From: a virus | Direction: 5' to 3' (one strand) | IMG/VR virus record: IMGVR_UViG_3300042868_010004 | Span: 124,001-188,000 of that record | DNA length: 64,000 nucleotides | Shown here: piece by piece, positions 1 through 64,000 of the stretch | Layout of the letters: the number at the start of each line of letters is the position of its first letter | Numbering within the stretch: the first letter of the stretch is position 1 | Translations under genes and position numbers: made by a program | Notes under the pieces: generated by a model | What the model saw: the letters and a program-made list of their open reading frames with translations, nothing else | What the model was told of the DNA's origin: nothing | Databases searched by the model: none

Positions 1-643
1 TCAGCCCTTCTTTAATGTGATTGATACAGAGGAAAAGGCTTATTGGTTGGGGATGATGTTCGCCGATGGATCAATTTACTCCTCAAAAAAGGGAAAAATG
101 TTTCATTTAACTTTGCAAGGAAGAGACTTGCACCATGTTAAAAAGTTTAAAAAAGCCCTAAAAGCAGAAGCGCCCGTTCACCATCAGAAAAAGAAAAATC
201 ATTATGGTCTTTTTATTTGGAGCGGGTTACTTTACGACTCTTTGGAGCGAGCTGGATGCATAAGACAAAAAGGGGCCTATATTAGGCTTCCTAAAGAAGA
301 TATTCTTCCCAAAAGTCTTGTCCGCCATTTTGTTCGCGGTTATTTTGATGGGAACGGATGTTTTTCTTGGAGTAGGTCAAATTTTAGGGTCGCTATCAGA
401 ATAGTTTCCAATACTGATTTTGTTGCAGATCTAAAAGAGATTTTTACTTCTGAGGTAGGCGTCAAACATTACTACCATAAAGAGCCAGTAGAATATCAAG
501 ATTATCCCGGCAGATACTATACAAATCTTGATTTCGGAACATATGAAGGGGCGCTTGGCCTATATCATTATATGTATGACAATGCGACTGTTTTCTTGGA
601 GAGAAAGAAAGAAAAGTTTAACAAATTTATCAAAGAGTCATGA
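1..643 (+). CDS. LAGLIDADG homing endonuclease, 5' end outside window
   Basis: The reading frame is open at the left edge, so the gene begins upstream; a GTG at 17 is internal to the conserved first motif region and is unlikely to be the start. Two LAGLIDADG-type helices are visible: YWLGMMFADG about 10 residues after that GTG and FVRGYFDGNG about 95 residues later, the usual spacing for a double-motif monomeric enzyme. Such enzymes cut a long DNA site and spread their own gene. The stop overlaps the ATG of the GDP-mannose dehydratase gene (ATGA), so it sits like a free-standing element directly before that gene. Family assignment is firm; target unknown. Confidence 0.85.
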   Translation, partial: QPFFNVIDTEEKAYWLGMMFADGSIYSSKKGKMFHLTLQGRDLHHVKKFKKALKAEAPVHHQKKKNHYGLFIWSGLLYDSLERAGCIRQKGAYIRLPKEDILPKSLVRHFVRGYFDGNGCFSWSRSNFRVAIRIVSNTDFVADLKEIFTSEVGVKHYYHKEPVEYQDYPGRYYTNLDFGTYEGALGLYHYMYDNATVFLERKKEKFNKFIKES

Positions 644-1686
644 GTAAAATAATTATTTCAGCGGCAAATGGGCAAGACGGGTCAAATATGGTAGACTATC
701 TACTTTCCTCAACGGATGACGAGGTGATAGGAACTATCCGTAGAACAAGTCAACCAATTTTAGAAAACCTAAAAGAAGCTATTGGTCATCCGCGCTTTCG
801 TTTAGAGATGATGGATCTAAATGACGCCCATTCAATTGACGAATTAATCGCTAAGGAAAAACCTGATTATTTTATCAATTTCGGCGCGTCTGCTTTTGTT
901 CCTGATTCTTGGAATTCGCCCGCAGCTTGCATGGAGACAAATGCAATTGCATTAATTCATATTTTAGAATCAGTTCGGAAACATAATCCTAAGTGCCGGG
1001 TATATTCGGCTGGCTCTTCAGAGCAGTGGGGGGATGTAAAGTATAGCCCGCAAGACGAAAAACATCCAATGTCTCCTCGTTCTATCTATGGCGTTTCAAA
1101 ATGTGCCGCATCCCTTATTTGTAAAATTTACCGTGAGTCGTATAATCTATTTGTAATTCATGGCATTCTGACAAATCACGAGGGTTTGCGCCGGCAGTAT
1201 CACTATGTTTCACGGAAGATTACTTCTAATGTAGCCCGAATTTATCATAAGGCTCAGAAAGATCAAAATTTCGAACCCTTGATTCTTGGTCAGTTAGATG
1301 CCAAGCGAGACTGGTCGGATTCGAGAGATTTTATGCGAGGGGTCTGGTCCATGATTAATCAGAGTGAGCCGAACGAATACATTCTTTCTTCCAACGAAAC
1401 CCACTCGGTAAGAGAGTTTTGTGAAATTAGCTTTCGGGAAGCTGGTTTTAGTGACTGCTGGTGGGAGGGAGAGGGCGTAAATGAGAAATATTTTTGGAAA
1501 AATCCTCAAGGAGAGAAGGTCGTTTTAGTCTCCGTTTCGGAAAAGTTTTATCGCCCGGCTGATGTCATGTTGCTCCAAGGGGATTCAACCTTAGCTCGAA
1601 AAAATCTTGGTTGGATTCCAGAAATTACATTTAATCAAATGGTTAAAGATATGGTGATGCATGATATTGAGCTATACAAAAGTTGA
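640..1686 (+). CDS. gmd: GDP-mannose 4,6-dehydratase
   Basis: 348 aa, full length for the family. An extended short-chain dehydrogenase fold: the NADP-binding loop is ANGQDGS (residues 9-15), the catalytic SSEQWG lies at 126-131 and the YxxxK pair at Y150/K154. NHEGLRR and the LDAKRDW segment match the substrate-binding signatures of GDP-mannose 4,6-dehydratases. It converts GDP-mannose to GDP-4-keto-6-deoxymannose, the precursor of GDP-fucose, GDP-rhamnose or perosamine. No partner reductase is in the window; a glycosyltransferase lies at 39202. It likely serves sugar decoration of virion, DNA or host surface, but which one cannot be read from sequence. Confidence 0.92.
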   Translation: MSKIIISAANGQDGSNMVDYLLSSTDDEVIGTIRRTSQPILENLKEAIGHPRFRLEMMDLNDAHSIDELIAKEKPDYFINFGASAFVPDSWNSPAACMETNAIALIHILESVRKHNPKCRVYSAGSSEQWGDVKYSPQDEKHPMSPRSIYGVSKCAASLICKIYRESYNLFVIHGILTNHEGLRRQYHYVSRKITSNVARIYHKAQKDQNFEPLILGQLDAKRDWSDSRDFMRGVWSMINQSEPNEYILSSNETHSVREFCEISFREAGFSDCWWEGEGVNEKYFWKNPQGEKVVLVSVSEKFYRPADVMLLQGDSTLARKNLGWIPEITFNQMVKDMVMHDIELYKS

Positions 1687-1693
1687 TTCTGCC

Positions 1694-1722
1694 TTGACAA
1701 CTTAACCAAAACCAAAGACAAT
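1694..1722 (+). promoter_or_regulatory. Candidate promoter before the methyltransferase gene
   Basis: In the 44-base gap after the dehydratase gene there is a perfect TTGACA (1694-1699), a 17-base spacer and a weak GACAAT (1717-1722), nine bases before the ATG at 1731. The -35 match is exact but the -10 is only 4 of 6. TTGAC is common in this genome, so this is tentative. Confidence 0.35.
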
Positions 1723-1730
1723 CTTAACTT

Positions 1731-2483
1731 ATGGCCGACCAAAAACTCACACCAGAAATCGAATCCGTCCTCCGCGCCGCCCGAATTGAGGGGAACAAAC
1801 TTCATCTGGTTGGGCAGCTTAGTCCGAAGGAATATAAGGCAGTCAAAGAATTTTTATTGTTGGTCGGGGCTGTTTGGGATAAGAAGCAGAAGTGCCACGT
1901 TTTTTCGGGAGACCCTGCCAAGCTCATGTTTGCGATGGAGGAAGGCGAGGCGAAAGACATAAAGAAGAAAAGGCAGGCGTTTTACACCCCGCTTGATTTA
2001 GTTGAAGAGGTGGTTCGAATCGCAGATGTAAAGGGGAAGGATATTTTGGAGCCGAGTTGTGGGGATGGGCGGTTTATTCGGGAATGTTTTAAGCAAGGGG
2101 CGGTAGGAATTGATGTGGTTGAAATTTGTGAAGAAGAGGCGGAGAAGGTAGCGACAGAGTTTTTTGGTCGAATTGCTATCCACGTTGGGGATTTTCTTGA
2201 GTTTAATCCCATTACAGATGACAATTTCCTTCCGGAATATGATATTCTGATCGGAAACCCCCCGTATTCCCGGACCGACTGGCTGAAACATACCCTACAC
2301 GCTTTTAAATTTGTCAAGCCGGGTGGCAAGTTGGTGTTCATCCTGCCAAACTCCATCCATTCAAACAAGAAATTTCAGGATTTTGTGCTGGACAAGAAGT
2401 GGGAATACAGAGAGATTCCGGCTGGAGCCTTCAAAAGCGAAGGAACAAATATCGCCACAAACATTGTAACAATTTATAAATGA
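1731..2483 (+). CDS. N6-adenine DNA methyltransferase with N-terminal accessory domain
   Basis: 250 aa. The C-terminal part is a class I SAM-dependent methyltransferase: YTP at 85-87, SAM-binding EPSCGDG at 107-113 and the adenine/amino methyltransferase catalytic motif NPPY at 176-179. The first 75 residues form a separate small domain that I recognise from other phage methyltransferases but cannot name. No restriction endonuclease is adjacent, so it is best read as a solitary phage methyltransferase that could protect phage DNA from host restriction. It overlaps the next gene (ATGATG). Target site is not predictable. Confidence 0.88.
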   Translation: MADQKLTPEIESVLRAARIEGNKLHLVGQLSPKEYKAVKEFLLLVGAVWDKKQKCHVFSGDPAKLMFAMEEGEAKDIKKKRQAFYTPLDLVEEVVRIADVKGKDILEPSCGDGRFIRECFKQGAVGIDVVEICEEEAEKVATEFFGRIAIHVGDFLEFNPITDDNFLPEYDILIGNPPYSRTDWLKHTLHAFKFVKPGGKLVFILPNSIHSNKKFQDFVLDKKWEYREIPAGAFKSEGTNIATNIVTIYK

Positions 2484-3121
2484 TGCAAACCAAATTAATT
2501 TCCGTAACCCAACCTTTGATTGATGGCGTTAAAACTGCCGAAGAACTAATTTCATACTGCGCGCGAGTCAGCAATCCTTCAAACCAGTTAAACGTCGAGA
2601 CCGGCGCGAAACTTATCAATTATTGCATCAGAAATAAACATTGGTCGGTCTTTGAGCAAGCCTCCTTCTGCGTCGAAATCAAGACCTCTCGCGCAATCGC
2701 CGCACAAATTCTCCGACACAAGACATTTACATTTCAAGAGTTCAGTCAGAGATACGCAGCCGTAACCAAACTTCACCCCTTAGAATGGCGTATGCAGGGG
2801 AAAACCAATCGACAGGTCGGAGATGAAGAGGTCAATTTGGAAATTGATTTGCTTGACAAGATTGATGCCCTGCAAGACCGGGCAATTGACTTATACGACG
2901 AATTGATTCAAAAGGGGATTGCCAAAGAGTGCGCCCGAATGATTCTTCCGCTAAATACCGAGACAACGATCTATATGAACGGGACCATCCGTAGCTGGAT
3001 TCATTATTTTGAAGTTCGTTGTGATACCCATACACAAAAAGAACATCGGGATATCGCCTTATCTGTTCGTGAAATTTTCAAGAAGCAGTTCCCCGTAATT
3101 TCAGAAGCCTTAAGTTATTAA
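2480..3121 (+). CDS. thyX: Flavin-dependent thymidylate synthase ThyX
   Basis: 213 aa, normal ThyX length. The diagnostic motif appears as RHKTFTF...SQRY (R79 to Y92); the usual third residue R of RHRxxS is K here, a change seen in phage members. It makes dTMP from dUMP using methylenetetrahydrofolate, FAD and NADPH. Start at 2480 overlaps the methyltransferase stop; an alternative ATG follows at 2483. Together with the dUTPase (36648) and dNMP kinase (63311) it would supply dTTP for phage replication. Confidence 0.93.
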   Translation: MMQTKLISVTQPLIDGVKTAEELISYCARVSNPSNQLNVETGAKLINYCIRNKHWSVFEQASFCVEIKTSRAIAAQILRHKTFTFQEFSQRYAAVTKLHPLEWRMQGKTNRQVGDEEVNLEIDLLDKIDALQDRAIDLYDELIQKGIAKECARMILPLNTETTIYMNGTIRSWIHYFEVRCDTHTQKEHRDIALSVREIFKKQFPVISEALSY

Positions 3122-3649
3122 ATGAATAAATATTATCTTTATTTTCGTTACCTCTTTCGCCATAAATTTTATGTAGCGCGTGAGTGTTTTAAGTTCGGCC
3201 TTTATTGGCGCGGTCTTAAACATGATTGGTCCAAATTCCTACCATGCGAACTGTTCCCTTACGTGGAATCCTTTTATGGAATTGGAACTTATTCGGACTC
3301 CTATGAACAAGCCTATATTAGATATTTGTCGCGTGAACACTCCTATACTTTGCCTTTTGAGAAAACCAAGGCCGGGGTTAAAGTAGCATTTAATCGGGCT
3401 TGGTTACACCATCAACATTTGAATTCCCACCACTGGCAACATTGGATTCTTCGAGAGGATTCCGGGGATACAAAGATTCTCGAAATGTCAATAAATGACG
3501 CCAAGGAAATGTATTGTGATTGGGTCGGGGCTGGGCTCGCAATCACCGGGAAGTTGGATATAGAGACTTGGTATGGGAAGAATAAAGAGAAGATCCTGCT
3601 TCATCCGAACACACGTAAATTCGTAGAGCAATTAATCTATAAAAACTAA
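3122..3649 (+). CDS. DUF5662-like phage protein
   Basis: 175 aa. The pattern HD.SKF near residue 33, F..AW..H...N.HHWQHW near residues 90-107 and a C-terminal DW..AG...WY block match the DUF5662 type found in many phages and bacteria. The spaced histidines and aspartates suggest a metal-binding HD-like helical protein, but no activity is established. It starts directly after the thyX stop and is probably cotranscribed with it. Confidence 0.65.
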   Translation: MNKYYLYFRYLFRHKFYVARECFKFGLYWRGLKHDWSKFLPCELFPYVESFYGIGTYSDSYEQAYIRYLSREHSYTLPFEKTKAGVKVAFNRAWLHHQHLNSHHWQHWILREDSGDTKILEMSINDAKEMYCDWVGAGLAITGKLDIETWYGKNKEKILLHPNTRKFVEQLIYKN

Positions 3650-3650
3650 T

Positions 3651-3938
3651 ATGATCGGTGGAACAATCATTCAGACGGAAGAAATACCTAAGTCCGGAAA
3701 GCTCCGGCTGGACATCGTAACGGATCAATACAAAGACAAGCACTCCGTCTTTGTTGAATTGAACGATGCCGCCCGCTGCATTCAGGAAGATGACTCTGCC
3801 TTCTGGCACGAAGATCGAGACGGCGGTACTGTCTTTTGGTCGCCCAAACTTCGGACGTTCCATGACTATCCACTGAAGAAGATCGGGAAGAGCTTTCAGA
3901 CGGAGAAGGCGGATAAGAAGGAGCTGGTCGGAAAATGA
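3651..3938 (+). CDS. Unknown phage protein, 95 aa
   Basis: A soluble 95-aa protein with no motif I recognise. It begins just after the preceding stop and overlaps the next start by ATGA, so it belongs to the same operon. The C-terminus is lysine-rich. Confidence 0.6.
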   Translation: MIGGTIIQTEEIPKSGKLRLDIVTDQYKDKHSVFVELNDAARCIQEDDSAFWHEDRDGGTVFWSPKLRTFHDYPLKKIGKSFQTEKADKKELVGK

Positions 3939-4297
3939 AACTCTACGTAGTCCGAAACAAACAGGGAAAGTTTTTCCGAGCGGTCGGAATGGGCGGATAT
4001 GGCAAGAATTGGGAAGACTCTTTAGATAAGGCCAAATTCTATGCCAAGATCGGGCAGGCCAAGTCTCGTGTCACTTATTTCTTCAAGTCCGATCCGTCTT
4101 TTGGTTGCCCGGATATTCTTGAATTCGAATTGGACATTCAGAGGGCGAAGGTTTTGGACATGGCGGAATTGACCACGAAATCCATCCAAAAGATTGAAAA
4201 GAAGAAAATCAACCGGGAGCTGTATTGGCGGGAACAGGAGAAAAAGTGCTTGACAGAAGAGCAAGAAAGAATCAGACTTAGACTGAAGTCTCTATGA
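3935..4297 (+). CDS. Conserved phage protein, 120 aa
   Basis: The N-terminus (MKLYVVRNKQGKFFRA, then GGYG and KIGQAKSRVT) matches a small protein type common in phages and prophages whose function is not known. The C-terminal third is strongly charged and probably a long helix (Glu/Lys/Arg-rich from residue 70). Both ends overlap neighbouring genes by four bases. Confidence 0.65.
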   Translation: MKLYVVRNKQGKFFRAVGMGGYGKNWEDSLDKAKFYAKIGQAKSRVTYFFKSDPSFGCPDILEFELDIQRAKVLDMAELTTKSIQKIEKKKINRELYWREQEKKCLTEEQERIRLRLKSL

Positions 4298-4530
4298 GTT
4301 CCGACCGTATCCCAACACTGGCAGAAAAAGTAAAGATGTATGAAGATTTCCTGCACAGAATCAGCCTATACTGTAATTGCGGGAACAACGAAGCAATCCG
4401 TAAGTTAGTTCAGAATGCGGATGCGTTTTCCTATGCCCACCGAGTAGGAAATGGGGAATACTCCGATGAGGAACAAGATCGGATCGTGGCCGCGAAATTC
4501 TGGAAACTGCTTGACATAGAAGACAGATAA
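4294..4530 (+). CDS. Unknown small protein, 78 aa
   Basis: 78 aa, soluble, with a CNCGNN stretch near residue 27. No family recognised. It overlaps the preceding gene by ATGA and its last codons form one arm of an inverted repeat. Confidence 0.55.
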   Translation: MSSDRIPTLAEKVKMYEDFLHRISLYCNCGNNEAIRKLVQNADAFSYAHRVGNGEYSDEEQDRIVAAKFWKLLDIEDR

Positions 4531-4544
4531 GGCAGACTATCTGT
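4523..4544 (+). promoter_or_regulatory. Inverted repeat over gene boundary
   Basis: ACAGATA (4523-4529) and TATCTGT (4538-4544) are perfect complements around an 8-base loop. The repeat holds the stop of one gene and ends two bases before the ATG at 4546, so an RNA hairpin here would cover the ribosome landing site. There is no T-run, so it is not a typical terminator. Confidence 0.35.
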
Positions 4545-4545
4545 T

Positions 4546-4746
4546 ATGACAAAGCATAAAAAACGCATTCTAAAAGAAATCAAAGAGGTGATTGAATCCT
4601 CTTTCCCCGATAGTCAACTCTATTCTCAGGAGGAATTAACTCAGGCTTTCGCTGAGAAGATAATTGAATTGAAGGAAGAATTAGCTCGGGCTCGCGAAGA
4701 TAGAGATTATTACCAAAATCAATCCGAAATATGGAGTCCATCTTAA
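4546..4746 (+). CDS. Small coiled-coil-like protein, 66 aa
   Basis: 66 aa, rich in Glu and Lys, predicted mostly helical (residues 1-60). No family recognised. It overlaps the next gene by 16 bases in another frame. Confidence 0.5.
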   Translation: MTKHKKRILKEIKEVIESSFPDSQLYSQEELTQAFAEKIIELKEELARAREDRDYYQNQSEIWSPS

Positions 4747-4943
4747 AATTTACCCTACCCGAGGAATCCGAAGAACTTCAAGCGGCACTCAATGGGCAGA
4801 AATACCGAGCGGTTTTGATCTCGCTGGATTCCAAACTCAGACATCGGGTGAAATATGACGGGCTGAATTCAATTGATGTATCGGAGGTTCGGAAAATGAT
4901 CTCAGAAGAGCTGGAGGAATACAACCTAAGCATTTATGACTAA
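4731..4943 (+). CDS. Conserved small protein, 70 aa
   Basis: 70 aa. The pattern FxLPEE..EL..AL.G.KY...L..LD..LR resembles short phage proteins of unknown role that occur in many genomes. Both ends overlap neighbours (16 and 8 bases). Confidence 0.55.
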   Translation: MESILKFTLPEESEELQAALNGQKYRAVLISLDSKLRHRVKYDGLNSIDVSEVRKMISEELEEYNLSIYD

Positions 4944-5160
4944 GAAATTACCGGTAGAATTTGAAAGTTTGGAGGACTTGCAAGATTACGTTAAGAAAAT
5001 CCGCCCGCTGACGGAACAGGAGAAGGCGTTTCAAAAAGTCCGGCTCCGAAATCCGATTGTCGCGCGGATGTTGGCTTATGGGGCGAGTCTGGAAGAGATT
5101 ATTGTTGCGTTGGACAAAGAGAATGACCGGCTAATGCTGCATTTGTATCTCAAATCGTAA
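4936..5160 (+). CDS. Unknown small protein, 74 aa
   Basis: 74 aa, helical and charged, no motif recognised. Overlaps the preceding gene by 8 bases; the following SLOG gene has its own GAGG-type ribosome site in the 20-base gap. Confidence 0.5.
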   Translation: MTKKLPVEFESLEDLQDYVKKIRPLTEQEKAFQKVRLRNPIVARMLAYGASLEEIIVALDKENDRLMLHLYLKS

Positions 5161-5180
5161 GAGTTTCGAGGATTAAAAGC

Positions 5181-5696
5181 ATGAACAAAATTCGCTATTA
5201 TACGGGGGTCGGATCGCGTCAGACACCTTTGCCCGTTTTGGAAAAAATGAAAGAGATAGCTAAATTTCTCGCCAAGAAAGGCTGGACTTTGCGTTCCGGA
5301 GGAGCTTCGGGCGCGGACTACGACGGTTTCGAAGTTGGTTGTGACGAGGCCGGAGGCAAGAAGGAAATTTATCTACCGTGGAAAGGATTTAATAATAACC
5401 CGAGTCAACTCCTATGGCCGCAAGCTGCTTGGAAGATTGCCGAGGAAATACATCCGGCGTGGGACCGATGCAGTGTTAATGCGAAATGTATGCACAGTCG
5501 AAATGTCTGCCAGTGTTTGGGCTATGTTTTGAATACGCCTTCGGACTTTTTAATTTGCTGGACGGAGAACGGAGAGGAGAAAGGCGGGACCGCGACTGCG
5601 ATTCGGCTCGCCCGAAAATACAAGATTAAAATATTTAACCTCGGAGAGGAGAAGGCTCTTGACAGGTTCCGTAAATTCTGCAAAAAGAACGCATGA
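5181..5696 (+). CDS. SLOG-superfamily (DprA/LOG-like) nucleotide-binding protein
   Basis: 171 aa. A Rossmann-like SLOG fold is indicated by GSRQTP (11-16), SGGASGAD (39-46), the HPAWDRC segment at 91-97, MHSRNVCQ and a C-terminal GGTATAI (135-141). SLOG proteins bind nucleotide-derived ligands and some act in signalling or immunity; this phage subtype is common but uncharacterised. It could bind ADP-ribose-type ligands, which would fit the NADAR and macrodomain-like genes elsewhere in the window, but that link is inference. A GAGG ribosome site precedes the ATG. Confidence 0.75.
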   Translation: MNKIRYYTGVGSRQTPLPVLEKMKEIAKFLAKKGWTLRSGGASGADYDGFEVGCDEAGGKKEIYLPWKGFNNNPSQLLWPQAAWKIAEEIHPAWDRCSVNAKCMHSRNVCQCLGYVLNTPSDFLICWTENGEEKGGTATAIRLARKYKIKIFNLGEEKALDRFRKFCKKNA

Positions 5697-6004
5697 TGAA
5701 AATCAAAAAAGAGATGGTGAAATTTAGTGACTATGAAGACCACGAGCTAATTGCTCAGAACGGTCTTTATGAGGATAGTCCGAACAAGGTTTCCTCAATG
5801 GAGGAAGGTTTGGCCGAAATATCCAAGACAATTCTTTCACCCTACTTCCTAGAAAGAGTCCGTGATTATTTGACCGAGCACGAGAAAATTCATTATACCC
5901 TGACTTTCGTTAAGAAGAAAAATGGGACGCGCAGCATTGTATTTGATTTTGAGCCGCACATACCTAGAAAAATTGTCAGAACCTATTACAATCTACCCGA
6001 ATGA
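5693..6004 (+). CDS. Unknown phage protein, 103 aa
   Basis: 103 aa, soluble. It starts with a tandem ATGATG overlapping the SLOG stop and overlaps the YopX gene start by four bases. No recognised domain. Confidence 0.55.
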   Translation: MMKIKKEMVKFSDYEDHELIAQNGLYEDSPNKVSSMEEGLAEISKTILSPYFLERVRDYLTEHEKIHYTLTFVKKKNGTRSIVFDFEPHIPRKIVRTYYNLPE

Positions 6005-6414
6005 AAAACCGACCAATCAAATTCCGAGTCTGGAACAAAAAGACGAACGAGTGGGTTCACGGTCCGCACAAAGAGCCCTGTTTGGACGGAGTGAATCTCT
6101 TCGGGGAAACCATCCTTCTCGGCGCATTCATGCCGGTCAGACTGGAGGAGTTAAATGATTGTATTGCCGTTCAATATACAGGCTTGAAAGATATTCACGG
6201 GGCAGAATTATTCGAAGGTGATATTTGCAAATACGAGGGAGACGACGGTAAATCATTCGACGGTGCGGTCATCGACTTCTTTTGGGGCTCCTTCCGTCTG
6301 AACGGAGATTACATTGATAGCTTCATTGAGAATGAACATGCGGCGGCGAAAGGCTCGACCTCGCTTGAAAAGATTGGGAATGCGTTTGAGAATCCAGAAT
6401 TGATGAAATTTTAA
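6001..6414 (+). CDS. YopX family protein (copy 1)
   Basis: 137 aa. The N-terminal IKFRVWNKKTNEW and central QYTGLKD..G.ELFEGDI segments are diagnostic of the YopX family, widespread in phages and prophages, with a beta-rich fold and no established function. Related copies lie at 30850 and 50604. Confidence 0.85.
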   Translation: MKNRPIKFRVWNKKTNEWVHGPHKEPCLDGVNLFGETILLGAFMPVRLEELNDCIAVQYTGLKDIHGAELFEGDICKYEGDDGKSFDGAVIDFFWGSFRLNGDYIDSFIENEHAAAKGSTSLEKIGNAFENPELMKF

Positions 6415-6418
6415 TTTT

Positions 6419-6664
6419 ATGAAATCAAGAGAAATAAAACCCGGAACAGTCTTCCGTATAATTGACCGAGGCACCGGAAAAGCGCAAGGCTCTTACAGTC
6501 GCGCCTGTTGTGATGAATATGATTTTGAATCCGCCCAAGAAGCCCGATATGCCAATTGTCACGGTATCTTTCAGTACAAGTCAAAATATAAAATAGCTAA
6601 ATATCAGGTTATATATAAATTGGTAGAAGACGATGTAGACACAGATCAAAAAACAAAACTATGA
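6419..6664 (+). CDS. Unknown small protein, 81 aa
   Basis: 81 aa with a beta-rich start (IKPGTVFRI) and a charged tail. Not recognised. Four-base overlap with the next gene. Confidence 0.55.
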   Translation: MKSREIKPGTVFRIIDRGTGKAQGSYSRACCDEYDFESAQEARYANCHGIFQYKSKYKIAKYQVIYKLVEDDVDTDQKTKL

Positions 6665-7029
6665 TTCCGGCACTGACAAATTACACAAAGAACGGCTTTT
6701 ATTATCAATTAGTCGAACGGCAAGGCGATTGGGCGATCTTCCGGCAATCAAGTAAGAAGGATTCAACAACCCCTCTTGACGTGGGTATGGCGTGGGAAGT
6801 ATTCAAGATTAAGGTCAGTAAGGGCGGCGACATGAAGGTTAAAGACAAAGATGGGAATCCTCTGATAATTCATTGCGAGCCAAAGGAATGCCCGCCGGGG
6901 GATGAAATGTTCGGTTCGAACGGGTGGTCCTGCCATACTCTGGCGCGCGCCCGCGAGAAAATGGCTGAACGAATGGCAGCGGAACAGGAGCGGGAAGAAG
7001 AGAAGAATAGAAGGAGCAAGACTGAATAA
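6661..7029 (+). CDS. Unknown phage protein, 122 aa
   Basis: 122 aa. The N-terminal half is aromatic and beta-like (FYYQLVERQGDWAIFRQ, then AWEVFKIKV); the C-terminal 30 residues are a highly charged helix. The central PPGDEMFG..GW segment is reminiscent of conserved phage proteins, but I cannot assign a function. Confidence 0.6.
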   Translation: MIPALTNYTKNGFYYQLVERQGDWAIFRQSSKKDSTTPLDVGMAWEVFKIKVSKGGDMKVKDKDGNPLIIHCEPKECPPGDEMFGSNGWSCHTLARAREKMAERMAAEQEREEEKNRRSKTE

Positions 7030-7062
7030 CAAAAACTGATAGTCAGTATAAGAATATCTAAT

Positions 7063-7566
7063 ATGCGTGAACCAAAAAAGGGTGAAATTGTCAGACTGAA
7101 AAACGATCCGAACAAAACCTACAAGGTCTTGGATTATTGCCTAGGTCTTGTCAGTCTGAGAGAGAATGTCCTTCGATCCCGGAACAAGACAGAAGTCAGC
7201 CTGAGTGAAATAGAATACACGGAGGCGGAGAAGGTCTGTTTGACGATGCCGGAGAAGAAAGCGATCCTTCGAAGGTTAGTCGAAGAGAAGACACTTAAGG
7301 AGAATTTTCAGAGGGAGATGATTCTTCTGTGCAAGATGTGGAAACGCCTGCCACACAGAGAGTTCTGGCTGGAAGGTTTCTGCCCAGCTCTGAAGGTTAA
7401 TTCAATGACTTACTGGTTTAATCGGCAGGAAGTTGAGGATTTGTATAAGAAATGGGCAGTAAATCTTGAAAGCAAACGGGAGGAGATTGTTTTAGAAAAA
7501 GAGAAGATTGGGAAGGATATTATCGTTCAGAAGCGAGCAAGGAACCTTTTAGAATTGTTGAAATAA
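7063..7566 (+). CDS. Unknown phage protein, 167 aa
   Basis: 167 aa. The first 25 residues (PKKGEIVRLKNDPNKTYKVL) look like a small SH3-like beta barrel; the remainder is helical with a charged C-terminus. The short upstream gap contains ACTGATAGTCAGT (7035-7047), a perfect 5-bp inverted repeat with 3-base loop. Function unknown. Confidence 0.6.
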   Translation: MREPKKGEIVRLKNDPNKTYKVLDYCLGLVSLRENVLRSRNKTEVSLSEIEYTEAEKVCLTMPEKKAILRRLVEEKTLKENFQREMILLCKMWKRLPHREFWLEGFCPALKVNSMTYWFNRQEVEDLYKKWAVNLESKREEIVLEKEKIGKDIIVQKRARNLLELLK

Positions 7567-7570
7567 ATTT

Positions 7571-8104
7571 ATGGAAAACTTAAATCAGTCAGAAATTAAA
7601 CCATTTATCATGCCCGAACATGATTGTTTTTGGTGTGGAGAGAAAACCCGGTCGATGCATTGGGCCTGTGAACGATGCGGGCCGCTGAAAGAAGAGGGAT
7701 ATGCGCGGGCGCGGGAAGCGGGAGAGAATAATTATGGACAAGTCATCAATCGCGTTTTTGACGTTTTAAAAGAAAATGGTGTCGGGATTGACTTGACAAA
7801 AACAACAAAACAAAACACTATACAACCCATGCCCACTCCAACTAAACTCGCACGGAATCCCAAATACAGAAAGAAAAGTAAATCCGTCTTCCAGAAGGCT
7901 CGCCAGACCTCGGACCTCTTCTGGAAACGCAAGTTAATGCAGGTTTTGGAAGTTTTTCACGATCAGGAACTTCACTGGCATAAAGAGTTGTGGTCGGATT
8001 ACGGTATTTCCGATGCCGAAGCGCGCGTGATTGAAAAGGCGTTCTCTGTCCAGAAGGCTTGGCGGGCTCGCGGACGGAATGATAAGGTCGGAGAGGTAGA
8101 TTGA
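7571..8104 (+). CDS. Zinc-ribbon protein fused to a second small domain
   Basis: 177 aa. Residues 17-37 carry CFWCGE...CERCG, a four-cysteine zinc ribbon. Residues 70-86 are low-complexity and are encoded by DNA that looks like a promoter. Residue 87 is a Met (ATG at 7829) that starts a basic helical domain (PTPTKLARNPKYRKK...). The gene may be a fusion of two formerly separate genes, or the second part may also be expressed on its own. No family recognised for either half. Confidence 0.6.
   Translation: MENLNQSEIKPFIMPEHDCFWCGEKTRSMHWACERCGPLKEEGYARAREAGENNYGQVINRVFDVLKENGVGIDLTKTTKQNTIQPMPTPTKLARNPKYRKKSKSVFQKARQTSDLFWKRKLMQVLEVFHDQELHWHKELWSDYGISDAEARVIEKAFSVQKAWRARGRNDKVGEVD
7793..7824 (+). 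promoter_or_regulatory. Candidate internal promoter inside the fused gene
   Basis: TTGACA (7793-7798) lies 17 bases before CACTAT and 20 before TATACA (7819-7824), within an A-rich stretch and just ahead of an in-frame ATG at 7829. This suits an old intergenic promoter now read through as protein. Confidence 0.35.
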
Positions 8105-8121
8105 AAAGAAGGACAAACAAT

Positions 8122-8493
8122 ATGGAGAAGTCAAAATATAATTCAAAAAACGAGTCTGGCGAGGATTTATATACCCTAAGCACACATCTTTTTGTTGCAG
8201 AGGGGGCGGTGAACGTAAGTAAGAATGTAAACAAGATTGAATGGCGGGCAGGCGAGGACGAGGAATACATGAAGTTTTGCCGCGAGCAATACGGAAGAGA
8301 GGAAAAGCCGGAACCTTTTCAAATTCAACCGCTTCGCTTTGAAGGGACTCCCGCTAATTTGCTCAATAGTCTTTTTGTGAATGCGGCATTTATTCTGGCG
8401 ACGGCGGAGGCAAATAAAAACGGCGAAGACGTGACGGAAATTTTCGAGAAACTAAAAACAGATTTTTTACACAAACTAACTAATAATCAATAA
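8122..8493 (+). CDS. Unknown phage protein, 123 aa
   Basis: 123 aa, acidic, C-terminal half helical. The ATG at 8122 is preferred over the upstream TTG at 8101 because AAGGA lies eight bases before it. It ends 13 bases before the recombinase gene, so may be co-expressed with it. No family recognised. Confidence 0.55.
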   Translation: MEKSKYNSKNESGEDLYTLSTHLFVAEGAVNVSKNVNKIEWRAGEDEEYMKFCREQYGREEKPEPFQIQPLRFEGTPANLLNSLFVNAAFILATAEANKNGEDVTEIFEKLKTDFLHKLTNNQ

Positions 8494-8506
8494 TTTATAA
8501 AATATC

Positions 8507-9634
8507 ATGGCACGACCAAAAAAAGATACGGGGAATGATGGGGAAGAGAATGTTTCGGGCTCCGAGTCCAAAAACGTTCTGAACGTCCTATTTAAGGCAA
8601 ATAAGACGGACCACTATAACTTTGAAGACGAAATTCATTATACGGTTCCCTCCTCCAGTATGATTCTAAATGCTCGTTTGAAAGGCGGTATTCCTCCGGG
8701 CGTTATCCGGCTGACGGGCGCGACTTCCGGAGGAAAATCGAGTGTTGCTCTCGACTTTATGAAAAACTTTCTCAAAGAGTCTTCTGACAAGGAGTTGCGC
8801 CGAGGGGTTTATTTTCGTTGCGAGGGTCGCTTATCCCCTGAAATCAAAGCTCGCTCTGGTGTAAAGTTTGTTAATTCTATTGATGAATGGGAGAACGGAA
8901 CATGTCTCATTGTCGATAGTAACGTATTTGAATTTGTTTTTGATATCGTTCGCCAGCTTATTGTCAAAAACGAGGAAAAATACAAGTTCATATTCTGTAT
9001 TGATAGCGTAGATATGATGGCAAAGCGGGCCGATCTTGAAAAGACTTTGGACGAGGCGGCGACTGTTGCCGGTGGCGCTCTTATTACCAGTGTATTCCTT
9101 AAGAAAGTGTCCACGGCACTAACTAAGCGTGGGCATATCGCTATTTTTATCTCTCAGGTGCGGGAAACGGTTAATATCAACCCTTACGCCAAGACCCCTC
9201 CAAAACAGGGTGGTGCATCAGGTGGGCACGCTCTTGAACATGCGGCCCAGACAGTGCTGGAATTTTTACCTCGTTATAATGATGATATTATCCGAGAGAA
9301 TGACGAAAAGAATGGGCGACCTATCGGGCATTATGCCAAGTGCAAGATCGTTAAGGATAACTCTGAGGGATATTTGACAGAAGTTCGTTATCCCATTATC
9401 TATGGCCGGACCAATGGTTCTTCTGTATGGCGCGAACGAGAGGTCTTGGATCTTCTTCAGATGTTTAACCTGATTACCCGAGCTGGAGCTTGGTATTATC
9501 TTGATGATGCTGTTAAGAAGGAGCTATCTGAAAAGAACCTCCCCTTTGATGAAAAGTATCAGGGTATTGGCGGTGTAAACGCTTGGCTAGAGCAGAACCC
9601 AGAGGTCGTCAACCATTTCGCCTCCAAATTTTAA
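8507..9634 (+). CDS. recA: RecA/UvsX-family recombinase
   Basis: 375 aa. A RecA-type ATPase core: Walker A GATSGGKSS (71-79), Walker B FIFCIDSVD (161-169), and an ISQVRET segment followed by the GGASGGHALEHAA region that corresponds to the DNA-binding loop and the end of the core. It would form filaments on single-stranded DNA and drive strand exchange for recombination-dependent replication and repair. The stop overlaps the ATG of an endonuclease gene (TAATG), and two nuclease genes follow. Assignment to RecA superfamily is secure; orthology to RecA versus UvsX is not. Confidence 0.9.
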   Translation: MARPKKDTGNDGEENVSGSESKNVLNVLFKANKTDHYNFEDEIHYTVPSSSMILNARLKGGIPPGVIRLTGATSGGKSSVALDFMKNFLKESSDKELRRGVYFRCEGRLSPEIKARSGVKFVNSIDEWENGTCLIVDSNVFEFVFDIVRQLIVKNEEKYKFIFCIDSVDMMAKRADLEKTLDEAATVAGGALITSVFLKKVSTALTKRGHIAIFISQVRETVNINPYAKTPPKQGGASGGHALEHAAQTVLEFLPRYNDDIIRENDEKNGRPIGHYAKCKIVKDNSEGYLTEVRYPIIYGRTNGSSVWREREVLDLLQMFNLITRAGAWYYLDDAVKKELSEKNLPFDEKYQGIGGVNAWLEQNPEVVNHFASKF

Positions 9635-10050
9635 TGAAGTGGTTTATTAAATCTGGCAAGTCCGTTAATCTGAATCCCTCAAGGTATAAAATTGATTGGA
9701 AAAGGAAGGTTAGCGGACCCCAGCTTGCCGTTAAAAATTTTCTTTTCAAATACTGGAAACATGATTTGGTTTTAGAGGAGATGGTCATCCCTAAGACGGG
9801 TGGCAAGCGATTTGATTTGGTTAATCTTACGACCAAGACTATTATTGAGGTTAGTCCAATATCGGTTCACCTCAAATACAATGAGTTCATGCACGGATCG
9901 GAAGATGGATATCTAAAAAAGTTAAAGTCAGATTATGACAAAATGCTCGTGGCCGAATTAAACAAATTTAAGTTTATCGAATTACACGACAACGAGATAA
10001 ATAATCTTTCAAAAGAAATGCTTAAGGAGAAGTTCGGACTTGACCTCTAA
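9634..10050 (+). CDS. PD-(D/E)XK-type endonuclease, probable homing enzyme
   Basis: 138 aa, starting at the ATG that overlaps the recombinase stop. GGKRFDLVNL...TIIEVSP (residues 50-68) has the D...ExV arrangement of a divergent PD-(D/E)XK core, in the style of small very-short-patch-repair-like phage nucleases. The N-terminal SGPQLAVKNFLFKYW resembles the helix before the core in such enzymes. A role as free-standing homing endonuclease is inferred from its position beside a replication gene and next to a second endonuclease. Confidence 0.65.
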   Translation: MKWFIKSGKSVNLNPSRYKIDWKRKVSGPQLAVKNFLFKYWKHDLVLEEMVIPKTGGKRFDLVNLTTKTIIEVSPISVHLKYNEFMHGSEDGYLKKLKSDYDKMLVAELNKFKFIELHDNEINNLSKEMLKEKFGLDL

Positions 10051-11113
10051 GAAGCCTATAAAAATGGGGATAGACGATCACGTCAGAGCGATAGCTTTGA
10101 TCAAAGCAGGCTGGTTATGTCAGGGTATCGCCGCCGAGTTTGATTGTTCTTGGCCTGTCATTTCTAGAATCGCGGCCAAATATGATTTGAAATTTTCACA
10201 ATATAAAAAAGAATTTTCTTACAGACAAGAACAAGAAATTGTAAGAGATTATTTGGACGGGGAATCACTTGAATCACTTTTCTCTAAGAATAAAACGGGG
10301 ACAGAAAACATTAAAAGGGTTCTGGAAAAATACGAAATTCCGCTAAGAGATAATAAGATAAGCGAAGAAAAAAAGAACGAAGTCCAATATCTATATGAGG
10401 AAACGGATTTAGATATAACAAACATAGAAAAACAGACGAAAGTTGGATATACCTCTATTTTAAAATTAGCAAAAAAAAGAGGATGGGCAAGAAAAATCTG
10501 GAAAAGAAAATTCTTCAAAGATGTTTGGGCCTTTGATCTTACTAAAGAAGAGGTTGAAAAGAAGTTAAACGAAGTAAGAAAAAAGCAATCGGAAAATTCT
10601 TCTGGTGAGAACAACCCGATGTATGGAAAACCCACTCCGAACGGGGCGGGCAACGGATGGAAGGGCCGATACAAGGGACGATATTTTAGGAGCCTCCAAG
10701 AAGCATCGTTCATGATAGAAAAAGATGATGCTGGGATTGCTTTTGAAAACGGGGAAACTATGACGATCCCTTACGAATTTATGGGCCGGAAGAGAACCTA
10801 CCGACCAGACTTTATTATCGGTGATACTGTTTATGAATTGAAGCCGAAAAAATTAATGAAGTCTGCTGTTATTTTGGCGAAAAAAGAAGCGGCAGAAAAA
10901 TATTTGGCAGACAAGGGAATGAAATATGTATTGATGGAGCAAAAATACGATTTCAACAAGATAAAGGTTGCGGTGGCTCTCAAACATATTATCCTTGCCG
11001 CAGATTACATGGATCGTCTTCTTTACAGAATCTTTACGGAGGGTGGTATGCTTGTAGATACAACTTATGAAACTTTTAAAAAAGCAAGGGAAAGCAGAAG
11101 GAATGAAAAATGA
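10040..11113 (+). CDS. NUMOD3-containing endonuclease with PD-(D/E)XK domain
   Basis: 357 aa from a TTG at 10040 that has AAGGAGA ten bases upstream; the first ATG (10064) has no such site. Residues 1-150 hold repeated helix-turn-helix-like segments. ENNPMYGK near 192 is the NUMOD3 motif of homing endonucleases. RTYRPDFII...YELKPK (about 255-275) is a PD-(D/E)XK active site as in TnsA- or Vsr-like nucleases. Codon use is AT-rich with AGA arginines, unlike the recombinase gene. It overlaps both neighbours. Best read as a mobile homing endonuclease. Confidence 0.75.
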   Translation: MTSKKPIKMGIDDHVRAIALIKAGWLCQGIAAEFDCSWPVISRIAAKYDLKFSQYKKEFSYRQEQEIVRDYLDGESLESLFSKNKTGTENIKRVLEKYEIPLRDNKISEEKKNEVQYLYEETDLDITNIEKQTKVGYTSILKLAKKRGWARKIWKRKFFKDVWAFDLTKEEVEKKLNEVRKKQSENSSGENNPMYGKPTPNGAGNGWKGRYKGRYFRSLQEASFMIEKDDAGIAFENGETMTIPYEFMGRKRTYRPDFIIGDTVYELKPKKLMKSAVILAKKEAAEKYLADKGMKYVLMEQKYDFNKIKVAVALKHIILAADYMDRLLYRIFTEGGMLVDTTYETFKKARESRRNEK

Positions 11114-12129
11114 TTAATTTCGGCCCCGACTTCAAACACAAGCAGCCTCTTTCCGCGTCGAAAATCAAAACGCTAACCCATTGTAGCGCTCGCTATTACG
11201 CAAGTTACATTCTGAAGCTTCCCGACAAGGGCAATTCGGGCAGTCAGAAGGGCGATGTCACGCATCGAATCCTAGAATTACTCTGCCAGAAACGCCGGAA
11301 GCCCCTTGTTGACCGTATCCGCGCATTTCAGTCTTGTCGCCCCGTCCGACAGATTTGGTATCTTGTAAAGAAGTATTCCGCCGAGCATAAAATTTTTGAT
11401 GAAGCGGAATATGATATGATTAACAAGTTTATTCTGACCGCCCTGAATACAGAATTTTTCGGCCCCGATGGTGACGTTGAAATCATAATTGAAAAGCCGT
11501 TTGATTTTGAAGTAATCCGAGAAGGCGTTTCCTACCGAGCTAGGGGTTTTATTGACAAGCTAATCTTCACCTCCCTCCCCAATCGTAAAAAAAGTGTAAA
11601 AATAGTAGATTATAAGTCTTCAAAAAAGAAATTTTCGAAACAGGAGGTCGATGACAACATCCAATCCCAGCTCTATGAGCGTGCGGTTCGATATATGTAT
11701 CCCGATTGCGAAGTCACAACTATTGATTTCCTGTTCTTGGCCTTCCCGCAAAATCCAAAAATGGAGTTCCCTGTATTGGGCGAGGATGTAATGAATGGAC
11801 TGGAAACTTATCTTACGCATGTTCAGCAAATCGTGGATAATTTTTCAGAGAAGAATGTTGGGGATAATCTTGGGATTCAGAAATACGAAACGAAAGGCTT
11901 GTGCGGCCCGGCTAAGAGCGGCTGGATCTGTCCAAGCCAACGTCCGTTTGATTACTGGGTAATAACAACTTCTGAAAATCCCTCTGAGATTGTCCTGTCC
12001 GCCTTCACCGAAGATGAACTAACCCCCAAACTCAAATCGGGCCAAAAGATTGAAAAACGCTCGTATGGCGGCTGTATTTGGTTCTACCGAGAGGATGGAA
12101 CGCCCCGAACTCTGAAACAGGATTACTAA
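11110..12129 (+). CDS. RecB/Cas4-like PD-(D/E)XK exonuclease
   Basis: 339 aa. N-terminal LSASKIKTLTHC (near 17-28), GDVTHRILE, RARGFIDKLI and KIVDYKSSK (active-site D..ExK-equivalent, DYK) then QLYERAVRYMYP give the full motif order of the RecB/AddB/Cas4 nuclease superfamily. The late cysteines (C266, C275 region) might be part of an iron-sulphur or zinc site but the spacing is not conclusive. Next to a recombinase it probably resects DNA ends for recombination. Confidence 0.8.
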   Translation: MINFGPDFKHKQPLSASKIKTLTHCSARYYASYILKLPDKGNSGSQKGDVTHRILELLCQKRRKPLVDRIRAFQSCRPVRQIWYLVKKYSAEHKIFDEAEYDMINKFILTALNTEFFGPDGDVEIIIEKPFDFEVIREGVSYRARGFIDKLIFTSLPNRKKSVKIVDYKSSKKKFSKQEVDDNIQSQLYERAVRYMYPDCEVTTIDFLFLAFPQNPKMEFPVLGEDVMNGLETYLTHVQQIVDNFSEKNVGDNLGIQKYETKGLCGPAKSGWICPSQRPFDYWVITTSENPSEIVLSAFTEDELTPKLKSGQKIEKRSYGGCIWFYREDGTPRTLKQDY

Positions 12130-12146
12130 TCAATCAAACCCGCCAC

Positions 12147-12467
12147 ATGAAAACTATATTTTATCAAGAAGCTGAGTTAATTCTGAATACCCGTCTAGAC
12201 CGCCGAATGAAATGCTTTCATGAGGATACCCAAGATGCCTTCCAGACATTTGGCGGCGGTCCAATTTATACCTACGGGGAATGGACTCAAGAATGTTCAG
12301 GCTGCACGGAATCTTATATGGGCCAGTATTATACCGGCCAGCCCGGCAAAGGCATAGGTTGTTCTGAGTGCGGGTATACTGGAAAGCGCCGACAGGGTTG
12401 GTGGGCTCCGGTTTGTGTTAAGGCAAAAGAACGCCCCAATCTTCCCCTGATTGTCCCATCGGTGTAA
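12147..12467 (+). CDS. Zinc-ribbon protein, 106 aa
   Basis: 106 aa from the ATG at 12147. Residues about 50-75 carry CSGC and CSECGYTGKRRQGWW, a four-cysteine zinc knuckle of the kind seen in DnaJ-like or phage zinc-ribbon proteins. Partner and role unknown. Confidence 0.6.
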   Translation: MKTIFYQEAELILNTRLDRRMKCFHEDTQDAFQTFGGGPIYTYGEWTQECSGCTESYMGQYYTGQPGKGIGCSECGYTGKRRQGWWAPVCVKAKERPNLPLIVPSV

Positions 12468-12489
12468 TCCCCTGTAAATACACTTTGTC

Positions 12490-12630
12490 ATGAAAAAACA
12501 TAAAAATAAGAACCGAGAAAACAAACAGAAAGACAAAGCGAAAGCCATGAAGGCCCGCAAGGCCAAATTCTTCCCTATCCCCTTCGTTGATCTGACCAAA
12601 CTCCGTTCCCCAATTAGCAGATTTGAGTAA
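12490..12630 (+). CDS. Small basic peptide, 46 aa
   Basis: 46 aa. The first 27 residues are almost entirely Lys, Arg, Asn and Glu, followed by a hydrophobic FFPIPFVDLTKLRSPISRF tail. It fills the otherwise empty gap after the zinc-ribbon gene. Possibly nucleic-acid binding; a real gene is likely but not certain. Confidence 0.45.
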   Translation: MKKHKNKNRENKQKDKAKAMKARKAKFFPIPFVDLTKLRSPISRFE

Positions 12631-12655
12631 GTTTAATTCCGTCCTTCATTCTGCC

Positions 12656-12684
12656 TTGACAAGTCCACCAAAAGACAAATCATC
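12656..12684 (+). promoter_or_regulatory. Candidate promoter before phosphoesterase gene
   Basis: The 90-base gap holds a perfect TTGACA (12656-12661) in the same GCCTTGACAA context as at 1694, followed within 12 bases by ACCAAAA as there. The -10 position (ATCATC) is poor. The shared -35 block is the main evidence. Confidence 0.3.
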
Positions 12685-12720
12685 CAAACAATCAATAAGC
12701 CATCCGGCCTTTCATCCTTT

Positions 12721-14415
12721 ATGAGTCAAAAACAAACCCAGACAAATCAGTCGGCAGAGCATTATATTAGAGAGTTTGCGAAAAATAATTCAGCCTCAGA
12801 GACTCGAAAGGAGATTGGAAAATTCTTCGGTTTGAAGAAGACGGCTAGAAATAATAAGTTCCGCAAGATGTTCGGGCGGATTGATTGGGGCTCAGAAGGT
12901 TGCGTTTCGTGCTCGGGAGAGGTTCAGATTGGTGGGGGCGAGGATAAGATTTATACAATGGAAGATAAAACAAATAGCATGTCCGAACTTACACTTCAAG
13001 AGAGTAAAGAATTGTTAAAATTTGAACTAGTTGAATCACATAAAACCTTTGAAGATTATTGTAAGGAGCGGTGGGGGATTAGCCGGGGAGAGGCTTACCG
13101 CCAAATTGGAGCGGCCTCCGTGGTTGAAGACTTAGCGAAGGGGCAAAATATCATCCTTCCGACCGCTATTTCACAAACCCGCGCTTTGCAAAAATTGAAA
13201 ACTCCCGAAGAGCGCCGGAAAGCATGGGAGAAGGCGGGTAAAATTTCTAATGGGGCTGTTACGGCTGAAGTTGTCGAAAAGGTGGTGGAGGGGGTTCTGA
13301 AAAACGAAGGAAAACCCGCAAGTGGCTCTGGGGTAAAGGGTTCGGCGGCTCCGAAAGTTGATATTAAAGGAGATAAGGCGACGGTGGAAACGAAAGGAAC
13401 GGAAGGTATTGAGACACTTCAAGATTTAGTCGCTTACTGCAATATTGATTTGGATGTATGGGAATGCACTTCTTTCCGCCATTCAACTTGGGATGGGAAA
13501 ATTGGCGTTAGGGCCGAATTTGTTCGCATTAAGGGTAAGCAGGAGTTCGCGGACATTTTGAAGACTTTTATTGAGAAAGCCGCCGCTCACTCTCCACAAG
13601 AATTCATTTACAAGAAACCAAATGCTGAGGCCGACTCTTTTTATATTTTGTCAATTGTTGACCCACATTTTGGAAAACTTGCAGAATCACAAAGCACTGG
13701 GTATGAGGACTATAAGATTGAAATTGCAAAGGATTATTATCGGAAAACCGTTGATGATTTGCTGAATGGTGCTGACTTAAATCGAGTGAAGAAGATTGGT
13801 CTTATTGTAGCCAGTGACGCAATCCATATTGAAAACGAAAGAATGGAAACCTCTAGTGGAACACGAATTGATGGTGATTCTCGTTGGCACAAAATTTTTG
13901 ATGATACCTGTTCTTTAATGGTTGAGACCGTGGAGCGTCTTGCGGCCCAGTTCGAGGTTGAGGTTATCGTCATTCCGGGCAATCATAGTCGCCTAACGGA
14001 ATACGCAATGGGGGCATATATTAAGAGTTATTTCCGAAAGCATGAAAACGTAAGCGTCGATAACCGCCCACTTCCCCGAAAATACTTCTCATATGGAAAG
14101 ACTTTAGTGGGAATATGTCACGGTGACGGCGTGCGGAAGTTAGAAGATCTAGGGGCCGTTCTTTTCCGAGAGAATTTAGAAACCCTTTCTAATCATAAGC
14201 ATTTTTATTATCTAAGTGGCCATCGCCATCGCTTCGGTTCCGTAATTGATGATCGCGGGGTTCGCATCTTTGTATCTGGCGCTATTTGCCCCCCTGATAA
14301 ATGGCACAGCGAGGGAAATATGACCGGGGCCGTTCAGTCAGCGGAGGGCTATATGTTTAGCGCGGAAAATGGACTTTCCCAAATCGTATTTAGTAAACCG
14401 CTTAACAAAAAATAA
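12721..14415 (+). CDS. Calcineurin-like metallophosphoesterase with N-terminal DNA-binding-like region
   Basis: 564 aa. Residues 312 to the end form a metallophosphoesterase: DPHFGK (314-319), SDAIHIENE, IPGNHSR, CHGDG and SGHRHR give all metal ligands. Residues 118-190 (GISRGEAYRQIGAA...LPTAISQTRALQKL...) match a segment seen in KfrA/ParB-like and phage DNA-binding proteins, and residues 25-70 look helix-turn-helix-like. A Lys/Gly/Ser-rich linker (195-225) separates the two parts. It may be a DNA-targeted phosphodiesterase or nuclease related to SbcD/Mre11 in broad terms; substrate unknown. Confidence 0.75.
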   Translation: MSQKQTQTNQSAEHYIREFAKNNSASETRKEIGKFFGLKKTARNNKFRKMFGRIDWGSEGCVSCSGEVQIGGGEDKIYTMEDKTNSMSELTLQESKELLKFELVESHKTFEDYCKERWGISRGEAYRQIGAASVVEDLAKGQNIILPTAISQTRALQKLKTPEERRKAWEKAGKISNGAVTAEVVEKVVEGVLKNEGKPASGSGVKGSAAPKVDIKGDKATVETKGTEGIETLQDLVAYCNIDLDVWECTSFRHSTWDGKIGVRAEFVRIKGKQEFADILKTFIEKAAAHSPQEFIYKKPNAEADSFYILSIVDPHFGKLAESQSTGYEDYKIEIAKDYYRKTVDDLLNGADLNRVKKIGLIVASDAIHIENERMETSSGTRIDGDSRWHKIFDDTCSLMVETVERLAAQFEVEVIVIPGNHSRLTEYAMGAYIKSYFRKHENVSVDNRPLPRKYFSYGKTLVGICHGDGVRKLEDLGAVLFRENLETLSNHKHFYYLSGHRHRFGSVIDDRGVRIFVSGAICPPDKWHSEGNMTGAVQSAEGYMFSAENGLSQIVFSKPLNKK

Positions 14416-14422
14416 TAATCTT

Positions 14423-15139
14423 ATGTCTAAACTAGTAATTATCACATCAAAAATCGAAGATTCCGCGCGGAATTATTTTGCAGATTGCCCCGTTGAAGTC
14501 GGGAGCACGCATGTAGTTCTTCCTATCGGGTTTTTATCAAAATTTATTGAAAGTCAGGAATTGGATAAAGAGATCGAAATTCGTTACATCAATCCAAACC
14601 CAGCGGATAAAGTCAATGCCTGTCTGACGGAAATTAAAAACGCTCTCGGGGGCTCGTCCGAAGAAATCGAAAAAATCACAGCCGCAATTAACAAATTTGC
14701 CAGCGAGGTTTTGGAGAGTAACAAAATTCTAGAGGGTTTTTCAGGCATTCGGGCCAAGTTCTTTGTCACCGAGAAGGAATTGGAAGAAGCCATCCGGCGA
14801 GTCGGTTCATCTGCCGAAGAGGCCGGGGTTAGCTTTGACGAACTAATTTCCCTCGTGGAGGAGGCACAGAAGATTAGCGCTCGCGGCGGCGCAATCATCG
14901 GGAACGCCTTGAAAACAATCTTCACCCGACTTCAGAGAGAAGATGTTCAGAAGGAATTATGTTGGCTCGGTATTAAGGTCGCCAAGGGGAATCGGACCGG
15001 GGCGGTTGAGATTTTAAAAGATCTGGCGATTAAGTTTGATTCTCTGGAAGAAAAAGACCAGCAGAATATTCTTGAATTGCTTGGCGGGGTATTTCAGATG
15101 AGTATCTTAAAGGCTATTCTGGTCGGTATTAAATCTTAA
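14423..15139 (+). CDS. Stand-alone fragment resembling a tail tape-measure protein
   Basis: 238 aa from the ATG at 14423. Residues 125-236 follow the pattern of the conserved region of phage tape-measure proteins: EEAGVSFDELISL, ARGGAIIGNALKTIFTRLQ (153-171), a LGIKV strand, LKDLAIKF and LLGGVFQMSILKAIL. Tape-measure proteins are usually far longer and encoded among tail genes; here the piece lies in the replication region. The first 60 residues are unrelated. It may be a duplicated fragment with a new function, or a helper that copies part of the tape measure. Confidence 0.6.
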   Translation: MSKLVIITSKIEDSARNYFADCPVEVGSTHVVLPIGFLSKFIESQELDKEIEIRYINPNPADKVNACLTEIKNALGGSSEEIEKITAAINKFASEVLESNKILEGFSGIRAKFFVTEKELEEAIRRVGSSAEEAGVSFDELISLVEEAQKISARGGAIIGNALKTIFTRLQREDVQKELCWLGIKVAKGNRTGAVEILKDLAIKFDSLEEKDQQNILELLGGVFQMSILKAILVGIKS

Positions 15140-15147
15140 ATTAATTT

Positions 15148-15345
15148 ATGTCAAACACAAATCAAAACAAAGACAAACTCAGTCAAGCCAATCAAGGTAT
15201 CGACAAAGCCCAAGACGAAGCCAAGGCAATTCAGTCCCAAGGCATTAAGTCATACCTATTTGAACGGAAAGTCAGTATGAAACTCGTCTGGTTCCTATCG
15301 AGCCTCGCAGGTGCATTCCTTGCGGGCGTTATTCTGGCTTGGTGA
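15148..15345 (+). CDS. Small single-pass membrane protein, 65 aa
   Basis: 65 aa. A polar, Gln/Lys-rich 40-residue head is followed by one C-terminal hydrophobic segment (LVWFLSSLAGAFLAGVILAW, residues 46-65), giving a tail-anchored topology. It is the last gene before a terminator. Could act at the host membrane; role unknown. Confidence 0.6.
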   Translation: MSNTNQNKDKLSQANQGIDKAQDEAKAIQSQGIKSYLFERKVSMKLVWFLSSLAGAFLAGVILAW

Positions 15346-15359
15346 TTCGGAGATTAGCA

Positions 15360-15400
15360 CGAAACCGCTCGCTGGCTAATAACCTTCGGGCGGTTTTTCG
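15360..15400 (+). terminator. Probable Rho-independent terminator
   Basis: CGAAACCGC (15360-15368) pairs with GCGGTTTTTCG (15390-15400) around a 21-base loop, with a T5 run inside the right arm. It closes the unit ending with the small membrane protein; a TTGACA follows at once (15401-15406) and could begin the helicase unit. Confidence 0.6.
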
Positions 15401-15445
15401 TTGACAGATACCAAGAAAACAGCATCATGAAACAGTAAATCATAT

Positions 15446-16993
15446 ATGGCATCAAAATCCCTTTTTTCAGTTGAAATTGAACAGTCAATCCTTGCAATTC
15501 TCTTACAATACCCCGAATCCTATGTAGAAATCCCCTTCATCAACTCAAAAGATTTCTCTCGGCAGAACTCCCCGATCTTCGCCGTTATATCAAACATTGT
15601 TGAGAATAAGGGTCGCCCGGATGAAATTGTGGTAGCCGAAAAACTGAAATCCCTCGGGATTACATTGGAGGGGCTTGAGGTGGGTGATTTCTGCTCTGCA
15701 TTGAAAATCCGCCCTGTCGATAAACGGAATATTTTGGATTTGGCTAAAGCCTTAAAGAAGAAAACTCTCATCCGAACCATCCACGAGAACGCAATCAAAG
15801 TTCAGAAGGAGGTTTTGGAAAATGAGGATAAATCGGCGAAGGAATTGGTTGGAATCGCGGATAAGTATTTGGGAGAATCTTTAATTAGCATTACCCAGAA
15901 TGAGCGTGAGGCGAAGAACCTTCTGGAAGAACTTCCTTCCGTGATTGAAGAAATGGGCAATCCGGAAAATATCAGTGATTTTATCAACATGCCGTATAAA
16001 ACATGGAATGATATTATCGGGCCACTTCGTCCGGGACAGATTTACATGTGGGCGGCTCGACAAGGATCAAAAAAATCTACTTTACTCCTTGATATTACGC
16101 GAGATATAGCAGCGGCCAATCCAGACAAGGAAGATATGGCTGTATTATTTTTAGATTCCGAGATGACAATTAATGACGCCATCGTTCGTTATGTTGCGGG
16201 AAATATTGGTTGTCCACCATTCTTGATGGATTCTAAGAAATGGAAATTTTCGAAAGAGTGGGCTCCCAAAATTAATGAGGAGGTTCGGCGCATTCAAAAC
16301 TTAAAACATAAGAATATTTGGTTTGAACCCATCGGGAATATGGGAATGTCAGAGGTTGAGAAATTTGTCAAACGATGGAAATTGACTAAGTGCGGTCGTT
16401 CACGTTCTTCTGTTATCGTATATGATTATTTCAAGTTGAATAACAACGACAAGAAAGAGCTTAATTCAAAAGAGGGAGAGCACAGTCAGTCCTACCAGAA
16501 GATCGAAATAATTAAAGATCTTTGTGACTGGACAACCTCCCCGCTTCTTTCTGCTCTACAACAAAATCGTTCTGGTGATATTCTTAGTAAAGATGGTCCG
16601 GACGATTCCTCGGCATCGAATTCCCTCAGTGATAGGATCGGATGGTTGGTTGCAGTTCTGGCTATTCTTCGTGGGCGCACTCCTGATGAAATGCTGAATG
16701 ATTCAACTCCGGAGATGAAAGCCCCGTCAAATAAAATGATTTTTCAGAAGACTCGCTACCTGTGGGAACATGGTCCAGCGTTTTTGAATTACATTAGGGT
16801 TGGCAAGGGTAAAGACGTTAAATATACCCCGAACTTCATGAATTTCGATATTACCAACTTCAAAGTGACCGATTGCGGCACGCAGGACCAATGGCTTATT
16901 AAGACGGGTCAGCAGGCCGTAAAAATCAATAAAGCAGTTAGCGAATCGAAACTTATTAAGGAGGCGGATAAGGGTGAAGAACCTGCATTTTGA
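15446..16993 (+). CDS. dnaB: DnaB-type replicative helicase
   Basis: 515 aa, usual size. Residues 5-115 match the DnaB N-terminal helical domain (VEIEQSILAILL...); residues 180-480 the RecA-like helicase core. The Walker A loop reads ARQGSKKST (204-212), where the glycine before the catalytic Lys is replaced by Lys; Walker B is LFLDSE (235-240) and a VYDYF acidic motif follows. It would unwind the fork with the primase at 18279. No intein is visible. The substituted P-loop is odd but the ORF is intact. Confidence 0.87.
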   Translation: MASKSLFSVEIEQSILAILLQYPESYVEIPFINSKDFSRQNSPIFAVISNIVENKGRPDEIVVAEKLKSLGITLEGLEVGDFCSALKIRPVDKRNILDLAKALKKKTLIRTIHENAIKVQKEVLENEDKSAKELVGIADKYLGESLISITQNEREAKNLLEELPSVIEEMGNPENISDFINMPYKTWNDIIGPLRPGQIYMWAARQGSKKSTLLLDITRDIAAANPDKEDMAVLFLDSEMTINDAIVRYVAGNIGCPPFLMDSKKWKFSKEWAPKINEEVRRIQNLKHKNIWFEPIGNMGMSEVEKFVKRWKLTKCGRSRSSVIVYDYFKLNNNDKKELNSKEGEHSQSYQKIEIIKDLCDWTTSPLLSALQQNRSGDILSKDGPDDSSASNSLSDRIGWLVAVLAILRGRTPDEMLNDSTPEMKAPSNKMIFQKTRYLWEHGPAFLNYIRVGKGKDVKYTPNFMNFDITNFKVTDCGTQDQWLIKTGQQAVKINKAVSESKLIKEADKGEEPAF

Positions 16994-17007
16994 TGAATGT
17001 CATTGAT

Positions 17008-18075
17008 TTAGATAAAATATTCTATCTCGGGATTCAAGCTATTGTTTTTAGCGACAATATTACAAATTTCAATAAATCTATTCACTTCTAACTCCTGCTT
17101 CATTCTATTAATATCCCAAATACATAATACAACATTGTCTTTCACATATCCCTTTCCTGAGTCAATTCTGTCTATACTCAAAACATTTTTATGGTTTGGT
17201 TTCCACGATAATAACTCACCGGAATAAAAACAAAAACCTTTCTGTTTTTTGAAGATTTGTAACATATACTCTAAATCTATATTAAAATCCCAATTCATTT
17301 TCAAACATCGACTCTTACCAAATTTAATTTTCTGTTTCAACATTTGCTCTAGTATTAATCTTTTGTTTTTATTTTCATTTTTTCGATCTAGAATTTTTTT
17401 ATATTTATAAGTGATTTTAAGTTTTTCGCATCTATGGATAATGGAAATGTCACTTCGGATGAGAGTTTTGGAGATTTCATCAATATCAATATTATTATCG
17501 AGCATATCAATCAATAGGCGGTCTTCCTCTTCACACCAAGACCGGCCACCCTTGGGGTTTCTAAACCCATATTGCCGACATATATATTCCACGGTCTCTA
17601 GGGGCAACTCCGTTTTGATGCTTATAATCTTTTTTGTAAATTTTTTATTTTCTAACATGTTTTTAATGTCAGATAAAAGGCTATCGGAATATTTTCTGGA
17701 GGAAATAGAACTAGTCTGATATCCCTTGTCCGAGCCATTGAACTCTGATTTTCTGACTAGCCCGAGTTTTTTTGAGACACCCTCTGCTTCATAAGTGGTA
17801 AGCCCTAATTTAGACCCAATTTCTGACATTGGTAAATTCTCGAAAAATAAATTTCTAAATTTTAAAACAAATGAATCTTCAAATGTTACCCCTTTTTTGA
17901 ATTTATATTTCTTTCTGATCCCTATTTTGCCCTTTCTTGCGTCTATGGCGGGGCGCGTAGTCCCCATCTCGACAGCAATTTCAAATACCCCCTTGCCTTT
18001 TTCGCACAGAGATATAAGTTTTTCATCCAGTTCCTTTGTCCACTTAATTTTTGGTAGATTTGATGTGTTTTTCAT
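17008..18075 (-). CDS. HNH homing endonuclease on the minus strand
   Basis: 355 aa, read from 18075 down to 17008; a longer frame to 18111 exists but the ATG at 18075 gives the natural start MKNTSNLPKIKWT. The N-terminal 210 residues hold repeated Myb/helix-turn-helix-like units (KWTKELDEKLISL..., SWCEEEDRLLIDML...). The C-terminal end carries FCFYSGELL...LSIDRIDSGKGY..DNVV, the HNH nuclease core. It overlaps the upstream RHH gene by 32 bases. It is opposite to all neighbours and AT-rich, inserted between helicase and primase, hence a mobile element. Confidence 0.82.
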   Translation of the reverse strand: MKNTSNLPKIKWTKELDEKLISLCEKGKGVFEIAVEMGTTRPAIDARKGKIGIRKKYKFKKGVTFEDSFVLKFRNLFFENLPMSEIGSKLGLTTYEAEGVSKKLGLVRKSEFNGSDKGYQTSSISSRKYSDSLLSDIKNMLENKKFTKKIISIKTELPLETVEYICRQYGFRNPKGGRSWCEEEDRLLIDMLDNNIDIDEISKTLIRSDISIIHRCEKLKITYKYKKILDRKNENKNKRLILEQMLKQKIKFGKSRCLKMNWDFNIDLEYMLQIFKKQKGFCFYSGELLSWKPNHKNVLSIDRIDSGKGYVKDNVVLCIWDINRMKQELEVNRFIEICNIVAKNNSLNPEIEYFI

Positions 18076-18196
18076 ATTGTTCAGTAATCCCGTTTGAAAT
18101 AATAGTAACAAGCTTAAGGCCGCTTAACTTAGCGATCTCTCTTAGCTTGGCGTCTGTTTCTGGCTTTAACTCCAAATTTAATCTTTTGATGCTCAT
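18044..18196 (-). CDS. Small ribbon-helix-helix protein paired with HNH endonuclease
   Basis: 50 aa, read from 18196 down. KRLNLELKPETDAKLREIA then a helix with GITEQY fits the Arc/MetJ/CopG ribbon-helix-helix fold: one short beta strand that inserts in the major groove as a dimer, then two helices. It is the first gene of the minus-strand pair and overlaps the endonuclease start. Three bases ahead of its ATG lies a direct repeat of TGGTGTA with 10-base period. It probably represses its own operon. A matching pair occurs at 39007-39147. Confidence 0.7.
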   Translation of the reverse strand: MSIKRLNLELKPETDAKLREIAKLSGLKLVTIISNGITEQYEKHIKSTKN

Positions 18197-18198
18197 AC

Positions 18199-18215
18199 TA
18201 CACCAGTTTACACCA
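18199..18215 (-). promoter_or_regulatory. Candidate RHH operator (TGGTGTA direct repeat)
   Basis: On the minus strand TGGTGTA occurs twice (18209-18215 and 18199-18205) exactly 10 bases apart, ending three bases before the RHH start codon. Direct repeats spaced by one helical turn are typical binding sites of cooperating RHH dimers. It lies in the 82-base divergent gap shared with the primase gene. Confidence 0.45.
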
Positions 18216-18278
18216 AATCATTCAAGCGGAGAAAAATTATCTTGCTGTTCCTCGAAAATTTAGAAAAATCCCACGTAA

Positions 18279-19190
18279 ATGAATAAGATTGATTTGGAAA
18301 AATTAGAAAACAAAGTAACCCAATCGGACGGTTCTTGGGTTTGTTTTTGTCCTGCGTGTGGAGAAGAGGGGCGTAATTTACGGTCTAAGAATCACTTGCG
18401 CGTTTGGCCCGACTTGCGTTTCAATTGTGTCGTTAGCACGGGGGACCGCCAGCACAACTCAAGAATTCTCCAATTAGTCGGAACCGAATCGGACGGAATA
18501 CTGACTCATTATACCGCCCGAACTGAAGAGCCCAAAATTAAACAACCCGCGACTTGGCCGCTATCCATTCTCGACAAGCTGATTTTTGATTATTCCTATT
18601 TCGAATCCCGAGGAATCAGTGCGGAGACTCAAAAGCATTTCCGAATGGGCGTGGCGAGCAGTGGGCAGTTGAATGGCCGGGCGATTCTCCCTATTTTATC
18701 CCCGCAGAAAGATAAAATTATCGGGTTCACGGGCCGACTCATAAATTATACTAAATGGCACAAGGAAAACAAGATACCCAAATGGAAACATCTCAATCCG
18801 TCCGGCAGTTTCCTGCTTGTTGGTGATGAATTTTCTATTCGCGAATCCCGAACAATCCTCATAACGGAAGGCCCAGCAGACATTCTAGCACTATATGAAG
18901 CCGGAATACGGAATACAATCTGCTTATTCGGAACGACAATCAGTTCAAAGCAACTTGGTTTTCTAATTAAGAGCAATCCATTAAAAATTGTAATTGGATT
19001 GAATAACGAACCCGGAAATAAAAATATTGGCGGGATCGCTGCCGAAAAGCTCCGGAAGACTCTTTTGAATTATTTCTCGGAAGAAAGGATAATTATTGCG
19101 CTCCCGAAGGCTAAGGACTACAATGACTGGCTTTTGGAAAAAAATGGAAAATCAGAGCTTGACGAATACCGAAAAACATGGCTTCCTTGA
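18279..19190 (+). CDS. dnaG: DnaG-type primase
   Basis: 303 aa, shorter than bacterial DnaG. An N-terminal zinc ribbon (CFCPACGEEG at 22-31 and FNC at 48-50) precedes a TOPRIM catalytic region with ITEGPADILALYEAGI (near 194-209) and a second acidic motif GLNNEP...GGIAAEKLRKTL, then ALPKAKDYNDWLL. It would make RNA primers with the helicase. The LNNE form of the second motif is a known phage variant. No helicase-interaction domain is evident at the C-terminus. Expressed divergently from the minus-strand RHH pair. Confidence 0.85.
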   Translation: MNKIDLEKLENKVTQSDGSWVCFCPACGEEGRNLRSKNHLRVWPDLRFNCVVSTGDRQHNSRILQLVGTESDGILTHYTARTEEPKIKQPATWPLSILDKLIFDYSYFESRGISAETQKHFRMGVASSGQLNGRAILPILSPQKDKIIGFTGRLINYTKWHKENKIPKWKHLNPSGSFLLVGDEFSIRESRTILITEGPADILALYEAGIRNTICLFGTTISSKQLGFLIKSNPLKIVIGLNNEPGNKNIGGIAAEKLRKTLLNYFSEERIIIALPKAKDYNDWLLEKNGKSELDEYRKTWLP

Positions 19191-19194
19191 TTGT

Positions 19195-19458
19195 ATGGAA
19201 AACGAACACCAGCCCAACATCCCAATTCTGAAAACCCACGTCTATTTTCAGAACCGCGTCTTCTTCGTTTCAACGATTGAACGAACATACGATACCTACG
19301 CAGGCTCCTCTCGGGGAAATGAGACTATGGCATGGGAGGTCGATCCTAAGACTCTGGCCAGAGGGGCTTGGTTGTATCAAGGCGGCGGGCCGAATGACCA
19401 TTTTGATGTTTGCCGACAATTGGTTCTAAGTGGGGAAATTAAGGAAAAGGATGAATAA
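19195..19458 (+). CDS. Unknown protein, 87 aa
   Basis: 87 aa from the ATG four bases after the primase stop. Beta-rich start (ILKTHVYFQNRVFFVSTIER), no recognised motif. Confidence 0.55.
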   Translation: MENEHQPNIPILKTHVYFQNRVFFVSTIERTYDTYAGSSRGNETMAWEVDPKTLARGAWLYQGGGPNDHFDVCRQLVLSGEIKEKDE

Positions 19459-19633
19459 AGAAATAGAACTTTTCCCCGGACAGAAAGACAAGACAAAACC
19501 TCTGTTCAAAACAAAAAAAGAATATCGGGAGTGGTGTGATCATTTTTGTGAAAAAGTCGCCCCGCAATTAGAAGAACTGAGAATTAAAAGAATGAAATCC
19601 GAGCGGGAATCACTAATCAGAATTGTAGATTGA
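19451..19633 (+). CDS. Unknown small protein, 60 aa
   Basis: 60 aa, charged, predicted helical. AAGGAAAAGG sits directly before the ATG, which overlaps the preceding stop by eight bases. No family recognised. Confidence 0.5.
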   Translation: MNKEIELFPGQKDKTKPLFKTKKEYREWCDHFCEKVAPQLEELRIKRMKSERESLIRIVD

Positions 19634-19650
19634 AAATAAAACCAACAGAT

Positions 19651-20094
19651 ATGATCGACCAAATACCAGAATCAATTCGGAAAATTATTAAGAATCTGAG
19701 GGGACAGGACGGCAGATGCACGAATTTACCGATCTTCTGCGTTCAGAAGAAAGAGCGGACTTACGGATTTGATCCCCATTGGTCCGACGAGTTCATTTGG
19801 ATGGACAGAAGTGAAGAGGTATATGATGAAGACTTGCTTGCCGTTCTAAATAAAAAAGACGAAATGCATGACGATATTGACTACCGATTTTACAAATGCT
19901 ATTACCGGGACACTTGGCTTTCCGTCCAACCATTCCTAACCGAAGTCGGCGCGCAAGCATACATTGACTGCAATGCACACAATCTTGGCGGGAAGGAGAA
20001 CTGTCGGATCTATGTTGAGTCCGGCTGGCGGAATGCTGAATGGCAAGAAATTCGATCTTTCCTCTTGACTCTGGACGCTAAAGCAACAGACTGA
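19651..20094 (+). CDS. Conserved phage/bacterial protein of unknown function, 147 aa
   Basis: 147 aa. The order PIFCVQKKERTYGFDPHWSDEFIW..., FLTEVGAQAYIDCNAHN, IYVESGWRNAEWQEI is a conserved pattern that I have seen in many phages and some bacteria without known function. A TTG at 19630 in the same frame is an alternative start. Confidence 0.65.
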   Translation: MIDQIPESIRKIIKNLRGQDGRCTNLPIFCVQKKERTYGFDPHWSDEFIWMDRSEEVYDEDLLAVLNKKDEMHDDIDYRFYKCYYRDTWLSVQPFLTEVGAQAYIDCNAHNLGGKENCRIYVESGWRNAEWQEIRSFLLTLDAKATD

Positions 20095-20113
20095 ACTCGC
20101 ATAAACCCTCATT

Positions 20114-20449
20114 ATGAAAACCTCCTACCAACCCACCCTTGAACTAACCCCCGAACAGAAAACCGCAATTCGTTTGCGTTATCCCAAGGTCGATCTTGAT
20201 GAAATACCTTATGTCGGAACTCTGAGGTCTCTGGATTGCTCGTTCGATCACGAATTCGGCACGCAGAAAAAGATTGAGTTTGCCATTGATTGGTTGGAAG
20301 TAGGATTTGACACTCTGGAGGGCATTAATCCACATACGCATTTCACTCTGATTGATCGTTCGGTGGAGTTGAGTCAAGCCTTGTTTGTCTTAACGGAGAG
20401 CCAGAAGGAATTGGTGATTCGGAACCTAATGTTGACGACCGTTGATTAA
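20114..20449 (+). CDS. Unknown protein, 111 aa
   Basis: 111 aa, soluble, with an N-terminal LTPEQK helix. No recognised family. Starts 19 bases after the preceding gene. Confidence 0.55.
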   Translation: MKTSYQPTLELTPEQKTAIRLRYPKVDLDEIPYVGTLRSLDCSFDHEFGTQKKIEFAIDWLEVGFDTLEGINPHTHFTLIDRSVELSQALFVLTESQKELVIRNLMLTTVD

Positions 20450-20453
20450 ATTT

Positions 20454-20702
20454 ATGACAAAAAGTGACCTATGGGCGGAAATTAGTAAGAAGAATCCGGG
20501 TTTTAACTCCGAGGGGAATGTAACGCTGAGTGCAAAAGGTTTGCGGAAGATGTTTGATCTAGCCTATGGCAAGGGATTCGATCAAGGGAAAGCTGTCTCG
20601 GCGGCTTTGAACGATCTTGCAAAAAGCGCAAACGGATTTGACGCAGGCGGAATGAATGAAATGAATGCTTTCAAGGATATTTTCGGAGGGCTCGGAAAAT
20701 GA
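20454..20702 (+). CDS. Unknown protein, 82 aa
   Basis: 82 aa from the ATG at 20454 (TTTATG context). Contains LSAKGLRKMFDLAYGKGFDQGK, a helical stretch resembling conserved small phage proteins, and a Gly/Asn-rich tail. Overlaps the next gene by four bases. Confidence 0.55.
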   Translation: MTKSDLWAEISKKNPGFNSEGNVTLSAKGLRKMFDLAYGKGFDQGKAVSAALNDLAKSANGFDAGGMNEMNAFKDIFGGLGK

Positions 20703-20905
20703 TTAAAGTTCAACAAGAGGGCTGCCCAGTTTACTTCAAGCAAACCGATGACGGGGTTTTGGTTTCGGCCCATACTGATTTGGGCGAATTTTATACTTCG
20801 ATTCATCTGTATAACTGGTCCCCTGCCGAACTCCGATATGTCGCGGAGGCATTAGAAGAAGCACGGGCGAATGGCGGGCGACTCATAATGGAAATTAAAT
20901 CTTAA
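20699..20905 (+). CDS. Unknown small protein, 68 aa
   Basis: 68 aa, a beta-rich N-terminus followed by a helix (SPAELRYVAEALEEA). Not recognised. Confidence 0.55.
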   Translation: MIKVQQEGCPVYFKQTDDGVLVSAHTDLGEFYTSIHLYNWSPAELRYVAEALEEARANGGRLIMEIKS

Positions 20906-20911
20906 AAAATC

Positions 20912-21253
20912 ATGAAAGAACAAATTAAATATCCAATTACAGTTTATTCGGTCGATGAGACTCATTCTTACGGGGCCGACAAGCGGGGCGCGATATCGTC
21001 CATAGTCTTTGAATCAGAACCGGATAATTCAAAAAATCACCATTTTGATAGTCTTTATCATCGAATTAATGGTGATTATTTTTATGAGTGCTATTCTTAT
21101 TATGACGGTATGACAGAAACGAAGTATTATCTCAATCCGAACAAGGCAAAGGCTCGGGCCAAAGAATTGACTGAAAAGGCATTGGCGGCGGCTAGGGAAT
21201 GTGTGGAGAAACTTGAGAAACAATTAAAAGACATTGGGGGGTTTGGGGGATGA
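20912..21253 (+). CDS. Unknown protein, 113 aa
   Basis: 113 aa. Beta-rich first half with many Tyr residues, then a C-terminal helix (ARAKELTEKALAAARECVEKLEKQL) likely to form a coiled coil, and a GGFGG end. Role unknown. Confidence 0.55.
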   Translation: MKEQIKYPITVYSVDETHSYGADKRGAISSIVFESEPDNSKNHHFDSLYHRINGDYFYECYSYYDGMTETKYYLNPNKAKARAKELTEKALAAARECVEKLEKQLKDIGGFGG

Positions 21254-21561
21254 ATAAGCAGAAAAACAAAATTCGGTCAGTCTTCTTTGTTGAGATCCGC
21301 CGACGAACAAAAAACGGTTCCGAGAATGAGTGTTTGCGACAGAATTTCGGCGGGTTTTCAACCATTCGGAAGGCCCAAAAATACATTCAGAAGGAAGGGC
21401 GGCAGATTGTTCGGGATTTTGCTCGCGGACATGCAAGAAAGGATTTGTTCTTTGCGGTTCTCCGCATGGAGGTTGATTGTCCCGGCTGGGAGTGGCCGAT
21501 GGCGGAAATTGCTCTTGACCTGAACGGGAAAGAAACTTATTGGTTTCGGGCTAAAAAATGA
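21250..21561 (+). CDS. Unknown protein, 103 aa
   Basis: 103 aa, basic N-terminus, TIRKAQKYIQKEGRQIVRDFARG helix. ATGA overlaps on both sides show translational coupling with its neighbours. No family recognised. Confidence 0.55.
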   Translation: MNKQKNKIRSVFFVEIRRRTKNGSENECLRQNFGGFSTIRKAQKYIQKEGRQIVRDFARGHARKDLFFAVLRMEVDCPGWEWPMAEIALDLNGKETYWFRAKK

Positions 21562-21848
21562 AAAAACAAAATAAATCTATCCGTTCATCCAATTGGGCTC
21601 GCCGACTGAAAAGAAGTCTCGGGCAAGGATCGGCGTATGAGGAAGGAATACAGATTGCGGAAAAGCTGCTTTCGGGCGAAATTCCGTCCGTCTTCCTGAA
21701 TCATAATGATGAGAATGGCGAATGGATGTGGTCAATTCAGCCTTTTGTTACTTTTGGGAATTTGGGAGAGTATTGGTTGGATGCCAAGAAAACCAAGAAA
21801 GAGGCCGAGCAGGTTTGCCGGGAGATGGGGTGGAAGATCAAAAAATGA
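21558..21848 (+). CDS. Unknown protein, 96 aa
   Basis: 96 aa, basic start (KKQNKSIRSSNWARRLKRS), then a mixed alpha/beta body ending YWLDAKKTKKEAEQVCREMGW. No recognised family. Confidence 0.55.
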   Translation: MKKQNKSIRSSNWARRLKRSLGQGSAYEEGIQIAEKLLSGEIPSVFLNHNDENGEWMWSIQPFVTFGNLGEYWLDAKKTKKEAEQVCREMGWKIKK

Positions 21849-22222
21849 AATCTGAACAATATTTCTCTATAAAAGAAGGCGACGTAGTAACATTTGATGT
21901 TTTAACTTGGGATGAGGGTTATGAATTTGGAGCGCCATGCCTAATGCTCTCACCGGTTATCCGAGAAAACAGCGATTCCCATGCGGAAGCAATGATTGAG
22001 GACATTTGCATTGATTTAGTCTGTCAAGACAAGATCGTCCAGAATAACGAATCCGATCAAATTGAATGGCGCGGTTGGAATCTCAAATATCTCAGGTGGA
22101 AATTTAACGAGGCTTTAGCCGGGAAGAAGTTCCCCAAAATGAATTATCAGGCGACCCGGAAAAAAGTTAAGTTTATCAAAGATAAAAGGGGAGAATTGAT
22201 TTGGGAGGATATCTCGGAATGA
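21845..22222 (+). CDS. Unknown protein, 125 aa
   Basis: 125 aa from the ATG that overlaps the preceding stop. Acidic middle part. Not recognised; coupled to both neighbours by short overlaps. Confidence 0.55.
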   Translation: MKSEQYFSIKEGDVVTFDVLTWDEGYEFGAPCLMLSPVIRENSDSHAEAMIEDICIDLVCQDKIVQNNESDQIEWRGWNLKYLRWKFNEALAGKKFPKMNYQATRKKVKFIKDKRGELIWEDISE

Positions 22223-22854
22223 AAAACGGAAGAAAACAAAATAAGACCATGACAGATAAGGAGCGGATTTTTGCCAATATCATCAATCAGCTATCATTCA
22301 CCCAAATGCTCTGTCATGGTGGTGATGGCTACCGTTCTGAAACCTATCGGGACGGGCGGGGTCGAGAGTATGTCCATTTCGCCAATTCCGAAAAGCCAGT
22401 TGTTGGCGATTTGGTTCTGGCCAAGACAGGTTTTGTCTCTGAATGGAAAATCGGTTTCTATCACCAAGAGCTGTGTGATGGTGCGGTCATCCGAGAGATT
22501 GGAACGGGCCGACTCTGTAATTATACAAATGAGAGTTTCGTCCCGATTCGCGGGATGAGCAGAATTGATTTGCTGGAAGGCGAGGAATATCAATTCTATC
22601 GGAGGGTGCTGTTGGCGTTTGGCAAGGGTCGGGAATACAATTATAGATTCTCAAATATTGTTTTCCATGAGGGCGGCTTGGTTAGCGTTTTCGTTCGGGA
22701 AGCGTTTGGTGGATTCCGGAGAGATTGCGAATCTATTCCGTTTGAAATCAAGTTTGAGTGGAATAAAAAGATGACCGTTAAGAGAATTTTGGAGGTTCTG
22801 AGAGAGGGCGGGTATGGGACGAAAGAGTTTGAGACGAAGGAGATTGAAAAATGA
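22219..22854 (+). CDS. Unknown protein, 211 aa
   Basis: 211 aa (a later ATG at 22249 is possible). Includes KPVVGDLVLAKTGFVSEWKIGFY, a beta-barrel-like segment, and a helical C-terminus. I do not recognise the family. Confidence 0.55.
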   Translation: MKNGRKQNKTMTDKERIFANIINQLSFTQMLCHGGDGYRSETYRDGRGREYVHFANSEKPVVGDLVLAKTGFVSEWKIGFYHQELCDGAVIREIGTGRLCNYTNESFVPIRGMSRIDLLEGEEYQFYRRVLLAFGKGREYNYRFSNIVFHEGGLVSVFVREAFGGFRRDCESIPFEIKFEWNKKMTVKRILEVLREGGYGTKEFETKEIEK

Positions 22855-23132
22855 AAGAAGAATACCGACTAGCCTATTTTGAATTAAAGAAAATCCTTGA
22901 AAATCCACTATCCACGGAAGAAGAATCTGATTTTGCTCAGGAAGCCATGGACAGATATTATAATACCTTTGACGGGTGGAAGTCGGCAGGGAGCTGTATC
23001 CAGAAGGGGGAGAAGGCAATTAAAGATGGCAACAGAGCCATTTTTCATTCCTCCCAGTTAAAACCGAATGATGGACAGTTGGAATACTGCATGAGGGATG
23101 AACTACTTGGGACTAATCATTTTGGAATTTAA
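22851..23132 (+). CDS. Unknown protein, 93 aa
   Basis: 93 aa, N-terminal half acidic and helical. A clear AAGGAG precedes the ATG within the end of the previous gene. No motif recognised. Confidence 0.55.
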   Translation: MKEEYRLAYFELKKILENPLSTEEESDFAQEAMDRYYNTFDGWKSAGSCIQKGEKAIKDGNRAIFHSSQLKPNDGQLEYCMRDELLGTNHFGI

Positions 23133-23141
23133 TGCAATTTT

Positions 23142-23354
23142 ATGAAATTAACCGTATCAACAATAGTCGATCAGCGAACCGGACAAGACCAATACCAGTC
23201 CATTCAATACTCGAAAGTCATTGACGGCGGGGAAACAATTTACAAGATGCTGTGTTGGGCAACGAATGTCCATAAAAAGCACAGTATACACAAGCTGCCT
23301 GATGATTGGCTCGCCGACATTTGGGATATTCGGATTGGGAAGGTGGAGGATTGA
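23142..23354 (+). CDS. Unknown small protein, 70 aa
   Basis: 70 aa, start in a TTTTATG context. No recognised motif. It ends 23 bases before the polymerase PHP module. Confidence 0.5.
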   Translation: MKLTVSTIVDQRTGQDQYQSIQYSKVIDGGETIYKMLCWATNVHKKHSIHKLPDDWLADIWDIRIGKVED

Positions 23355-23377
23355 GTGGGGACTGAAAACTTAATTAA

Positions 23378-24151
23378 ATGATTGATAATAAAAATATTAC
23401 AGCGATATGGTATTCTGATTCATCTCAACGCGCGATTAATGTGTGGTGGCCCGAGAAGGATTGCGCGCCTGATGGACCTCAGTCAATTGTCAGTCTGGCG
23501 AAAAAGGCAGGACTTAAGGAGGTGTATTTTGTGTCAACCCGTTTTTACGATATGATTGCGGCTTGGAAACTCTGCGAGGAGAACGACTTACAGTTGATTT
23601 TCGGGCTTGAAATGTGGGTGTGTAGCAATCCAGAAGACCATACCGAGGCGTCTATTGCGGACGAGTCCAAGGTAATTGTTTTTATGCGGAATGGTGACGG
23701 ATATAAAGACCTGATAAAATTGTATTCTAAAGTTTATACGAACATAAAGAATAAATATTATAAATTCAGGGGCTCTTATAATATTCTGAAAGAGCACTGG
23801 ACCGATAATCTTTTATTGTCCGTTCCATTCTTCGATTCGTTTCTGGCGAGGAATACTCTGAATTTCGGCAGTGCGATTGTTCCCGATTTTCCAACCCGCC
23901 CGATTTTCATGCAGGAGGTTAATTCTGGTCTTCCGTTTGAACCCCTTATTAATGAAGCTCTTATGAATTTTACAAAGGGGGAATACGAAATTATGAAAAC
24001 TAAGACGATTTACTATCCGGATTATTCTGATAGTAAGGCATGGACGGTATTTAGAACCATTAAGGAGCGCAGTAGCTTTAATAAGCCCCAACTTGATTAT
24101 TGCTGTTCAGAGAACTTTTGCCTGTCTGACTATTTGGAGGTAGCAAAATGA
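23378..24151 (+). CDS. Split DNA polymerase III alpha: N-terminal PHP module
   Basis: 257 aa. The arrangement SIVSLAKKAGLKEVYFVS...LQLIFGLEMWV corresponds to the first part of a DnaE/PolC PHP domain (repeated beta-alpha units). The histidine motifs of an active PHP domain (HxH near the N-terminus and TDH) are absent, so it is probably catalytically inert and structural. The end is followed, with a four-base overlap, by a proofreading exonuclease gene. Identification rests on pattern and on the polymerase body at 26536. Confidence 0.7.
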   Translation: MIDNKNITAIWYSDSSQRAINVWWPEKDCAPDGPQSIVSLAKKAGLKEVYFVSTRFYDMIAAWKLCEENDLQLIFGLEMWVCSNPEDHTEASIADESKVIVFMRNGDGYKDLIKLYSKVYTNIKNKYYKFRGSYNILKEHWTDNLLLSVPFFDSFLARNTLNFGSAIVPDFPTRPIFMQEVNSGLPFEPLINEALMNFTKGEYEIMKTKTIYYPDYSDSKAWTVFRTIKERSSFNKPQLDYCCSENFCLSDYLEVAK

Positions 24152-24804
24152 TAGGATCAGACTTGCTTCGATATAAGAAAGATCAGCTTTTTGTATGCCC
24201 CGACATGGAGGCTAGTGGACTTAACCTTATTCATACGCTGCCATTTCAAATTGGTTATGTTACTTTTACTTTAGAAAAAAATCTAACCAAGCAGAGTCGT
24301 TATATTTGGTGGCCGCAGTTACGTATGAGTGCGGACGCTGCTCGAATTACCCGATTTGATTATAATTTTTATAAAGAAAGGGCAGAAGACCCGAAGAAAG
24401 TATTGGAAGAGTTTGAAGATATTCTCTACTCAAAATCTTATAAGTGTGTATCCCAGAACTGGTTAGGGTATGATTCCATGATTGTTAATGCTTGGCGGCG
24501 GGCACTCGGATTAAAACCCCGATACGATTACCTCTACCAACCCTTTAAAGTTTACGATACTTTATGTTTGTCGCGGGCGATTAAAAAGGGTATTAAACCT
24601 GACGCAAGTTCTTCAAATGCTTTTCTGGCATGGAGTTACAAAATGCAGAGTATACATCAGAAGGGTTTAAAATGTTCTCTAGGGGCCATGGGCAAAGAGT
24701 TGGGGGTAGAATTTGATGCTGGGAATCTGCACGAGGCACTATCCGATGTTTTATTGAATGTTGAGGTTTTCAGAAAGCAGATCTGGCAGTTGGAATTGGT
24801 TTGA
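24148..24804 (+). CDS. DnaQ-like 3'-5' exonuclease
   Basis: 218 aa. DEDD-type exonuclease: motif I CPDMEASGL (D and E near residues 19-21), a middle QNWLGYDSMIVNAW segment (motif II Asp) and motif III HEALSDVLLNVEVF (His/Asp near 201-206). GGAGGT lies nine bases before the ATG. It would proofread for the split polymerase III next to it. Confidence 0.85.
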   Translation: MIGSDLLRYKKDQLFVCPDMEASGLNLIHTLPFQIGYVTFTLEKNLTKQSRYIWWPQLRMSADAARITRFDYNFYKERAEDPKKVLEEFEDILYSKSYKCVSQNWLGYDSMIVNAWRRALGLKPRYDYLYQPFKVYDTLCLSRAIKKGIKPDASSSNAFLAWSYKMQSIHQKGLKCSLGAMGKELGVEFDAGNLHEALSDVLLNVEVFRKQIWQLELV

Positions 24805-24866
24805 CAAGATAAAGGAAATCGGTTAATAAGTAGAATCATAAAATTATAAAGATGGAGAATATTTAG

Positions 24867-26543
24867 ATGAGTGATATTTGGGATGGGGTTGAAATAAGTG
24901 TCAAGCAGGACGTTTCATCAGGAAGAGGTTCTTCTTGGTCTAAAGAAGATGAGAAATTCCTAAGAGATAACCATGATCTTCTTGGTAGAAAAGAATGCGC
25001 CAAAAAACTAGGGAGAACATTTTCGGCAGTTTGCTGTAAAGCTAAAAAGATGGGGTTAAACGTTGATACGAAAATAGATCAAGGGATTGTAGATTTTCTA
25101 AAAGAGAATTATTCCAAATTAGGTCCAGCTAAATGTGCCGAAATCTTGGGAATGCCTAAAAATAAAGTATATTCAATTGCTACATCCAGAAAAATACATG
25201 GTGGAAGAAACTTTGAATGGCATGACTATGAAATTCAATATTTGAAAGACAACGTTTATAAAAAGAGTCTATATGAGATATCTTCCTTCTTACAAAGAAC
25301 ACAAAGTAGTATAAAAAATAAACTTCACAAATTAGATATTTTAGAGGATAGAAAATGGAAAGATGAAGAAAATATTTTATTTAAAGAAATTTATAGTAAA
25401 AAAACTCTAGATGAATTGGTTGATATCTTTAAAAGGACAAAATCCTCCTTACAGGGTCATGCATTCAAATTAGGAATTACTGATAAGAATAAAAATTGGT
25501 CTGATGAGGATGATTCGTTACTTAAAAAAATTTACCCAACTAAAGAAACTGGTTTTTGTGCAATTTTACTAAAAACAACACAAAGAGCAGTTGCTTCTAG
25601 AGCGTTTACACTAGGATTAGAAAAAGGTAAAATTGTTTACGAGCAGGATGATATGAAATCATGCTCAAAATGTAAACAATATATACCAATTAATAGCTAT
25701 TTATTCCAAAATTCTAAGAATTTATATTCAGCGGCCTGCAAAGAATGTCAAAATAAAAAAGCTAAAAATAGGGGAATTACTTTCCCCCCAGAACAAGAGA
25801 CAGAAATAAAAAGATTATTCTCTCTGGGTATGGGATCACCCGAAATCGCCGAAACGACAAAATTTAGTGGTAGATCTAAAATATCTCAGTTTTTAAAACA
25901 AAATGGACTCAGAAGGACATCGGCTTTTCGCTTCAAACAGAAATTTAAAGACAGAGTTGGTAAAAAATTTAATTTGTTAACCGTTTTAGACAGACATGTT
26001 GATGATAAGGGAAGGACTTCGTATACTTGTTTATGCGATTGCGGGAACACAGCAGTGATCAAAGGAGACGGCGTTTTCTCTGGAAAAACCAGAAGTTGTG
26101 GTTGTCTTTTATCCAGAAAGGGTATTGATAACCCGAACTGGGGAGGTGCCGGGGAGATATCGGGTCAAGTATTTTCTTCAATTAGGGGTGGTGCGGCATC
26201 TAGAAATTTAGAATTTAATATAAGTGTCGAATATATTTGGGATTTATTTCTAAAACAAAATAGAAAATGTGCCATCTCTGGATTAGATTTATGTTTCGCT
26301 ATAAATGACCAAGAAAAAACAGCCTCATTAGATAGAATTGATTCTAACCTTGGATATACCCAACAAAATATTCAATGGGTTCATAAATATGTGAATTTTC
26401 TCAAACGCGAAATACACGATATTGATTTTTTTACTATTGTAAAACATGTTTATGAGTTTAAAAAATTGAATGAATATAGCCCAAGCGATTTATTAGAAGC
26501 GTTTAAACAAAGCCCCTATTTTTCTAGATTTAATAATGAATAA
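24867..26543 (+). CDS. HNH homing endonuclease inside the split polymerase locus
   Basis: 558 aa. The first 260 residues contain four or five Myb/SANT-like helix-turn-helix repeats, each with a Trp-x-x-(D/E)-(E/D) start (SWSKEDEKFL, EWHDYEIQYL, KWKDEENILF, NWSDEDDSLL). CSKC and CKEC cysteine pairs follow. Residues about 370-415 (NLLTVL...CLCDCGN...SGKTRSCGCL) form a cysteine-rich module frequent in phage HNH proteins. The HNH core is ASLDRIDSNLGYTQQNIQWVH near 485-505. AT-rich codons with AGA arginine mark it as foreign. It overlaps the polymerase start by eight bases. Confidence 0.85.
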   Translation: MSDIWDGVEISVKQDVSSGRGSSWSKEDEKFLRDNHDLLGRKECAKKLGRTFSAVCCKAKKMGLNVDTKIDQGIVDFLKENYSKLGPAKCAEILGMPKNKVYSIATSRKIHGGRNFEWHDYEIQYLKDNVYKKSLYEISSFLQRTQSSIKNKLHKLDILEDRKWKDEENILFKEIYSKKTLDELVDIFKRTKSSLQGHAFKLGITDKNKNWSDEDDSLLKKIYPTKETGFCAILLKTTQRAVASRAFTLGLEKGKIVYEQDDMKSCSKCKQYIPINSYLFQNSKNLYSAACKECQNKKAKNRGITFPPEQETEIKRLFSLGMGSPEIAETTKFSGRSKISQFLKQNGLRRTSAFRFKQKFKDRVGKKFNLLTVLDRHVDDKGRTSYTCLCDCGNTAVIKGDGVFSGKTRSCGCLLSRKGIDNPNWGGAGEISGQVFSSIRGGAASRNLEFNISVEYIWDLFLKQNRKCAISGLDLCFAINDQEKTASLDRIDSNLGYTQQNIQWVHKYVNFLKREIHDIDFFTIVKHVYEFKKLNEYSPSDLLEAFKQSPYFSRFNNE

Positions 26544-29121
26544 TTTCACTTCCAATTTCTCTAAATATACCATTGAAAATTATGGTTACATTCGCCTGCC
26601 CGAGATCCGAATTACCGATGAACAGAAGAAAAATCTAAATCTTCCCGATGATGTTTCCAATCTAGAATTTTGCCGCGCACTCGCTAGACAAGGCTGGAAA
26701 GAGCGCTGCAAACATGTTAAGAAAGAAGATTATCCTAAGTATAAAGAACGCATTGAATACGAACTCGAAATTCTAAACGAGTTGGGATTCATTGATTACA
26801 TGTTACTTGTTTGGATGGTTATCAATAAAGCTCGTGAGTTAGGGGTTTTTATTGATTACGGGCGCGGATCAATCGGTGGCTGTTGTATTGCTTGGTTGTT
26901 GAAAATTACTGGGTTCCCCGTCGATCCAATTCGTCACGGCCTCTTCTTTGAACGCTTTGTAAGCAGGGCTCGTAATGGCAAGAAGATGATCGACGGTAAG
27001 TTGTTCTTAAAGGGTGACTTACTGGCCGACGCAGACGTTAACCTAGGTAATGGCAGGGATTTACTAGTTGCTTGGCTCAAGGAAATTTATCCTAATTGTG
27101 TATCTAAGATTTCCAATATCTCTACATTTACCACTAAGATTCTCCTCAAGGACGTTTACAAATCTTTAGAAGAAGTTAACGAGGATGAGGCCCGTCGTGT
27201 GGCTGATATGATTGAAGTCCGATTCGGGGTCGCTCAATCTATTGATGAAGCATATAAGGAAAGTAAGGAATTCAAACAGTGGGCGGATGAACACCCCGAC
27301 ACCGTTTCTGTTTGCAAAAGACTATGCGAAACCATGCGCGGCACATCCAGTCACGCTTCCGGTTATCTCGTATCCTTTTATGAATTAACTGATTTGATCC
27401 CAATTGAGATTAATAAAGAGGGTGATATTGTCAGCTCGTATGATATGAAAATCGTCAGCAATTTTGCGACGAAATTAGACCTTCTTTCCCTCACCACAAA
27501 TGCAATTATTAAACGAGTCGCCGATATTATCCCCGAGAAGATTGATGAGATTAATCTAGATGATGATCCATTTATTTATGAGAAATTTCAGGATAGTAAA
27601 CTCCTACCTTATGGTCTTTATCAAATTTCGGCTGATTGCGCATATGGAGTAACAGAAGCGATTAAACCTAAAAATGTTAATGAGTTGAGTGACATTAATG
27701 CGCTGGCCCGGCCCGGAAGTTTGAGTTATGTAAATTCCTACAAAAACAATAATGCGGAGGCTGTTCATAAAGTATTCGAACCCATTCTATCCCAAACCCG
27801 TAATGTTCCGCTTTATCAAGAGCAGTTAATGAAAATGTCGGTGGCCATTGGATTTACAAATGAGGAAGCAGAGGTGATTCGTAAAATTGTAGGTAAGAAG
27901 GACTTGCAAAAAGTAAAGGAATGGGAAAAGAAAATTTATGATAAGTGCGAGGAAAAGGGGTTTGATAAAACTGTAGCCGACGCGATTTGGAAGCTTCTAA
28001 ACGAGTCAGCTTCGTATTCATTCAACAAGGCGCATTCTATCTCGACATCCTATCTATCCGCATTAACGGTATATTTGAAATATAAATATCCCTTGGAATG
28101 GTATTGGTCTTGTCTCGTTGGAACAAAAGATTTGGCTAACCCCTTAGAAGAAATTACTGCGATTCAAAAAGAACTAGAAATTTTCGGTATTAAACTACTC
28201 CCTCCAGATATTATTAAGAGTGAGTATGATTATACCATGGAGAATGGGGGTATTCGAACGGGATTAAGCAGTGTTCGAAATCTTTCGGATGCCAATCTAG
28301 AGCGGTTAAAGTCTTTCAGGGCGACTGTTACTAATAAATTCGATCTCTTCCTAAGTATTCAGAATGCAAAGTTACCGCTAGGTGTTGTATCCTCTCTTAT
28401 TCTAAGTGGCGGGTTCGACAGTGTTTCTAATTCAGGAAGAAATAAAACGTTACTCGATTTCGAAATATGGAATGAGCTGACACCCAGAGAATTACCCATC
28501 ATTAACAATCTCGGCTCTCGCTTCAATTTTGACTTAATTGAGATTCTGAAACGGGCCTCCACCGACCTGAAGGACGAAAAAGGCAAACCGCTGATTAAAG
28601 AATCCCGCCTGAATACCCTCCGAACCAAGACTAAACCGTATATTTTAAAGTTCAAATATAATGAACGCTTCAGCGACCTAACGACTTATTTGGCCGAAAA
28701 TCATTACCTCGGCTTCTCCTACTCTCACACTCTGAAAGGCATTTACAGCAAACATATAAACAACCTTCTGAGCTTAAAAGAACTCCGAACCGCCCCGGAC
28801 AGAAAGGAAAATTACATCTCCGTAGTTCAGATCGGAGAGGTCGAGAAGAGAACCAGTCGGAATAAAAAAGAGTATGTCCGGTATACTCTGAAAGACGATT
28901 CAGACAGTTTGACCGTTATGGATTTCCAACTTGACAATCGGGGCGGAAAGAAGTTTTCTGAAGATATGATTTGCGTCTTTCATGTCTCAAAAAAGAAAAC
29001 TGAAACTGGGGATTTCTTATATTTTGTCTCTGACATCGTGGAGCAAGAAGTCCCGACCGTCTTGAAAACGAGTGTTGTGAGGAAAGAACTGGAAGACAAG
29101 CAAAGCAAGGAAAATAAATAA
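26536..29121 (+). CDS. dnaE: DNA polymerase III alpha subunit, polymerase body
   Basis: 861 aa, lacking its own PHP domain. C-family polymerase motifs are in order: DYGRGSIGGCC (palm), ADADVNL holding two catalytic Asp, KLDLLSLTT holding the third, an ARPGSL segment, and a helix-hairpin block SYSFNKAHSISTSY. Near residues 735-790 (ISVVQIGEVEKR...YTLKDD) an OB fold is seen. All three catalytic Asp are kept, so it should be active. With the PHP module (23378) and exonuclease (24148) it rebuilds a polymerase in PolC-like order from separate genes. Confidence 0.88.
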   Translation: MNNFTSNFSKYTIENYGYIRLPEIRITDEQKKNLNLPDDVSNLEFCRALARQGWKERCKHVKKEDYPKYKERIEYELEILNELGFIDYMLLVWMVINKARELGVFIDYGRGSIGGCCIAWLLKITGFPVDPIRHGLFFERFVSRARNGKKMIDGKLFLKGDLLADADVNLGNGRDLLVAWLKEIYPNCVSKISNISTFTTKILLKDVYKSLEEVNEDEARRVADMIEVRFGVAQSIDEAYKESKEFKQWADEHPDTVSVCKRLCETMRGTSSHASGYLVSFYELTDLIPIEINKEGDIVSSYDMKIVSNFATKLDLLSLTTNAIIKRVADIIPEKIDEINLDDDPFIYEKFQDSKLLPYGLYQISADCAYGVTEAIKPKNVNELSDINALARPGSLSYVNSYKNNNAEAVHKVFEPILSQTRNVPLYQEQLMKMSVAIGFTNEEAEVIRKIVGKKDLQKVKEWEKKIYDKCEEKGFDKTVADAIWKLLNESASYSFNKAHSISTSYLSALTVYLKYKYPLEWYWSCLVGTKDLANPLEEITAIQKELEIFGIKLLPPDIIKSEYDYTMENGGIRTGLSSVRNLSDANLERLKSFRATVTNKFDLFLSIQNAKLPLGVVSSLILSGGFDSVSNSGRNKTLLDFEIWNELTPRELPIINNLGSRFNFDLIEILKRASTDLKDEKGKPLIKESRLNTLRTKTKPYILKFKYNERFSDLTTYLAENHYLGFSYSHTLKGIYSKHINNLLSLKELRTAPDRKENYISVVQIGEVEKRTSRNKKEYVRYTLKDDSDSLTVMDFQLDNRGGKKFSEDMICVFHVSKKKTETGDFLYFVSDIVEQEVPTVLKTSVVRKELEDKQSKENK

Positions 29122-29124
29122 ATC

Positions 29125-29646
29125 ATGAGTGATAACCCGTTGTATAGTGATGTTAAAATTGATGGAAAGCCCTATCAGAAGGGCGACTACGCCAAATATG
29201 CCGTTTGGAACGATAAGGAAATTAAAGGTTTCTTTGGTGAGAACCGATGGCTTTCTAATTTTTGGCCCGTAAATATTTTTGGCTTTCCATCGGTTGAAAA
29301 CGCATATATGGCGGCGAAGATCGTTCTGGGCGACAGAGAGTATTTTAAGACCTGTTCCCCGACCGAGGCTAAGAAGAATTGGAGGAAGTTCAAACTTAAA
29401 GACGCCGCCCCGTCTGATTGGGATGCGCGAAAATTTGATGTTATGAGTCGGTGTATTTTCGAGAAGTTTTTGGTAGATTTGGAATTACGCTCAAAATTGC
29501 TGAATACTAGAGACAAATATTTGGAGGAGTTAAATTTTTGGGGTGATACTTACTGGGGCGTAGATATTAAAAAGGGTGGGAAAAATAATCTTGGGAAAAT
29601 ACTTATGGGGGTCAGAGACTTCTGGAAGAATCAAAATAAGGTTTGA
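29125..29646 (+). CDS. NADAR (YbiA/RibX-like) domain protein
   Basis: 173 aa. GFFGENRWLSNFWP (35-48), FPSVENAYMAAK (54-65, with the conserved Glu), a VM..CIFEKF helix and GDTYWGV...NNLGKILMGVR at the C-terminus cover the whole NADAR domain. Members are reported to process ADP-ribosylated compounds, including ADP-ribosylated guanine, and some phages and toxin loci carry them. In a phage it could undo host ADP-ribosylation defence. That role is inference. It begins four bases after the polymerase gene. Confidence 0.85.
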   Translation: MSDNPLYSDVKIDGKPYQKGDYAKYAVWNDKEIKGFFGENRWLSNFWPVNIFGFPSVENAYMAAKIVLGDREYFKTCSPTEAKKNWRKFKLKDAAPSDWDARKFDVMSRCIFEKFLVDLELRSKLLNTRDKYLEELNFWGDTYWGVDIKKGGKNNLGKILMGVRDFWKNQNKV

Positions 29647-29700
29647 CAACTATGAGCGAATGCGAATAACTTTCCGCCCGAGCGGAGCGAGTAAGGAAAT

Positions 29701-29874
29701 ATGAGAAATCCCAAAATAATTCACCACAGAGACGGAACGCGCACTCTCATTTATACTGTCTCCCGCCTGACAAAGCCTTGGGCCTTCAAAGGAGCAGAAT
29801 CTGCCATTCGTGCTTTGGCTGGGGATGCCATCAGAAAGACGGATAAAATTAAGATCAAAGGGAGTAAGTCATGA
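29701..29874 (+). CDS. Small basic protein, 57 aa
   Basis: 57 aa, beta-like start (PKIIHHRDGTRTLIYTVS) and a basic helical end with KIKIKGSKS. It fills the gap between the NADAR gene and the next gene and overlaps the latter by ATGA, which supports its reality. The leader (29651-29700) resembles the leader of the RHH gene at 61306. Confidence 0.5.
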   Translation: MRNPKIIHHRDGTRTLIYTVSRLTKPWAFKGAESAIRALAGDAIRKTDKIKIKGSKS

Positions 29875-30071
29875 AGAACCCGTATGTTTTAGGCCGAGAG
29901 GCCCAAGATAGGGACATTCCGGACAATCTGAACCCCTACTGGAATGCATGGGAAAGAAAACAGAGGTATTCTTGGTCTTCCGGGTGGTTCGACCGAGATA
30001 TGAAAATTTGGCGGCAATTCGGCTTAAAGTTTGACGAGTATGAGAAAATACGGCAGAAGATTGTCAAATAA
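29871..30071 (+). CDS. Unknown small protein, 66 aa
   Basis: 66 aa. NPYWNAWERKQRYSWSSGWFDRD gives a Trp-rich core like several small phage proteins with an NP.....W..G.....F pattern; function unknown. ATGA overlap with the preceding gene. Confidence 0.55.
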   Translation: MKNPYVLGREAQDRDIPDNLNPYWNAWERKQRYSWSSGWFDRDMKIWRQFGLKFDEYEKIRQKIVK

Positions 30072-30074
30072 CTT

Positions 30075-30320
30075 ATGATTGTCAAAATCCGAAATACAAA
30101 ACCGTCTTGGCAAAAGCATGTCGGGACTTGGGTTGAACTCTTTGAGGAAAATTCCGATTGGGACGGCTCGCCGGAATTTATTCGTGCATATGTTGTTAAA
30201 ATAACGGAGAAAGGCGTGTGGTTTAGCAGGCAGGAAGACTGGGCGAATGATAATATCTACTGGGTCGCATTTAAGAAAATAAAGGGCTATTGGAAATACG
30301 AAGGGGACTCTTCCGTATGA
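30075..30320 (+). CDS. Unknown small protein, 81 aa
   Basis: 81 aa, Trp-rich and beta-like. No family recognised. Four-base overlap with the next gene. Confidence 0.5.
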   Translation: MIVKIRNTKPSWQKHVGTWVELFEENSDWDGSPEFIRAYVVKITEKGVWFSRQEDWANDNIYWVAFKKIKGYWKYEGDSSV

Positions 30321-30550
30321 AATTCATTCATAGAGGTTGCAGTATTGATGTTCACCGGGAGAAATCCCTCGGAGGTTGGTCGGAAGTGTATTGGTCACTA
30401 TTTAGTCCGAACGGTTATGAAATCACCTCTGGTTTCGGCGGCGGGACAGTTCGAGAAATGGTCAGAGAAATGAGGGAAACCGCTGATGTTTTTCTTGACA
30501 AGTTCGAGGGAAATTCTCAGTCTTGGGATGTCTATCTAAGAGAAGGGTGA
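30317..30550 (+). CDS. Unknown small protein, 77 aa
   Basis: 77 aa from the ATG overlapping the previous stop. Contains SGFGGGTVREMVREMRETAD, a glycine turn then an amphipathic helix. Function unknown. Confidence 0.5.
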   Translation: MKFIHRGCSIDVHREKSLGGWSEVYWSLFSPNGYEITSGFGGGTVREMVREMRETADVFLDKFEGNSQSWDVYLREG

Positions 30551-30553
30551 AAA

Positions 30554-30838
30554 ATGAAAGAAAAGCTAAACAAAAAATACTTCGAACTCATCTGTCATAT
30601 TGAAAAACACTTAACCGAAGAGGATTCCGAGAGTTTTGCCGCATTTCTCTCGGAAATCTCCGCCCTTGAGACTCCGACTTCAACCCCGCGCTCCACTGAA
30701 ATTCCGAAGGAGGTCCGAATTGGTGATGAATTTGAGGAATTTAAGCGATTTTTGGAATTATCCGAGAAGATGAGAATACCGCCGCCAGATAGTGACAATA
30801 CCGTCTATGGCCCGCCCCCGTTTGGTTTTGATCGTTAA
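30554..30838 (+). CDS. Unknown acidic protein, 94 aa
   Basis: 94 aa, acidic, with a Ser/Thr/Pro-rich middle (residues 36-50) and a proline-rich end (GPPPFGF). Preceded by AAGGG. Not recognised. Confidence 0.5.
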   Translation: MKEKLNKKYFELICHIEKHLTEEDSESFAAFLSEISALETPTSTPRSTEIPKEVRIGDEFEEFKRFLELSEKMRIPPPDSDNTVYGPPPFGFDR

Positions 30839-30849
30839 AAAATAAAATT

Positions 30850-31212
30850 ATGAATAAGAATAGAGAAATTAAATTACGAGTTTGGTGTGTTCTAAATGGA
30901 ATCGGAAGATTTTATACCCTCGCATTGGAAGAATATGGATCGTTCAATTTCGACATTCTTGATGACAAGCCCGTCTTTCAGGAGTGGACCGGGTTGAAAG
31001 ATCGGAAAGGCAAAGAAATTTATGAGGGCGATATCGTGAATACAAACGGCGGGAATCATGTAATCGAATGGCGCGGGGCGGGCTTTGCTTGCACTTGGAG
31101 CGATTACAATCTGGATTCCTGTTGGTTCATGGGTGGCGGGCCGGTTGTCGTCGGGAATATTTTTGAGAATGCGGAATTGGCAGACAGAGCACGGAAGGGG
31201 CCGACTAAATAA
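30850..31212 (+). CDS. YopX family protein (copy 2)
   Basis: 120 aa. REIKLRVWCVLNG at the start and EWTGLKDRKGKEIYEGDIV in the middle are YopX signatures, followed by VVGNIFEN. Function of the family is unknown. Related to the proteins at 6001 and 50604. Confidence 0.85.
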   Translation: MNKNREIKLRVWCVLNGIGRFYTLALEEYGSFNFDILDDKPVFQEWTGLKDRKGKEIYEGDIVNTNGGNHVIEWRGAGFACTWSDYNLDSCWFMGGGPVVVGNIFENAELADRARKGPTK

Positions 31213-31228
31213 TTTAAAATCATTCGTT

Positions 31229-31507
31229 ATGAAATTAGAAGACCTACAAGAAATCTGTTGTTTTAAAAACCATTCTTTCTACCGTATTCCAGGCAGAAAA
31301 GATTTGACGTTTGTAAAACTCCCTGAAGGTGAGGATATATTAAGGGTTAAAATTTTTAATTATTTGAAGTCCGAAGGCTTTATGGATGGAATAGATAGGA
31401 AACTTTTTGGCGGGAGGGGGCATGTTTTAGGTTTTAAATTTGAAAAACTTTCCGAAGTCTGGAAATACGAAAAGGACAAGCGGGATGATTTTCCGACTAT
31501 TTTATGA
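31229..31507 (+). CDS. Unknown protein, 92 aa
   Basis: 92 aa from the ATG at 31229; the longer frame upstream runs through the YopX gene and is discounted. Basic, mixed alpha/beta, no motif recognised. Confidence 0.55.
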   Translation: MKLEDLQEICCFKNHSFYRIPGRKDLTFVKLPEGEDILRVKIFNYLKSEGFMDGIDRKLFGGRGHVLGFKFEKLSEVWKYEKDKRDDFPTIL

Positions 31508-31815
31508 ATTATAAAGAAGATAAGACGGAGATTAAGAGCATGAAAGAATATGTAGAACCGCTGGAAGTGAAAGTTACCAAAATCGGTAAGAAATGGCACT
31601 GCCGTCTTTTCAAGCTTGGAAAACTCTTTGATGAATCCTCTTGTGAACAGCGGTCGGATATCAGTCGTTGCTGCCGAGATATGCTCCGATGGTATGACAA
31701 AATGGGGAATGAACCCTATTCGAAATGGGCTGATTGGTCACGGCATAATAATGAAGAGGGCTATCGACAGAACTATATGGAAACAGGTAAAATTGTAAAT
31801 CATATCAAATCATGA
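31504..31815 (+). CDS. Unknown protein, 103 aa
   Basis: 103 aa (second ATG at 31540 possible). VKVTKIGKKWHCRLFKLGKLFDESSC followed by CRDMLRWYDKMG gives a beta-hairpin then helix, common in small phage proteins. Function unknown. Confidence 0.55.
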   Translation: MNYKEDKTEIKSMKEYVEPLEVKVTKIGKKWHCRLFKLGKLFDESSCEQRSDISRCCRDMLRWYDKMGNEPYSKWADWSRHNNEEGYRQNYMETGKIVNHIKS

Positions 31816-32063
31816 GCAGACTAAAAGAAATACAGAAATTGTTAGTTTCGGATGATTCTGTCTATCGGTTGGCGAAATACCTTTGTAACGATCCGGACAG
31901 CCGCCGATTGGAAGTTTTCGGGAATCAGGTCTGGTTAATTAATCAGAAGAAGGGGCGGTCGGGCGCGATCCGAACTTGCATTTGGTCCCCGCAATTTGAC
32001 GAACCGAGTATCCCGGAATATGATTCTGAATTCGGAGAGGATTTAAGAGTATTTAAGAGATAA
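31812..32063 (+). CDS. Unknown protein, 83 aa
   Basis: 83 aa, soluble; ATGA overlap with the preceding gene. Not recognised. Confidence 0.55.
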   Translation: MSRLKEIQKLLVSDDSVYRLAKYLCNDPDSRRLEVFGNQVWLINQKKGRSGAIRTCIWSPQFDEPSIPEYDSEFGEDLRVFKR

Positions 32064-32067
32064 AATT

Positions 32068-32262
32068 ATGAAAAAATATACCAAATATTTTACACCTAAA
32101 AAAATTGCCGCTGGATTTATTTTTGTCGGAGGTTTTATTTCGGCAATGCATTTCTGGCAGGTGAGAGTAGAACAGGTAGGTCTTCTTGATTATCTTATCG
32201 GACTGGTAATTTATGCCCTATGTTCTGGCGTTTCGAAAGCAATGTCGGAGGACAAGGATTGA
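32068..32262 (+). CDS. Small membrane protein, 64 aa
   Basis: 64 aa with two hydrophobic segments (residues 13-28 and 38-54) separated by a short polar loop and a basic N-terminus. Probably an inner-membrane hairpin. Its stop overlaps the start of the papain-like gene. Confidence 0.55.
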   Translation: MKKYTKYFTPKKIAAGFIFVGGFISAMHFWQVRVEQVGLLDYLIGLVIYALCSGVSKAMSEDKD

Positions 32263-32738
32263 TTCCGGTATTCCAAAAAGTAGTCGATCCGGGTAAAGGT
32301 GATTGTTGGCGGTGCTGCATTGCGTCAATTTTAGAATTGAATGTGGATTGTGTTCCGAACTTCGTAGGTGAGTCCGACCACTCAAAAGGCATTCTAGCCG
32401 AAGATTTGGTTCGTAAGTGGCTGAAAGACAGAGGACTATTCCTTTTAGAGATATTCCTTTGGAATGATCGTCCTTGGGATCACGTTCTGAATTGGATTCA
32501 CCTTGACGGCTCGTTCTGCATTATGTCCGTCCCTTCTCAGAAGTATCCAAAAGGCACCCATGCAGTCGTTGGGCAATTTCAGAAGGTCAAGGGCAGCACA
32601 GAGTTGGTAATCGTCCACGACCCCAACCCCGGAAACGCTCCGTATGGAGAGGTCAACCCGTCCCGCATTCAGTTCATTCTACCCTTCTTCCCCTCCGTAC
32701 GGCCTGTCTTAACGAGAAATTCCCAAGATTGTCCTTGA
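32259..32738 (+). CDS. Papain/C39-like cysteine peptidase-fold protein
   Basis: 159 aa from a TTG at 32259. The TTG is chosen because GGAGG lies eight bases upstream, and the resulting start IPVFQKV...GDCWRCCIASIL matches relatives that begin the same way. Cys in GDCWRCC, His in GTHAVVG and Asp/Asn in VHDPNP give a plausible catalytic triad. The family is common in phages; substrates are unknown and some members may be inactive. Confidence 0.65.
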   Translation: MIPVFQKVVDPGKGDCWRCCIASILELNVDCVPNFVGESDHSKGILAEDLVRKWLKDRGLFLLEIFLWNDRPWDHVLNWIHLDGSFCIMSVPSQKYPKGTHAVVGQFQKVKGSTELVIVHDPNPGNAPYGEVNPSRIQFILPFFPSVRPVLTRNSQDCP

Positions 32739-32769
32739 CCGCCCAACCAAAACTTCAGAACATTCCCCC

Positions 32770-33477
32770 ATGCGCAAATCAGACAAACCACTACAAACCG
32801 AGCCCAAGAAGCTAGCCAAGCCCGTCCTGACCTGTTATTCGAACATCCTAGAGAACATCCTGAATCTGGAACTCACTGGCCTACTAACCCCGGAGCGTTT
32901 GGAGGAAGTCAAGAAAGTTCTGTCCGATGACGCCTTCATTCCAGCTCGTCTGGATGGTGGCCGGGAAATTCCGGGCTGGTTTGCCAATAAATACACGGGC
33001 AATCTATTCAATGAGTGGTGTTCGACCCAGAAGTCCTTTCGGAATAAAGAGGTTTTGAATCAGCTCCTAACTGAGGCCGAAATCATTGTAATTAATGGTT
33101 TGGCTAATGAAGTTTGGTCCGAGCAGAAAGACGCCGAACGCTTTCAGAAGGCGGAGAAGGTCTTGGCGGACAATTGGACGGGTCGAGTTTTCTGGAGTGA
33201 TGAGTTTTACGAAGATGTCGATAGTTTTCTAGATCGGACGGAAGAAGAAAATACTCCCGACTTTATTTGGGCCGTGGACGAATCCGAGCCGGTTCTGCAA
33301 CTTGATGCCGATTATATCGTGGAGAACGATACAGAGGACCGCGCCTATGAAGACTTTTCAATCTCCGATCTATCTGGATTTGAAGAGTTTCAGAATGCCG
33401 TTCAGAAGTTCAACGAGCAGAATAAGGATGTAATTGTTTTCCGTCCAAGCTATAAAGTCGCTATTCTCTTAAAATGA
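32770..33477 (+). CDS. Conserved phage protein, 235 aa
   Basis: 235 aa, acidic, helical N-terminal half; WTGRVFWSDEFYEDVDSFLDR near residue 137 is a distinctive stretch. I do not recognise an assigned family. Overlaps the next gene by four bases. Confidence 0.6.
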   Translation: MRKSDKPLQTEPKKLAKPVLTCYSNILENILNLELTGLLTPERLEEVKKVLSDDAFIPARLDGGREIPGWFANKYTGNLFNEWCSTQKSFRNKEVLNQLLTEAEIIVINGLANEVWSEQKDAERFQKAEKVLADNWTGRVFWSDEFYEDVDSFLDRTEEENTPDFIWAVDESEPVLQLDADYIVENDTEDRAYEDFSISDLSGFEEFQNAVQKFNEQNKDVIVFRPSYKVAILLK

Positions 33478-33806
33478 GCCACTTATTTATATACGCCCAG
33501 TTTGAGGACGGTTCCGTCTTCCATCTCAAAGACGCGAAAATTAGATACCATCCAAACCAAATTTTAGTAAATCATATCGGTGCAGACCCTTATGTTGGAA
33601 TATCTAAATCGGACCGCCTAACCTTTCCTTTCCTATTGGACCCCAAATACAAATGCTTACCGGGGCAGGAGCAATATACGCTGACTTTTCAAAATCTACT
33701 TAATGGGAAATTTGTAGACGAGCCGTTTTATGTTGGCGATATTGAATTCCACCTAGTAAGCTATAGCGAGGATGGTTATAATGTGGCAGCAGGAAAGAAA
33801 AAATAA
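33474..33806 (+). CDS. Unknown protein, 110 aa
   Basis: 110 aa, beta-rich. No recognised motif. Coupled to the preceding gene by ATGA overlap. Confidence 0.55.
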   Translation: MSHLFIYAQFEDGSVFHLKDAKIRYHPNQILVNHIGADPYVGISKSDRLTFPFLLDPKYKCLPGQEQYTLTFQNLLNGKFVDEPFYVGDIEFHLVSYSEDGYNVAAGKKK

Positions 33807-33813
33807 TTCCGAC

Positions 33814-34230
33814 ATGCGAACTGTAAATATAGACGGGCATAATTTAGAAGTTCATACCTTTGACGATAAGACCCAGCCGAATCAAGATGTTCTCCGCTTG
33901 GGTAATTTAGGCCGCTTTAACGAGGTCGCTACGAATACCGACATTAAACTTGCACGAATTTGCGAGGTAAGTTCGACCCGCATCAAGACTTGGGAAGTCA
34001 GCCCTTGGTTGGTTGCCGCTTTTGAAGATCACAAACACTGGAATCGAAAAGCGACCGTCTCCAGTTTTTTAAACTCTGTCCAGAAGAATGCAAAGGCGTG
34101 GGCTCTGGCGAAAGACTTGTTTGTCATCCGCCTCCTATCTGACAAACCGGCGGAGAAAATTGATGGAGTTCGCGGGAAGAGTTCGGCGGGGATTTATTAT
34201 GATGACTTAGGACTGTTTGAAGAGAAATAA
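33814..34230 (+). CDS. Unknown protein, 138 aa
   Basis: 138 aa from the ATG at 33814. ICEVSSTRIKTWEVSPWLVAAF (near 50-70) looks like a helix-turn-helix, so a DNA-binding role is possible. No family assigned. Confidence 0.5.
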   Translation: MRTVNIDGHNLEVHTFDDKTQPNQDVLRLGNLGRFNEVATNTDIKLARICEVSSTRIKTWEVSPWLVAAFEDHKHWNRKATVSSFLNSVQKNAKAWALAKDLFVIRLLSDKPAEKIDGVRGKSSAGIYYDDLGLFEEK

Positions 34231-34243
34231 AAAATAAAACACT

Positions 34244-34450
34244 ATGGATTCAAAAACATATACAGAACGACTTGATGAAGAACTGGCTGAGATTTTCGCC
34301 GAATGCGATGATGAATGCGAGAATGGGAATTACCATCACCTGATCGGTCTGGCGGAAAGCATTTTTGATGAGGTTTGGCCTTATGTTCCGCTCGGTGATC
34401 GCATTACGGTCGCCAAGGCAATTTCAGAGAAGATTCAGAATTCATTCTAA
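34244..34450 (+). CDS. Unknown acidic protein, 68 aa
   Basis: 68 aa, very acidic, helical. No recognised motif. Confidence 0.5.
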   Translation: MDSKTYTERLDEELAEIFAECDDECENGNYHHLIGLAESIFDEVWPYVPLGDRITVAKAISEKIQNSF

Positions 34451-34462
34451 AAACCCAATTTC

Positions 34463-34909
34463 ATGTCCCATCAATCCCTACCGAACAGTTTAAATATCGC
34501 CGAACCCGCCCTTCTATCATCCCATAATCGAATAATTCAATCCTTCACTCAGAATAATATCCCCTTCGAAGCCGAATACAATCAGGAATTCGACCCGGAT
34601 TTCAGCTCGACCGTCTTCTATACAATTCAGACCAATGACAAACGCTGCGGCTTCATCAGTTGTCCTAACGGGAGATTTGCCGGGGCGATCATCAAAGGAG
34701 AACGCATTCGATATTTGCAAAAAGAGGGGTTTGACATGGAGGAGTCGCTGGACTCTGAACCGGTCTTCGCAAAAGCCCCTTGTGTCATGGCGTTTGTTAG
34801 TATGTTGGCTGTTGACTTACTCGGGAAACTGGAGTTTGATTGCGACCTGATTGAGGAGTTTGATGAGACGACCAAAGATAGAAAAACGAAGAAAAAGAAA
34901 ACTAAATAA
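34463..34909 (+). CDS. Unknown protein, tandem paralogue A, 148 aa
   Basis: 148 aa. NIAEPALLSSHNRI..., SEPVFAKAPCVMAFVSMLAVD and LIEEFDE match the protein encoded directly downstream (34921), so this is a tandem duplication. A lysine-rich tail ends the protein. Function unknown. Confidence 0.6.
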   Translation: MSHQSLPNSLNIAEPALLSSHNRIIQSFTQNNIPFEAEYNQEFDPDFSSTVFYTIQTNDKRCGFISCPNGRFAGAIIKGERIRYLQKEGFDMEESLDSEPVFAKAPCVMAFVSMLAVDLLGKLEFDCDLIEEFDETTKDRKTKKKKTK

Positions 34910-34920
34910 AAATCCCTAAA

Positions 34921-35307
34921 ATGAATAATCCTCTCAACATTGTCGAACCGAGCCTTCTGGCTCTCCATCAAAAAGTCGAGCAAACCCTCAATCTGAATGG
35001 CATTCAATTCACCGCTACGTATTACAGGGAGGAAGATCCCAAATTTAACTCTTCCGTTCGTTATCACACGGAAATCCCCTTTAGAGTTGGCTTCATCGTT
35101 TCGAACAAGGGGGAATTCGGTGGGGCTGTTGTGAAAAGCTATAAAGGAAATAAAGATGGTAGTTCCGAGCCCGTCTTTGCATCCGCTTCCTGTGTTATGG
35201 CCTTCGTCGGGATGTTTGCCATTGACAAAATTAAGGAATTGAAATTCGGAGATGAATTGATTAAAGAGTTTGACGCACTAAATAAAAATGACAAAAGCAA
35301 AAAATAA
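34921..35307 (+). CDS. Unknown protein, tandem paralogue B, 128 aa
   Basis: 128 aa. NIVEPSLLALHQKV, SEPVFASASCVMAFVGMFAID and LIKEFD align with the preceding protein throughout; the stretch between the two blocks is shorter here. Overlaps the next gene by 20 bases in another frame. Confidence 0.6.
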   Translation: MNNPLNIVEPSLLALHQKVEQTLNLNGIQFTATYYREEDPKFNSSVRYHTEIPFRVGFIVSNKGEFGGAVVKSYKGNKDGSSEPVFASASCVMAFVGMFAIDKIKELKFGDELIKEFDALNKNDKSKK

Positions 35308-35533
35308 TACAAGCAAGACAAAGGCCGCTAAGACAATTAAGCCTGCCAAGAAAGTTCGGATTTGGTGGTTAAAACGGGAAGGTTGCGGTTACTGGACTGA
35401 TAATCCCCCTGACTGGATCGGGGAATTTCAGGCAATGGCGGATGGAGATGTCTTTACGATTGAGCGTAAGGAACTCAGCCAGAGGGAGTTCAACAAACTG
35501 GCGAAAAATTCTGGCGAGTTTGATGGTTGGTAA
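35288..35533 (+). CDS. Unknown basic protein, 81 aa
   Basis: 81 aa. The first 25 residues are Lys/Thr/Ala-rich (AKNNTSKTKAAKTIKPAKK), the rest a compact domain with RIWWLKREGCGYW. Not recognised. Confidence 0.5.
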   Translation: MTKAKNNTSKTKAAKTIKPAKKVRIWWLKREGCGYWTDNPPDWIGEFQAMADGDVFTIERKELSQREFNKLAKNSGEFDGW

Positions 35534-35548
35534 AACAATTTCTGAATT

Positions 35549-35785
35549 ATGATTGACAAAATTAAACACACAAAGGCAGAATACATTGAATCCGGCTCAT
35601 ATCAGGGCGGCGAGGAAGAGGCTTGGGATATCGGAGTTCGTTCAGGGGATGATTGCGTAGTTATGAAAGAAGCTGAATTTCAGAAGATCGAACTGATTTT
35701 CCGGCTGATTGAGAACGATGATTCGGGCGATTTTGAATTTATTAAGCATCAGATTGGAAAGATTCTAACGGGGGAAAACGCGTGA
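35549..35785 (+). CDS. Unknown protein, 78 aa
   Basis: 78 aa, acidic. No motif recognised. The stop is overlapped by the next gene if that gene uses its GTG start. Confidence 0.5.
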   Translation: MIDKIKHTKAEYIESGSYQGGEEEAWDIGVRSGDDCVVMKEAEFQKIELIFRLIENDDSGDFEFIKHQIGKILTGENA

Positions 35786-36093
35786 AAATGGCCAAAGCCA
35801 ACTTCTCAGAATGGCAAAATTTAATGGATTTTGCTAATGAATACGAGGAAATGACTCGTCCATTCAGCCTCAAGCCTCCGTCCGATGCCGAACTTGGCGC
35901 GCTGATCCGGAAATTCAACCCCCAGTTCTTCCGAACGGTTTTCGGTTATGCAACTCTGGTTGACAATTTCTGTGATTCCAAATCGGATACTCTAGCGGTT
36001 GAACCGAAATTAGCTAAACTAATGGAGGACAATCAATTTAAGATTGAGGGCGGGAATTATTTCAAGACAGAAGGGGATGCTGGCAATGAGTAA
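35782..36093 (+). CDS. Unknown protein, 103 aa
   Basis: 103 aa from GTG at 35782, which has a GGGGGA seven bases upstream; an ATG at 35788 is the alternative. Helical N-terminal half with PPSDAELGALIRKFNPQFFRT. Function unknown. Confidence 0.5.
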   Translation: MKMAKANFSEWQNLMDFANEYEEMTRPFSLKPPSDAELGALIRKFNPQFFRTVFGYATLVDNFCDSKSDTLAVEPKLAKLMEDNQFKIEGGNYFKTEGDAGNE

Positions 36094-36631
36094 AGAACAG
36101 TGTAATAAATATCTGCATCCCCAAGGAAAAGACGGACCACGGGCTTGTCAGGTCTGCAATCTCGGTCCTTGCAAATTCCAGTCGTTCGGCGATCCGCCTC
36201 CTCTGGTTATTATAGTTGATTTCTTTAAACCCTCCGGCAAATGGTATGCGGGCGGGGAAGTCAAACTTAGTCCGGATACGTGGCCGCATTCACCTGACCT
36301 AAAACAGCAAATTGTCGATAATCAAAAGGCTTTGCAAGACGGTTGGCAAGGGAATTATATCGTGGTGACGGATTATAACCCTGACAAGTCCGACAGGTTC
36401 TTCAAGTCGGTCTATCAGCCGGAGGAGTTTATGTTTGTCAGTAAGACCAAAAGTAAAGAAAAGAAGACGGCGGCGGAATGGCTGAACGAGCCAGAATTTT
36501 CTGACTTGATTCTTCTTGACAATTGGCCGGTAAACACCGAATATAGCAGGGAGGAGTTCGAAGAGAAACTTCTGGCAAGCCGGGTTCAAGTTTCTAGTCA
36601 GAAGTTAAAACAAATGATTCAGTCTAAATAA
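36086..36631 (+). CDS. Cysteine-rich N-terminus protein, 181 aa
   Basis: 181 aa. An N-terminal CNKYLHPQG...CQVCNLGPCKF pattern (residues 5-34) could bind zinc. The rest is soluble with a C-terminal helix. It overlaps the preceding gene by eight bases. No family recognised. Confidence 0.55.
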   Translation: MSKEQCNKYLHPQGKDGPRACQVCNLGPCKFQSFGDPPPLVIIVDFFKPSGKWYAGGEVKLSPDTWPHSPDLKQQIVDNQKALQDGWQGNYIVVTDYNPDKSDRFFKSVYQPEEFMFVSKTKSKEKKTAAEWLNEPEFSDLILLDNWPVNTEYSREEFEEKLLASRVQVSSQKLKQMIQSK

Positions 36632-36647
36632 TTTCATTCATTCATAT

Positions 36648-37244
36648 ATGCCTAAGGTAAAAATTCTCGTTAAGAAAGTTGAAGGACTAAAACTACCCGT
36701 TAAGGCAAATGATCTCGATGCCGCCTATGATGTTTTCTCTACATCTGGACCGAAAATTATCGGGACGGAAGTCGGAGGTGGTATTTATTCCGAGATTGAT
36801 TATATTGAATATGGGACGAATCTTTTTGTCGCTCCGCAAACAACCGAGGAGGAGTTTGATATGAGGGGTTATACTTATTTAGATATTAATGATTGGTGGT
36901 TACAAGGACTACCCCGTTCAAGTATCAGTAAATACAATTTAATTCTTGCGAACTCTTGTCCTACAATAGATTGTGGGTTTAGGGGAGAGATCCGGATTCG
37001 TATGAAATATATTGTGCAGCCATCAGATTTAGTTCTTCGACCTTATGCCTACGCTAATGAAACTCATTGGGAAGTTATGGGGGCGCGGGTCAATCTTGAT
37101 AAATGCTACAAGGTCGGGGATCGCGTCTGCCAACTTCGCCCGGTGAAAAACATTGATATTGATTGGATTGAGGTTGACGAATTAGAGGAAACGGACAGAA
37201 ATGAGGGCGGCTTCGGATCGTCTGGCGGGAATTCGGCAAAATAA
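36648..37244 (+). CDS. dut: dUTPase (dUTP pyrophosphatase), trimeric type
   Basis: 198 aa. The five dUTPase motifs are present in order: DAAYDVFS (24-31), PRSSISKYN (89-97), TIDCGFRGEI (106-115, catalytic Asp), YKVGDRVCQLRP and the C-terminal GGFGSSGGNS. Residues 35-75 form an insertion longer than in typical 150-aa enzymes. It converts dUTP to dUMP, the ThyX substrate, and keeps uracil out of phage DNA. Confidence 0.9.
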   Translation: MPKVKILVKKVEGLKLPVKANDLDAAYDVFSTSGPKIIGTEVGGGIYSEIDYIEYGTNLFVAPQTTEEEFDMRGYTYLDINDWWLQGLPRSSISKYNLILANSCPTIDCGFRGEIRIRMKYIVQPSDLVLRPYAYANETHWEVMGARVNLDKCYKVGDRVCQLRPVKNIDIDWIEVDELEETDRNEGGFGSSGGNSAK

Positions 37245-37249
37245 AAAAC

Positions 37250-37516
37250 ATGAGCAAGACTCCAAAGGATAAATTTTCACCCGGACAATACTGGTTTGCA
37301 ATCCAGAAGGAGGATGGGCAAGGCGTCCGCCATCAGATTGTTGAGCATAATAGGGAGGATGACCCGGAAAATCAGGGTGGGGTGCCGACTGAGCCCGAAA
37401 TTATAACTTGGTCCGACCCGACTGCAAATGGAGGGCATACATGGAGGGGGCCGAAGGAAGAGTTTGAGAAGCGGTTTAAATGGATTGGGTTTGATAAGAA
37501 AACAGGAGATAAATAA
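37250..37516 (+). CDS. Unknown protein, 88 aa
   Basis: 88 aa. KFSPGQYWFAIQKEDGQ and TWRGPKEEFEKRFKWIG suggest a small beta-rich domain. Ends directly before the HAD gene. Not recognised. Confidence 0.5.
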   Translation: MSKTPKDKFSPGQYWFAIQKEDGQGVRHQIVEHNREDDPENQGGVPTEPEIITWSDPTANGGHTWRGPKEEFEKRFKWIGFDKKTGDK

Positions 37517-37519
37517 TTG

Positions 37520-38104
37520 ATGAATAAAAAGTTGCACATTTTTCAAGACCTCGACGGGTGCCTAGCAGACTTCTGTAATGCCGCGATGAAAGCTCTCGGC
37601 GTGACAAAATATACAATCCCCCCGAATGAGCCAAATATGGAGAAGTGGCCGGGTGTAAATTGCACCACGAAAGAATTCTGGCTGGCAATTGATAAGACAG
37701 AGGAAGACTTCTGGGTCGGGATTGAGAAGTTCCCCCATTCGGACCCAATCATGAAAATGCTTCATACCTATGGGGACGTTTTTTTTCTCACGAGCCCATC
37801 GCGGAATCCGAAATGTCTGTCCGGGAAAGCCATGTGGATTAAAAAGCACTATCCCCGCATGGTCAGAAATGTAGTTTATACTCCTGCGAAATATCTTTGT
37901 GCCAATTCGCATTCTATACTTTTAGACGACACGAGCGCGAAAATAAAGAAGTTCGCCGAACATGGGGGTTGGACAATCATGTGGCCGCAACCTTATAATG
38001 AAGCATGGGCGGATTTTCAACCGTATAAGGGGAATTATCAGGAGTATATTCGGGTGAAGCTGGAAGAAATCAAAAGCAAGATTCAACAAGACTATCAGGC
38101 ATGA
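37520..38104 (+). CDS. HAD-family 5'(3')-deoxyribonucleotidase-like protein
   Basis: 194 aa from the ATG at 37520. FQDLDGCLADF (motif I, Asp10 and Asp12), FLTSPS (motif II Ser/Thr), and LLDDTSAKIKKF (motif IV) are HAD phosphatase signatures in the arrangement of NT5C-type deoxyribonucleotidases. It likely dephosphorylates nucleotides or a similar small substrate in the phage nucleotide pathway. Confidence 0.75.
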   Translation: MNKKLHIFQDLDGCLADFCNAAMKALGVTKYTIPPNEPNMEKWPGVNCTTKEFWLAIDKTEEDFWVGIEKFPHSDPIMKMLHTYGDVFFLTSPSRNPKCLSGKAMWIKKHYPRMVRNVVYTPAKYLCANSHSILLDDTSAKIKKFAEHGGWTIMWPQPYNEAWADFQPYKGNYQEYIRVKLEEIKSKIQQDYQA

Positions 38105-38250
38105 CTAATACTAATCCAACCACAATCAATGTTTTCTGTCTTTGGAAGAATAGCGAACCGCATATTCAGAGGACGTTATACCAGCTAGATAATCTTCTGG
38201 CTTTACCGAATTTTAAATTCAACCTGTTTTTAGTTTGGCATTGCGCCTAA
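38101..38250 (+). pseudogene. Truncated 5' end of a glycosyltransferase paralogue
   Basis: A 49-codon frame starting in an ATGA overlap with the HAD gene. VFCLWKNSEPHIQRTLYQLDNL...FKF matches the first 45 residues of the intact glycosyltransferase at 39202, then homology stops where the minus-strand GIY-YIG endonuclease begins. Identity to the intact copy is only moderate at DNA level, so this is an old paralogue cut by the insertion and not a recent duplication. The rest of it is missing. Confidence 0.7.
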
Positions 38251-39010
38251 GATCATCCCCTCCTAAATTTCTCCATCCCTTTACCTTTTTTATTTTGTCT
38301 TTTGAAAGCGCCCATATACTAGACGCTTCAACACCTATTTCTTCGGCAAATTTTTTCAGGCTGCTTCCTTCTCTTATTTCTCCTGACTCGAAAATAAATC
38401 GAAAAATAGCCCCCTTTTCTTTTGGCGGGTTATCCGGATTTGTCCAGCCCTTATATCGCGGTATCTTTCCGGTTGAAACTGCGTATAAACCGCTAGTGTC
38501 GAAATTTGGAAGATTTTCCCGACAAAATTTCCTTAAATTAGATCCTTCAATAATTTCCCCCGATGGGGATTTCAACCTAAAATTTTTAGCCAAATGATTT
38601 TGATTATAAAGCGTTTGTCTAATTTTTGTTTTTGTATCTTCCCTCACTTTTCGCCCCTTTGTTTTGTCTCCTATCCTTCTTCGCGTTTCTTCTGAAAAGA
38701 TTCGGTTCCCTTTTCCGCCTGTGTCTAAATTATACCCCCTAGGGGACAGGCTCTTATATAGTGTTATGAAGGTTTGCTCTAAATGATTTAGTTTTTCGGG
38801 CGAGTCTGTTTCCCATATAATTTCTTTTTTTAGTCTATTTTTGCCACCATTTTTAATAATAGATTTTATAATCATACCACTCCCTACATACCAATGATCT
38901 TTTTGCGGCAATCTTTTGGTCATTCTTTGCCCAATGTAAATTTTACCGTTTTTAGTATCAGTCGTTTTATAGATGTAAAAATACTTTGGCGCGACATACT
39001 TTCTACTCAT
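38219..39010 (-). CDS. GIY-YIG homing endonuclease on the minus strand
   Basis: 263 aa, read from 39010 down. FYIYKTTDTKNGKIYIGQ (about 11-28) is the GIY-YIG core, with an R and an E (LEQTFI) further on. FSEETRRRIGDKTKGRK is NUMOD3-like, and two repeats (SPSGEIIEGSNLRKFCREN and SGEIREGSSLKKFAEEIG) are NUMOD1-like DNA-binding modules. It interrupts a glycosyltransferase paralogue and is oriented against its neighbours. Its ATG overlaps the stop of the RHH gene upstream. Confidence 0.85.
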   Translation of the reverse strand: MSRKYVAPKYFYIYKTTDTKNGKIYIGQRMTKRLPQKDHWYVGSGMIIKSIIKNGGKNRLKKEIIWETDSPEKLNHLEQTFITLYKSLSPRGYNLDTGGKGNRIFSEETRRRIGDKTKGRKVREDTKTKIRQTLYNQNHLAKNFRLKSPSGEIIEGSNLRKFCRENLPNFDTSGLYAVSTGKIPRYKGWTNPDNPPKEKGAIFRFIFESGEIREGSSLKKFAEEIGVEASSIWALSKDKIKKVKGWRNLGGDDLRRNAKLKTG

Positions 39011-39147
39011 TTTACCCCCTCTACAATCAAAGCCCTTTTGATGACTTCTGCCATGCTGATTCCTTGCTCCTTAGCTTTCGCCTTTAAAGACTCCTTTTGG
39101 GAGTCTGTTAGAAAAACCTCGATTTTTTGCTTGCCTTTTAGTTTCAT
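39007..39147 (-). CDS. Small ribbon-helix-helix protein paired with GIY-YIG endonuclease
   Basis: 46 aa, read from 39147 down. QKIEVFLTDSQKESLKAKAKEQGISMAEVIKRALI is a clear RHH pattern: strand, helix, turn with Gly, helix. It lies directly before the endonuclease with an ATGA overlap. An 8-bp palindrome TACATGTA (39147-39154) touches its start codon. It is unrelated in detail to the RHH at 18044 but has the same place and orientation relative to an endonuclease. Confidence 0.7.
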   Translation of the reverse strand: MKLKGKQKIEVFLTDSQKESLKAKAKEQGISMAEVIKRALIVEGVK

Positions 39148-39201
39148 ACATGTAAGGATACACGGGGAATGCAGGAAAGAGAAAACAGAAAAGACAATTT
39201 T

Positions 39202-40095
39202 ATGACAAAAACAGTAATCAATACTTATTTACTCTGGAAAAATAGCGAGAATCATATTCAGCGGACTCTCTATCAGTTGGAAAATTTAATGAAATTGGAG
39301 GATTTTCAGTTCCAATTTTTCATGTACGGCAACGATCACGCGGACCTAACGAATGAAATTCTTGAACAGTGGAAGGCAAGCCATCCAGAAGTATTGATTG
39401 TCAATCAGTATGAGGAATTGGGTGCGCCTTCATTTGGTTCGGTTCAATCAACAATCAGAACCTCGCTTATTGCCCACTACCGGAATAAATGCAAGAGAAT
39501 GGGTCTGAATTATGATTCTCGCGCGTCTCTTGTGATCGACACTGACATTGAATGGACGAGCGATGACTTTTTATCCCTGTATAACAATCTAGTCATTCTC
39601 CCTTTGTGTGTCGGAGTTATCTCTAGCACTATTCAGTCGAATATTCCGGACTGGACGGAAAACATAGATCCGTTCAGTCAATATGATTTATTTCCATTCA
39701 GAGATAAACTTGGCAATCCGGGATGTTATTTCAGTCGGACCCCGTTCTATCTGGAAGAGGACCGCCAGAAGTTTTTGGCCGGGGAGCCTGTGGAGATAGC
39801 GAGCGGATTCGGCTCAATGGCGCTATACGATTCTAAGACATATAATGATTGTCAGTATTCTGGTTCGTTCAATAGTGAGCATATCGCGCTATCTTATCAA
39901 ATTCGTCAATTCGGAAAACTTTACGTTGACCCCAAGGCGGTCCCTTCGACCACGATAGATCTGTCATCTGTCAATCTGGATGCCTGCCGTCAAATCGGGG
40001 CCGACAATTTTAAGAGAATGAAGGAAGTCAATCGGCTTCACAATTGGGCTTTGGCGGAGAAGTATGAATTTGAATTTAGAGCGAAAAACGCTTGA
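39202..40095 (+). CDS. Putative GT-A-type glycosyltransferase
   Basis: 297 aa from the ATG at 39202. VIDTDIEW (near 113-120) is a DxD-like metal/sugar-nucleotide motif, and FGSMALYDSKTYNDC...SEHIALSYQIRQFGKLYVDP resembles the acceptor side of GT-A enzymes of the GT2/GT62 kind. With the GDP-mannose dehydratase it could glycosylate phage DNA, virion or host surface. A broken paralogue lies upstream at 38101. Confidence 0.6.
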   Translation: MTKTVINTYLLWKNSENHIQRTLYQLENLMKLEDFQFQFFMYGNDHADLTNEILEQWKASHPEVLIVNQYEELGAPSFGSVQSTIRTSLIAHYRNKCKRMGLNYDSRASLVIDTDIEWTSDDFLSLYNNLVILPLCVGVISSTIQSNIPDWTENIDPFSQYDLFPFRDKLGNPGCYFSRTPFYLEEDRQKFLAGEPVEIASGFGSMALYDSKTYNDCQYSGSFNSEHIALSYQIRQFGKLYVDPKAVPSTTIDLSSVNLDACRQIGADNFKRMKEVNRLHNWALAEKYEFEFRAKNA

Positions 40096-40166
40096 CTTGG
40101 GTTCGAAAACCTAGAAAATGAATTTCCGTTAGAGTATTAAACAACAAAAACAAAAAAATAAATATT

Positions 40167-40523
40167 ATGTCTAAAATTAATGAAATGCAAAAACACGAAG
40201 AGCAAGAGTTTGTTCGCGGGCATGTAGATCAATCTCTTCGCATGCTAGCCTACGAATCTTTGTTCCGAAGCAAGGGTCATGGAAAGCATAGTGACGCAGA
40301 GGTGGATTCTCTGACGGGTCATTATAAAGATCTCCTTTCAAACCGTGACAAGCCGTTTATTGAACTGTGTCTTTATTTTGAAAAGGAAGATATTGAAAAG
40401 ATGGGGAAAGAGTATCTGGGTGAACTTGATCTAGTGGAGGCCACAATCAGGGCTAGCTCGTCTCCCGAAAAAATGGCCGCTTTTATCACTCTTTTTGGTG
40501 GCGGAACCGTAAATTACTCTTGA
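40167..40523 (+). CDS. Unknown protein, 118 aa
   Basis: 118 aa, helical. KPFIELCLYFEKEDIEKM...KMAAFITLF weakly resembles the protein at 46050 (DLTLYFSREDLAPF...VFLSFLAEL), so the two may be distant paralogues. It is the last gene before a strong terminator. Confidence 0.55.
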   Translation: MSKINEMQKHEEQEFVRGHVDQSLRMLAYESLFRSKGHGKHSDAEVDSLTGHYKDLLSNRDKPFIELCLYFEKEDIEKMGKEYLGELDLVEATIRASSSPEKMAAFITLFGGGTVNYS

Positions 40524-40608
40524 CCTCCTAGTCAAATTCCGCCAACCTCTTCTCTGTTAGGTTAGTTCTTGCTCATATTAGTTTCGTTTGATTTATATTT
40601 GGTGCTAG

Positions 40609-40665
40609 GCCCCAAGGGGAAAGAGGGAGTTGTTAACCCACTTTCAATTACCCTTGGGGCTTTTT
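40609..40665 (+). terminator. Strong Rho-independent terminator
   Basis: GCCCCAAGGG (from 40609) pairs perfectly over 10 bases with CCCTTGGGGC (40651-40660), followed by TTTTT (40661-40665). The 30-odd-base loop is unusually long. It ends the unit that finishes with the gene at 40167. A further small hairpin TTGAC/GTCAA lies just after that gene's stop. Confidence 0.85.
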
Positions 40666-40688
40666 CCGCCCAAAAATAGAGACAAGAC

Positions 40689-40716
40689 TTGACAAAATCA
40701 GAAAACTTCTTATCAA
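40689..40716 (+). promoter_or_regulatory. Promoter of the helicase unit
   Basis: A perfect TTGACA (40689-40694), a 16-base spacer and TATCAA (40711-40716) lie after the terminator and 29 bases before the helicase ATG. Position between a terminator and a new unit supports it. Confidence 0.6.
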
Positions 40717-40744
40717 TTCAGTCCGAAAACAATCGTTCCGTCTA

Positions 40745-42673
40745 ATGAACCAACCGAAACCACTCTGGCAACTTGCATACAAATATCCAGTCAATCTCGC
40801 CGATTATCTCTCTCGCCCAAAGGAGGAATTGCATGACCCGTTTCTCTGGCAAAAGGAGTTCGAAGAGATTGTTTCCGACCGACTGACTTCCCTGACTGCC
40901 TCCACGGGCGCGGGCAAATCCTTTGCGGCCAAAATCGCGGCGCTGAACTGGGTAAAGACCCCATGTCGGAAGGCTATTATTGTCGTCCCCCAGTTACAGA
41001 TTGGCCAAGAATTTCTCTCGGGGAATATCAAACTTTCGGACGGCTCAATTGAATATTTTACCTCGCAGAATCTTTGCGGGAAGACAACGGACGGGACAAT
41101 CAATCAATTGTTGGATTTCATTTCGAATAAGAATCCAGAGTTGACCCCCGAACTTCGCATTATGGTTTGCTGCGCCCCGACTATCGCGAAAGCCTTTCAA
41201 AGGAATCCGAAAAAGAAGATTTGGTCCGGGATCAAACTAATTATTGACGAGGCCCACCATGTTTCAACCGGGGAAGACACGCGCGGGAATATGAATCCGA
41301 ATGGACTTGGGGAAGTTTTTCTCTCCGTTCTGAAAAATCCCACGAATAGCACCCTTCTGGTTACGGCCACTCATTTCCGAACTGATGAATTGTCAATCAT
41401 TCCGCAAGAATACATTAAATCCTTCCGTCATTTTGAAGTGCCGTTCTACCGCGTTCAGGAGGAATGCCGCTTTTGGAATAAGCAGATCAGTTTTGAATAT
41501 GCGGTTTATAAAACAAATTTCTGGGACGCCCTGAAAGTCAGTTTCAATCCCAACTTGAAGACAATTATCTTCCTCCATCCGAAAATCTCCGTTTCGGGCG
41601 CGACATTTAAGGCGAATCAAGTCCGATTGGCTTTAGAATCCTTGGGGGAGATTGTCCGGGAGGATCGAGAGAATGGCTGTGTGATCGTGAAGAACGGGCA
41701 GAAGGAATTGATCGTGGCTGACTTAGTAACTCAGAAACGCCAGAATAATGCCCGCGCCTTCATTACGAAAGTATCCAAAGAGGAGAAAACCTTCCGTGTG
41801 GATGTAATTCTTGCCTTAAATATGTTTAAGGAGGGAAGTGATTACCCGCCATTGCAGCATTGCATTATCCATGATATCCGTAATTCTTATGGTGACATCA
41901 TTCAAATGAGCGGACGGGTCACTCGGGATTATACGGAGAAGACTTATTGTAAAGTCACCATGCTTCTGCCTAATGATTTGAGTATTACCGATGATGACGC
42001 CGCTGAAAAGTTGAATAATCACCTTAAACTTATTGTTGGCTCTATGAGTCTCTCTAATTATTTCAAACCGATGTTCTTACGGGTGAAGAAGGAGCGGGTG
42101 AAAACGGATAATTCTGACCGAACTTCTTACAATCCTCTTTCAATCCTTGGGGATGAGATCAAACAGAACGAGTTTAAGACAGATGCAATTAAACGATTCA
42201 CCTCCTTAACTTTGGATAACCCCGAGGCGAAAAATTCTTATGAGGTCCGTTTGGGTCTTATGAATCAAGCAGTTAGGGAAGTTGGCGGGGTGCCGGATGG
42301 AATGGTGGCGGAAATCGCGGAGGATATCTTGACAGAGTGCGCGTTGATGATTAAGGCCCGCGATGGGGTGGTTGAGTTGGACGAAATTGACCATGAGTTT
42401 TTAAAAAGGGTTGACACCAGCGATTTCATCTATCAATTTGTTACCGACTTGATGGGGCCGGTGGATATGAAATTATACAGGGATAAGATTGTTTATATGA
42501 TGGGGATTAAAACGAATGATGAATTTATGTATAATTGTTGGAAGATTTGGATTACGGCAAAGAAGAAAGGTCTGATTGCGGAATTGCCGGAGGGGGTGAC
42601 GGAGGAGAAGATGATTAATTGGGTTCATAGGGCGAAAGCAGAGGGAAAAAAAGAAGGATATATCAAAGAATAG
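40745..42673 (+). CDS. Superfamily 2 DNA/RNA helicase
   Basis: 642 aa. TASTGAGKSF (Walker A, near 51-60), LIIDEAHH (DEAH box, near 168), LLVTATH (motif III) and the C-terminal DVILALNMFKEGSDYP and QMSGRVTR (motif VI) define an SF2 helicase core of type III restriction/UvsW-like style. The C-terminal 200 residues are helical and unassigned. It opens a transcription unit and is followed by two repeat proteins. Substrate unknown; remodelling of replication or recombination intermediates is plausible. Confidence 0.85.
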   Translation: MNQPKPLWQLAYKYPVNLADYLSRPKEELHDPFLWQKEFEEIVSDRLTSLTASTGAGKSFAAKIAALNWVKTPCRKAIIVVPQLQIGQEFLSGNIKLSDGSIEYFTSQNLCGKTTDGTINQLLDFISNKNPELTPELRIMVCCAPTIAKAFQRNPKKKIWSGIKLIIDEAHHVSTGEDTRGNMNPNGLGEVFLSVLKNPTNSTLLVTATHFRTDELSIIPQEYIKSFRHFEVPFYRVQEECRFWNKQISFEYAVYKTNFWDALKVSFNPNLKTIIFLHPKISVSGATFKANQVRLALESLGEIVREDRENGCVIVKNGQKELIVADLVTQKRQNNARAFITKVSKEEKTFRVDVILALNMFKEGSDYPPLQHCIIHDIRNSYGDIIQMSGRVTRDYTEKTYCKVTMLLPNDLSITDDDAAEKLNNHLKLIVGSMSLSNYFKPMFLRVKKERVKTDNSDRTSYNPLSILGDEIKQNEFKTDAIKRFTSLTLDNPEAKNSYEVRLGLMNQAVREVGGVPDGMVAEIAEDILTECALMIKARDGVVELDEIDHEFLKRVDTSDFIYQFVTDLMGPVDMKLYRDKIVYMMGIKTNDEFMYNCWKIWITAKKKGLIAELPEGVTEEKMINWVHRAKAEGKKEGYIKE

Positions 42674-42678
42674 TCATT

Positions 42679-44193
42679 ATGGATTTGGAAATTTTAAAGA
42701 AACTTGACAAAGACCCAGATTGGGAATGGAGCGATCCTCGCCCCAAGAATAATACGAGACTAACAGAAGACCTAATAAAAAGCTGGGCGGAAGATTATCG
42801 GAGAATAAATGGGCGATATCCCGTTCTCAGTAGTTCTTCGGAGGTTATTCCCCCTGAGTATTTATTAAATTGGCGATCCATAAACGCATGTCTGATGCAA
42901 AAGTTAAGAGGTCTTACATTTGGAGGGTCTCTTTTTAAACTTTTACACCCAGAGCACAAAGGAAGAACACTTGAAGAGTATTTAAAATTAATTAAAGAAA
43001 ACAAAATAAAAAACCAGAAACATTGGTGCGAATTCCAATCCGATAATAATTATGACGGTTTGGGCTTTGTTCAAACCCCCTATACAAAACTTAATATATC
43101 TTCTAAAGAATGGGCTGAGATGGCTTTTGGTAAGGCCGTTAGAGGATATAGCGATTTATCTGTTAGAGATATTGTCGATTGGGCCAATGTTTTCAAGAGC
43201 AAACACGGGAGATATCCGCACCAAAGAGATTTGGACACGTCAATGATCCCTGAAAATTTTGGTATAAAAAAATGGGGACAAGTCGATCATTGCTTGCGAA
43301 AGGGCCACAGGGGCTTGCCAAATGGTAAGAGCTTGGTTTATCTTTTTCGCCCTTCCCCGCTAGAGGGGGATAATTTTATTAACGAAATTAAACAGGTAGC
43401 TCTAAGTTTTTTTAAAAAAAACAAAAAATTACCAAGTGTTACGGAAGACTTATCCCTCTCAGACGGTATAACTCAATGGAGAAGTGTCAGTCAGTATCTA
43501 AAACAGGGGCTTAGAGATACGAAGAGATTTAATTACAAAGGACTTAAAGATTTTTACAAGAAAGAATTAAGTGTTTGCGGCCAAGAAGCCGTGGAGGGAA
43601 TTGTTAAACCTCCGCTTTGCCCTCTCTCGCTGAAAGAGTCTATAAAAAAATATATCGAAAAAGAAAAGAAGAGACCTTGGGCGCATAGTGATTTTTGTCA
43701 TTCCGATGGAACAAGCTCAAGAAATATTGATAAATATCTTAGAGATGGGTTGCGTGGATTTTTGGGTGGGTCATCTTTGTCTAAACTAGTTGACGAAGTG
43801 GAGCTAGAAATGGAAAACAACAACGAACTTCCCATTGGATATGCCACCAAGAAAAGCAAAATTTTATCCATTAGCGAAATAAAAAAAGAGTTAAAAGAAT
43901 ATATAATTCTGAACAAGCGCAACGTAGAAAACTCTTCGTCAGATTTTGTTTTAAACGGCACAACAACCTCTCAGATAAAATGGGCGCTTCAGGAGGGGTT
44001 GCGAGGGCTTTCAAAGGGAGGTTCGCTCTCTAAACTCTCCAAAGAAGTAGAAGAAGAAATGCGTCAAGCCGGTGAATTACCCGAAGGGTATCAATCCGGG
44101 CGTCGGGCTCCGGCGAAGGTTTCTAAAAAGCCAGAGAAGACCCTTGACAAGTCTCTGAAAGAGGTTAATGATATATTAGAAAGTTTGAAATAA
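42679..44193 (+). CDS. Repeat protein A, six degenerate ~65-aa repeats
   Basis: 504 aa. About six repeats share the pattern I..W...Y....G.YP...D......W..(I/V)...LR.G.RGL..G.SL..L, e.g. ending LRKGHRGLPNGKSLVYL, LRDGLRGFLGGSSLSKL and LQEGLRGLSKGGSLSKL. The last two are followed by EVE.EM...ELP.GY. I do not know a characterised family; the W/L/RG spacing suggests small helical DNA- or protein-binding units. AT-rich with AGA arginines, unlike the helicase before it. Paralogue of the protein at 44519. Confidence 0.65.
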   Translation: MDLEILKKLDKDPDWEWSDPRPKNNTRLTEDLIKSWAEDYRRINGRYPVLSSSSEVIPPEYLLNWRSINACLMQKLRGLTFGGSLFKLLHPEHKGRTLEEYLKLIKENKIKNQKHWCEFQSDNNYDGLGFVQTPYTKLNISSKEWAEMAFGKAVRGYSDLSVRDIVDWANVFKSKHGRYPHQRDLDTSMIPENFGIKKWGQVDHCLRKGHRGLPNGKSLVYLFRPSPLEGDNFINEIKQVALSFFKKNKKLPSVTEDLSLSDGITQWRSVSQYLKQGLRDTKRFNYKGLKDFYKKELSVCGQEAVEGIVKPPLCPLSLKESIKKYIEKEKKRPWAHSDFCHSDGTSSRNIDKYLRDGLRGFLGGSSLSKLVDEVELEMENNNELPIGYATKKSKILSISEIKKELKEYIILNKRNVENSSSDFVLNGTTTSQIKWALQEGLRGLSKGGSLSKLSKEVEEEMRQAGELPEGYQSGRRAPAKVSKKPEKTLDKSLKEVNDILESLK

Positions 44194-44205
44194 AAGATAA
44201 AAACT

Positions 44206-44538
44206 ATGACAAGACAAGAAGACTACATTCGGATATTAAAAGGCGAAATCAACAAAGAGGGTGACGAACAATTAATTTTTGAGTTAACGGAACAAGGTTT
44301 TATGACCGCCGTTTTTACTCACGATGGCCATGGACAAGTAAATCATGTTATTATGCCCAAAAATACGATGAAGGGTTATTTGTATTTACATGAAGTCGAA
44401 AATTCAAATAAATGGATCTGTAAATACAAGGATTTCGCCTTGGTCTTGTTTGGCGCGTTCGTTCCTCTTTTGATCGTTGGCGCTAGCAAATTTGCGGCTT
44501 TTTGCTTCCGTGCCTTAAATGAATACTTCAATTCTTGA
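44206..44538 (+). CDS. Single-pass membrane protein, 110 aa
   Basis: 110 aa with one hydrophobic segment (residues 76-99, DFALVLFGAFVPLLIVGA...) near the C-terminus and a soluble N-terminal domain. It lies between the two repeat-protein genes and overlaps the second by 20 bases. Role unknown. Confidence 0.55.
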   Translation: MTRQEDYIRILKGEINKEGDEQLIFELTEQGFMTAVFTHDGHGQVNHVIMPKNTMKGYLYLHEVENSNKWICKYKDFALVLFGAFVPLLIVGASKFAAFCFRALNEYFNS

Positions 44539-45421
44539 ACAGCTAGACCGTGACCCTAATTGGGAATGGAGCAATGTTAATTCCGATTTAAATTTAAACG
44601 AGGATTTAATTAAATCATGGGCGCAAGAATATAAAGCAAAACATGGGAAATACCCATCTTCGCTATCCAAAGAAGTGGAAATGATTCCCGATTGCTTTAA
44701 AATTAGAGGATGGAGAGCGCTGGACTCCTCTTTGAGGGTAGGCGGACGCGGTTTATCTGGAGGGTCATCTTTAGTTTTTCTTTTAGGGGGAAATAGAGTC
44801 AAGCAGAAAAACCTTTTGGTAGGAGAAGAATTAGTTCAAGAATTAAAGAAAAGTCTTTTGAATTTTAAAGAAAAAGAGGGCAAATTCCCTTCTCGATATT
44901 TAAGCGGCTCATTTTTGTCTGATGGGTCAACACTAAAATCAATTGATCGAGCTTTTCAGCGGAGAAATAGGGGTTTGGATAAGATCGGGTGCAAAACCCT
45001 CTCGGACTTCATGAGAAAAGAATTTGGCGAAGGGCCGACAGGAATTATCTTGAAGATTGATGATGTAAAAAAGGAGATTAGGGAATACATTCGGATTGGA
45101 AAAGAAAGATTGACGAGAAATTCTGTCGATTTTGCTTTATTTGACGGAACAAGCGCGGAAAATCTTAGGGGTTTGTTGAAATCTGGTTCGCGCGGCCTCC
45201 CCAAAGGCTCTTCCCTATCTAAACTAGTAGATGAGGTAGAATCCGAAATGCGCCAAGCGGGCGAACTCCCCGAGGGTTATGTCGGAAAAGGAGAGAAAAA
45301 GGAGAAAACCGCCAGAAAGACAGATTCCTCTCTTGACAAAAAGGAGGAAAAGACGCAGACTGATTTCAGTCAACTGATAGAGTCGGTCTATGAAACATTG
45401 GGCTCTATAAATAACAGCTAA
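44519..45421 (+). CDS. Repeat protein B, three ~65-aa repeats
   Basis: 300 aa. Its start (MNTSILEQLDRDPNWEWS) and end (MRQAGELPEGY plus Lys-rich tail) align with repeat protein A, with about three internal repeats ending RVGGRGLSGGSSLVFLL, QRRNRGLDKIGCKTLSDF and KSGSRGLPKGSSLSKL. It is therefore a shorter paralogue. Nothing catalytic is visible. Confidence 0.65.
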   Translation: MNTSILEQLDRDPNWEWSNVNSDLNLNEDLIKSWAQEYKAKHGKYPSSLSKEVEMIPDCFKIRGWRALDSSLRVGGRGLSGGSSLVFLLGGNRVKQKNLLVGEELVQELKKSLLNFKEKEGKFPSRYLSGSFLSDGSTLKSIDRAFQRRNRGLDKIGCKTLSDFMRKEFGEGPTGIILKIDDVKKEIREYIRIGKERLTRNSVDFALFDGTSAENLRGLLKSGSRGLPKGSSLSKLVDEVESEMRQAGELPEGYVGKGEKKEKTARKTDSSLDKKEEKTQTDFSQLIESVYETLGSINNS

Positions 45422-45434
45422 AACAAACATTATT

Positions 45435-46004
45435 ATGTATTCCGATCATTTTGGGCCCGCCCTAATCAGTAACTTAAATTCATTATACAGACAATCACCC
45501 TCGGAATACCAAGAGCGAATCAATGGTTTAATTGATCTGGCCAAACAGATGAATTTTAGATTCTGTCGTGTTGAAAACATTAGCAATGCCGATAAAAAAT
45601 ATGTTTCCGATTACGTTCTATCCCTTGGCTATAAATTTCGGATTCTGCCTGATGAAAATCAAGGTTATGTAGCCCTAGAAATATCCATTAAAACGCAAAA
45701 CAAAATAAATCCTATGTATTCTGCACGAGAAGCCCGAATTAACTCATTAAAGGTCAAAAAGTTAAAGCGCCAACCTATCTTCGTAGATGGAGATGAAAGC
45801 CCCACTTTTGAATCTTCTGTCCAGAGGATTGCGGAACGTATCAATCAAGCGGTTCAGAATGGGGATGACTCCGTTCAACTCGGGCCGATTCAGGATAGAC
45901 TGTATGACGGTATTACACGACATATCGCCGGTTATGGATATAAGGTAGTCGGCATGTCTAGCCGCACTCTGATTGAAGTCTCTTGGCATTCAGCGGAAAT
46001 TTAA
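45435..46004 (+). CDS. Unknown protein with internal duplication, 189 aa
   Basis: 189 aa. Residues 25-85 (INGLIDLAKQ...YVLSLGYKFRIL...YVALEIS) and 130-188 (IAERINQAVQ...HIAGYGYKVVGM...LIEVSW) look like two copies of the same helix-strand unit. No known family. Confidence 0.55.
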   Translation: MYSDHFGPALISNLNSLYRQSPSEYQERINGLIDLAKQMNFRFCRVENISNADKKYVSDYVLSLGYKFRILPDENQGYVALEISIKTQNKINPMYSAREARINSLKVKKLKRQPIFVDGDESPTFESSVQRIAERINQAVQNGDDSVQLGPIQDRLYDGITRHIAGYGYKVVGMSSRTLIEVSWHSAEI

Positions 46005-46049
46005 TTTTCTTTTAAATTTCGTTAGTAAACACAAAACAAATAAAATATT

Positions 46050-46415
46050 ATGCAATTAAACAATCAAATGTCAAAAAAAGAAAAGCACCAAAACGTTCTT
46101 CTGGAAGAACAAGAGCGAGAATCACTAATTGAGGCAGTTGAATCTCTTTACAGTATTATGGCCAAATCTGCATTAGGGCCTGACGCAGATGAGGTGAAAA
46201 TTATCTCGAAGGTTAATGATTATCGGGGCCTCTACCTAAACCAATCTCTGGTTGACCTGACTTTGTATTTCTCTCGCGAGGATTTAGCGCCTTTTCAGGA
46301 TGATTTAAATCATATCGAGCTTTGTCGCCTCATTGGTTATCTCTGCCAAGACCCAGATCGAACAAAGGTATTTCTTTCCTTTTTGGCTGAACTAAAGAAG
46401 GATCGCCGGTCTTAA
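46050..46415 (+). CDS. Unknown protein, 121 aa
   Basis: 121 aa, helical. Possible distant paralogue of the protein at 40167. A second Met at residue 7 could be the start. Confidence 0.55.
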   Translation: MQLNNQMSKKEKHQNVLLEEQERESLIEAVESLYSIMAKSALGPDADEVKIISKVNDYRGLYLNQSLVDLTLYFSREDLAPFQDDLNHIELCRLIGYLCQDPDRTKVFLSFLAELKKDRRS

Positions 46416-46438
46416 TCCTCTGTAATTATTTTCCGTTT

Positions 46439-47044
46439 TTGATCTTCTCCACCACAGAAAAACAACTCTCTCGGTATGAGACTATTATTAGTCCGTATCG
46501 GGAGTTTTTCGGGCGGAGCCTTCCTGCTGAAAAGCAATACTGGACTCTATCTGCCCAATGTTCGGAAGACGGAGGACTAATTTCAGAAAGTGAATTCAAT
46601 CAAATTCTAGAAGAGGGGCTAATTCAGCCAGATCAATTCCACGGGGTTGATACCGACAGAGAGGCCGTTATCCAGAATAAGAAGATCGGTTTCGGCAATT
46701 TCCACCATGGCGATATTTATTCTGTCATGGCAAATTTCCGAGGGCTGAATCCCGGAGTTGTGAATCTAGACTTACTCCGAACTTTTGAGACAGAGAAAGA
46801 ACTAATCAAAAAGATGTTCCTACTTCTATCCGGCTATACGGATTTCATCTTCAATATCAACGTATTGTTTTCCTCTCACAGAGTTTCCTATAGAGATCCG
46901 CAAGATATTCTCCGCGTTCTGGGTTCCGACCCTGATTTTTACAGAACTTTTACAAAGTATGATTGGGGCAGGCATTTGGTCGTTTATCCTTATAAGGGGA
47001 TCGGCCCAAGGACAAAAATGGTCAGTCTGACTTTTCGGAAATAA
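46439..47044 (+). CDS. Unknown conserved protein, 201 aa
   Basis: 201 aa from a TTG; no ATG occurs early in the frame. Start choice is uncertain because no Shine-Dalgarno sequence is seen. The text YREFFGRSLPAEKQYWTLSAQC near the N-terminus is distinctive and appears conserved across phages in my memory. Function unknown. Confidence 0.55.
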   Translation: MIFSTTEKQLSRYETIISPYREFFGRSLPAEKQYWTLSAQCSEDGGLISESEFNQILEEGLIQPDQFHGVDTDREAVIQNKKIGFGNFHHGDIYSVMANFRGLNPGVVNLDLLRTFETEKELIKKMFLLLSGYTDFIFNINVLFSSHRVSYRDPQDILRVLGSDPDFYRTFTKYDWGRHLVVYPYKGIGPRTKMVSLTFRK

Positions 47045-47063
47045 AAAACAAACAACAAAAACT

Positions 47064-47420
47064 ATGAATATACCAGAAAATTATTTTAACGAAAAATTAG
47101 TTTTAACAAGAAGCTTTTGCATTGATTGGGATGAATATTTTGAGGAGGGCGAAAATATGAAAATTAGAGACGTATTCTCTCCGCGAGAGTTTAATTTTTC
47201 AGCCCGAGACAATGGTATTATGGTGCGGCTTAACGGAGTAAAAGTTTGTTCCGATTTTGGAGAAAATAAAAAAGAGTCGTTTTTCCCTTATCGCTGTTTT
47301 ACTCCCCTTAGTCTGCTGAAGGGAATTAGCGCACAGACGAAGGAAAAATACGGAAGTTTCCCGACCTTAAAAGACAAAGGAAAAATTGGATATACCCAAA
47401 AAGCAAGAGGTGTATCTTGA
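47064..47420 (+). CDS. Unknown protein, 118 aa
   Basis: 118 aa, no recognised motif, start in a CTATG context after an A-rich leader. Confidence 0.5.
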   Translation: MNIPENYFNEKLVLTRSFCIDWDEYFEEGENMKIRDVFSPREFNFSARDNGIMVRLNGVKVCSDFGENKKESFFPYRCFTPLSLLKGISAQTKEKYGSFPTLKDKGKIGYTQKARGVS

Positions 47421-47455
47421 CCAATTCGCCCTAACCTGATTGAATACCTTTTGAA

Positions 47456-48004
47456 ATGAATATCTTTTACCTTGATTCTTGCCCGGAAAAATCCGCCCGA
47501 ATGCAAAATAACCGACATGCGTCTCGTATGCCGCTTGAGTCAGCCGGACTGCTTCTTTATGCCTTCCCAGACGGCGGCACGCCCTTTGATAATTCTCACA
47601 AGCGCGCCCATTACCGGCACCCAGCTTCAATTTTCACTCGTAATTCGCGGGAAAACTTTGAATGGGTATTAGAGCATTTTCGCGTTCAGCTAGACGAATA
47701 TAAAATCCGGTATAAGCGCGACCATGATTCAACCAAATATCTGAATTGGATTCAAAGTAACTATCCGTCTATTAGTTTCCCTAATACTGGCCTGACACCA
47801 TTCGCCCGCTGTTTTGGCCCGTTCAAGGAAGAGTTAGATCGGACGGAGCCGGACACTATTCAAGCCTATCAAAAATTCTACATTTTGGATAAATTTACTT
47901 TCAGCCGATGGCCGAGTCTGGAAAAGATTGCGCCGTTTTGGCCAGAAAAATCTGAGAAATTCGTTGACAAGAACTTCAAAAACGGGCAATATGCAAAACG
48001 ATAA
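47456..48004 (+). CDS. Conserved phage protein resembling Pyr_excise-type family
   Basis: 182 aa. MNIFYLDSCPEKSARMQNNRHASRM at the start, RHPASIFTRNSRENFEWVL and LTPFARCF...YQKFYI.DK..FSRW follow a pattern widespread in phages and sometimes annotated as pyrimidine-dimer glycosylase-like, although activity has not been shown for this type. The usual HCDKH start is altered to QNNRH. Start is the ATG at 47456. Confidence 0.6.
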   Translation: MNIFYLDSCPEKSARMQNNRHASRMPLESAGLLLYAFPDGGTPFDNSHKRAHYRHPASIFTRNSRENFEWVLEHFRVQLDEYKIRYKRDHDSTKYLNWIQSNYPSISFPNTGLTPFARCFGPFKEELDRTEPDTIQAYQKFYILDKFTFSRWPSLEKIAPFWPEKSEKFVDKNFKNGQYAKR

Positions 48005-48007
48005 GAT

Positions 48008-48310
48008 ATGAAAACCTACCAAAGAGCCAGTCAATCCTTCCCCGGCCTGAAAGCCGAGACGGAATTCAATCGAAAGTATAATTCGGCAAGTGCTGTCTTA
48101 AAGCGGATTGCTTTTAATTTCTCCGTCGTTTTTGCCCTGCCCGCCTTAGCTTTACTGATCAGTCCATACAGCAAAGCCACCGCGTCCGCCTTCTGTTATA
48201 TCTGGTTCGGCGTGATTGTTTTCGGAATGCTTGTCTGCCGCCCTCCGGCGAATTATAATTCATATTCGGATTGGTTTGCGGATAGAAAGAATTGGTTTCA
48301 GAAATACTAA
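48008..48310 (+). CDS. Two-pass membrane protein, 100 aa
   Basis: 100 aa. Two hydrophobic segments (about 36-52 and 60-77) with a short loop, a basic N-terminus and an aromatic-rich C-terminus (NYNSYSDWFADRKNWF). Probably in the host inner membrane; role unknown. Confidence 0.6.
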   Translation: MKTYQRASQSFPGLKAETEFNRKYNSASAVLKRIAFNFSVVFALPALALLISPYSKATASAFCYIWFGVIVFGMLVCRPPANYNSYSDWFADRKNWFQKY

Positions 48311-48324
48311 AATAAATACTCATC

Positions 48325-49308
48325 ATGGAAACTAAAAAGAAACTCGCATTATCTGGACCTTATGCCGTTCAGACAATCAACGTCTGTGAAACCAAACACG
48401 GAATTTCAATTCTGAAGTTCGCCGGGGAAACCTATGGGAATAACCTCTTCCGCCCGAATACTAAATACCGACTGAATGATATTGAATTTTCCGTCCCCGA
48501 GGATAAAACCCAGTATCAATTCTCGGACAAAGTTAAGTCTGTCCAACAGCAAACCGAGAAAGTCTTCCTGATTGGGTATAAGAATGCGGAGACTGGGCAC
48601 ACCCTTTCTATTGAGGAATACGAGACAGAGAAGAACAACTTACTCTCCAAGAAGATAATTGACCCGGATGACGAAGATTTTACGGTTTGGCTGACTCTTG
48701 CCGACCGACAGAATTATGAAGCGTTCATTAAGTCTTGGGAGCAAGTCAGAGAGACTGAGATTGAATGGATTGATTTCAAGCTAGAATATTTTCAAATCAC
48801 CCATTCGGATTATGAGGAGATTGTCCCGCTCTGGCAAATCGGCAAGCCGGTAGACAATCCGATGTGTCAATACAACCCCACTCCGGCCAAATGGTTTTCG
48901 GAGATTGCGAATGAACTGGGTTTTCAGAATGTCGGGGATGTAGATTATTCGGCCACGAAGGGATTTAAGTATTCATTCAGTAGTCACGGCGATTTACAAT
49001 ATGTAAAGATGAATGGGGCATATCTTTACGGCTCAAATTCAAACGAGTGGAAGTTTTGGTCAAAGACTGATACCTATGAAAATTGTATTGCCGCCCTGAA
49101 AACGGATAAGGCCAGAATTCGCGCGAAGATTTCCCAACAGAAGCGTATTTTAGAGGAGTCCGGGTTGACAAAGAATGAAAGGGCGGAGGTTCTGGGTGAG
49201 CTGAAGAGTATTCAGGGTCGCCTTTCGGAAATTTCCGCCAAGGAAAAGAGTCGGACGGATCTTAATACGATTCGGAATAAAGTTCGGGAATTGATTGAAA
49301 AACTATGA
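48325..49308 (+). CDS. Unknown protein with C-terminal coiled coil, 327 aa
   Basis: 327 aa. Beta-rich first 230 residues with many Tyr/Trp; residues 255-325 (KTDKARIRAKISQQKRILEESG...) are a long charged helix, likely a coiled coil. No recognised family. Overlaps the next gene by ATGA. Confidence 0.55.
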   Translation: METKKKLALSGPYAVQTINVCETKHGISILKFAGETYGNNLFRPNTKYRLNDIEFSVPEDKTQYQFSDKVKSVQQQTEKVFLIGYKNAETGHTLSIEEYETEKNNLLSKKIIDPDDEDFTVWLTLADRQNYEAFIKSWEQVRETEIEWIDFKLEYFQITHSDYEEIVPLWQIGKPVDNPMCQYNPTPAKWFSEIANELGFQNVGDVDYSATKGFKYSFSSHGDLQYVKMNGAYLYGSNSNEWKFWSKTDTYENCIAALKTDKARIRAKISQQKRILEESGLTKNERAEVLGELKSIQGRLSEISAKEKSRTDLNTIRNKVRELIEKL

Positions 49309-49490
49309 AACCAAACAAAGAACAGATTGAAGCTCTGATTAACGACGGAAAATACGACGCGGCAGCAGTTGAATTTGCTGACCTGCATGGGATTCCAGCA
49401 AGTGAAGTCGCCTTGTTTGTCTCCCTGATAATCTCAAAAGAGCGCGCCGAAACTGAATTCGCCTACAAGGATATTGCCGAATTTGAATAA
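49305..49490 (+). CDS. Unknown small acidic protein, 61 aa
   Basis: 61 aa, helical (IEALINDGKYDAAAVEFADLHGI...). Possibly a small helix-bundle adaptor; nothing more can be said. Confidence 0.5.
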   Translation: MKPNKEQIEALINDGKYDAAAVEFADLHGIPASEVALFVSLIISKERAETEFAYKDIAEFE

Positions 49491-49571
49491 ATTGTCGGGT
49501 ATGAGACAAATAATGTCTTCCAAGATGGTTGGCGTATGGCGCGGACAAAAATGAAGCTTTTCCGATAATTT

Positions 49572-49817
49572 ATGAAAAATCAATCTAATCAATGGCCGCA
49601 GGCAGGTGAGAAAGTCATATTCAAGGGTTGTCCAGCGATGTATTACCCGCATTTCTTGAATATGCAAACCTTCTGCAAAGACAATCTGACTGTCGGGAAG
49701 GAATACGAGTTAAGCAGAGTTGAAATTCATTCATCATGGGTTTCTGTCTGGCTCGTTGGCTTCAAGGATGTCTTTCTGAATTGGTCTTTCTTCCGCCATG
49801 CCGACAAACCAGAATAA
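49572..49817 (+). CDS. Unknown small protein, 81 aa
   Basis: 81 aa. GEKVIFKGCP...LTVGKEYELSRVEIHSSWVSVWLVGFKDVFLNWSFF resembles small SH3-like beta-barrel phage proteins. The 81-base gap before it holds nothing convincing. Overlaps the next gene by 20 bases. Confidence 0.55.
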   Translation: MKNQSNQWPQAGEKVIFKGCPAMYYPHFLNMQTFCKDNLTVGKEYELSRVEIHSSWVSVWLVGFKDVFLNWSFFRHADKPE

Positions 49818-50088
49818 ATCTCCGAATAAACTCTTGGTTGACTATCTGATCCATTCATACATTTACTATTCGAAAGGTACCTCCCTGATAACCGATTTTG
49901 AATTTGATTCAATCGCGCATCAACTTCGAGATGTTTTTGATCGGGTCGATCATCCGCACAAAAGACTTGTAAATTTGGATTCCTTAAAAGTCACAACATC
50001 AGCTTTTTATATCACGGAAGATCAATATCCGGGCATTGTTAAATCGGTGGCCGAAAAATTAATTAAGAAAGAAATAAAATTATGCTGA
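49798..50088 (+). CDS. Unknown protein, 96 aa
   Basis: 96 aa. LLVDYLIHSYIYYSKGTSLITDFEFDSIAHQLRDVFD resembles the short N-terminal adenylation-type helix found in small phage proteins related to NAD-dependent DNA ligase Ia domains, but that is only a loose likeness. Function unknown. Confidence 0.5.
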   Translation: MPTNQNKSPNKLLVDYLIHSYIYYSKGTSLITDFEFDSIAHQLRDVFDRVDHPHKRLVNLDSLKVTTSAFYITEDQYPGIVKSVAEKLIKKEIKLC

Positions 50089-50345
50089 AATGGATTAAAA
50101 AACTATTTGAGCCTTCCGAGACCAACATCTGGAAGACGGTCAAGACAGAGTATTTGCGTGAGGAGATTGATTGGGGGAATTGCCCCCAACAAATTCAGAC
50201 TATGTATGTCTTTGCCGTGACCGAGTTCTGTCTGCTAACCGGGAAGACCCGGATGTTTGAAAAGAGAGATTTCTTCCCGCCGAAAGAATTTGACATCTTG
50301 GAGCAAACCCGTCAGAGTTTTATTTTTAATCAAGCTAAAACATGA
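50082..50345 (+). CDS. Unknown protein, 87 aa
   Basis: 87 aa, soluble. Overlaps both neighbours. No motif recognised. Confidence 0.5.
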   Translation: MLKWIKKLFEPSETNIWKTVKTEYLREEIDWGNCPQQIQTMYVFAVTEFCLLTGKTRMFEKRDFFPPKEFDILEQTRQSFIFNQAKT

Positions 50346-50617
50346 ACGACAAACAATTAAAAGAAATCCATATTGACATCATTGAGGATGGTTATGGCGC
50401 GAAAATGCACCGGAGTTATTACTACCAAGGAGTCCGCCTAAAAACTCATGATGGCGGTGACTTAACTCATGCTCAAATTTCAAAAATGGGAATTGGCCGG
50501 GTCGTCAGTCTTGTTTTTGAAGCTGGTAAAAGAAAGAGGGCGATTGAAATTGCAAGTCTTTTGCATGATGGCTTTCAGATTAAACAAGGGGAGGGTATTT
50601 GTTATGATGAAGAGTGA
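50342..50617 (+). CDS. Unknown protein, 91 aa
   Basis: 91 aa, mixed alpha/beta, ending in an acidic tail that overlaps the YopX start. Not recognised. Confidence 0.5.
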   Translation: MNDKQLKEIHIDIIEDGYGAKMHRSYYYQGVRLKTHDGGDLTHAQISKMGIGRVVSLVFEAGKRKRAIEIASLLHDGFQIKQGEGICYDEE

Positions 50618-51080
50618 AATAAAATCTGTTCCGTTATTTTTTCGCGTCTGGGACAAAGCATTAAGCAGATGGGTAGAGGAATACCAGTGCGGCACCCACG
50701 CAATGACAGAGACTTATATAAGTCTGTCAGGCGATGTCGTTAAATTCTCCGCCGGTTTCCCGGAATGGGACAAAAAAACTCTTTGGGGGAAGGAAAGTGA
50801 CAGTTGTTTTTGTAACGGTCGTTGGTGGGCGGAGAAAAACCGTTATGAGGTTTGCCGAGGGACGGGTTTGTTTTATAAGAGTGGGGACGAAGCTTTCGAG
50901 GGCGACATTGTAAATACCATGCCCGCAAGATATAAAATTACATACAAGGCTGGCGCGTTTTATTGTGAATGGGTAGAAGGGCTGAACTCCGGCAAAGACA
51001 TTCTGCTTGCAAATTTGATCGAACACGCGATTTACATTGGGAATATTTTTGAAACGCCCGAAAAGTTAAAAGTTATTTGA
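50604..51080 (+). CDS. YopX family protein (copy 3)
   Basis: 158 aa from tandem ATGATG at 50604, preceded by GGGAGGG. FFRVWDKALSRWVEE and FYKSGDEAFEGDIVN plus IYIGNIFETPE match YopX proteins. An insertion of about 40 residues with CFCNGRWW separates the two halves. Function unknown. Confidence 0.75.
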   Translation: MMKSEIKSVPLFFRVWDKALSRWVEEYQCGTHAMTETYISLSGDVVKFSAGFPEWDKKTLWGKESDSCFCNGRWWAEKNRYEVCRGTGLFYKSGDEAFEGDIVNTMPARYKITYKAGAFYCEWVEGLNSGKDILLANLIEHAIYIGNIFETPEKLKVI

Positions 51081-51116
51081 TTGACAAAACCGAGAGAAAA
51101 CGGCAAATTCCCCCTT

Positions 51117-51434
51117 ATGAATACCGAAGAAATTATCAACCAAGCAATCCGACAACAGAAAGATAAATATCCCGGCGAAACCCTCTGGCTCTTACAGAAG
51201 AAATCCGGGAAAGATAATGCAAGCTTGCCGTCTGACCACTGGGTTATCGGGTTCGGGCAGGAACCAACGGAGGGAGAACGGATTGTTATACTTCGTCTCG
51301 CCAATAAGGAATATCCAGAGGGGCGGCATGGATGGTTTGAATCAACGCCGGTTCGATCTATGACCCGGAATGACGAGGCTGACTTTTGGGTGATTCAGAC
51401 AGAGAATTCGGAATACAAATTGGAGAAACTATGA
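51117..51434 (+). CDS. Unknown protein, 105 aa
   Basis: 105 aa from the ATG at 51117. A TTGACA (51081-51086) lies 36 bases ahead with no good -10. No motif recognised. ATGA overlap with the next gene. Confidence 0.5.
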   Translation: MNTEEIINQAIRQQKDKYPGETLWLLQKKSGKDNASLPSDHWVIGFGQEPTEGERIVILRLANKEYPEGRHGWFESTPVRSMTRNDEADFWVIQTENSEYKLEKL

Positions 51435-51814
51435 ACATAACAAAAGACGGAAAGATCGAAATTGACATCTCAGATTGGCTTGACCATCTAACAGAAAAAA
51501 AGAAGCTAGAGTTGATTGAAACGCTGTCCTGCCAAGAGGATATCATCAAACATGTTGCCGACCAGATCTTGACCGGATGGACGGAAAATGCATTTCATGG
51601 ATTGACCGGGTTTGGTATTGAACCGCGAACGGCTTTAGAATTGGCCCGGCAGAGGGTAGTCGAATTAGCCCCGGAGGTTGCCCAGACAGAGATTGACCGG
51701 TTGAAGAGATTTGCTAAAAATCAGGAAGAGATCGCTAAAAAATACGAGGAAAAGTATTTCGCCCTGTATGAGGCTTGGCCGAATGGATATATAAAACCAG
51801 CGAAGGGATTTTAA
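51431..51814 (+). CDS. Unknown helical protein, 127 aa
   Basis: 127 aa. Long helical region with IDISDWLDHLTEKKKLELIETL at the start and a charged coiled coil near the C-terminus. Function unknown. Confidence 0.5.
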   Translation: MNITKDGKIEIDISDWLDHLTEKKKLELIETLSCQEDIIKHVADQILTGWTENAFHGLTGFGIEPRTALELARQRVVELAPEVAQTEIDRLKRFAKNQEEIAKKYEEKYFALYEAWPNGYIKPAKGF

Positions 51815-51816
51815 TC

Positions 51817-52137
51817 ATGAAAAACCAATACAAAGACCTATTCGGAAAAGAAATTAAGGTCGGCGACTTCATCACTTATGCTGCCAATGACGGAAGATGC
51901 GGAGTTCTGAGAGTGGGGCAGGTTACGAAACTGACCGAGGCTAAAAATGATTACGAGGATGACATTCAACTAAAAATTCGAGTGAAATCAGCCCGTTATG
52001 GGTATCTTGATTGGGATGAGGAGAATGAAAATATTTACGGATGGACCCGCCAAAAAGATGTCACCCTTGGCTTCCTTGATCGACTAATTGTTGTTGACAA
52101 TCTGCCGGAAGAAGTTCGGAATGTATTGAAAGACTAA
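51817..52137 (+). CDS. Unknown beta-rich protein, 106 aa
   Basis: 106 aa. FGKEIKVGDFITYAANDGRCGVLRVGQVTKL suggests an SH3/KOW-like barrel. AAGGGA precedes the ATG. It lies just before the RNA-repair genes but need not be part of them. Confidence 0.55.
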   Translation: MKNQYKDLFGKEIKVGDFITYAANDGRCGVLRVGQVTKLTEAKNDYEDDIQLKIRVKSARYGYLDWDEENENIYGWTRQKDVTLGFLDRLIVVDNLPEEVRNVLKD

Positions 52138-52150
52138 AAATATTTTAATT

Positions 52151-53569
52151 ATGAGCAAACTAACTGTAAAAGCCAAAAATACCAACTATTGCGCCCGCCT
52201 AATCCGCCTTCCCGCGCCGCGAGCCCATTCTAACGCAAATAAATTGCTTTGTGTGTCTGTGCTCGGCAATAATGTAATCACGGGGTTGAACGCCACCGAA
52301 GGAGCGCCCTACGTTTTCTTCCCGCTCGAAAGTTCAATCAACACGGAATATCTTACTCACTCTAATTCGTTGGACGACCCCTCGTTGAATCGAGACAAGA
52401 AAACCAAGGGTTTCTTTTCGCCTAAACATGGCCGGGTTAAGGCTTTGTCGCTTAGGTCGGAGAGATCGGAAGGTTACGCTGCGCCCGCTCACACTATTGA
52501 GGAGTGGTCTGGTTATAAATTCAAGGAAGATGACTTCGATAAGGATTTTGACCATATCGGAGATGTAAAGCTGTGCGAGAAATATATTAATCGTGATGCG
52601 CTCCGAAAACAAAATCAGGCCGAAAATCGAGCGAAGAAGGGCGGAAAAGTTAAGCGCGAAAGTAGATTGGTCGAGAATCAATTTCGTTTGAGTCCTGATT
52701 ACAAACAATTGAAGCGCGAAATTGTTACCCTTAAACCTGACGACTGGATTGAAATTACTTCTAAGTGGCACGGCGCGAATGGGGTTATTTCAAGAGTTTT
52801 AACCAAACGAAAACTATCTGTCGCCGATAAAATCGCAAAGTTTTTTGGCGCGCAAGTTATTGAATCGCAATACGATCTGGTTTACGCGTCAAGGCGCGTA
52901 ATTAAGAATGAGTTCGCCGATCAAAAGTCAGGCAGCTTTTACGACTCAAACATTTGGGAAATTGTTGCGAATAAATACAAGGATGCACTTCAGGACGGAA
53001 TCACCTTAATTGGTGAGGTCGTGGGTTATACTCCTACGGGAACGCCTATTCAGAGTATGAAGGGCAAGGCTTACGATTACGGCTGTGAGGTTGGGAAATG
53101 TGATTTTATCGTATTTCGAATTAATTATACCAATCCATCAGGGAAGGTTTTTGAATTTTCTTTCCAGCAGGTTATGGATTATTGTAAGAAATACGGGCTC
53201 AAGCATGTTCCGGTATATTTTATCGGACAGGCGAAAGAACTGTATTATAATCTTTATTTAAAACATGAATATTCTCATAATAATTCCGCTTTCGCCGATT
53301 GTGGAATTGAACCCGACGAGCAAATTGATGGGCGCGGCTGGCGTGATAAGTTTTTACAGTTGCTGGTCAAAGAATATTTGGAGAAAGACGATATTTATTG
53401 TAAGACTAAAGGTTTGGCGGATGAAGGAATTGTTCTGTCTCGCCGAGTTGATGTGTTTGAAGGGCTTAAATTAAAATCTTTTAAATTTCTTCAAGGGGAA
53501 ACTCAAGAGGCTGATGACGGAAAGGTTGATATGGAAACACAAGAATCAGTAGAAACACCGAATGAATAA
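52151..53569 (+). CDS. RNA ligase
   Basis: 472 aa. The nucleotidyltransferase motif I is TSKWHG (Lys205, the likely AMP-linked residue), with motif IV-like DEGIVLSRR and motif V-like LKLKSFKFL near 420-450, as in Rnl2/Rnl5-type RNA ligases. The first 190 residues form a separate domain with a basic stretch (AKKGGKVKRE). It overlaps a polynucleotide kinase gene by eight bases, and a phosphoesterase follows. The set would heal and seal cut RNA, such as tRNA cleaved by host anticodon nucleases. Confidence 0.8.
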   Translation: MSKLTVKAKNTNYCARLIRLPAPRAHSNANKLLCVSVLGNNVITGLNATEGAPYVFFPLESSINTEYLTHSNSLDDPSLNRDKKTKGFFSPKHGRVKALSLRSERSEGYAAPAHTIEEWSGYKFKEDDFDKDFDHIGDVKLCEKYINRDALRKQNQAENRAKKGGKVKRESRLVENQFRLSPDYKQLKREIVTLKPDDWIEITSKWHGANGVISRVLTKRKLSVADKIAKFFGAQVIESQYDLVYASRRVIKNEFADQKSGSFYDSNIWEIVANKYKDALQDGITLIGEVVGYTPTGTPIQSMKGKAYDYGCEVGKCDFIVFRINYTNPSGKVFEFSFQQVMDYCKKYGLKHVPVYFIGQAKELYYNLYLKHEYSHNNSAFADCGIEPDEQIDGRGWRDKFLQLLVKEYLEKDDIYCKTKGLADEGIVLSRRVDVFEGLKLKSFKFLQGETQEADDGKVDMETQESVETPNE

Positions 53570-54026
53570 AAAACAAATCATAATGACCATCGGGTGCTCC
53601 GGCTCCGGCAAGTCCACTTGGGCGCGGAAATTCCTAGAACAGAACCCCGATTATATCTATTTAAATGCGGATACCATGCGGTTATGCATGACCGGAGATG
53701 AATCAAATCAAGATCGGAATCATCAAGTATTCCAAACTTTAGAGAACATGGTCGGTTATTTCATGATTCTCGGGAAAAATCTGATCATAGATTGCACAAA
53801 CTATAATCGTAAAAACCGCTTGATTTGGAACAGGCTGGCGACTGCGCATGATTATCAGAAAACTTGGGTTGTCTTTCAGACAAGTTTGGAACAATGCATT
53901 CGGAACAATGAGAAGCGGGAGCGCCGTGTTCCTGTTGATGTAATCCGTCGCCAGCATGAAAATCTGTCTTTACCGCTTGACGAGGGTGGGGAAATTCAGT
54001 ATGTTGATTGGGAAAACCATGCTTAA
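53562..54026 (+). CDS. Polynucleotide 5'-kinase
   Basis: 154 aa. MTIGCSGSGKSTWARKF (P-loop 11-19), LNADTMR and LIIDCTNYN...RKNR match the T4 Pnkp kinase domain; no HAD phosphatase domain is attached. It would add the 5' phosphate needed by the RNA ligase gene that overlaps it upstream. A metallophosphoesterase gene overlaps it downstream by eight bases. Confidence 0.85.
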   Translation: MNKKQIIMTIGCSGSGKSTWARKFLEQNPDYIYLNADTMRLCMTGDESNQDRNHQVFQTLENMVGYFMILGKNLIIDCTNYNRKNRLIWNRLATAHDYQKTWVVFQTSLEQCIRNNEKRERRVPVDVIRRQHENLSLPLDEGGEIQYVDWENHA

Positions 54027-54672
54027 ACCACTAAAGTTCAAAGGGGATGAGTCTAAGTTCTTCTATATCAGTGATTTCCATCACCATCATGATCGGGATT
54101 TCATCTGGGGAAAAAGAGAATTTAAGTCAGTAGAGGAATCTGATGCTACTCTGATCCAACGATGGAATGAAACTTGTGATGAAGAATCTATCGTATTCCA
54201 CCTTGGGGATTTCATTTTCAGCGATGGCACAGGCGAAAAATTCTACAAACTGATTGAACGGCTGAGATTTAAAGAACTGAACCTTCTTTTGGGAAATCAC
54301 GTATCAGGTCAGAGACAGGCTTACCAAAAGCAGATGAAGGAGCAGTTTGGTGAGGTAGATTTCGAAGTCTATCCTCTGTCTTTCATTCATCAAGGGAAAA
54401 AGATCACATTTCTACCTCAGTATGTCGAAATGTATGTTAATTCAACGGAGATTGTCTGTTGTCACTATCCGATTATTTCTCATAACGGGTTGAGTAAGAG
54501 GGCTTTACATTTTTGCGGACACTCGCACGGCGGCTGCGAAATTACTAATAAAGACACGGGCAAAGGCTTTCGTTTGGATGTTGGGGTTGAATCTTTTGGA
54601 AGGCCGATTAGTCTGAAAGAAGCAAAAAATTATCTGAAAGACCGAACGATTGATACGGTTGACCACCACTAA
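54019..54672 (+). CDS. Calcineurin-like phosphoesterase of the RNA-repair set
   Basis: 217 aa from the ATG at 54019 (54001 is an alternative). ISDFHHHHDRDF, HLGDFI, LLGNHVSG, CCHYPI and CGHSHG give all metallophosphoesterase motifs. In bacterial Pnkp of the Hen1 system, kinase, a metallophosphoesterase-type phosphatase and ligase are fused; here similar activities are three adjacent overlapping genes. It may remove 2',3'-cyclic or 3' phosphates before sealing; this is inferred from context. Confidence 0.75.
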   Translation: MLKPLKFKGDESKFFYISDFHHHHDRDFIWGKREFKSVEESDATLIQRWNETCDEESIVFHLGDFIFSDGTGEKFYKLIERLRFKELNLLLGNHVSGQRQAYQKQMKEQFGEVDFEVYPLSFIHQGKKITFLPQYVEMYVNSTEIVCCHYPIISHNGLSKRALHFCGHSHGGCEITNKDTGKGFRLDVGVESFGRPISLKEAKNYLKDRTIDTVDHH

Positions 54673-54675
54673 TTT

Positions 54676-54945
54676 ATGAAAATCTACAAAGAAATCAAAG
54701 TCGATTTAAGTAAATACATCAATAAGGTTCGCGATCCGGAAATGGATTATACAGAGTCCGAGCGGGCTAAACTTAATATTCTGTATGTGGATTTTGAAGA
54801 AGGTGAGTTTGAATCCGCTATGAAATACGCCGCCGGTTGGTCTCGGGAAGAGCTGGAATGCATTCCCCAAGAAATTTGGGAGATTTTGGTTGACGTGAAC
54901 ATGGGGCAGACATACAAGACAGAGGAAGATTTTAAGGCAGATTAA
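54676..54945 (+). CDS. Unknown acidic protein, 89 aa
   Basis: 89 aa, acidic, ending KTEEDFKAD. Starts three bases after the phosphoesterase stop. No motif recognised. Confidence 0.5.
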   Translation: MKIYKEIKVDLSKYINKVRDPEMDYTESERAKLNILYVDFEEGEFESAMKYAAGWSREELECIPQEIWEILVDVNMGQTYKTEEDFKAD

Positions 54946-54948
54946 TTT

Positions 54949-55182
54949 ATGAAAACTAATACCGATTATTCAAAATGGATAGGCATGAAGGTTTCAAAAA
55001 CGGGCTCTACTCGCAAAAATCGAGAACCAAAACCCTTTAAGTCTGGGCTTAAAATAAACACTATTAAGAATTTGTGTGAAAACCCAAATACCGGAAAGCC
55101 AGCGTTTTCATTTTTCGAAGACGATTCCGTTGTTGATTGTCATGTTTGCGAATTGATTACCAATGAAAAACCACTCAAATGA
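54949..55182 (+). CDS. Unknown protein, 77 aa
   Basis: 77 aa. KWIGMKVSKTGSTRKNREPKPFKSGLKINTIKNLCENPNTGKPAFSFFEDDSVVDC resembles small beta-rich phage proteins in which a KPFKSG..NT.K....HP.T..PAF.F..D.S.V.C pattern recurs. Function unknown. Confidence 0.6.
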   Translation: MKTNTDYSKWIGMKVSKTGSTRKNREPKPFKSGLKINTIKNLCENPNTGKPAFSFFEDDSVVDCHVCELITNEKPLK

Positions 55183-55357
55183 AACTATCCGTCTGATTTA
55201 CTGGGCGGCGGTCTGGGCCGGGCGATTCTTCCGGACGGTATTCCACATTTGCTATCGTCCCGCTTATCGGAAATTCAAACTAAGACAATCAGAAAGAAAA
55301 TCTCGCCGATTCTACCCGGAACCTCTTGACTTTACGGATTCTTCCATGTTTCATTAG
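55163..55357 (+). CDS. Unknown basic protein, 64 aa
   Basis: 64 aa, strongly basic and aromatic, overlapping the preceding gene by 20 bases. No recognised motif; a hydrophobic stretch (IYWAAVWAGRFF) could associate with membrane. Confidence 0.45.
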   Translation: MKNHSNETIRLIYWAAVWAGRFFRTVFHICYRPAYRKFKLRQSERKSRRFYPEPLDFTDSSMFH

Positions 55358-55377
55358 GCGGAAATTCACCGAAATTT

Positions 55378-55590
55378 ATGACAACCCACGAATTAATTGA
55401 ACAGTTAGAGGGTAGCGCCGCCGATCTAAACAGCGGAGTATATCACGAATTTGCCAAAGATATGCATTTAGCTGCCATCGCCCTTCGTAAATATGTTACG
55501 GCAATGGACGCGATATACAGCCATAACGAAGCAGCCCGAGCAGCAGTAATTCAGCACTTTGGAATTCATCACGCGATAACTTTGAAATAA
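55378..55590 (+). CDS. Unknown helical protein, 70 aa
   Basis: 70 aa, all-helical in appearance. TTTATG start context. Not recognised. Confidence 0.5.
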   Translation: MTTHELIEQLEGSAADLNSGVYHEFAKDMHLAAIALRKYVTAMDAIYSHNEAARAAVIQHFGIHHAITLK

Positions 55591-55591
55591 T

Positions 55592-55684
55592 ATGAGTATT
55601 CAATCACAAAAGCCCACCGTTCAGAAAATTGACGATGCTATTGTTAGCCGCCACCCCGCATTCGGCATGATCCGATTCGGGTGA
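55592..55684 (+). pseudogene. Probable 5' gene remnant, 30 codons
   Basis: A 30-codon frame (MSIQSQKPTVQKIDDAIVSRHPAFGMIRFG) starting right after the previous gene. HPAFGMI is a motif typical of longer phage proteins, so this is likely the start of a gene cut short just before the endonuclease-like insertion at 55743. Confidence 0.5.
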
Positions 55685-55742
55685 ACGGGCCAAGGAAATG
55701 TCCGCTGATGGTATTTGCCATTTAAGTATATAAAAGAATAGA

Positions 55743-56417
55743 ATGCCTCAAAAAAGATTACCACAAAATTTTCCTCAAGAAATTATTGATTTTGTATTAA
55801 AAAATCATGAAAAGATGACTTATAGAGAAATGGCGTCCATTTTTGGATTTACATTAAACGCATTCAAAACGTATGGGAGATTTATATTGAAAGGTAAAAA
55901 ATCTCTTAAGTTTACAGAGCAAGAGATTGTTGAAAAGTTAAAAGATAGACCCTATTTATCTATTGATTATTCAACATACAAGTCCTCTGGGGAAAAATGT
56001 AGATTTATTGATTCCGATTTCGGCGATTTTTGGATGTCTTTGGAGAGCTTACTAAAGACGAAAGGGCACCTTAAAAGAAAAAGGGCGATAGCTAAATCTT
56101 CAGAGGTGATGTTTAAACGAGTCAAGGCAATTCAAAATGATTTGGATAGAAAAGTAGGACACAAAAAATTAAGACTTGTCCCAGAGAGTTTTGTTAGCAT
56201 TCTTGATTATGCAAACTTTGTTGATGCCGATTACGGAGAATGTCGGCTGTGCGTTTCCTCCGTCTTGTATGGGGCTTCAATGCATAAAAAAAGAAAGGCC
56301 GAAAATAGAATTCGCTCCTCATTAGAACCCATTAAGAAAAGAATTTTTGATATGTATGGAGATTTATTGGATAGAGGGCTAGTGGTTAGCCCAGCAATCA
56401 TAAAAATCGCAAACTAA
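55743..56417 (+). CDS. Endonuclease-associated DNA-binding-like protein, 224 aa
   Basis: 224 aa. Residues 8-50 look like a helix-turn-helix. Two copies of a module with FIDSDFGDFWMSLESLL...KGHLKRKR and FVDADYGECRLCVSSVL...SMHKKRK occur; this (F/Y)(I/V)D.DYG repeat with final His/Arg is seen in phage homing-type proteins, though no nuclease core is visible. AT-rich composition and flanking gene remnants mark it as an insertion. It may be a degenerate or non-autonomous homing element. Confidence 0.5.
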   Translation: MPQKRLPQNFPQEIIDFVLKNHEKMTYREMASIFGFTLNAFKTYGRFILKGKKSLKFTEQEIVEKLKDRPYLSIDYSTYKSSGEKCRFIDSDFGDFWMSLESLLKTKGHLKRKRAIAKSSEVMFKRVKAIQNDLDRKVGHKKLRLVPESFVSILDYANFVDADYGECRLCVSSVLYGASMHKKRKAENRIRSSLEPIKKRIFDMYGDLLDRGLVVSPAIIKIAN

Positions 56418-56439
56418 GAATATTTTACAATATTTTTAG

Positions 56440-56625
56440 GAACCATTTGAGAATACAGCGGATGAGTCAGCGGAGGATAAGTTTTTTGAGTGTGGCGATC
56501 CAGCGGAAGGAGAGGTTATCCCGAAACTCCGAAAGTTTGATAAGGAAGGCTATCAGAGGTATGATGCCCGGATTCGGAATGGCTTGATTTTGTTCGGGAA
56601 ATATTTCAGATCACTTTGGGATTAA
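56440..56625 (+). pseudogene. 3' gene remnant without start
   Basis: An open frame of 61 codons ending ...RNGLILFGKYFRSLWD follows a TAG at 56437 and has no plausible start codon near its beginning. Its codon use is that of ordinary phage genes. It is probably the end of a gene interrupted or partly deleted by the insertion at 55743. It need not be the same gene as the 5' remnant at 55592. Confidence 0.5.
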
Positions 56626-56646
56626 ATCATTGAAAGATAATAACTT

Positions 56647-56808
56647 ATGAACGAAAACGAAATTACAAAATTTCTAAGAGAAAATCTCACCGTTGAATTT
56701 AACGAGGCGTGGGGCTGGGGCGGAAGGTTAGAAAGAAAGCTAACTTTCAAAACAAAAGAAGAGGTTATTACCGAGTGCTATCTTCCAACTATTCCGAACC
56801 ATGACTAA
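56647..56808 (+). CDS. Unknown small protein, 53 aa
   Basis: 53 aa, from the ATG at 56647 (ACTTATG context). It overlaps the next gene start by eight bases, which supports coding. Contains EAWGWGGRLERKLTF. Not recognised. Confidence 0.5.
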   Translation: MNENEITKFLRENLTVEFNEAWGWGGRLERKLTFKTKEEVITECYLPTIPNHD

Positions 56809-57067
56809 GATAGAGATACTTTCCGTCTTAGAGAAAATCATTCAAGATTGCTTCAACGTTTGGGATGTCGTGTTGACTAACTCTTCCCGTCTTTCCGACT
56901 TTGAGCCAGACGAACTCGACCTAATCTTATTTCTGACTGAAATTGATTTTGAATTCAATCTTGACTTAGAAGAGGAATTCCCTGATCTTGCTTGCACTCC
57001 GATTGGGGATATTATGGAATATATTTATCAGAATCAGAAAACAAACCAGCCACCCATTCATGAATAA
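56801..57067 (+). CDS. Acyl-carrier-protein-like small protein lacking the modified serine
   Basis: 88 aa, acidic. The layout L..I...F.V....T..S.L.DFEPDELDLILFLTEIDFEFNLDLEEE..LACTPIGDIMEYI follows an acyl carrier protein from end to end. The phosphopantetheine attachment Ser of the DSL motif is Glu38 here (PDELD), so it cannot carry an acyl chain in the standard way. It might mimic host ACP or be a structural adaptor. The likeness is by eye only. Confidence 0.5.
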   Translation: MTKIEILSVLEKIIQDCFNVWDVVLTNSSRLSDFEPDELDLILFLTEIDFEFNLDLEEEFPDLACTPIGDIMEYIYQNQKTNQPPIHE

Positions 57068-57093
57068 ATTCTCGGGTTTACTTGTGTCATTTT

Positions 57094-57450
57094 ATGAATA
57101 AAATCTATCTAATCCAATTTGATAATGGCGAGTCTTGGGAAGACAGACATGTTTCCGATATTTGTGCCTGTCTAAATAAAATCCAAGCTGAAAGTCTCGT
57201 TAAAGAACTCAGCGATTGGATCGAAAAGGCCCGGTCGGAAATGCCCGCCTGTTATTATGATTCTCCGGAATATAAAGACGGAGTTCTGACCGATGAACAG
57301 ATGGAGCGGCATGAGGCCGAACAACGGAAGTGGTTTGACAGCTTGTGTCCGCCTTATGGCTTCAATCAGGTCCGATCTGCAATTAGTGAGTTCGGGCAGC
57401 ATTCCGGTTGGGTTAGCATGAAAGAAGTCGATCTTTTCGAGAAATTATGA
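57094..57450 (+). CDS. Unknown protein, 118 aa
   Basis: 118 aa from the ATG at 57094 (TTTTATG). Beta start (KIYLIQFDNGESW), charged middle. No family recognised. ATGA overlap with the macrodomain-like gene. Confidence 0.5.
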   Translation: MNKIYLIQFDNGESWEDRHVSDICACLNKIQAESLVKELSDWIEKARSEMPACYYDSPEYKDGVLTDEQMERHEAEQRKWFDSLCPPYGFNQVRSAISEFGQHSGWVSMKEVDLFEKL

Positions 57451-57899
57451 AATTGAAATACACACCAGATAGAATTACAGAACTCCATGATGGGCAAATC
57501 TTTTGCTACGGGGCGAATCGTGCAGGCAGACACGGAGCCGGAGCCGCGAAATTGGCCCTTCAGAAGTTCGGCGCGCAATACGGGAAGGTCGGCTTGGTCG
57601 GGCAATCCTATGGGCTTTGCACGAAAGACGAAAATATTAGGACGCTGCCTTTGCATGAAATTAAAGCGGAGATTAAGGAATTTATGCAGATCGCCGAAAA
57701 TAATCCTCAATGGGACTTTTTAATGACCGAGATTGGTTGCGGCCTCGCAAATTATTCCGCTTCAGATATTGCCCCACTCTTTTGTAATTTTAATAGGCCG
57801 ATTAATGTATTTTTCCCTAAGTCTTTTGAGGATTATTGGGCAGAAAATGGTTTCGGTTATTTCAATGTGAAAAATTACGGAGAAGATCATGCTGACTAA
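57447..57899 (+). CDS. Macrodomain-like A1S_2505-type phage protein
   Basis: 150 aa. CYGANRAGRHGAGAAKLALQKFGA (21-44), GQSYGLCTKDENIRTLP, and EIGCGLANYSASDIAPLF are the hallmarks of the phage family often named A1S_2505. The layout (glycine-rich loop after the first strand, late G.G.A.Y loop) resembles an ADP-ribose-binding macrodomain. If so it could remove or bind ADP-ribose, as would the NADAR protein at 29125. Macrodomain relation is my inference. Confidence 0.65.
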   Translation: MKLKYTPDRITELHDGQIFCYGANRAGRHGAGAAKLALQKFGAQYGKVGLVGQSYGLCTKDENIRTLPLHEIKAEIKEFMQIAENNPQWDFLMTEIGCGLANYSASDIAPLFCNFNRPINVFFPKSFEDYWAENGFGYFNVKNYGEDHAD

Positions 57900-58089
57900 T
57901 ATCTTTGTCCTCCTTCCAATCTGGTTCGCCCTCGGTGCCTTCGCTGGGCTCTGGTCAGTCGGATTTCGCTTTCGGAAAGTCGCCGAACAGCCATTTCTGT
58001 TTTCGGCCCTCTGTTGTTTCGGCCCGCTGGTTTTCCTTCTGATTCTGCTTGACAGTTGGACAGGGAAAGATACAAACAATGGGAATTAA
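57889..58089 (+). CDS. Two-pass membrane protein, 66 aa
   Basis: 66 aa with two hydrophobic segments (1-24 and 36-56) and a basic loop between (RFRKV). It overlaps the preceding gene by 11 bases. Function unknown. Confidence 0.6.
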   Translation: MLTNIFVLLPIWFALGAFAGLWSVGFRFRKVAEQPFLFSALCCFGPLVFLLILLDSWTGKDTNNGN

Positions 58090-58108
58090 GACAAAATAAG
58101 ACAAAAAC

Positions 58109-58312
58109 ATGAAGACTGAAATTAAAATTCAAAAACAACAAAAAATCACCCTGAAGGCAGAAATCGCCGAGCAGAACGAAGAGATCATTCTGAAGGACTG
58201 TGAGGATAATTCGGATTATGTTGAGATTTCTAACGAGACCAATGAGCCCACCGTTATTCATAAAGATATGATTGATTCCGTCATCCGGGCTTTGGCGAAA
58301 TTTAACCCCTGA
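58109..58312 (+). CDS. Unknown small protein, 67 aa
   Basis: 67 aa, acidic C-terminal half. Not recognised. Confidence 0.5.
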   Translation: MKTEIKIQKQQKITLKAEIAEQNEEIILKDCEDNSDYVEISNETNEPTVIHKDMIDSVIRALAKFNP

Positions 58313-58315
58313 AAA

Positions 58316-59161
58316 ATGAGCAAACCCACCACAATCACATTTCAATCCGAACACATCCCAGTTCTGATGGCGGCTCTTGAATCATATTCCCGCGCCCGAA
58401 TGGGACAATTTAAACACTGGTTCGAAGAGACTTTTGGCTGGAAGTATGATTGGGATACCGGTTCAGACATTGAAACATTCATCCGCCTCCGCACGATTGA
58501 ACAACATTTAGAAAAGAAGCATGGAAAGGAAGCTGTCAAAAAAAGTAGGGAAATTTATTGCGGCGGAACCATGAGCAGCATAAGTAACGAGGGCTATCTC
58601 CAATGTTATTCAAATTTTATTCGGAGTTACCCTCAGACAGATGATGAGCCTTTTCCCCGCGAAATAAATGCTTCTTGGGGCATCCTTCAAACGGATCGCG
58701 TCGGGGACGGGCAGATCGCTTATGAAATCTATCAAACTCTCCGGCAATACAATGCTGTCACTCAGAATGGCGGGCTGTTCGATCATTATACATCAACGCG
58801 AGATCCCCTGAATTATTCCGGGACAGCCTTGCCGGAAATACATGGTTTTGAAAAACATAAGGATTACAGGCTGAACCAGACCGAATCACGGAAGCTATCT
58901 GTTCTGTGTCAGGCCGGAAACTATGAAAAGGCTTGGGAATATATTAATAAGACGTTGAGGCCGAAATATAAGATTCCTCGCGGGGAATCCATGACAATCC
59001 GCTTTAATGAGACTCCGACGAAATATATGCATGTCACTGGAGAGGTCCGAGAAGGGATTGACCCGACTAGTTATTATCTTCGTGTTTATAAACCACAGAA
59101 AGAAGATAAGGCGGAAATTCCGCAAGAAAAAGCCTTGACTGAATCTCCGAAATCTGTCTGA
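58316..59161 (+). CDS. Unknown protein, 281 aa
   Basis: 281 aa. One of the larger unassigned proteins here. YEIYQTLRQYNAV near residue 140 and LSVLCQAGNYEKAWEYINKTLR near 200 look like helical repeats. A short acidic tail ends it. No family recognised. Confidence 0.55.
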   Translation: MSKPTTITFQSEHIPVLMAALESYSRARMGQFKHWFEETFGWKYDWDTGSDIETFIRLRTIEQHLEKKHGKEAVKKSREIYCGGTMSSISNEGYLQCYSNFIRSYPQTDDEPFPREINASWGILQTDRVGDGQIAYEIYQTLRQYNAVTQNGGLFDHYTSTRDPLNYSGTALPEIHGFEKHKDYRLNQTESRKLSVLCQAGNYEKAWEYINKTLRPKYKIPRGESMTIRFNETPTKYMHVTGEVREGIDPTSYYLRVYKPQKEDKAEIPQEKALTESPKSV

Positions 59162-59185
59162 ATTTGTCTTAATTTGAAAAACCAG

Positions 59186-59353
59186 ATGGCAGAATTGAAT
59201 GACTTGCTTCAAGTTGCCCGAGCAAACGGAATGACTCGGGAGAAGATTCGCCGGGAATTCCCCAAATGGGATCAGAATGAGAAAAATCAATTTTTGGATA
59301 GTCTTCGTTGGGAGATTATACAAACTACAAACAAAAATAATCATTCAGATTGA
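59186..59353 (+). CDS. Small helical protein, 55 aa
   Basis: 55 aa, all-helical (LNDLLQVARANGMTREKIRREFPKWDQNEK...), with a helix-turn-helix-like stretch. It occupies the gap before thioredoxin. Moderate support only. Confidence 0.45.
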   Translation: MAELNDLLQVARANGMTREKIRREFPKWDQNEKNQFLDSLRWEIIQTTNKNNHSD

Positions 59354-59366
59354 TAAAAATAAAAAC

Positions 59367-59636
59367 ATGAGCGAAATTACAATTCTTAAATTTTCAAGTT
59401 CGTGGTGTGGGCCGTGTAAAAAGCTTCAAACCTATCTACCAGAAGTAGTTGCCGAAACCGGTGTTTGCGTTCATTCTTATGATGCCGACGAACATGAAAA
59501 GAAGTTTGAGGAGTTTGGAGTTCGCGCCGTTCCCACCTTGATTTTCCTGAAAAAAGATCTTGAAATCGGGCGGAAAACCGGATTGATTCCGAGGGAAGAA
59601 CTTATCCGACTGATCGGATTGTATCGGAAGGACTAA
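59367..59636 (+). CDS. Thioredoxin-like protein
   Basis: 89 aa from the ATG at 59367. FSSSWCGPCKKLQ holds the CGPC redox pair (Cys13 and Cys16), and AVPTLIF gives the cis-proline. It is short for a thioredoxin but has the full fold order. It could reduce a phage ribonucleotide reductase or glutaredoxin partner, none of which is in this window. Confidence 0.88.
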   Translation: MSEITILKFSSSWCGPCKKLQTYLPEVVAETGVCVHSYDADEHEKKFEEFGVRAVPTLIFLKKDLEIGRKTGLIPREELIRLIGLYRKD

Positions 59637-59639
59637 AAT

Positions 59640-59867
59640 ATGAAACAAAGCGAAATAATAACCACGAATATTGGTTGCGGGGCAGTAACTATCATGGAGT
59701 GTTCTAATGATACCTCCGAACAGAAGATCCCCAGTCTAACCATTCTTCAGCCTGCATATCAAAATCCAGACAATGGTTTCATTACTCCGGCACACAGCAT
59801 GGAGCTAGGAAGCATTGCGACCAATCAGCTCTATCAATTTTTGAAAAAATATTATGAAGAAAGCTAA
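59640..59867 (+). CDS. Unknown small protein, 75 aa
   Basis: 75 aa, beginning three bases after the thioredoxin stop. SMELGSIATNQLYQFLKKYYE at the C-terminus resembles conserved small phage proteins. Overlaps the next gene by 14 bases. Confidence 0.5.
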   Translation: MKQSEIITTNIGCGAVTIMECSNDTSEQKIPSLTILQPAYQNPDNGFITPAHSMELGSIATNQLYQFLKKYYEES

Positions 59868-60132
59868 ACCAAATCAAGTCCGACCGGGCGACCTCCGTGT
59901 TTGGAATATTATCAACGTCCCGAATGAACCGGTTCGTTATCCCGTTAAGGATGTAGGTCATGGCGCTCGCCTGATTGAAGCCTTGGCGGATTCACAACTG
60001 CTTGACAAAACCATTGAGTCAAATGTCTTTGGATTGGAGATTTATGAAGATGGTGAATGGCTGGAATGGGAGTCGGAGGATGGGGATGATATTCAAGCTT
60101 GGGCGGAAAATAATTTGGAAAGCAGAGACTAA
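59854..60132 (+). CDS. Conserved phage protein, superinfection-exclusion-type family
   Basis: 92 aa. LRVWNIINVPNEPVRYPVKDVGHGARLIEALADSQLL...SNVFGLEIYEDGEW.EW is a pattern widely conserved in phages and prophages, sometimes labelled superinfection exclusion protein. I cannot confirm that activity from sequence. Confidence 0.65.
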   Translation: MKKAKPNQVRPGDLRVWNIINVPNEPVRYPVKDVGHGARLIEALADSQLLDKTIESNVFGLEIYEDGEWLEWESEDGDDIQAWAENNLESRD

Positions 60133-60156
60133 GATAAACAATTAAACAAAATTAAT

Positions 60157-60393
60157 ATGAATCAGAAAGATCAAAATAAAAAACTAACAGAGTTCAAAGC
60201 GGAATACAGTCGCCTTCTGCTCAAAATGCAGGATATTGAAAATGAAGCCCTTGAACTTTTGGGTCACAGCCCAGAGAATGACATCGCTTGGCATGTCTTA
60301 ATTGATTATTTGAACGGGAACTGCTCGCTGAAAGACCTTCGAGCGGATATCAAAGAATGGACAGCGGAAGCAATGTTGCATCAGAAGAAGTAA
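60157..60393 (+). CDS. Unknown helical protein, 78 aa
   Basis: 78 aa, helical and charged; no recognised motif. Start in TAATATG context. Confidence 0.5.
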   Translation: MNQKDQNKKLTEFKAEYSRLLLKMQDIENEALELLGHSPENDIAWHVLIDYLNGNCSLKDLRADIKEWTAEAMLHQKK

Positions 60394-60431
60394 TCAGAAT
60401 TAATACAAACACTTAAAAATAAAAAAATAAC

Positions 60432-60905
60432 ATGGCTGTTAATAAAATCGACATTGACGAAATCATTTCCGTCATTCACTCTAATGTGAAAGATCCCGAG
60501 ATCAAGAAAAATCTGATTGAGGATATCAAGAAGATTCAGGCTGAAAAGGAAGCCGAAAAAGAAGAGGAGAAGGCTGATAACCCAAAGACGAAAAACAAAC
60601 ATGTTTTCTTTGTCCGAACGGATGAAACTGGTAAGGCCGCTCCGGCTGGCTTCCTTATGAAAGTTCCTTCTGAGAGTCCAACTGCGGATATCCTGTCAAA
60701 GATTCAAACTGCGGCGGCTCAACAAAACGACTCCAAGAATAAATCTGGCAGAGGCCGGAAGAGCAAGGGTGGGCGGATTGAGAAGTATTATGACTTCTTT
60801 TTCGGCAGTAAGCGCAAATATAGTAAGCCTTTGGGAATTAACCCCTTGCGCGAGCTTGTGGAAGTGATTGTTCTGCCCTCTGAAGAAATTGATTTCAGCA
60901 AGTAA
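60432..60905 (+). CDS. Unknown charged protein, 157 aa
   Basis: 157 aa. An acidic N-terminal helix (residues 8-48, Glu/Lys-rich) is followed by a strand domain and a basic Gly/Lys/Arg-rich stretch (KSGRGRKSKGG near 103-113). A nucleic-acid-binding role is plausible; no family recognised. Confidence 0.5.
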   Translation: MAVNKIDIDEIISVIHSNVKDPEIKKNLIEDIKKIQAEKEAEKEEEKADNPKTKNKHVFFVRTDETGKAAPAGFLMKVPSESPTADILSKIQTAAAQQNDSKNKSGRGRKSKGGRIEKYYDFFFGSKRKYSKPLGINPLRELVEVIVLPSEEIDFSK

Positions 60906-60910
60906 TACAA

Positions 60911-61180
60911 ATGCAAACCATGAAATCATATTATCCCATGCCTGATTGTGAATTTGATATTGAAGGCGAAGATGTCTTTTCTGTCGAACGAGTAAAATCC
61001 TTGGAGAAAATCCGAATTTTCGGCAAGAACGAATATTCGGAGAAGACCGTGATTACATTTTACGAGAAAACGAACAAACAAAAATTGCAGACTTGGTATC
61101 TCGAATGCTCTCCGAACAAGCATGCCGAATTTGTTAGTCGATTCCGCCGAAAGCTAGGGCGGGAATTCACCGCGAATTAA
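60911..61180 (+). CDS. Unknown protein, 89 aa
   Basis: 89 aa (second ATG at 60920 possible). FYEKTNKQKLQTWYLECSPNKHAEFVSRFRRKL is beta-helix like. Last gene before a gap with a promoter. Not recognised. Confidence 0.5.
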   Translation: MQTMKSYYPMPDCEFDIEGEDVFSVERVKSLEKIRIFGKNEYSEKTVITFYEKTNKQKLQTWYLECSPNKHAEFVSRFRRKLGREFTAN

Positions 61181-61203
61181 ACTCAGTAATTCCAAAAAAA
61201 TCC

Positions 61204-61232
61204 TTGACCGCCAGCGTAGTCTATCCTATGTT
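61204..61232 (+). promoter_or_regulatory. Promoter of the RHH regulator unit
   Basis: TTGACC (61204-61209), a 17-base spacer and TATGTT (61227-61232) lie in the 125-base gap ahead of the RHH gene. After it comes a 42-base leader with an inverted repeat GCGAA/TTCGC. Confidence 0.6.
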
Positions 61233-61305
61233 GGTGGTTCAATTGCAAGCCAAAATATAAAATAATGAGCGTAGCGAATTACTTTTCGCCGCAAAGCAAG
61301 AAAAT

Positions 61306-61521
61306 ATGAAAACTCTGACATTCAACTTTGATGAACGGGCCACCGAATCTATCTCGGGTCTTAAAAAGACTCTCGGACTGAAAACCAATGAAGAGGTCAT
61401 TACTCGCGCCCTTACCGTCCTCCATCTTTTGGTAGACCATGAATCTTTCGGCGGGACGATTAATCTAGTCGAAAAAAATAACGTTGATACTCTTAGTGTT
61501 TTCAATCTGAGCGGAGAATGA
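61306..61521 (+). CDS. Ribbon-helix-helix-like regulator, 71 aa
   Basis: 71 aa. TLTFNFDERATESISGLKKTLGLKTNEEVITRALTVLHLLVDH fits an RHH fold: strand then two helices with a Gly turn. It heads a unit with its own promoter, so it is a candidate transcription regulator of early or middle genes. It is on the + strand and not linked to an endonuclease, unlike the two RHH proteins at 18044 and 39007. Confidence 0.65.
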   Translation: MKTLTFNFDERATESISGLKKTLGLKTNEEVITRALTVLHLLVDHESFGGTINLVEKNNVDTLSVFNLSGE

Positions 61522-61528
61522 AAAATTT

Positions 61529-61837
61529 ATGTCCGATATTCTGAAAATCATCAACGATCTGACCGCCCGACTTTGGGCTAAATACGGGGATACCCTTAAA
61601 AAGAAATACTCTCAGGAAGAAATCCACCTAACTTATTACGCAGGAGAGGTCTTACGACAGAATGGCTACGGATATAAAACTCTGCATGGGCAAACCTATT
61701 ATACAGAAAAAGCAATGCACGCCGCCTTCATATCGGGGTTTCGGGTCGGCCTGAAAGAGGCTTATCATGATGCGAAAATTCAAAAGACGGCTTTGATTGA
61801 TAAAATGATTGCGGAGTTGCAAAGCATGAAGGATTGA
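61529..61837 (+). CDS. Unknown helical protein, 102 aa
   Basis: 102 aa, mostly helical. No recognised motif. Confidence 0.5.
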   Translation: MSDILKIINDLTARLWAKYGDTLKKKYSQEEIHLTYYAGEVLRQNGYGYKTLHGQTYYTEKAMHAAFISGFRVGLKEAYHDAKIQKTALIDKMIAELQSMKD

Positions 61838-61842
61838 AATAT

Positions 61843-62340
61843 ATGAATAAGACTTACCAATACATCGCTGGATTACAGGAATCAACTGGGGAAATTATTT
61901 ATTCCCGCGCTCGCCATGATTACAGGCAGACTACAGATTCATCGTGCTTTGTCGATGGCGGATTGGACTATTTCCGTCACGGTTGGGACGCCACAAAAGG
62001 TCCGCCGTTGAAACAGGTCGTAATTGAATTGGAAGTCAGTCCTGCTGCATTATATAATGACTGGAATAACCGGAAAGATAAGTTTGGAAAGACTCATATT
62101 TCCGAGGTCCGTATTGTCCCGCCGGAAGAATATGAGGACCGCCAATCTTTTGCATTTAAGAAAAAGTATTCTCAGTGGGGAACTCTCGGGAAGGACGGAT
62201 TGGGTCCGCGCCGCCAAGTGATGCTGTCTGAATGCCAATCAGATCATTTGCAAGCGATTCTTGATACCCAGAATGTCGGGCCGGAGGCTCGGGCGATCAT
62301 ACGGTCTATTCTGGCCGACCGAGGAATTAAAAGCGATTGA
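61843..62340 (+). CDS. Unknown conserved protein, 165 aa
   Basis: 165 aa from the ATG at 61843. SRARHDYR...FVDGGLDYFRHGW is a distinctive motif found in small phage/prophage proteins without known function; a helical SECQSDHLQAILDTQ segment follows. Overlaps the phosphoesterase start by four bases. Confidence 0.6.
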   Translation: MNKTYQYIAGLQESTGEIIYSRARHDYRQTTDSSCFVDGGLDYFRHGWDATKGPPLKQVVIELEVSPAALYNDWNNRKDKFGKTHISEVRIVPPEEYEDRQSFAFKKKYSQWGTLGKDGLGPRRQVMLSECQSDHLQAILDTQNVGPEARAIIRSILADRGIKSD

Positions 62341-62930
62341 AAACCATAAAGTTAGACTCCTACCCAGTTCTTATCTGTTCTGATCCTCACTGCCGCACGG
62401 ATAAATTAGACCAGATCAAAAATAAGCATCCCGAGATAACCAATCGGTTTATGCTCGGAGATCTTTTTAATTTTGTTGACGAGCTTGGGCGAATGACGAA
62501 AGAAGGGAATAAAGAGACGGGCGAATGGCTGAAACAAAATATCAACGATTGGAATTTCGTGACCGGAAATCACTGCATCGTCGTCTGTAAAAATTGGTGG
62601 CAATACGATCTCAGTCAGGAGGTTTACGATTTGGTCGCGGGGAAATTCAGTTTGCAATACAGGTTGGAAATTCAGGATAAGGCATACCTGCTTTTGCATT
62701 CCAAGCCGAAGTCTCTTTGGGATTTCATTAATCCGGGGTATCAGTTTAGGGAATTAGAGGAGGATTTTCCGAATTATGAGGAGTTCACGGCGGCGATTGG
62801 CGGACATGTCCATAAAGAATTCCGCCACGTTTGGCCCGATTGTGATTTTCAGATTTGGCAGGTCGGAGCGGTTCGGGATGGCCGATACGGTATTCTGACA
62901 GAGAAGGGACTTGACTTTTGCGGAATCTGA
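62337..62930 (+). CDS. Metallophosphoesterase
   Basis: 197 aa from a TTG that overlaps the preceding stop. ICSDPHCR, FMLGDLFNF, VTGNHC, LLHSKP and IGGHVHKE provide the calcineurin-like metal ligands. It is the third metallophosphoesterase in the window, after 12721 and 54019; substrate unknown. Confidence 0.8.
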   Translation: MKTIKLDSYPVLICSDPHCRTDKLDQIKNKHPEITNRFMLGDLFNFVDELGRMTKEGNKETGEWLKQNINDWNFVTGNHCIVVCKNWWQYDLSQEVYDLVAGKFSLQYRLEIQDKAYLLLHSKPKSLWDFINPGYQFRELEEDFPNYEEFTAAIGGHVHKEFRHVWPDCDFQIWQVGAVRDGRYGILTEKGLDFCGI

Positions 62931-62951
62931 GACAATCTCAGGATCGAATTT

Positions 62952-63299
62952 ATGAAAACAAACAATCCAAATAAAATGTTCCGCGCTTTCACTCATTTAA
63001 GCCGTTCGTGGTATGGAGAAACCTGTCTAGCCGGGCAGAAATATCTAGACGAGGTTATGTTCGGAATGTATGATGAAGATGGCGGGACAACCGGGGAAAT
63101 GTCTGTGAAGTGGTATGACCTTGGAAGGAAAAGAACTCCAAGGCTGGAATGTTTTGATGACTCATGGGAAATTCTGTCTGGGATGAAGGATGTTTTGGAT
63201 GAAATGGCCAAGGTCGATTCGGAAGATATTGCGCCGGAGAAATTTTGTAAGATTTTGCTGTCTTGCGGATTTAAAGACATGACGGAAGAAAAGCGTTAA
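62952..63299 (+). CDS. Unknown protein, 115 aa
   Basis: 115 aa, FRAFTHLSRSWYGETCLAGQKYLDEVMFGMYDEDGGTTGEMSVKWYDLG is beta-rich. TTTATG start context. No family recognised. Confidence 0.5.
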   Translation: MKTNNPNKMFRAFTHLSRSWYGETCLAGQKYLDEVMFGMYDEDGGTTGEMSVKWYDLGRKRTPRLECFDDSWEILSGMKDVLDEMAKVDSEDIAPEKFCKILLSCGFKDMTEEKR

Positions 63300-63310
63300 A
63301 AATAAAAAAC

Positions 63311-63874
63311 ATGAAAAAACAAATTAAATTTTTGGCACTAGGATCAACCCGCATGTGTGGAAAAGATACTTTCTGCAAACTTCTGCAAGAAATAAATCCC
63401 AATATCAAAAGAGTTGCATTAGCTGATACCCTCAAATCTATTCTGGACGGGCCTTGTTTTAGGGTTTTCAACAAAAATATTTCAGCACTAACTCCCGAGC
63501 AGAAAGAAAAAATGCGCCCGTTAATGATTGAATTCGGTCGAATGGCGCGGAACGAAGATATTGATTTTTGGTGTAAGGAAATACAAGAGCAGATTGAAAT
63601 TTATGATTCGGTGACAAATTATAAGGATGCAATTTATTGTTTGACGGATTTAAGGTATAGTTCAGAATTTGCATTCTTTAAAAAAATCTATGGGGACAGC
63701 ATGATTTTCATCAATATCACAAGAGATGGCGCGCCGGAACCAACATCGGAAGAACTTATCCATGGGCCGGAAGTCGCCAAACTTGCCGATCTGAATTTTC
63801 ACTGGAAGACCGATCCGACTTTGGAATCATTACGCCCGCAGATCAAAGAGTTCTATGACAAGTATCTGAAATAA
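63311..63874 (+). CDS. Deoxynucleoside monophosphate kinase-like P-loop protein
   Basis: 187 aa. FLALGSTRMCGKDTFCKLL has a P-loop of the GxxxxGKDT kind typical of phage deoxynucleotide monophosphate kinases and related adenylate-kinase-fold enzymes; LADTLKS and TDLRYSSEFAFF further on agree. It would phosphorylate dNMPs, completing the nucleotide set with ThyX and dUTPase. Confidence 0.78.
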   Translation: MKKQIKFLALGSTRMCGKDTFCKLLQEINPNIKRVALADTLKSILDGPCFRVFNKNISALTPEQKEKMRPLMIEFGRMARNEDIDFWCKEIQEQIEIYDSVTNYKDAIYCLTDLRYSSEFAFFKKIYGDSMIFINITRDGAPEPTSEELIHGPEVAKLADLNFHWKTDPTLESLRPQIKEFYDKYLK

Positions 63875-63884
63875 GACAAAAAAA

Positions 63885-64000
63885 ATGAAATATATTATAC
63901 ACTACCCAAGAGATTTGCATAATTTTATTGACTGGGTGCAGAAAAACAGCAATAACGAAAGAAGGAAGTCTTTAATGATTCTTCTCGCCGAACACGAAAA
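63885..64000 (+). CDS. Partial ORF at the right edge
   Basis: A frame from ATG at 63885 (MKYIIHYPRDLHNFIDWVQ...) runs off the end of the window. No motif can be recognised in the 38 residues visible. Confidence 0.5.
   Translation, partial: MKYIIHYPRDLHNFIDWVQKNSNNERRKSLMILLAEHE

Follow-up and report, generated by a model that had tools for sequence, protein, structure and literature searches.

CcdA-type antitoxins are proteins of the RHH family. In 2025, an association between CcdA/HicB-like antitoxins and PacI-like putative homing endonucleases was reported for moraphages, with regulation and a compensating benefit as the two suggested explanations (PMC12619734). Many free-standing endonucleases of phage T4 have no promoters and use upstream ones, and I-TevI limits its own expression as an autorepressor at its operator (PMC2988022). 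In fungal mitochondria, mobile ORFs with duplicated C-terminal ends are described for atp6 of Allomyces and for atp6, atp9, cox2, and nad3 of Glomus (PMC3630166).

We analysed a 64,000-nucleotide stretch of viral DNA (the window), which comprises bases 124001–188000 of a 191,122-base virus record. The contig IMGVR_UViG_3300042301_004732 represents the same virus, with 100% identity over the stretches compared. The window carries two cassettes, in each of which a gene for an RHH-like protein leads a nuclease gene, of the HNH family at site 1 and of the GIY-YIG family at site 2. These are ordinary homing nucleases in an unusual arrangement. Site 1 fits the moraphage report: a predicted RHH-type regulator adjoins a PacI-like HNH gene (a profile of phage HNH relatives, with the site-1 protein included, matched PacI at E 1.4e-5), both cases concern large aquatic phages, and the regulatory hypothesis is the same (PMC12619734). 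The initial annotation, which knew of no described family of this kind, was thus wrong in substance. The GIY-YIG pair extends the moraphage report; another difference lies in the stubs of target genes, which are unmentioned in the available text of PMC12619734. PF07432, named for the four complete moraphages, was found in none of five records, including the record of this virus, G000, which may be incomplete.

The T4 seg and mob genes have in common with the cassettes the nuclease superfamilies, the free-standing state, the location beside replication or nucleotide genes, and, for segD, the antisense orientation; they differ in that they are intergenic with distant cut sites or divide a gene into two parts that both work (mobA, mobE), and the word stem "duplicat" is absent from the main text of that review (PMC2988022). 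As with I-TevI, we propose that the expression of a homing endonuclease is held down at its own operator, but I-TevI is itself the repressor, whereas here a separate RHH protein would act (PMC2988022). The nearest analogue is provided by the fungal mitochondrial mobile ORFs, in which a nuclease gene also invades a coding gene, brings a replacement end, and leaves the native end as a remnant; the 3' end is concerned there, and the 5' end with its own start codon in the phages considered here (PMC3630166). No precedent for 5' stubs is described in the available text of PMC2248197 and PMC8849078, and none at phage nuclease genes was found among literature titles and abstract openings (subscription papers and preprints lay outside this search).

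Composition of the two cassettes

The coordinates, gene order, and orientation given for both pairs in the initial annotation were correct on re-check of the ORFs. Site 1 consists of the following features:

15446..16993, plus strand: gene for a DnaB-like helicase, upstream of the site (Pfam and PHROG matches)
16993..17019, plus strand: beginning of a primase gene left as a 5' stub, MNVIDLDKI, with an ATG that overlaps the helicase stop codon
17008..18075, minus strand: gene for an HNH (PacI-like) endonuclease of 355 aa, ATG at 18075 (PHROG search, endonuclease family phrog_3322, E 5.5e-21)
18044..18196, minus strand: RHH1, RHH-like protein of 50 aa (AlphaFold/Foldseek; PHROG Arc-like repressors, weak, E 0.027)
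18199..18215, minus strand: candidate operator just 5' of RHH1, direct repeat TGGTGTA with a 10-base period
18279..19190, plus strand: intact primase gene (Toprim), which has a start codon of its own (primase matches in Pfam and PHROG)

The features of site 2 are:

38101..38232, plus strand: 44 codons of a glycosyltransferase-like gene, left as a 5' stub (identical to the intact gene at 24 of 41 aligned residues)
38219..39010, minus strand: gene for a GIY-YIG homing endonuclease of 263 aa (phrog_314, E 3.7e-30; PADLOC HEase, 3.9e-11)
39007..39147, minus strand: RHH2, RHH protein of 46 aa (PF01402, 23.4 bits; phrog_3180, Arc-like, E 6.1e-6; model)
39202..40095, plus strand: intact target gene, glycosyltransferase-like by eye (one homologue, in G003, 42% identity)

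Both cassettes are antisense to the long ORFs around them and poorer in G+C (0.334 and 0.376) than the window (0.419). The RHH and nuclease genes overlap by 32 bases at site 1 and by 4 bases (ATGA) at site 2; the claim of the same overlap at both sites was therefore wrong.

RHH2 exceeded the cut-off of Pfam RHH_1 (23.4 vs 20.5 bits) and gave weak antitoxin-like profile matches in Pfam and NCBIfam. RHH1 matched no RHH family in Pfam or NCBIfam, and as a query it found matches in the same virus only. Single-sequence AlphaFold models (mean pLDDT 80.8 for RHH1 and 77.5 for RHH2) consisted in both cases of an extended stretch followed by two helices. In Foldseek searches against the PDB, the 50 matches listed for RHH1 were mainly CopG, Arc, and antitoxins (best E 0.19, none significant), and the matches listed for RHH2 were mainly CopG, Arc, and RHH antitoxins (best E 0.12, none significant), with a few dehydrogenase chains low among them. 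The initial annotation had made its proposal depend on the prediction of an RHH fold, and this prediction failed for neither protein; both are predicted to be RHH-like. Its observation of two unrelated nuclease families, each led by an RHH gene, is partly confirmed.

Both nucleases match endonuclease or homing families through their catalytic domains, and no toxin family was matched in Pfam, PHROG, or PADLOC. The catalytic-domain columns are conserved in the GIY-YIG protein. The N-terminus of the HNH protein is weakly Myb/GcrA-like (Pfam matches to GcrA at 0.0016 and to Myb at 0.0027, both below cut-off). As is typical of free-standing homing endonucleases, no self-splicing intron was detected: no group I intron family was matched at the two window sites (up to E 1), nor at the nine other stub loci described below.

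A third HNH gene of the window (24867-26543, plus strand, 558 aa) is co-directional with its surroundings, amid genes that look polymerase-III-like by eye, and no RHH-like ORF was seen by eye before it. A further HNH match lies outside the window at G000:C1:9945-10271. In this virus, both antisense nuclease genes have an RHH gene and the co-directional ones looked at have none. Shine-Dalgarno motifs preceded 7 of the 35 window ORFs of at least 180 aa, against 18.7% at random; this lack of a signal above random hints at a host that may not use Shine-Dalgarno sequences.

5' stubs beside phage nuclease genes

An unexpected feature is the position of both cassettes within the 5' end of a gene, nine codons into the primase gene at site 1 and about 44 codons into the glycosyltransferase-like gene at site 2. 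The broken 5' end is kept as a stub on one side of the cassette and the intact gene follows on the other, which is the pattern of gene-end replacement, here for the 5' end. The initial annotation had placed the site-1 pair between helicase and primase; that location holds, but more exactly the pair is inside the primase gene, a 5' copy of which directly follows the helicase stop codon.

At site 1, the stub overlaps the helicase stop in an ATGA, runs for nine codons only, and then breaks into the 3' end of the HNH gene, whose stop codon falls within it. The primase proper restarts at 18279 with MNKIDLEKL. The stub agrees with the window primase start in 21 of 27 nucleotides and with the primase start of the related contig L004 in 23 of 27. 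When the 27-mer of the L004 primase start was compared with the whole window on both strands, the stub was the best match, ahead of the window primase (22/27) and the next stretch (19/27).

At site 2, the stub breaks off into the 3' end of the GIY-YIG gene, the stop codon of which again falls within the stub. Stub and intact gene share 61% nucleotide identity, and their differences are distributed over the codon positions as 16/10/22. With 22 of the 48 differences at third positions, this tilt suggests that both had been working genes before being joined. Over 35 residues, the stub shares 18 with the homologue in G003, the intact gene shares 17 with it, and stub and intact gene share 23. The intact gene matched no Pfam or NCBIfam family.

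Other phage nuclease genes were surveyed by comparing the first 50 residues of the gene that faces the nuclease by its start with the sequence beyond the nuclease. With thresholds set after a first look at 140 tests had pointed to such stubs (score at least 45, z at least 4.5), 13 of 172 nuclease tests passed, compared with 1 of 432 controls, for which the same test was run around other genes of the same loci. By family, the passes were 9 of 75 tests for GIY-YIG, 3 of 95 for HNH, and 1 of 2 for the window, where the site-1 stub fails because of its shortness. When the comparison was mirrored to the 3' ends of genes, 1 of 185 nuclease tests passed vs 3 of 561 controls. Three of the 13 raw rows were dropped on curation by eye, namely L311 (a repeated HNH motif), the second row of L142 (an opposite-strand artefact), and L270 (a doubtful hit, in which the frame continues into the nuclease); site 2 of the window was counted apart. 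After curation, a stub was retained at 9 of 157 other phage nuclease genes, eight of them GIY-YIG (8/67; L142, L191, L126, L153, L121, L158, L131, and L119) and one HNH (1/90; L080). 5' stubs are in excess at phage nuclease genes, with a Fisher p of 8e-5 for curated nuclease rows against uncurated control rows (9/170 vs 1/425 tests) and of 2e-6 before curation (12/170). Sixteen additional tests at other loci, of which 13 concerned named phages (Agrobacterium, Sinorhizobium, crAss-like, Synechococcus, Vibrio, Escherichia, Enterococcus, Klebsiella, and an uncultured podovirus), revealed no stub, and neither did a test on the window's third HNH gene.

Five of the curated loci (L191, L153, L158, L119, and L121), out of nine, have a stop codon in the stub frame at precisely the point where the resemblance to the target ceases, which looks as though the edge of the cassette had brought it.

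The stubs might instead be decayed tandem paralogues or remnants of unrelated rearrangements, beside which the nucleases were inserted. The mosaic character of the region would suit such an origin, and at site 2, where stub and gene share no more than the 24 residues given above, a tandem paralogue could be the source. However, the excess at nuclease genes concerns 5' stubs and not 3' remnants, and several targets look usually single-copy by eye, for example that of L191, which resembles a thymidylate synthase N-terminus, and that of L131, which is clamp-loader-like. We therefore consider this origin rather doubtful, though it deserves some weight, and prefer insertion by homing as the source of the stubs.

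Variable occupancy supports the mobility that the initial annotation had assumed. A search for the helicase gave four viral contigs that carry a relative of it; one of them is the same virus. In L005, the helicase-primase junction is empty, and the primase starts 3 bases after the helicase stop. In L004 and L006, a plus-strand ORF of 465–466 aa with LAGLIDADG and AP2 motifs (by eye) lies between the two genes. Since the window has the antisense RHH-HNH cassette at this place, the junction occurs in three states and resembles a homing hot spot. The ORF at the junction (L004 7539-8936, L006 7511-8893) matches the endonuclease family phrog_4645.

For site 2, presence and absence can be compared with one distant and imperfect counterpart, G003 (the record of L006), which has a single copy of the target gene with neither nuclease nor stub. 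The gene is preceded there by an apparent homologue (by eye) of window ORF 37250-37516. In the window, the stub is preceded by a nucleotidase gene; this gene was not detected in G003, which makes G003 an imperfect empty site.

The helicase gene (15446-16993) is 79% identical to that of L004, while the other matched genes show about 26-51%; this identity suggests that the helicase gene may have been exchanged. The region is mosaic and relatives are few, which limits the assignment of donor and recipient. Co-conversion, as judged from the relatedness of helicase and primase, is not firm because of this mosaic structure.

Distribution of the RHH-nuclease pair

RHH-nuclease pairing is rare, yet it occurs at two unrelated nucleases in one genome. 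Of 99 viral or phage records, two had PF01402 above cut-off, and both of these represent this virus; the 99 records took in those of 38 of 80 HNH loci and 49 of 80 GIY-YIG loci, mostly as longer contigs, and others besides. Weaker PF01402 matches (up to E 0.1) occurred in six other records. In one of the six, L184, a likely RHH gene lies two genes before a GIY-YIG gene and was not counted as a pair.

The initial annotation had proposed a search of phage genomes for RHH genes just upstream of HNH or GIY-YIG genes, and the outcome speaks mostly against generality. Among 91 short ORFs near nuclease starts (30-130 aa long, with their end no more than about 90-120 bases from the start) at 146 loci (75 HNH, 71 GIY-YIG), no RHH family was matched (Pfam, E 0.05), in a scan that recognised one of the two RHH proteins of the window used as controls. 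At 91 further non-redundant HNH loci, where 55 ORFs were inspected by eye and six scanned, one ORF was RHH-like by eye only.

This 56-aa ORF, in the region 1523-2285 of L226 (from an Izimaplasma bin), overlaps an HNH gene that lies between nrdD-like and nrdG-like genes. Its assignment to RHH was unsupported by Pfam, PHROGs, PADLOC, and PDB sequence searches, and it was absent from the 60 best matches of a three-sequence local profile. The nrdD-like ORF of the same locus seems by eye to contain the end of an intein. The "transcriptional regulator" before an HNH gene in cr1_1 is not RHH-like by eye.

Antisense insertion as such does not explain the RHH gene, because no RHH was detected at 11 loci in which the nuclease is antisense to both neighbours (3 of 66 HNH and 8 of 70 GIY-YIG loci classified).

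The role of the RHH proteins may be viewed differently from the regulatory one. They could be antitoxin-like passengers that aid the phage, for instance against toxin-antitoxin defence of the host, and so offset the cost of the nuclease without regulating it. RHH2 does resemble antitoxins in weak profile matches and in Foldseek matches, and the same alternative was proposed for moraphages (PMC12619734). On the other hand, lengths of 46 and 50 aa would leave little room for a toxin-binding tail beyond the predicted DNA-binding fold, and the close overlap of each RHH gene with the start of its nuclease gene speaks for coupled expression, which makes the passenger role unlikely in our opinion. 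We regard it as still less probable that the RHH protein is a specificity partner that helps the nuclease to bind its site: although the RHH gene adjoins and overlaps the nuclease gene, both nucleases extend well past the catalytic domain, the HNH protein has weak DNA-binding-like matches of its own, and the surveyed relatives of the nucleases have no detected RHH neighbour. Coincidental adjacency of two small genes agrees with the failure to find the pair at the surveyed loci but is very improbable, given that RHH_1 above cut-off is nearly absent from the 99 records while an RHH gene stands directly before two unrelated antisense nucleases, and that a similar association is reported in moraphages (PMC12619734).

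Proposed history and regulation

With somewhat better than even confidence, we interpret the two sites as antisense free-standing homing cassettes of an RHH and a nuclease gene, which entered their targets close to the start codon and are passed on along with an intact target start from the donor, the RHH protein being an autorepressor. In a phage that has no cassette, the nuclease would cut the target within its 5' coding region, and repair would copy in the donor cassette along with the donor's own intact 5' end of the target. By analogy with homing elsewhere, homologous recombination may serve the side of the target gene, and an illegitimate or short-homology join the side of the stub. The old 5' end of the recipient would then stay as a stub that holds the nuclease stop codon, and the target gene would remain whole.

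Being antisense, such a cassette cannot be transcribed from neighbouring promoters and should therefore need one of its own. The RHH protein is probably an autorepressor: it would bind its own upstream region and repress RHH and nuclease together, preventing over-expression of the nuclease. That RHH limits nuclease expression, as the initial annotation had suggested, is plausible. The 7-base direct repeat TGGTGTA 5' of RHH1 is a candidate operator of RHH1; a repeat of this kind, assessed after it had been noticed, was found in 2.4% of random 43-nt stretches, and site 2 has no counterpart of it. Promoter and terminator scans gave no excess at either site. Given the missing Shine-Dalgarno signal, translational coupling through the gene overlaps is possible.

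As a tentative generalisation, which we hold with less than even confidence, phages may contain start-restoring homing cassettes as a class of their own, which enter conserved coding genes shortly behind the start and provide them with a new, working 5' end. The antisense form with its own RHH repressor would be a self-contained, self-limiting mobile unit, in which the nuclease, HNH or GIY-YIG, could be swapped while the type of regulator stays the same.

There is no good explanation so far of how free-standing homing endonucleases enter genes that the phage needs and yet do not kill it; the T4 examples reviewed in PMC2988022 are intergenic or divide genes into parts that still work. If the cassette is passed on along with an intact gene start, the invasion of coding sequence is accounted for, and hybrid target genes should occur. 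Should a dedicated RHH repressor be confirmed, it would add another restraint on a selfish gene to the known autorepression by the nuclease.

Follow-up and report, generated by a model that had tools for sequence, protein, structure and literature searches.

Our analysis suggests that three adjacent genes of a large, uncultured phage probably form a cassette for the healing and sealing of broken RNA ends, in which a metallophosphoesterase (MPE) replaces the HAD-type 3'-phosphatase of T4-type Pnkp. Phages counter RNA-cutting defenses through RNA healing and sealing. The stretch analyzed, here called the window, spans 64,000 nucleotides, bases 124001 to 188000 of the 191,122-base virus record IMGVR_UViG_3300042868_010004. 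The genes and their features, in window coordinates, are as follows.

52151 to 53569, plus strand: RNA ligase, 472 amino acids, an N-terminal OB-like domain followed by a nucleotidyltransferase domain (PF09414, PHROG 968, structural model)
52763 to 52774, plus strand: ligase motif I, KWHG, with K205 as the predicted AMP-accepting lysine (alignment of 10 diverse relatives)
53562 to 53569, plus strand: 8-nt overlap of ligase stop and kinase start, ATGAATAA (sequence)
53562 to 54026, plus strand: polynucleotide 5'-kinase, kinase domain only, 154 amino acids (PF13671, PHROG 505, PDB matches)
53592 to 53618, plus strand: kinase P-loop, GCSGSGKST (sequence and alignment)
54019 to 54026, plus strand: 8-nt overlap of kinase stop and MPE start, ATGCTTAA (sequence)
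54019 to 54672, plus strand: MPE, 217 amino acids, predicted RNA 3'-end phosphatase (PHROG 547, structural model)
54073 to 54081, plus strand: MPE metal motif DFH (D19, H21), near-invariant in 15 MPEs
54292 to 54300, plus strand: MPE motif GNH (residues 92 to 94), invariant in 15 MPEs
54517 to 54528, plus strand: MPE motif GHSH (residues 167 to 170), with G167, H168, and H170 invariant in 15 MPEs

The catalytic motifs of all three proteins are intact. Although the longest open reading frame of the MPE begins at 53956, we placed its start at the ATG at 54019 (MLKPLKFKGDE...) because this fits the N termini of the relatives in loci L100, L080, and L002.

In the mechanism that we favor, a host or defense RNase would cut RNA to leave a 5'-OH and a 3'-phosphate or 2',3'-cyclic phosphate. 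The kinase-only protein would then use ATP to phosphorylate the 5' end, as its family and intact active site suggest, and the PHROG 547 MPE would clear the 3' end to OH, the role of the fused HAD domain in T4-type Pnkp. We assign this step to the MPE because it recurs with HAD-less kinases and because its metal ligands are intact. Finally, the ligase would adenylylate K205, activate the 5'-phosphate, and seal. Judging from its closest structural relative, the site would most likely be a nick in base-paired RNA. Since that relative, the Naegleria RNA ligase, is an enzyme with an OB and a nucleotidyltransferase domain and reported nick-sealing activity (PMC9931718), breaks in duplex RNA would be at least as likely a substrate as breaks in the anticodon loop; by this analogy, an anticodon-loop target is possible but not favored.

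The role proposed for the MPE is consistent with where genes of its family occur. Among 77 nonredundant loci, assembled from ligase relatives in viral contigs and named phages, kinases of at least 258 amino acids all carried an HAD domain (26 loci), while shorter kinases never did; a kinase with HAD is thus the usual partner near relatives of the ligase, in keeping with the statement in the preliminary description that T4 uses an HAD-type phosphatase. A PHROG 547 MPE lay within 3 kb in 11 of 18 kinase-only loci versus 1 of 26 kinase-HAD loci (P = 4e-5; this and the other survey P values ignore the relatedness of the loci). The first count includes locus L044, added with its MPE at 0.8 kb, and leaves out the kinases of L026, L027, L045, and L061, which were dropped on inspection as members of another family, PHROG 2071, a match that was confirmed. 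Without that addition and with the four PHROG 2071 kinases, the counts become 10 of 22 versus 1 of 26 (P = 1.1e-3). A kinase-anchored survey, independent of the ligase-anchored one and with zero DNA in common, found an MPE within 3 kb of 10 of 21 kinase-only genes versus 2 of 39 longer kinases (P = 2e-4). An independent-pairs test on the ligase tree, of low power with its four usable (starred) pairs, yielded none in the opposite direction. At several kinase-only loci (L036, L040, L065, L077, and L099), the neighborhood lacks an MPE, though four of these five contigs carry one elsewhere.

The combination of a kinase-only gene with an MPE probably arose more than once, as judged from the trees. 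In the kinase tree, the kinase-only plus MPE group L051/L053/L044 is nested within kinase-HAD rows, which points to a probable separate loss of HAD and gain of MPE there; the window group and the group of L035, L041, L058, and L064 lie in other parts of the tree. In the ligase tree, starred branches require at least three changes of state.

The window MPE matches PHROG 547 (E = 2e-32), scores under the gathering score of PF12850, and conserves the metal motifs DxH, GD, GNH, H, and GHxH; the 15 MPEs of the motif alignment come mostly from RNA-ligase loci. Sequence searches of the PDB were uninformative, with nothing meaningful for the MPE and just one spurious glycosidase match for the ligase, and structure searches were therefore needed. 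The MPE model (pLDDT 84) has one significant PDB match, 1xm7 (AQ665 from Aquifex; E = 7.8e-7), a protein with no assigned function. A scan of viral contigs with the single MPE sequence gave nothing, while a two-sequence alignment query succeeded. In all, 1,047 phage records match the window MPE, and just 6 of 78 other MPE loci contain any kinase like that of the cassette. Because the family is this broad among phages, membership in PHROG 547 does not imply RNA repair.

This breadth also bears on a less probable though serious reading, in which RNA repair falls to the kinase and ligase, the 3' end is healed by a different phage or host enzyme, and the MPE is employed elsewhere, where it may degrade a defense signal or cut nucleic acid. 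PHROG 547 is widespread beyond RNA repair loci, and a weak match (E = 0.0013) links the window MPE with PdeM, a family of endonucleases. The chief competitor for 3'-phosphatase activity is an HAD of the NT5C type encoded 14 kb upstream (37520 to 38101); in G001, a related gene is found 0.25 kb away from the kinase. Stand-alone "Swiss-army-knife" HADs in jumbo phages have been given a 3'-phosphatase-type role (PMC7824862). A second MPE of the same phage (62337 to 62927) could supply this activity as well. However, the MPE gene is the one that overlaps the kinase gene, in two independent sets MPEs come after kinases lacking HAD much more frequently than after those with HAD, and the PHROG match of the NT5C gene is a 5'-3' deoxyribonucleotidase, which points to nucleotide metabolism.

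Other phosphatase arrangements were seen among the surveyed loci. L274 carries a kinase-only gene (5881 to 6459) and, 3.3 kb downstream, a separate T4-type HAD gene (9779 to 10342), which looks like a third arrangement. In L061 (15855 to 18642) and L045 (17712 to 21107), four genes stand in a row, for a 2H-like phosphoesterase, a PHROG 2071 kinase, a second protein resembling an RNA ligase, and an HD-like protein; healing may here follow an HD-based variant. A home-made 2H model matched in these two loci only.

The ligase of the cassette matches PF09414 (RNA_ligase; E = 2.6e-7) and PHROG 968 (E = 6e-41) in profile searches, and K205, H207, G208, E289, E425, K440, and K442 are invariant among its 10 diverse aligned relatives. 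The best 13 PDB matches of its AlphaFold2 model (pLDDT 87) are all Naegleria gruberi RNA ligase (best E = 3e-15; target-normalized TM, 0.65 to 0.72), followed by T4 Rnl2 and other RNA ligases. As modeled, the fold is that of the Naegleria RNA ligase type and not that of the Pnkp type. The Naegleria enzyme is a member of the Rnl5 family, and the features of that type present in the window ligase are the N-terminal OB domain, the nucleotidyltransferase domain, and K205, H207, E289, E425, K440, and K442. The TIGR02306 profile (DRB0094 ligases) is matched by 7 of the 10 aligned relatives; in profile searches, the window ligase (P0001) itself matched neither TIGR02306 nor the bacterial Pnkp profile TIGR04075. 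The sole relative found on a genome contig lies on a cyanobacterial metagenome-assembled contig, on which neither a kinase nor an MPE was recognized by eye.

These properties of the ligase weigh on whether DNA breaks, and not RNA, are the main target of the cassette, which we consider very unlikely. T4-type kinases act on DNA as well, and certain MPEs, PdeM among them, carry the annotation DNA endonuclease; against this, motif I reads KWHG as in RNA ligases, and DNA ligases score far below RNA ligases in the structure search. Gene neighborhoods argue likewise for RNA: the kinase-MPE pair of L157 has a TROVE-like gene beside it, and the ligase relative of L017 has a Ro-like protein, a nucleotidyltransferase, and tRNA genes in its vicinity.

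The kinase matches PF13671 (E = 1.8e-26) and PHROG 505 (polynucleotide kinase; E = 2e-28) in profile searches, and K17, S18, and T19 of the P-loop together with D37, R40, D77, R119, and R121 are invariant in kinase alignment A9. No HAD HMM matched, and the protein is without an HAD domain because its 154 residues stop after the kinase domain. In the PDB, the kinase of T4 Pnkp matches it best (1ly1; E = 9.1e-19), ahead of a bacterial Pnkp kinase (4gp7; E = 6.3e-11). A quick tree places it with the kinases of L205 (87% identical) and L080. The wider group (SH-aLRT 91, not starred) comprises kinase-only genes and bacterial Pnkp kinases without any kinase-HAD protein; those of the T4 type fall in other parts of the tree. 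The grouping of the window kinase with bacterial Pnkp kinases is moderately supported by this tree, but the PDB scores favor T4 Pnkp.

The preliminary description took the three genes for a set resembling a split Pnkp, the bacterial-type chemistry residing in separate genes. The predicted chemistry holds up, with three predicted activities in separate open reading frames; descent from Pnkp does not. That a single bacterial polypeptide was divided by fission into separate genes for its kinase, MPE, and ligase domains is highly improbable, even though the same three chemistries are predicted, the kinase groups with those of bacterial Pnkps, and it matches TIGR04075 at E = 5e-19. This match is the sole one in the whole 191-kb record: the MPE matched neither TIGR04075 in a profile search nor the full-length Pnkps of Nostoc and Rhodococcus by phmmer or a family HMM, whereas the MPE of L025, serving as a positive control, matched the profile at E = 7.7e-16 and the full-length Pnkps at E = 7.2e-14. 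The ligase has a Naegleria-like fold with its N-terminal OB domain, and the gene order is ligase-kinase-MPE instead of kinase-MPE-ligase. The Hen1-like methyltransferase for which a search elsewhere in the genome had been suggested (PF12623) was not found in the 191-kb record, which may be incomplete, and neither RtcB nor the 2H family PF13563 had a match there. These results largely refute a split Pnkp for the ligase and the MPE. In its phosphatase, it is L025 rather than the window that comes nearest to a split Pnkp, because the L025 MPE matches Pnkp. That locus (5878 to 8844) has an 8-nt ligase/kinase overlap followed by a Pnkp-type MPE (TIGR04075 positions 212 to 399), apparently an MPE of another family filling the role of the window MPE.

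Finally, the pairwise overlap of eight bases noted at the outset was borne out, both junctions being exactly 8 nt with all three genes on the plus strand, and it suggests coupled translation of ligase, kinase, and MPE. Short gene overlaps are common in this densely packed genome: a rough call of 118 genes gave 4-nt overlaps in 20 adjacent plus-strand pairs and 8-nt overlaps in 4. What stands above chance is not the overlap itself but the gene set recurring across phages. That three unrelated genes fell together in a dense early region, as such common overlaps might allow, is hardly credible and is refuted by the same set occurring in at least 10 divergent phage loci.

The order ligase-kinase-MPE is kept in L002, L080, L035, L041, L051, L053, L058, L064, and L205. 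Identities to the window are 47% for the ligase, 74% for the kinase, and 70% for the MPE in L080; 57%, 38%, and 38%, respectively, in L002; and 29%, 87%, and 40% in L205. Because these values disagree, the ligase has a history different from that of its partners. Identities correlate between kinase and MPE (rho 0.46), between ligase and kinase (0.01), and between ligase and MPE (0.30) in a manner that, for these nonindependent pairs, would fit a mobile kinase-MPE pair, and the kinase of L205, with its 87% against 40% for the MPE, shows that on sequence identity this link is a loose one. Read by eye, the kinase-MPE pair adjoins a gene for a Ro60/TROVE-like RNA-binding protein in L157, lies near another ligase-like gene in L112, and stands alone in L121. 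In the L100 genome, all three genes are scattered across about 16 kb.

In one relative, L080 (7947 to 10741), the RNA ligase gene is apparently fractured by a split intein directly after the active-site KLHG. The upstream open reading frame reads ...KLHG-CVDKETIIKTLEYGDIT, the downstream one opens with an intein-like end, ...NGILIHN-TSG, and a separate endonuclease-like open reading frame (8917 to 9921) lies between the two ligase parts.

Elsewhere in the genome, three tRNA genes lie at 10.8 to 11.2 kb of the record. The second MPE is followed by a nucleotide-kinase-like gene (62337 to 63874), an order also found in L100 (711 to 2227), whose phage has a 58%-identical MPE. A NADAR-domain protein (29125 to 29646; PF08719, E = 6e-19) is a possible ADP-ribose-related counterdefense gene, as its domain suggests, and L002 apparently has a NADAR gene near its ligase too. 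The product of 57447 to 57899 is an A1S_2505-family phage protein (NF049995, E = 1.8e-36; PHROG 2072), macro-domain-like by eye and with no Pfam match. Two minus-strand genes for TnpB-like transposon proteins (L012, 7220 to 8419; L011, 4985 to 6235) belong to the same phage. The ends of the record (L006, 1 to 150; L013, 4970 to 5122) carry tandem repeats of about 25 nt resembling CGTTGAAGCGTGGGGAAGTTCTCA, and because of this tandem repetition, the 127-base match between the ends may be a repeat and not a true terminal repeat.

Beyond this phage, we tentatively propose that the PHROG 547 (AQ665-like) MPEs found with HAD-less kinases may be a hitherto unrecognized family of RNA 3'-end healing phosphatases and that kinase and MPE may form a mobile module, adopted independently by several phage lineages in place of kinase-HAD Pnkp and moving between ligases; we hold this broader proposal with somewhat less than even confidence. 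If true, many phage "phosphoesterase" annotations would gain a testable function, 3' healing by an abundant family. The phosphatase would then be an exchangeable part of the repair system, its exchange perhaps tuned to the RNA ends left by different defense nucleases.

Like T4 with its Pnkp and RNA ligase, the cassette has an ATP-dependent phage RNA ligase and a 5'-kinase, and the two kinases belong to one family (1ly1). In T4, the HAD 3'-phosphatase is fused C-terminally to the kinase, whereas the window kinase stands alone with the MPE gene next to it, and in place of Rnl1 there is a ligase with the Naegleria-type OB and nucleotidyltransferase domains. With the bacterial Pnkp-Hen1 system (TIGR04075), it shares the chemistries of kinase, MPE-superfamily phosphatase, and ligase, as well as a related kinase; there, they reside in one polypeptide, while the window has three genes, a ligase of an unrelated subfamily, a dissimilar MPE, and no Hen1 match. 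The bacterial Pnkp1-Rnl-Hen1 complex also has a separate ligase, cotranslated with and before the kinase protein, but differs from the window in the T4-like HAD phosphatase on Pnkp1 and in its Hen1 partner (PMC4411300); phosphatases of two unrelated superfamilies are thus already found in bacterial repair systems (PMC4411300). Like the Naegleria gruberi and DraRnl-type (TIGR02306) RNA ligases, the window ligase has an N-terminal OB domain and a nucleotidyltransferase domain, but it lacks a match to that model, is longer, and sits in a phage healing operon. Phosphatase substitution as such, by calcineurin-like phosphatases of the MPE type, had been predicted for a small number of jumbo phages (Iyer et al. 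2021, PMC7824862). Compared with those jumbo-phage sets, what the present analysis gives, in a phage with a 191-kb record, is a named MPE family with a kinase-only partner, a gene order, and recurrence across phages, together with quantitative support from statistics.
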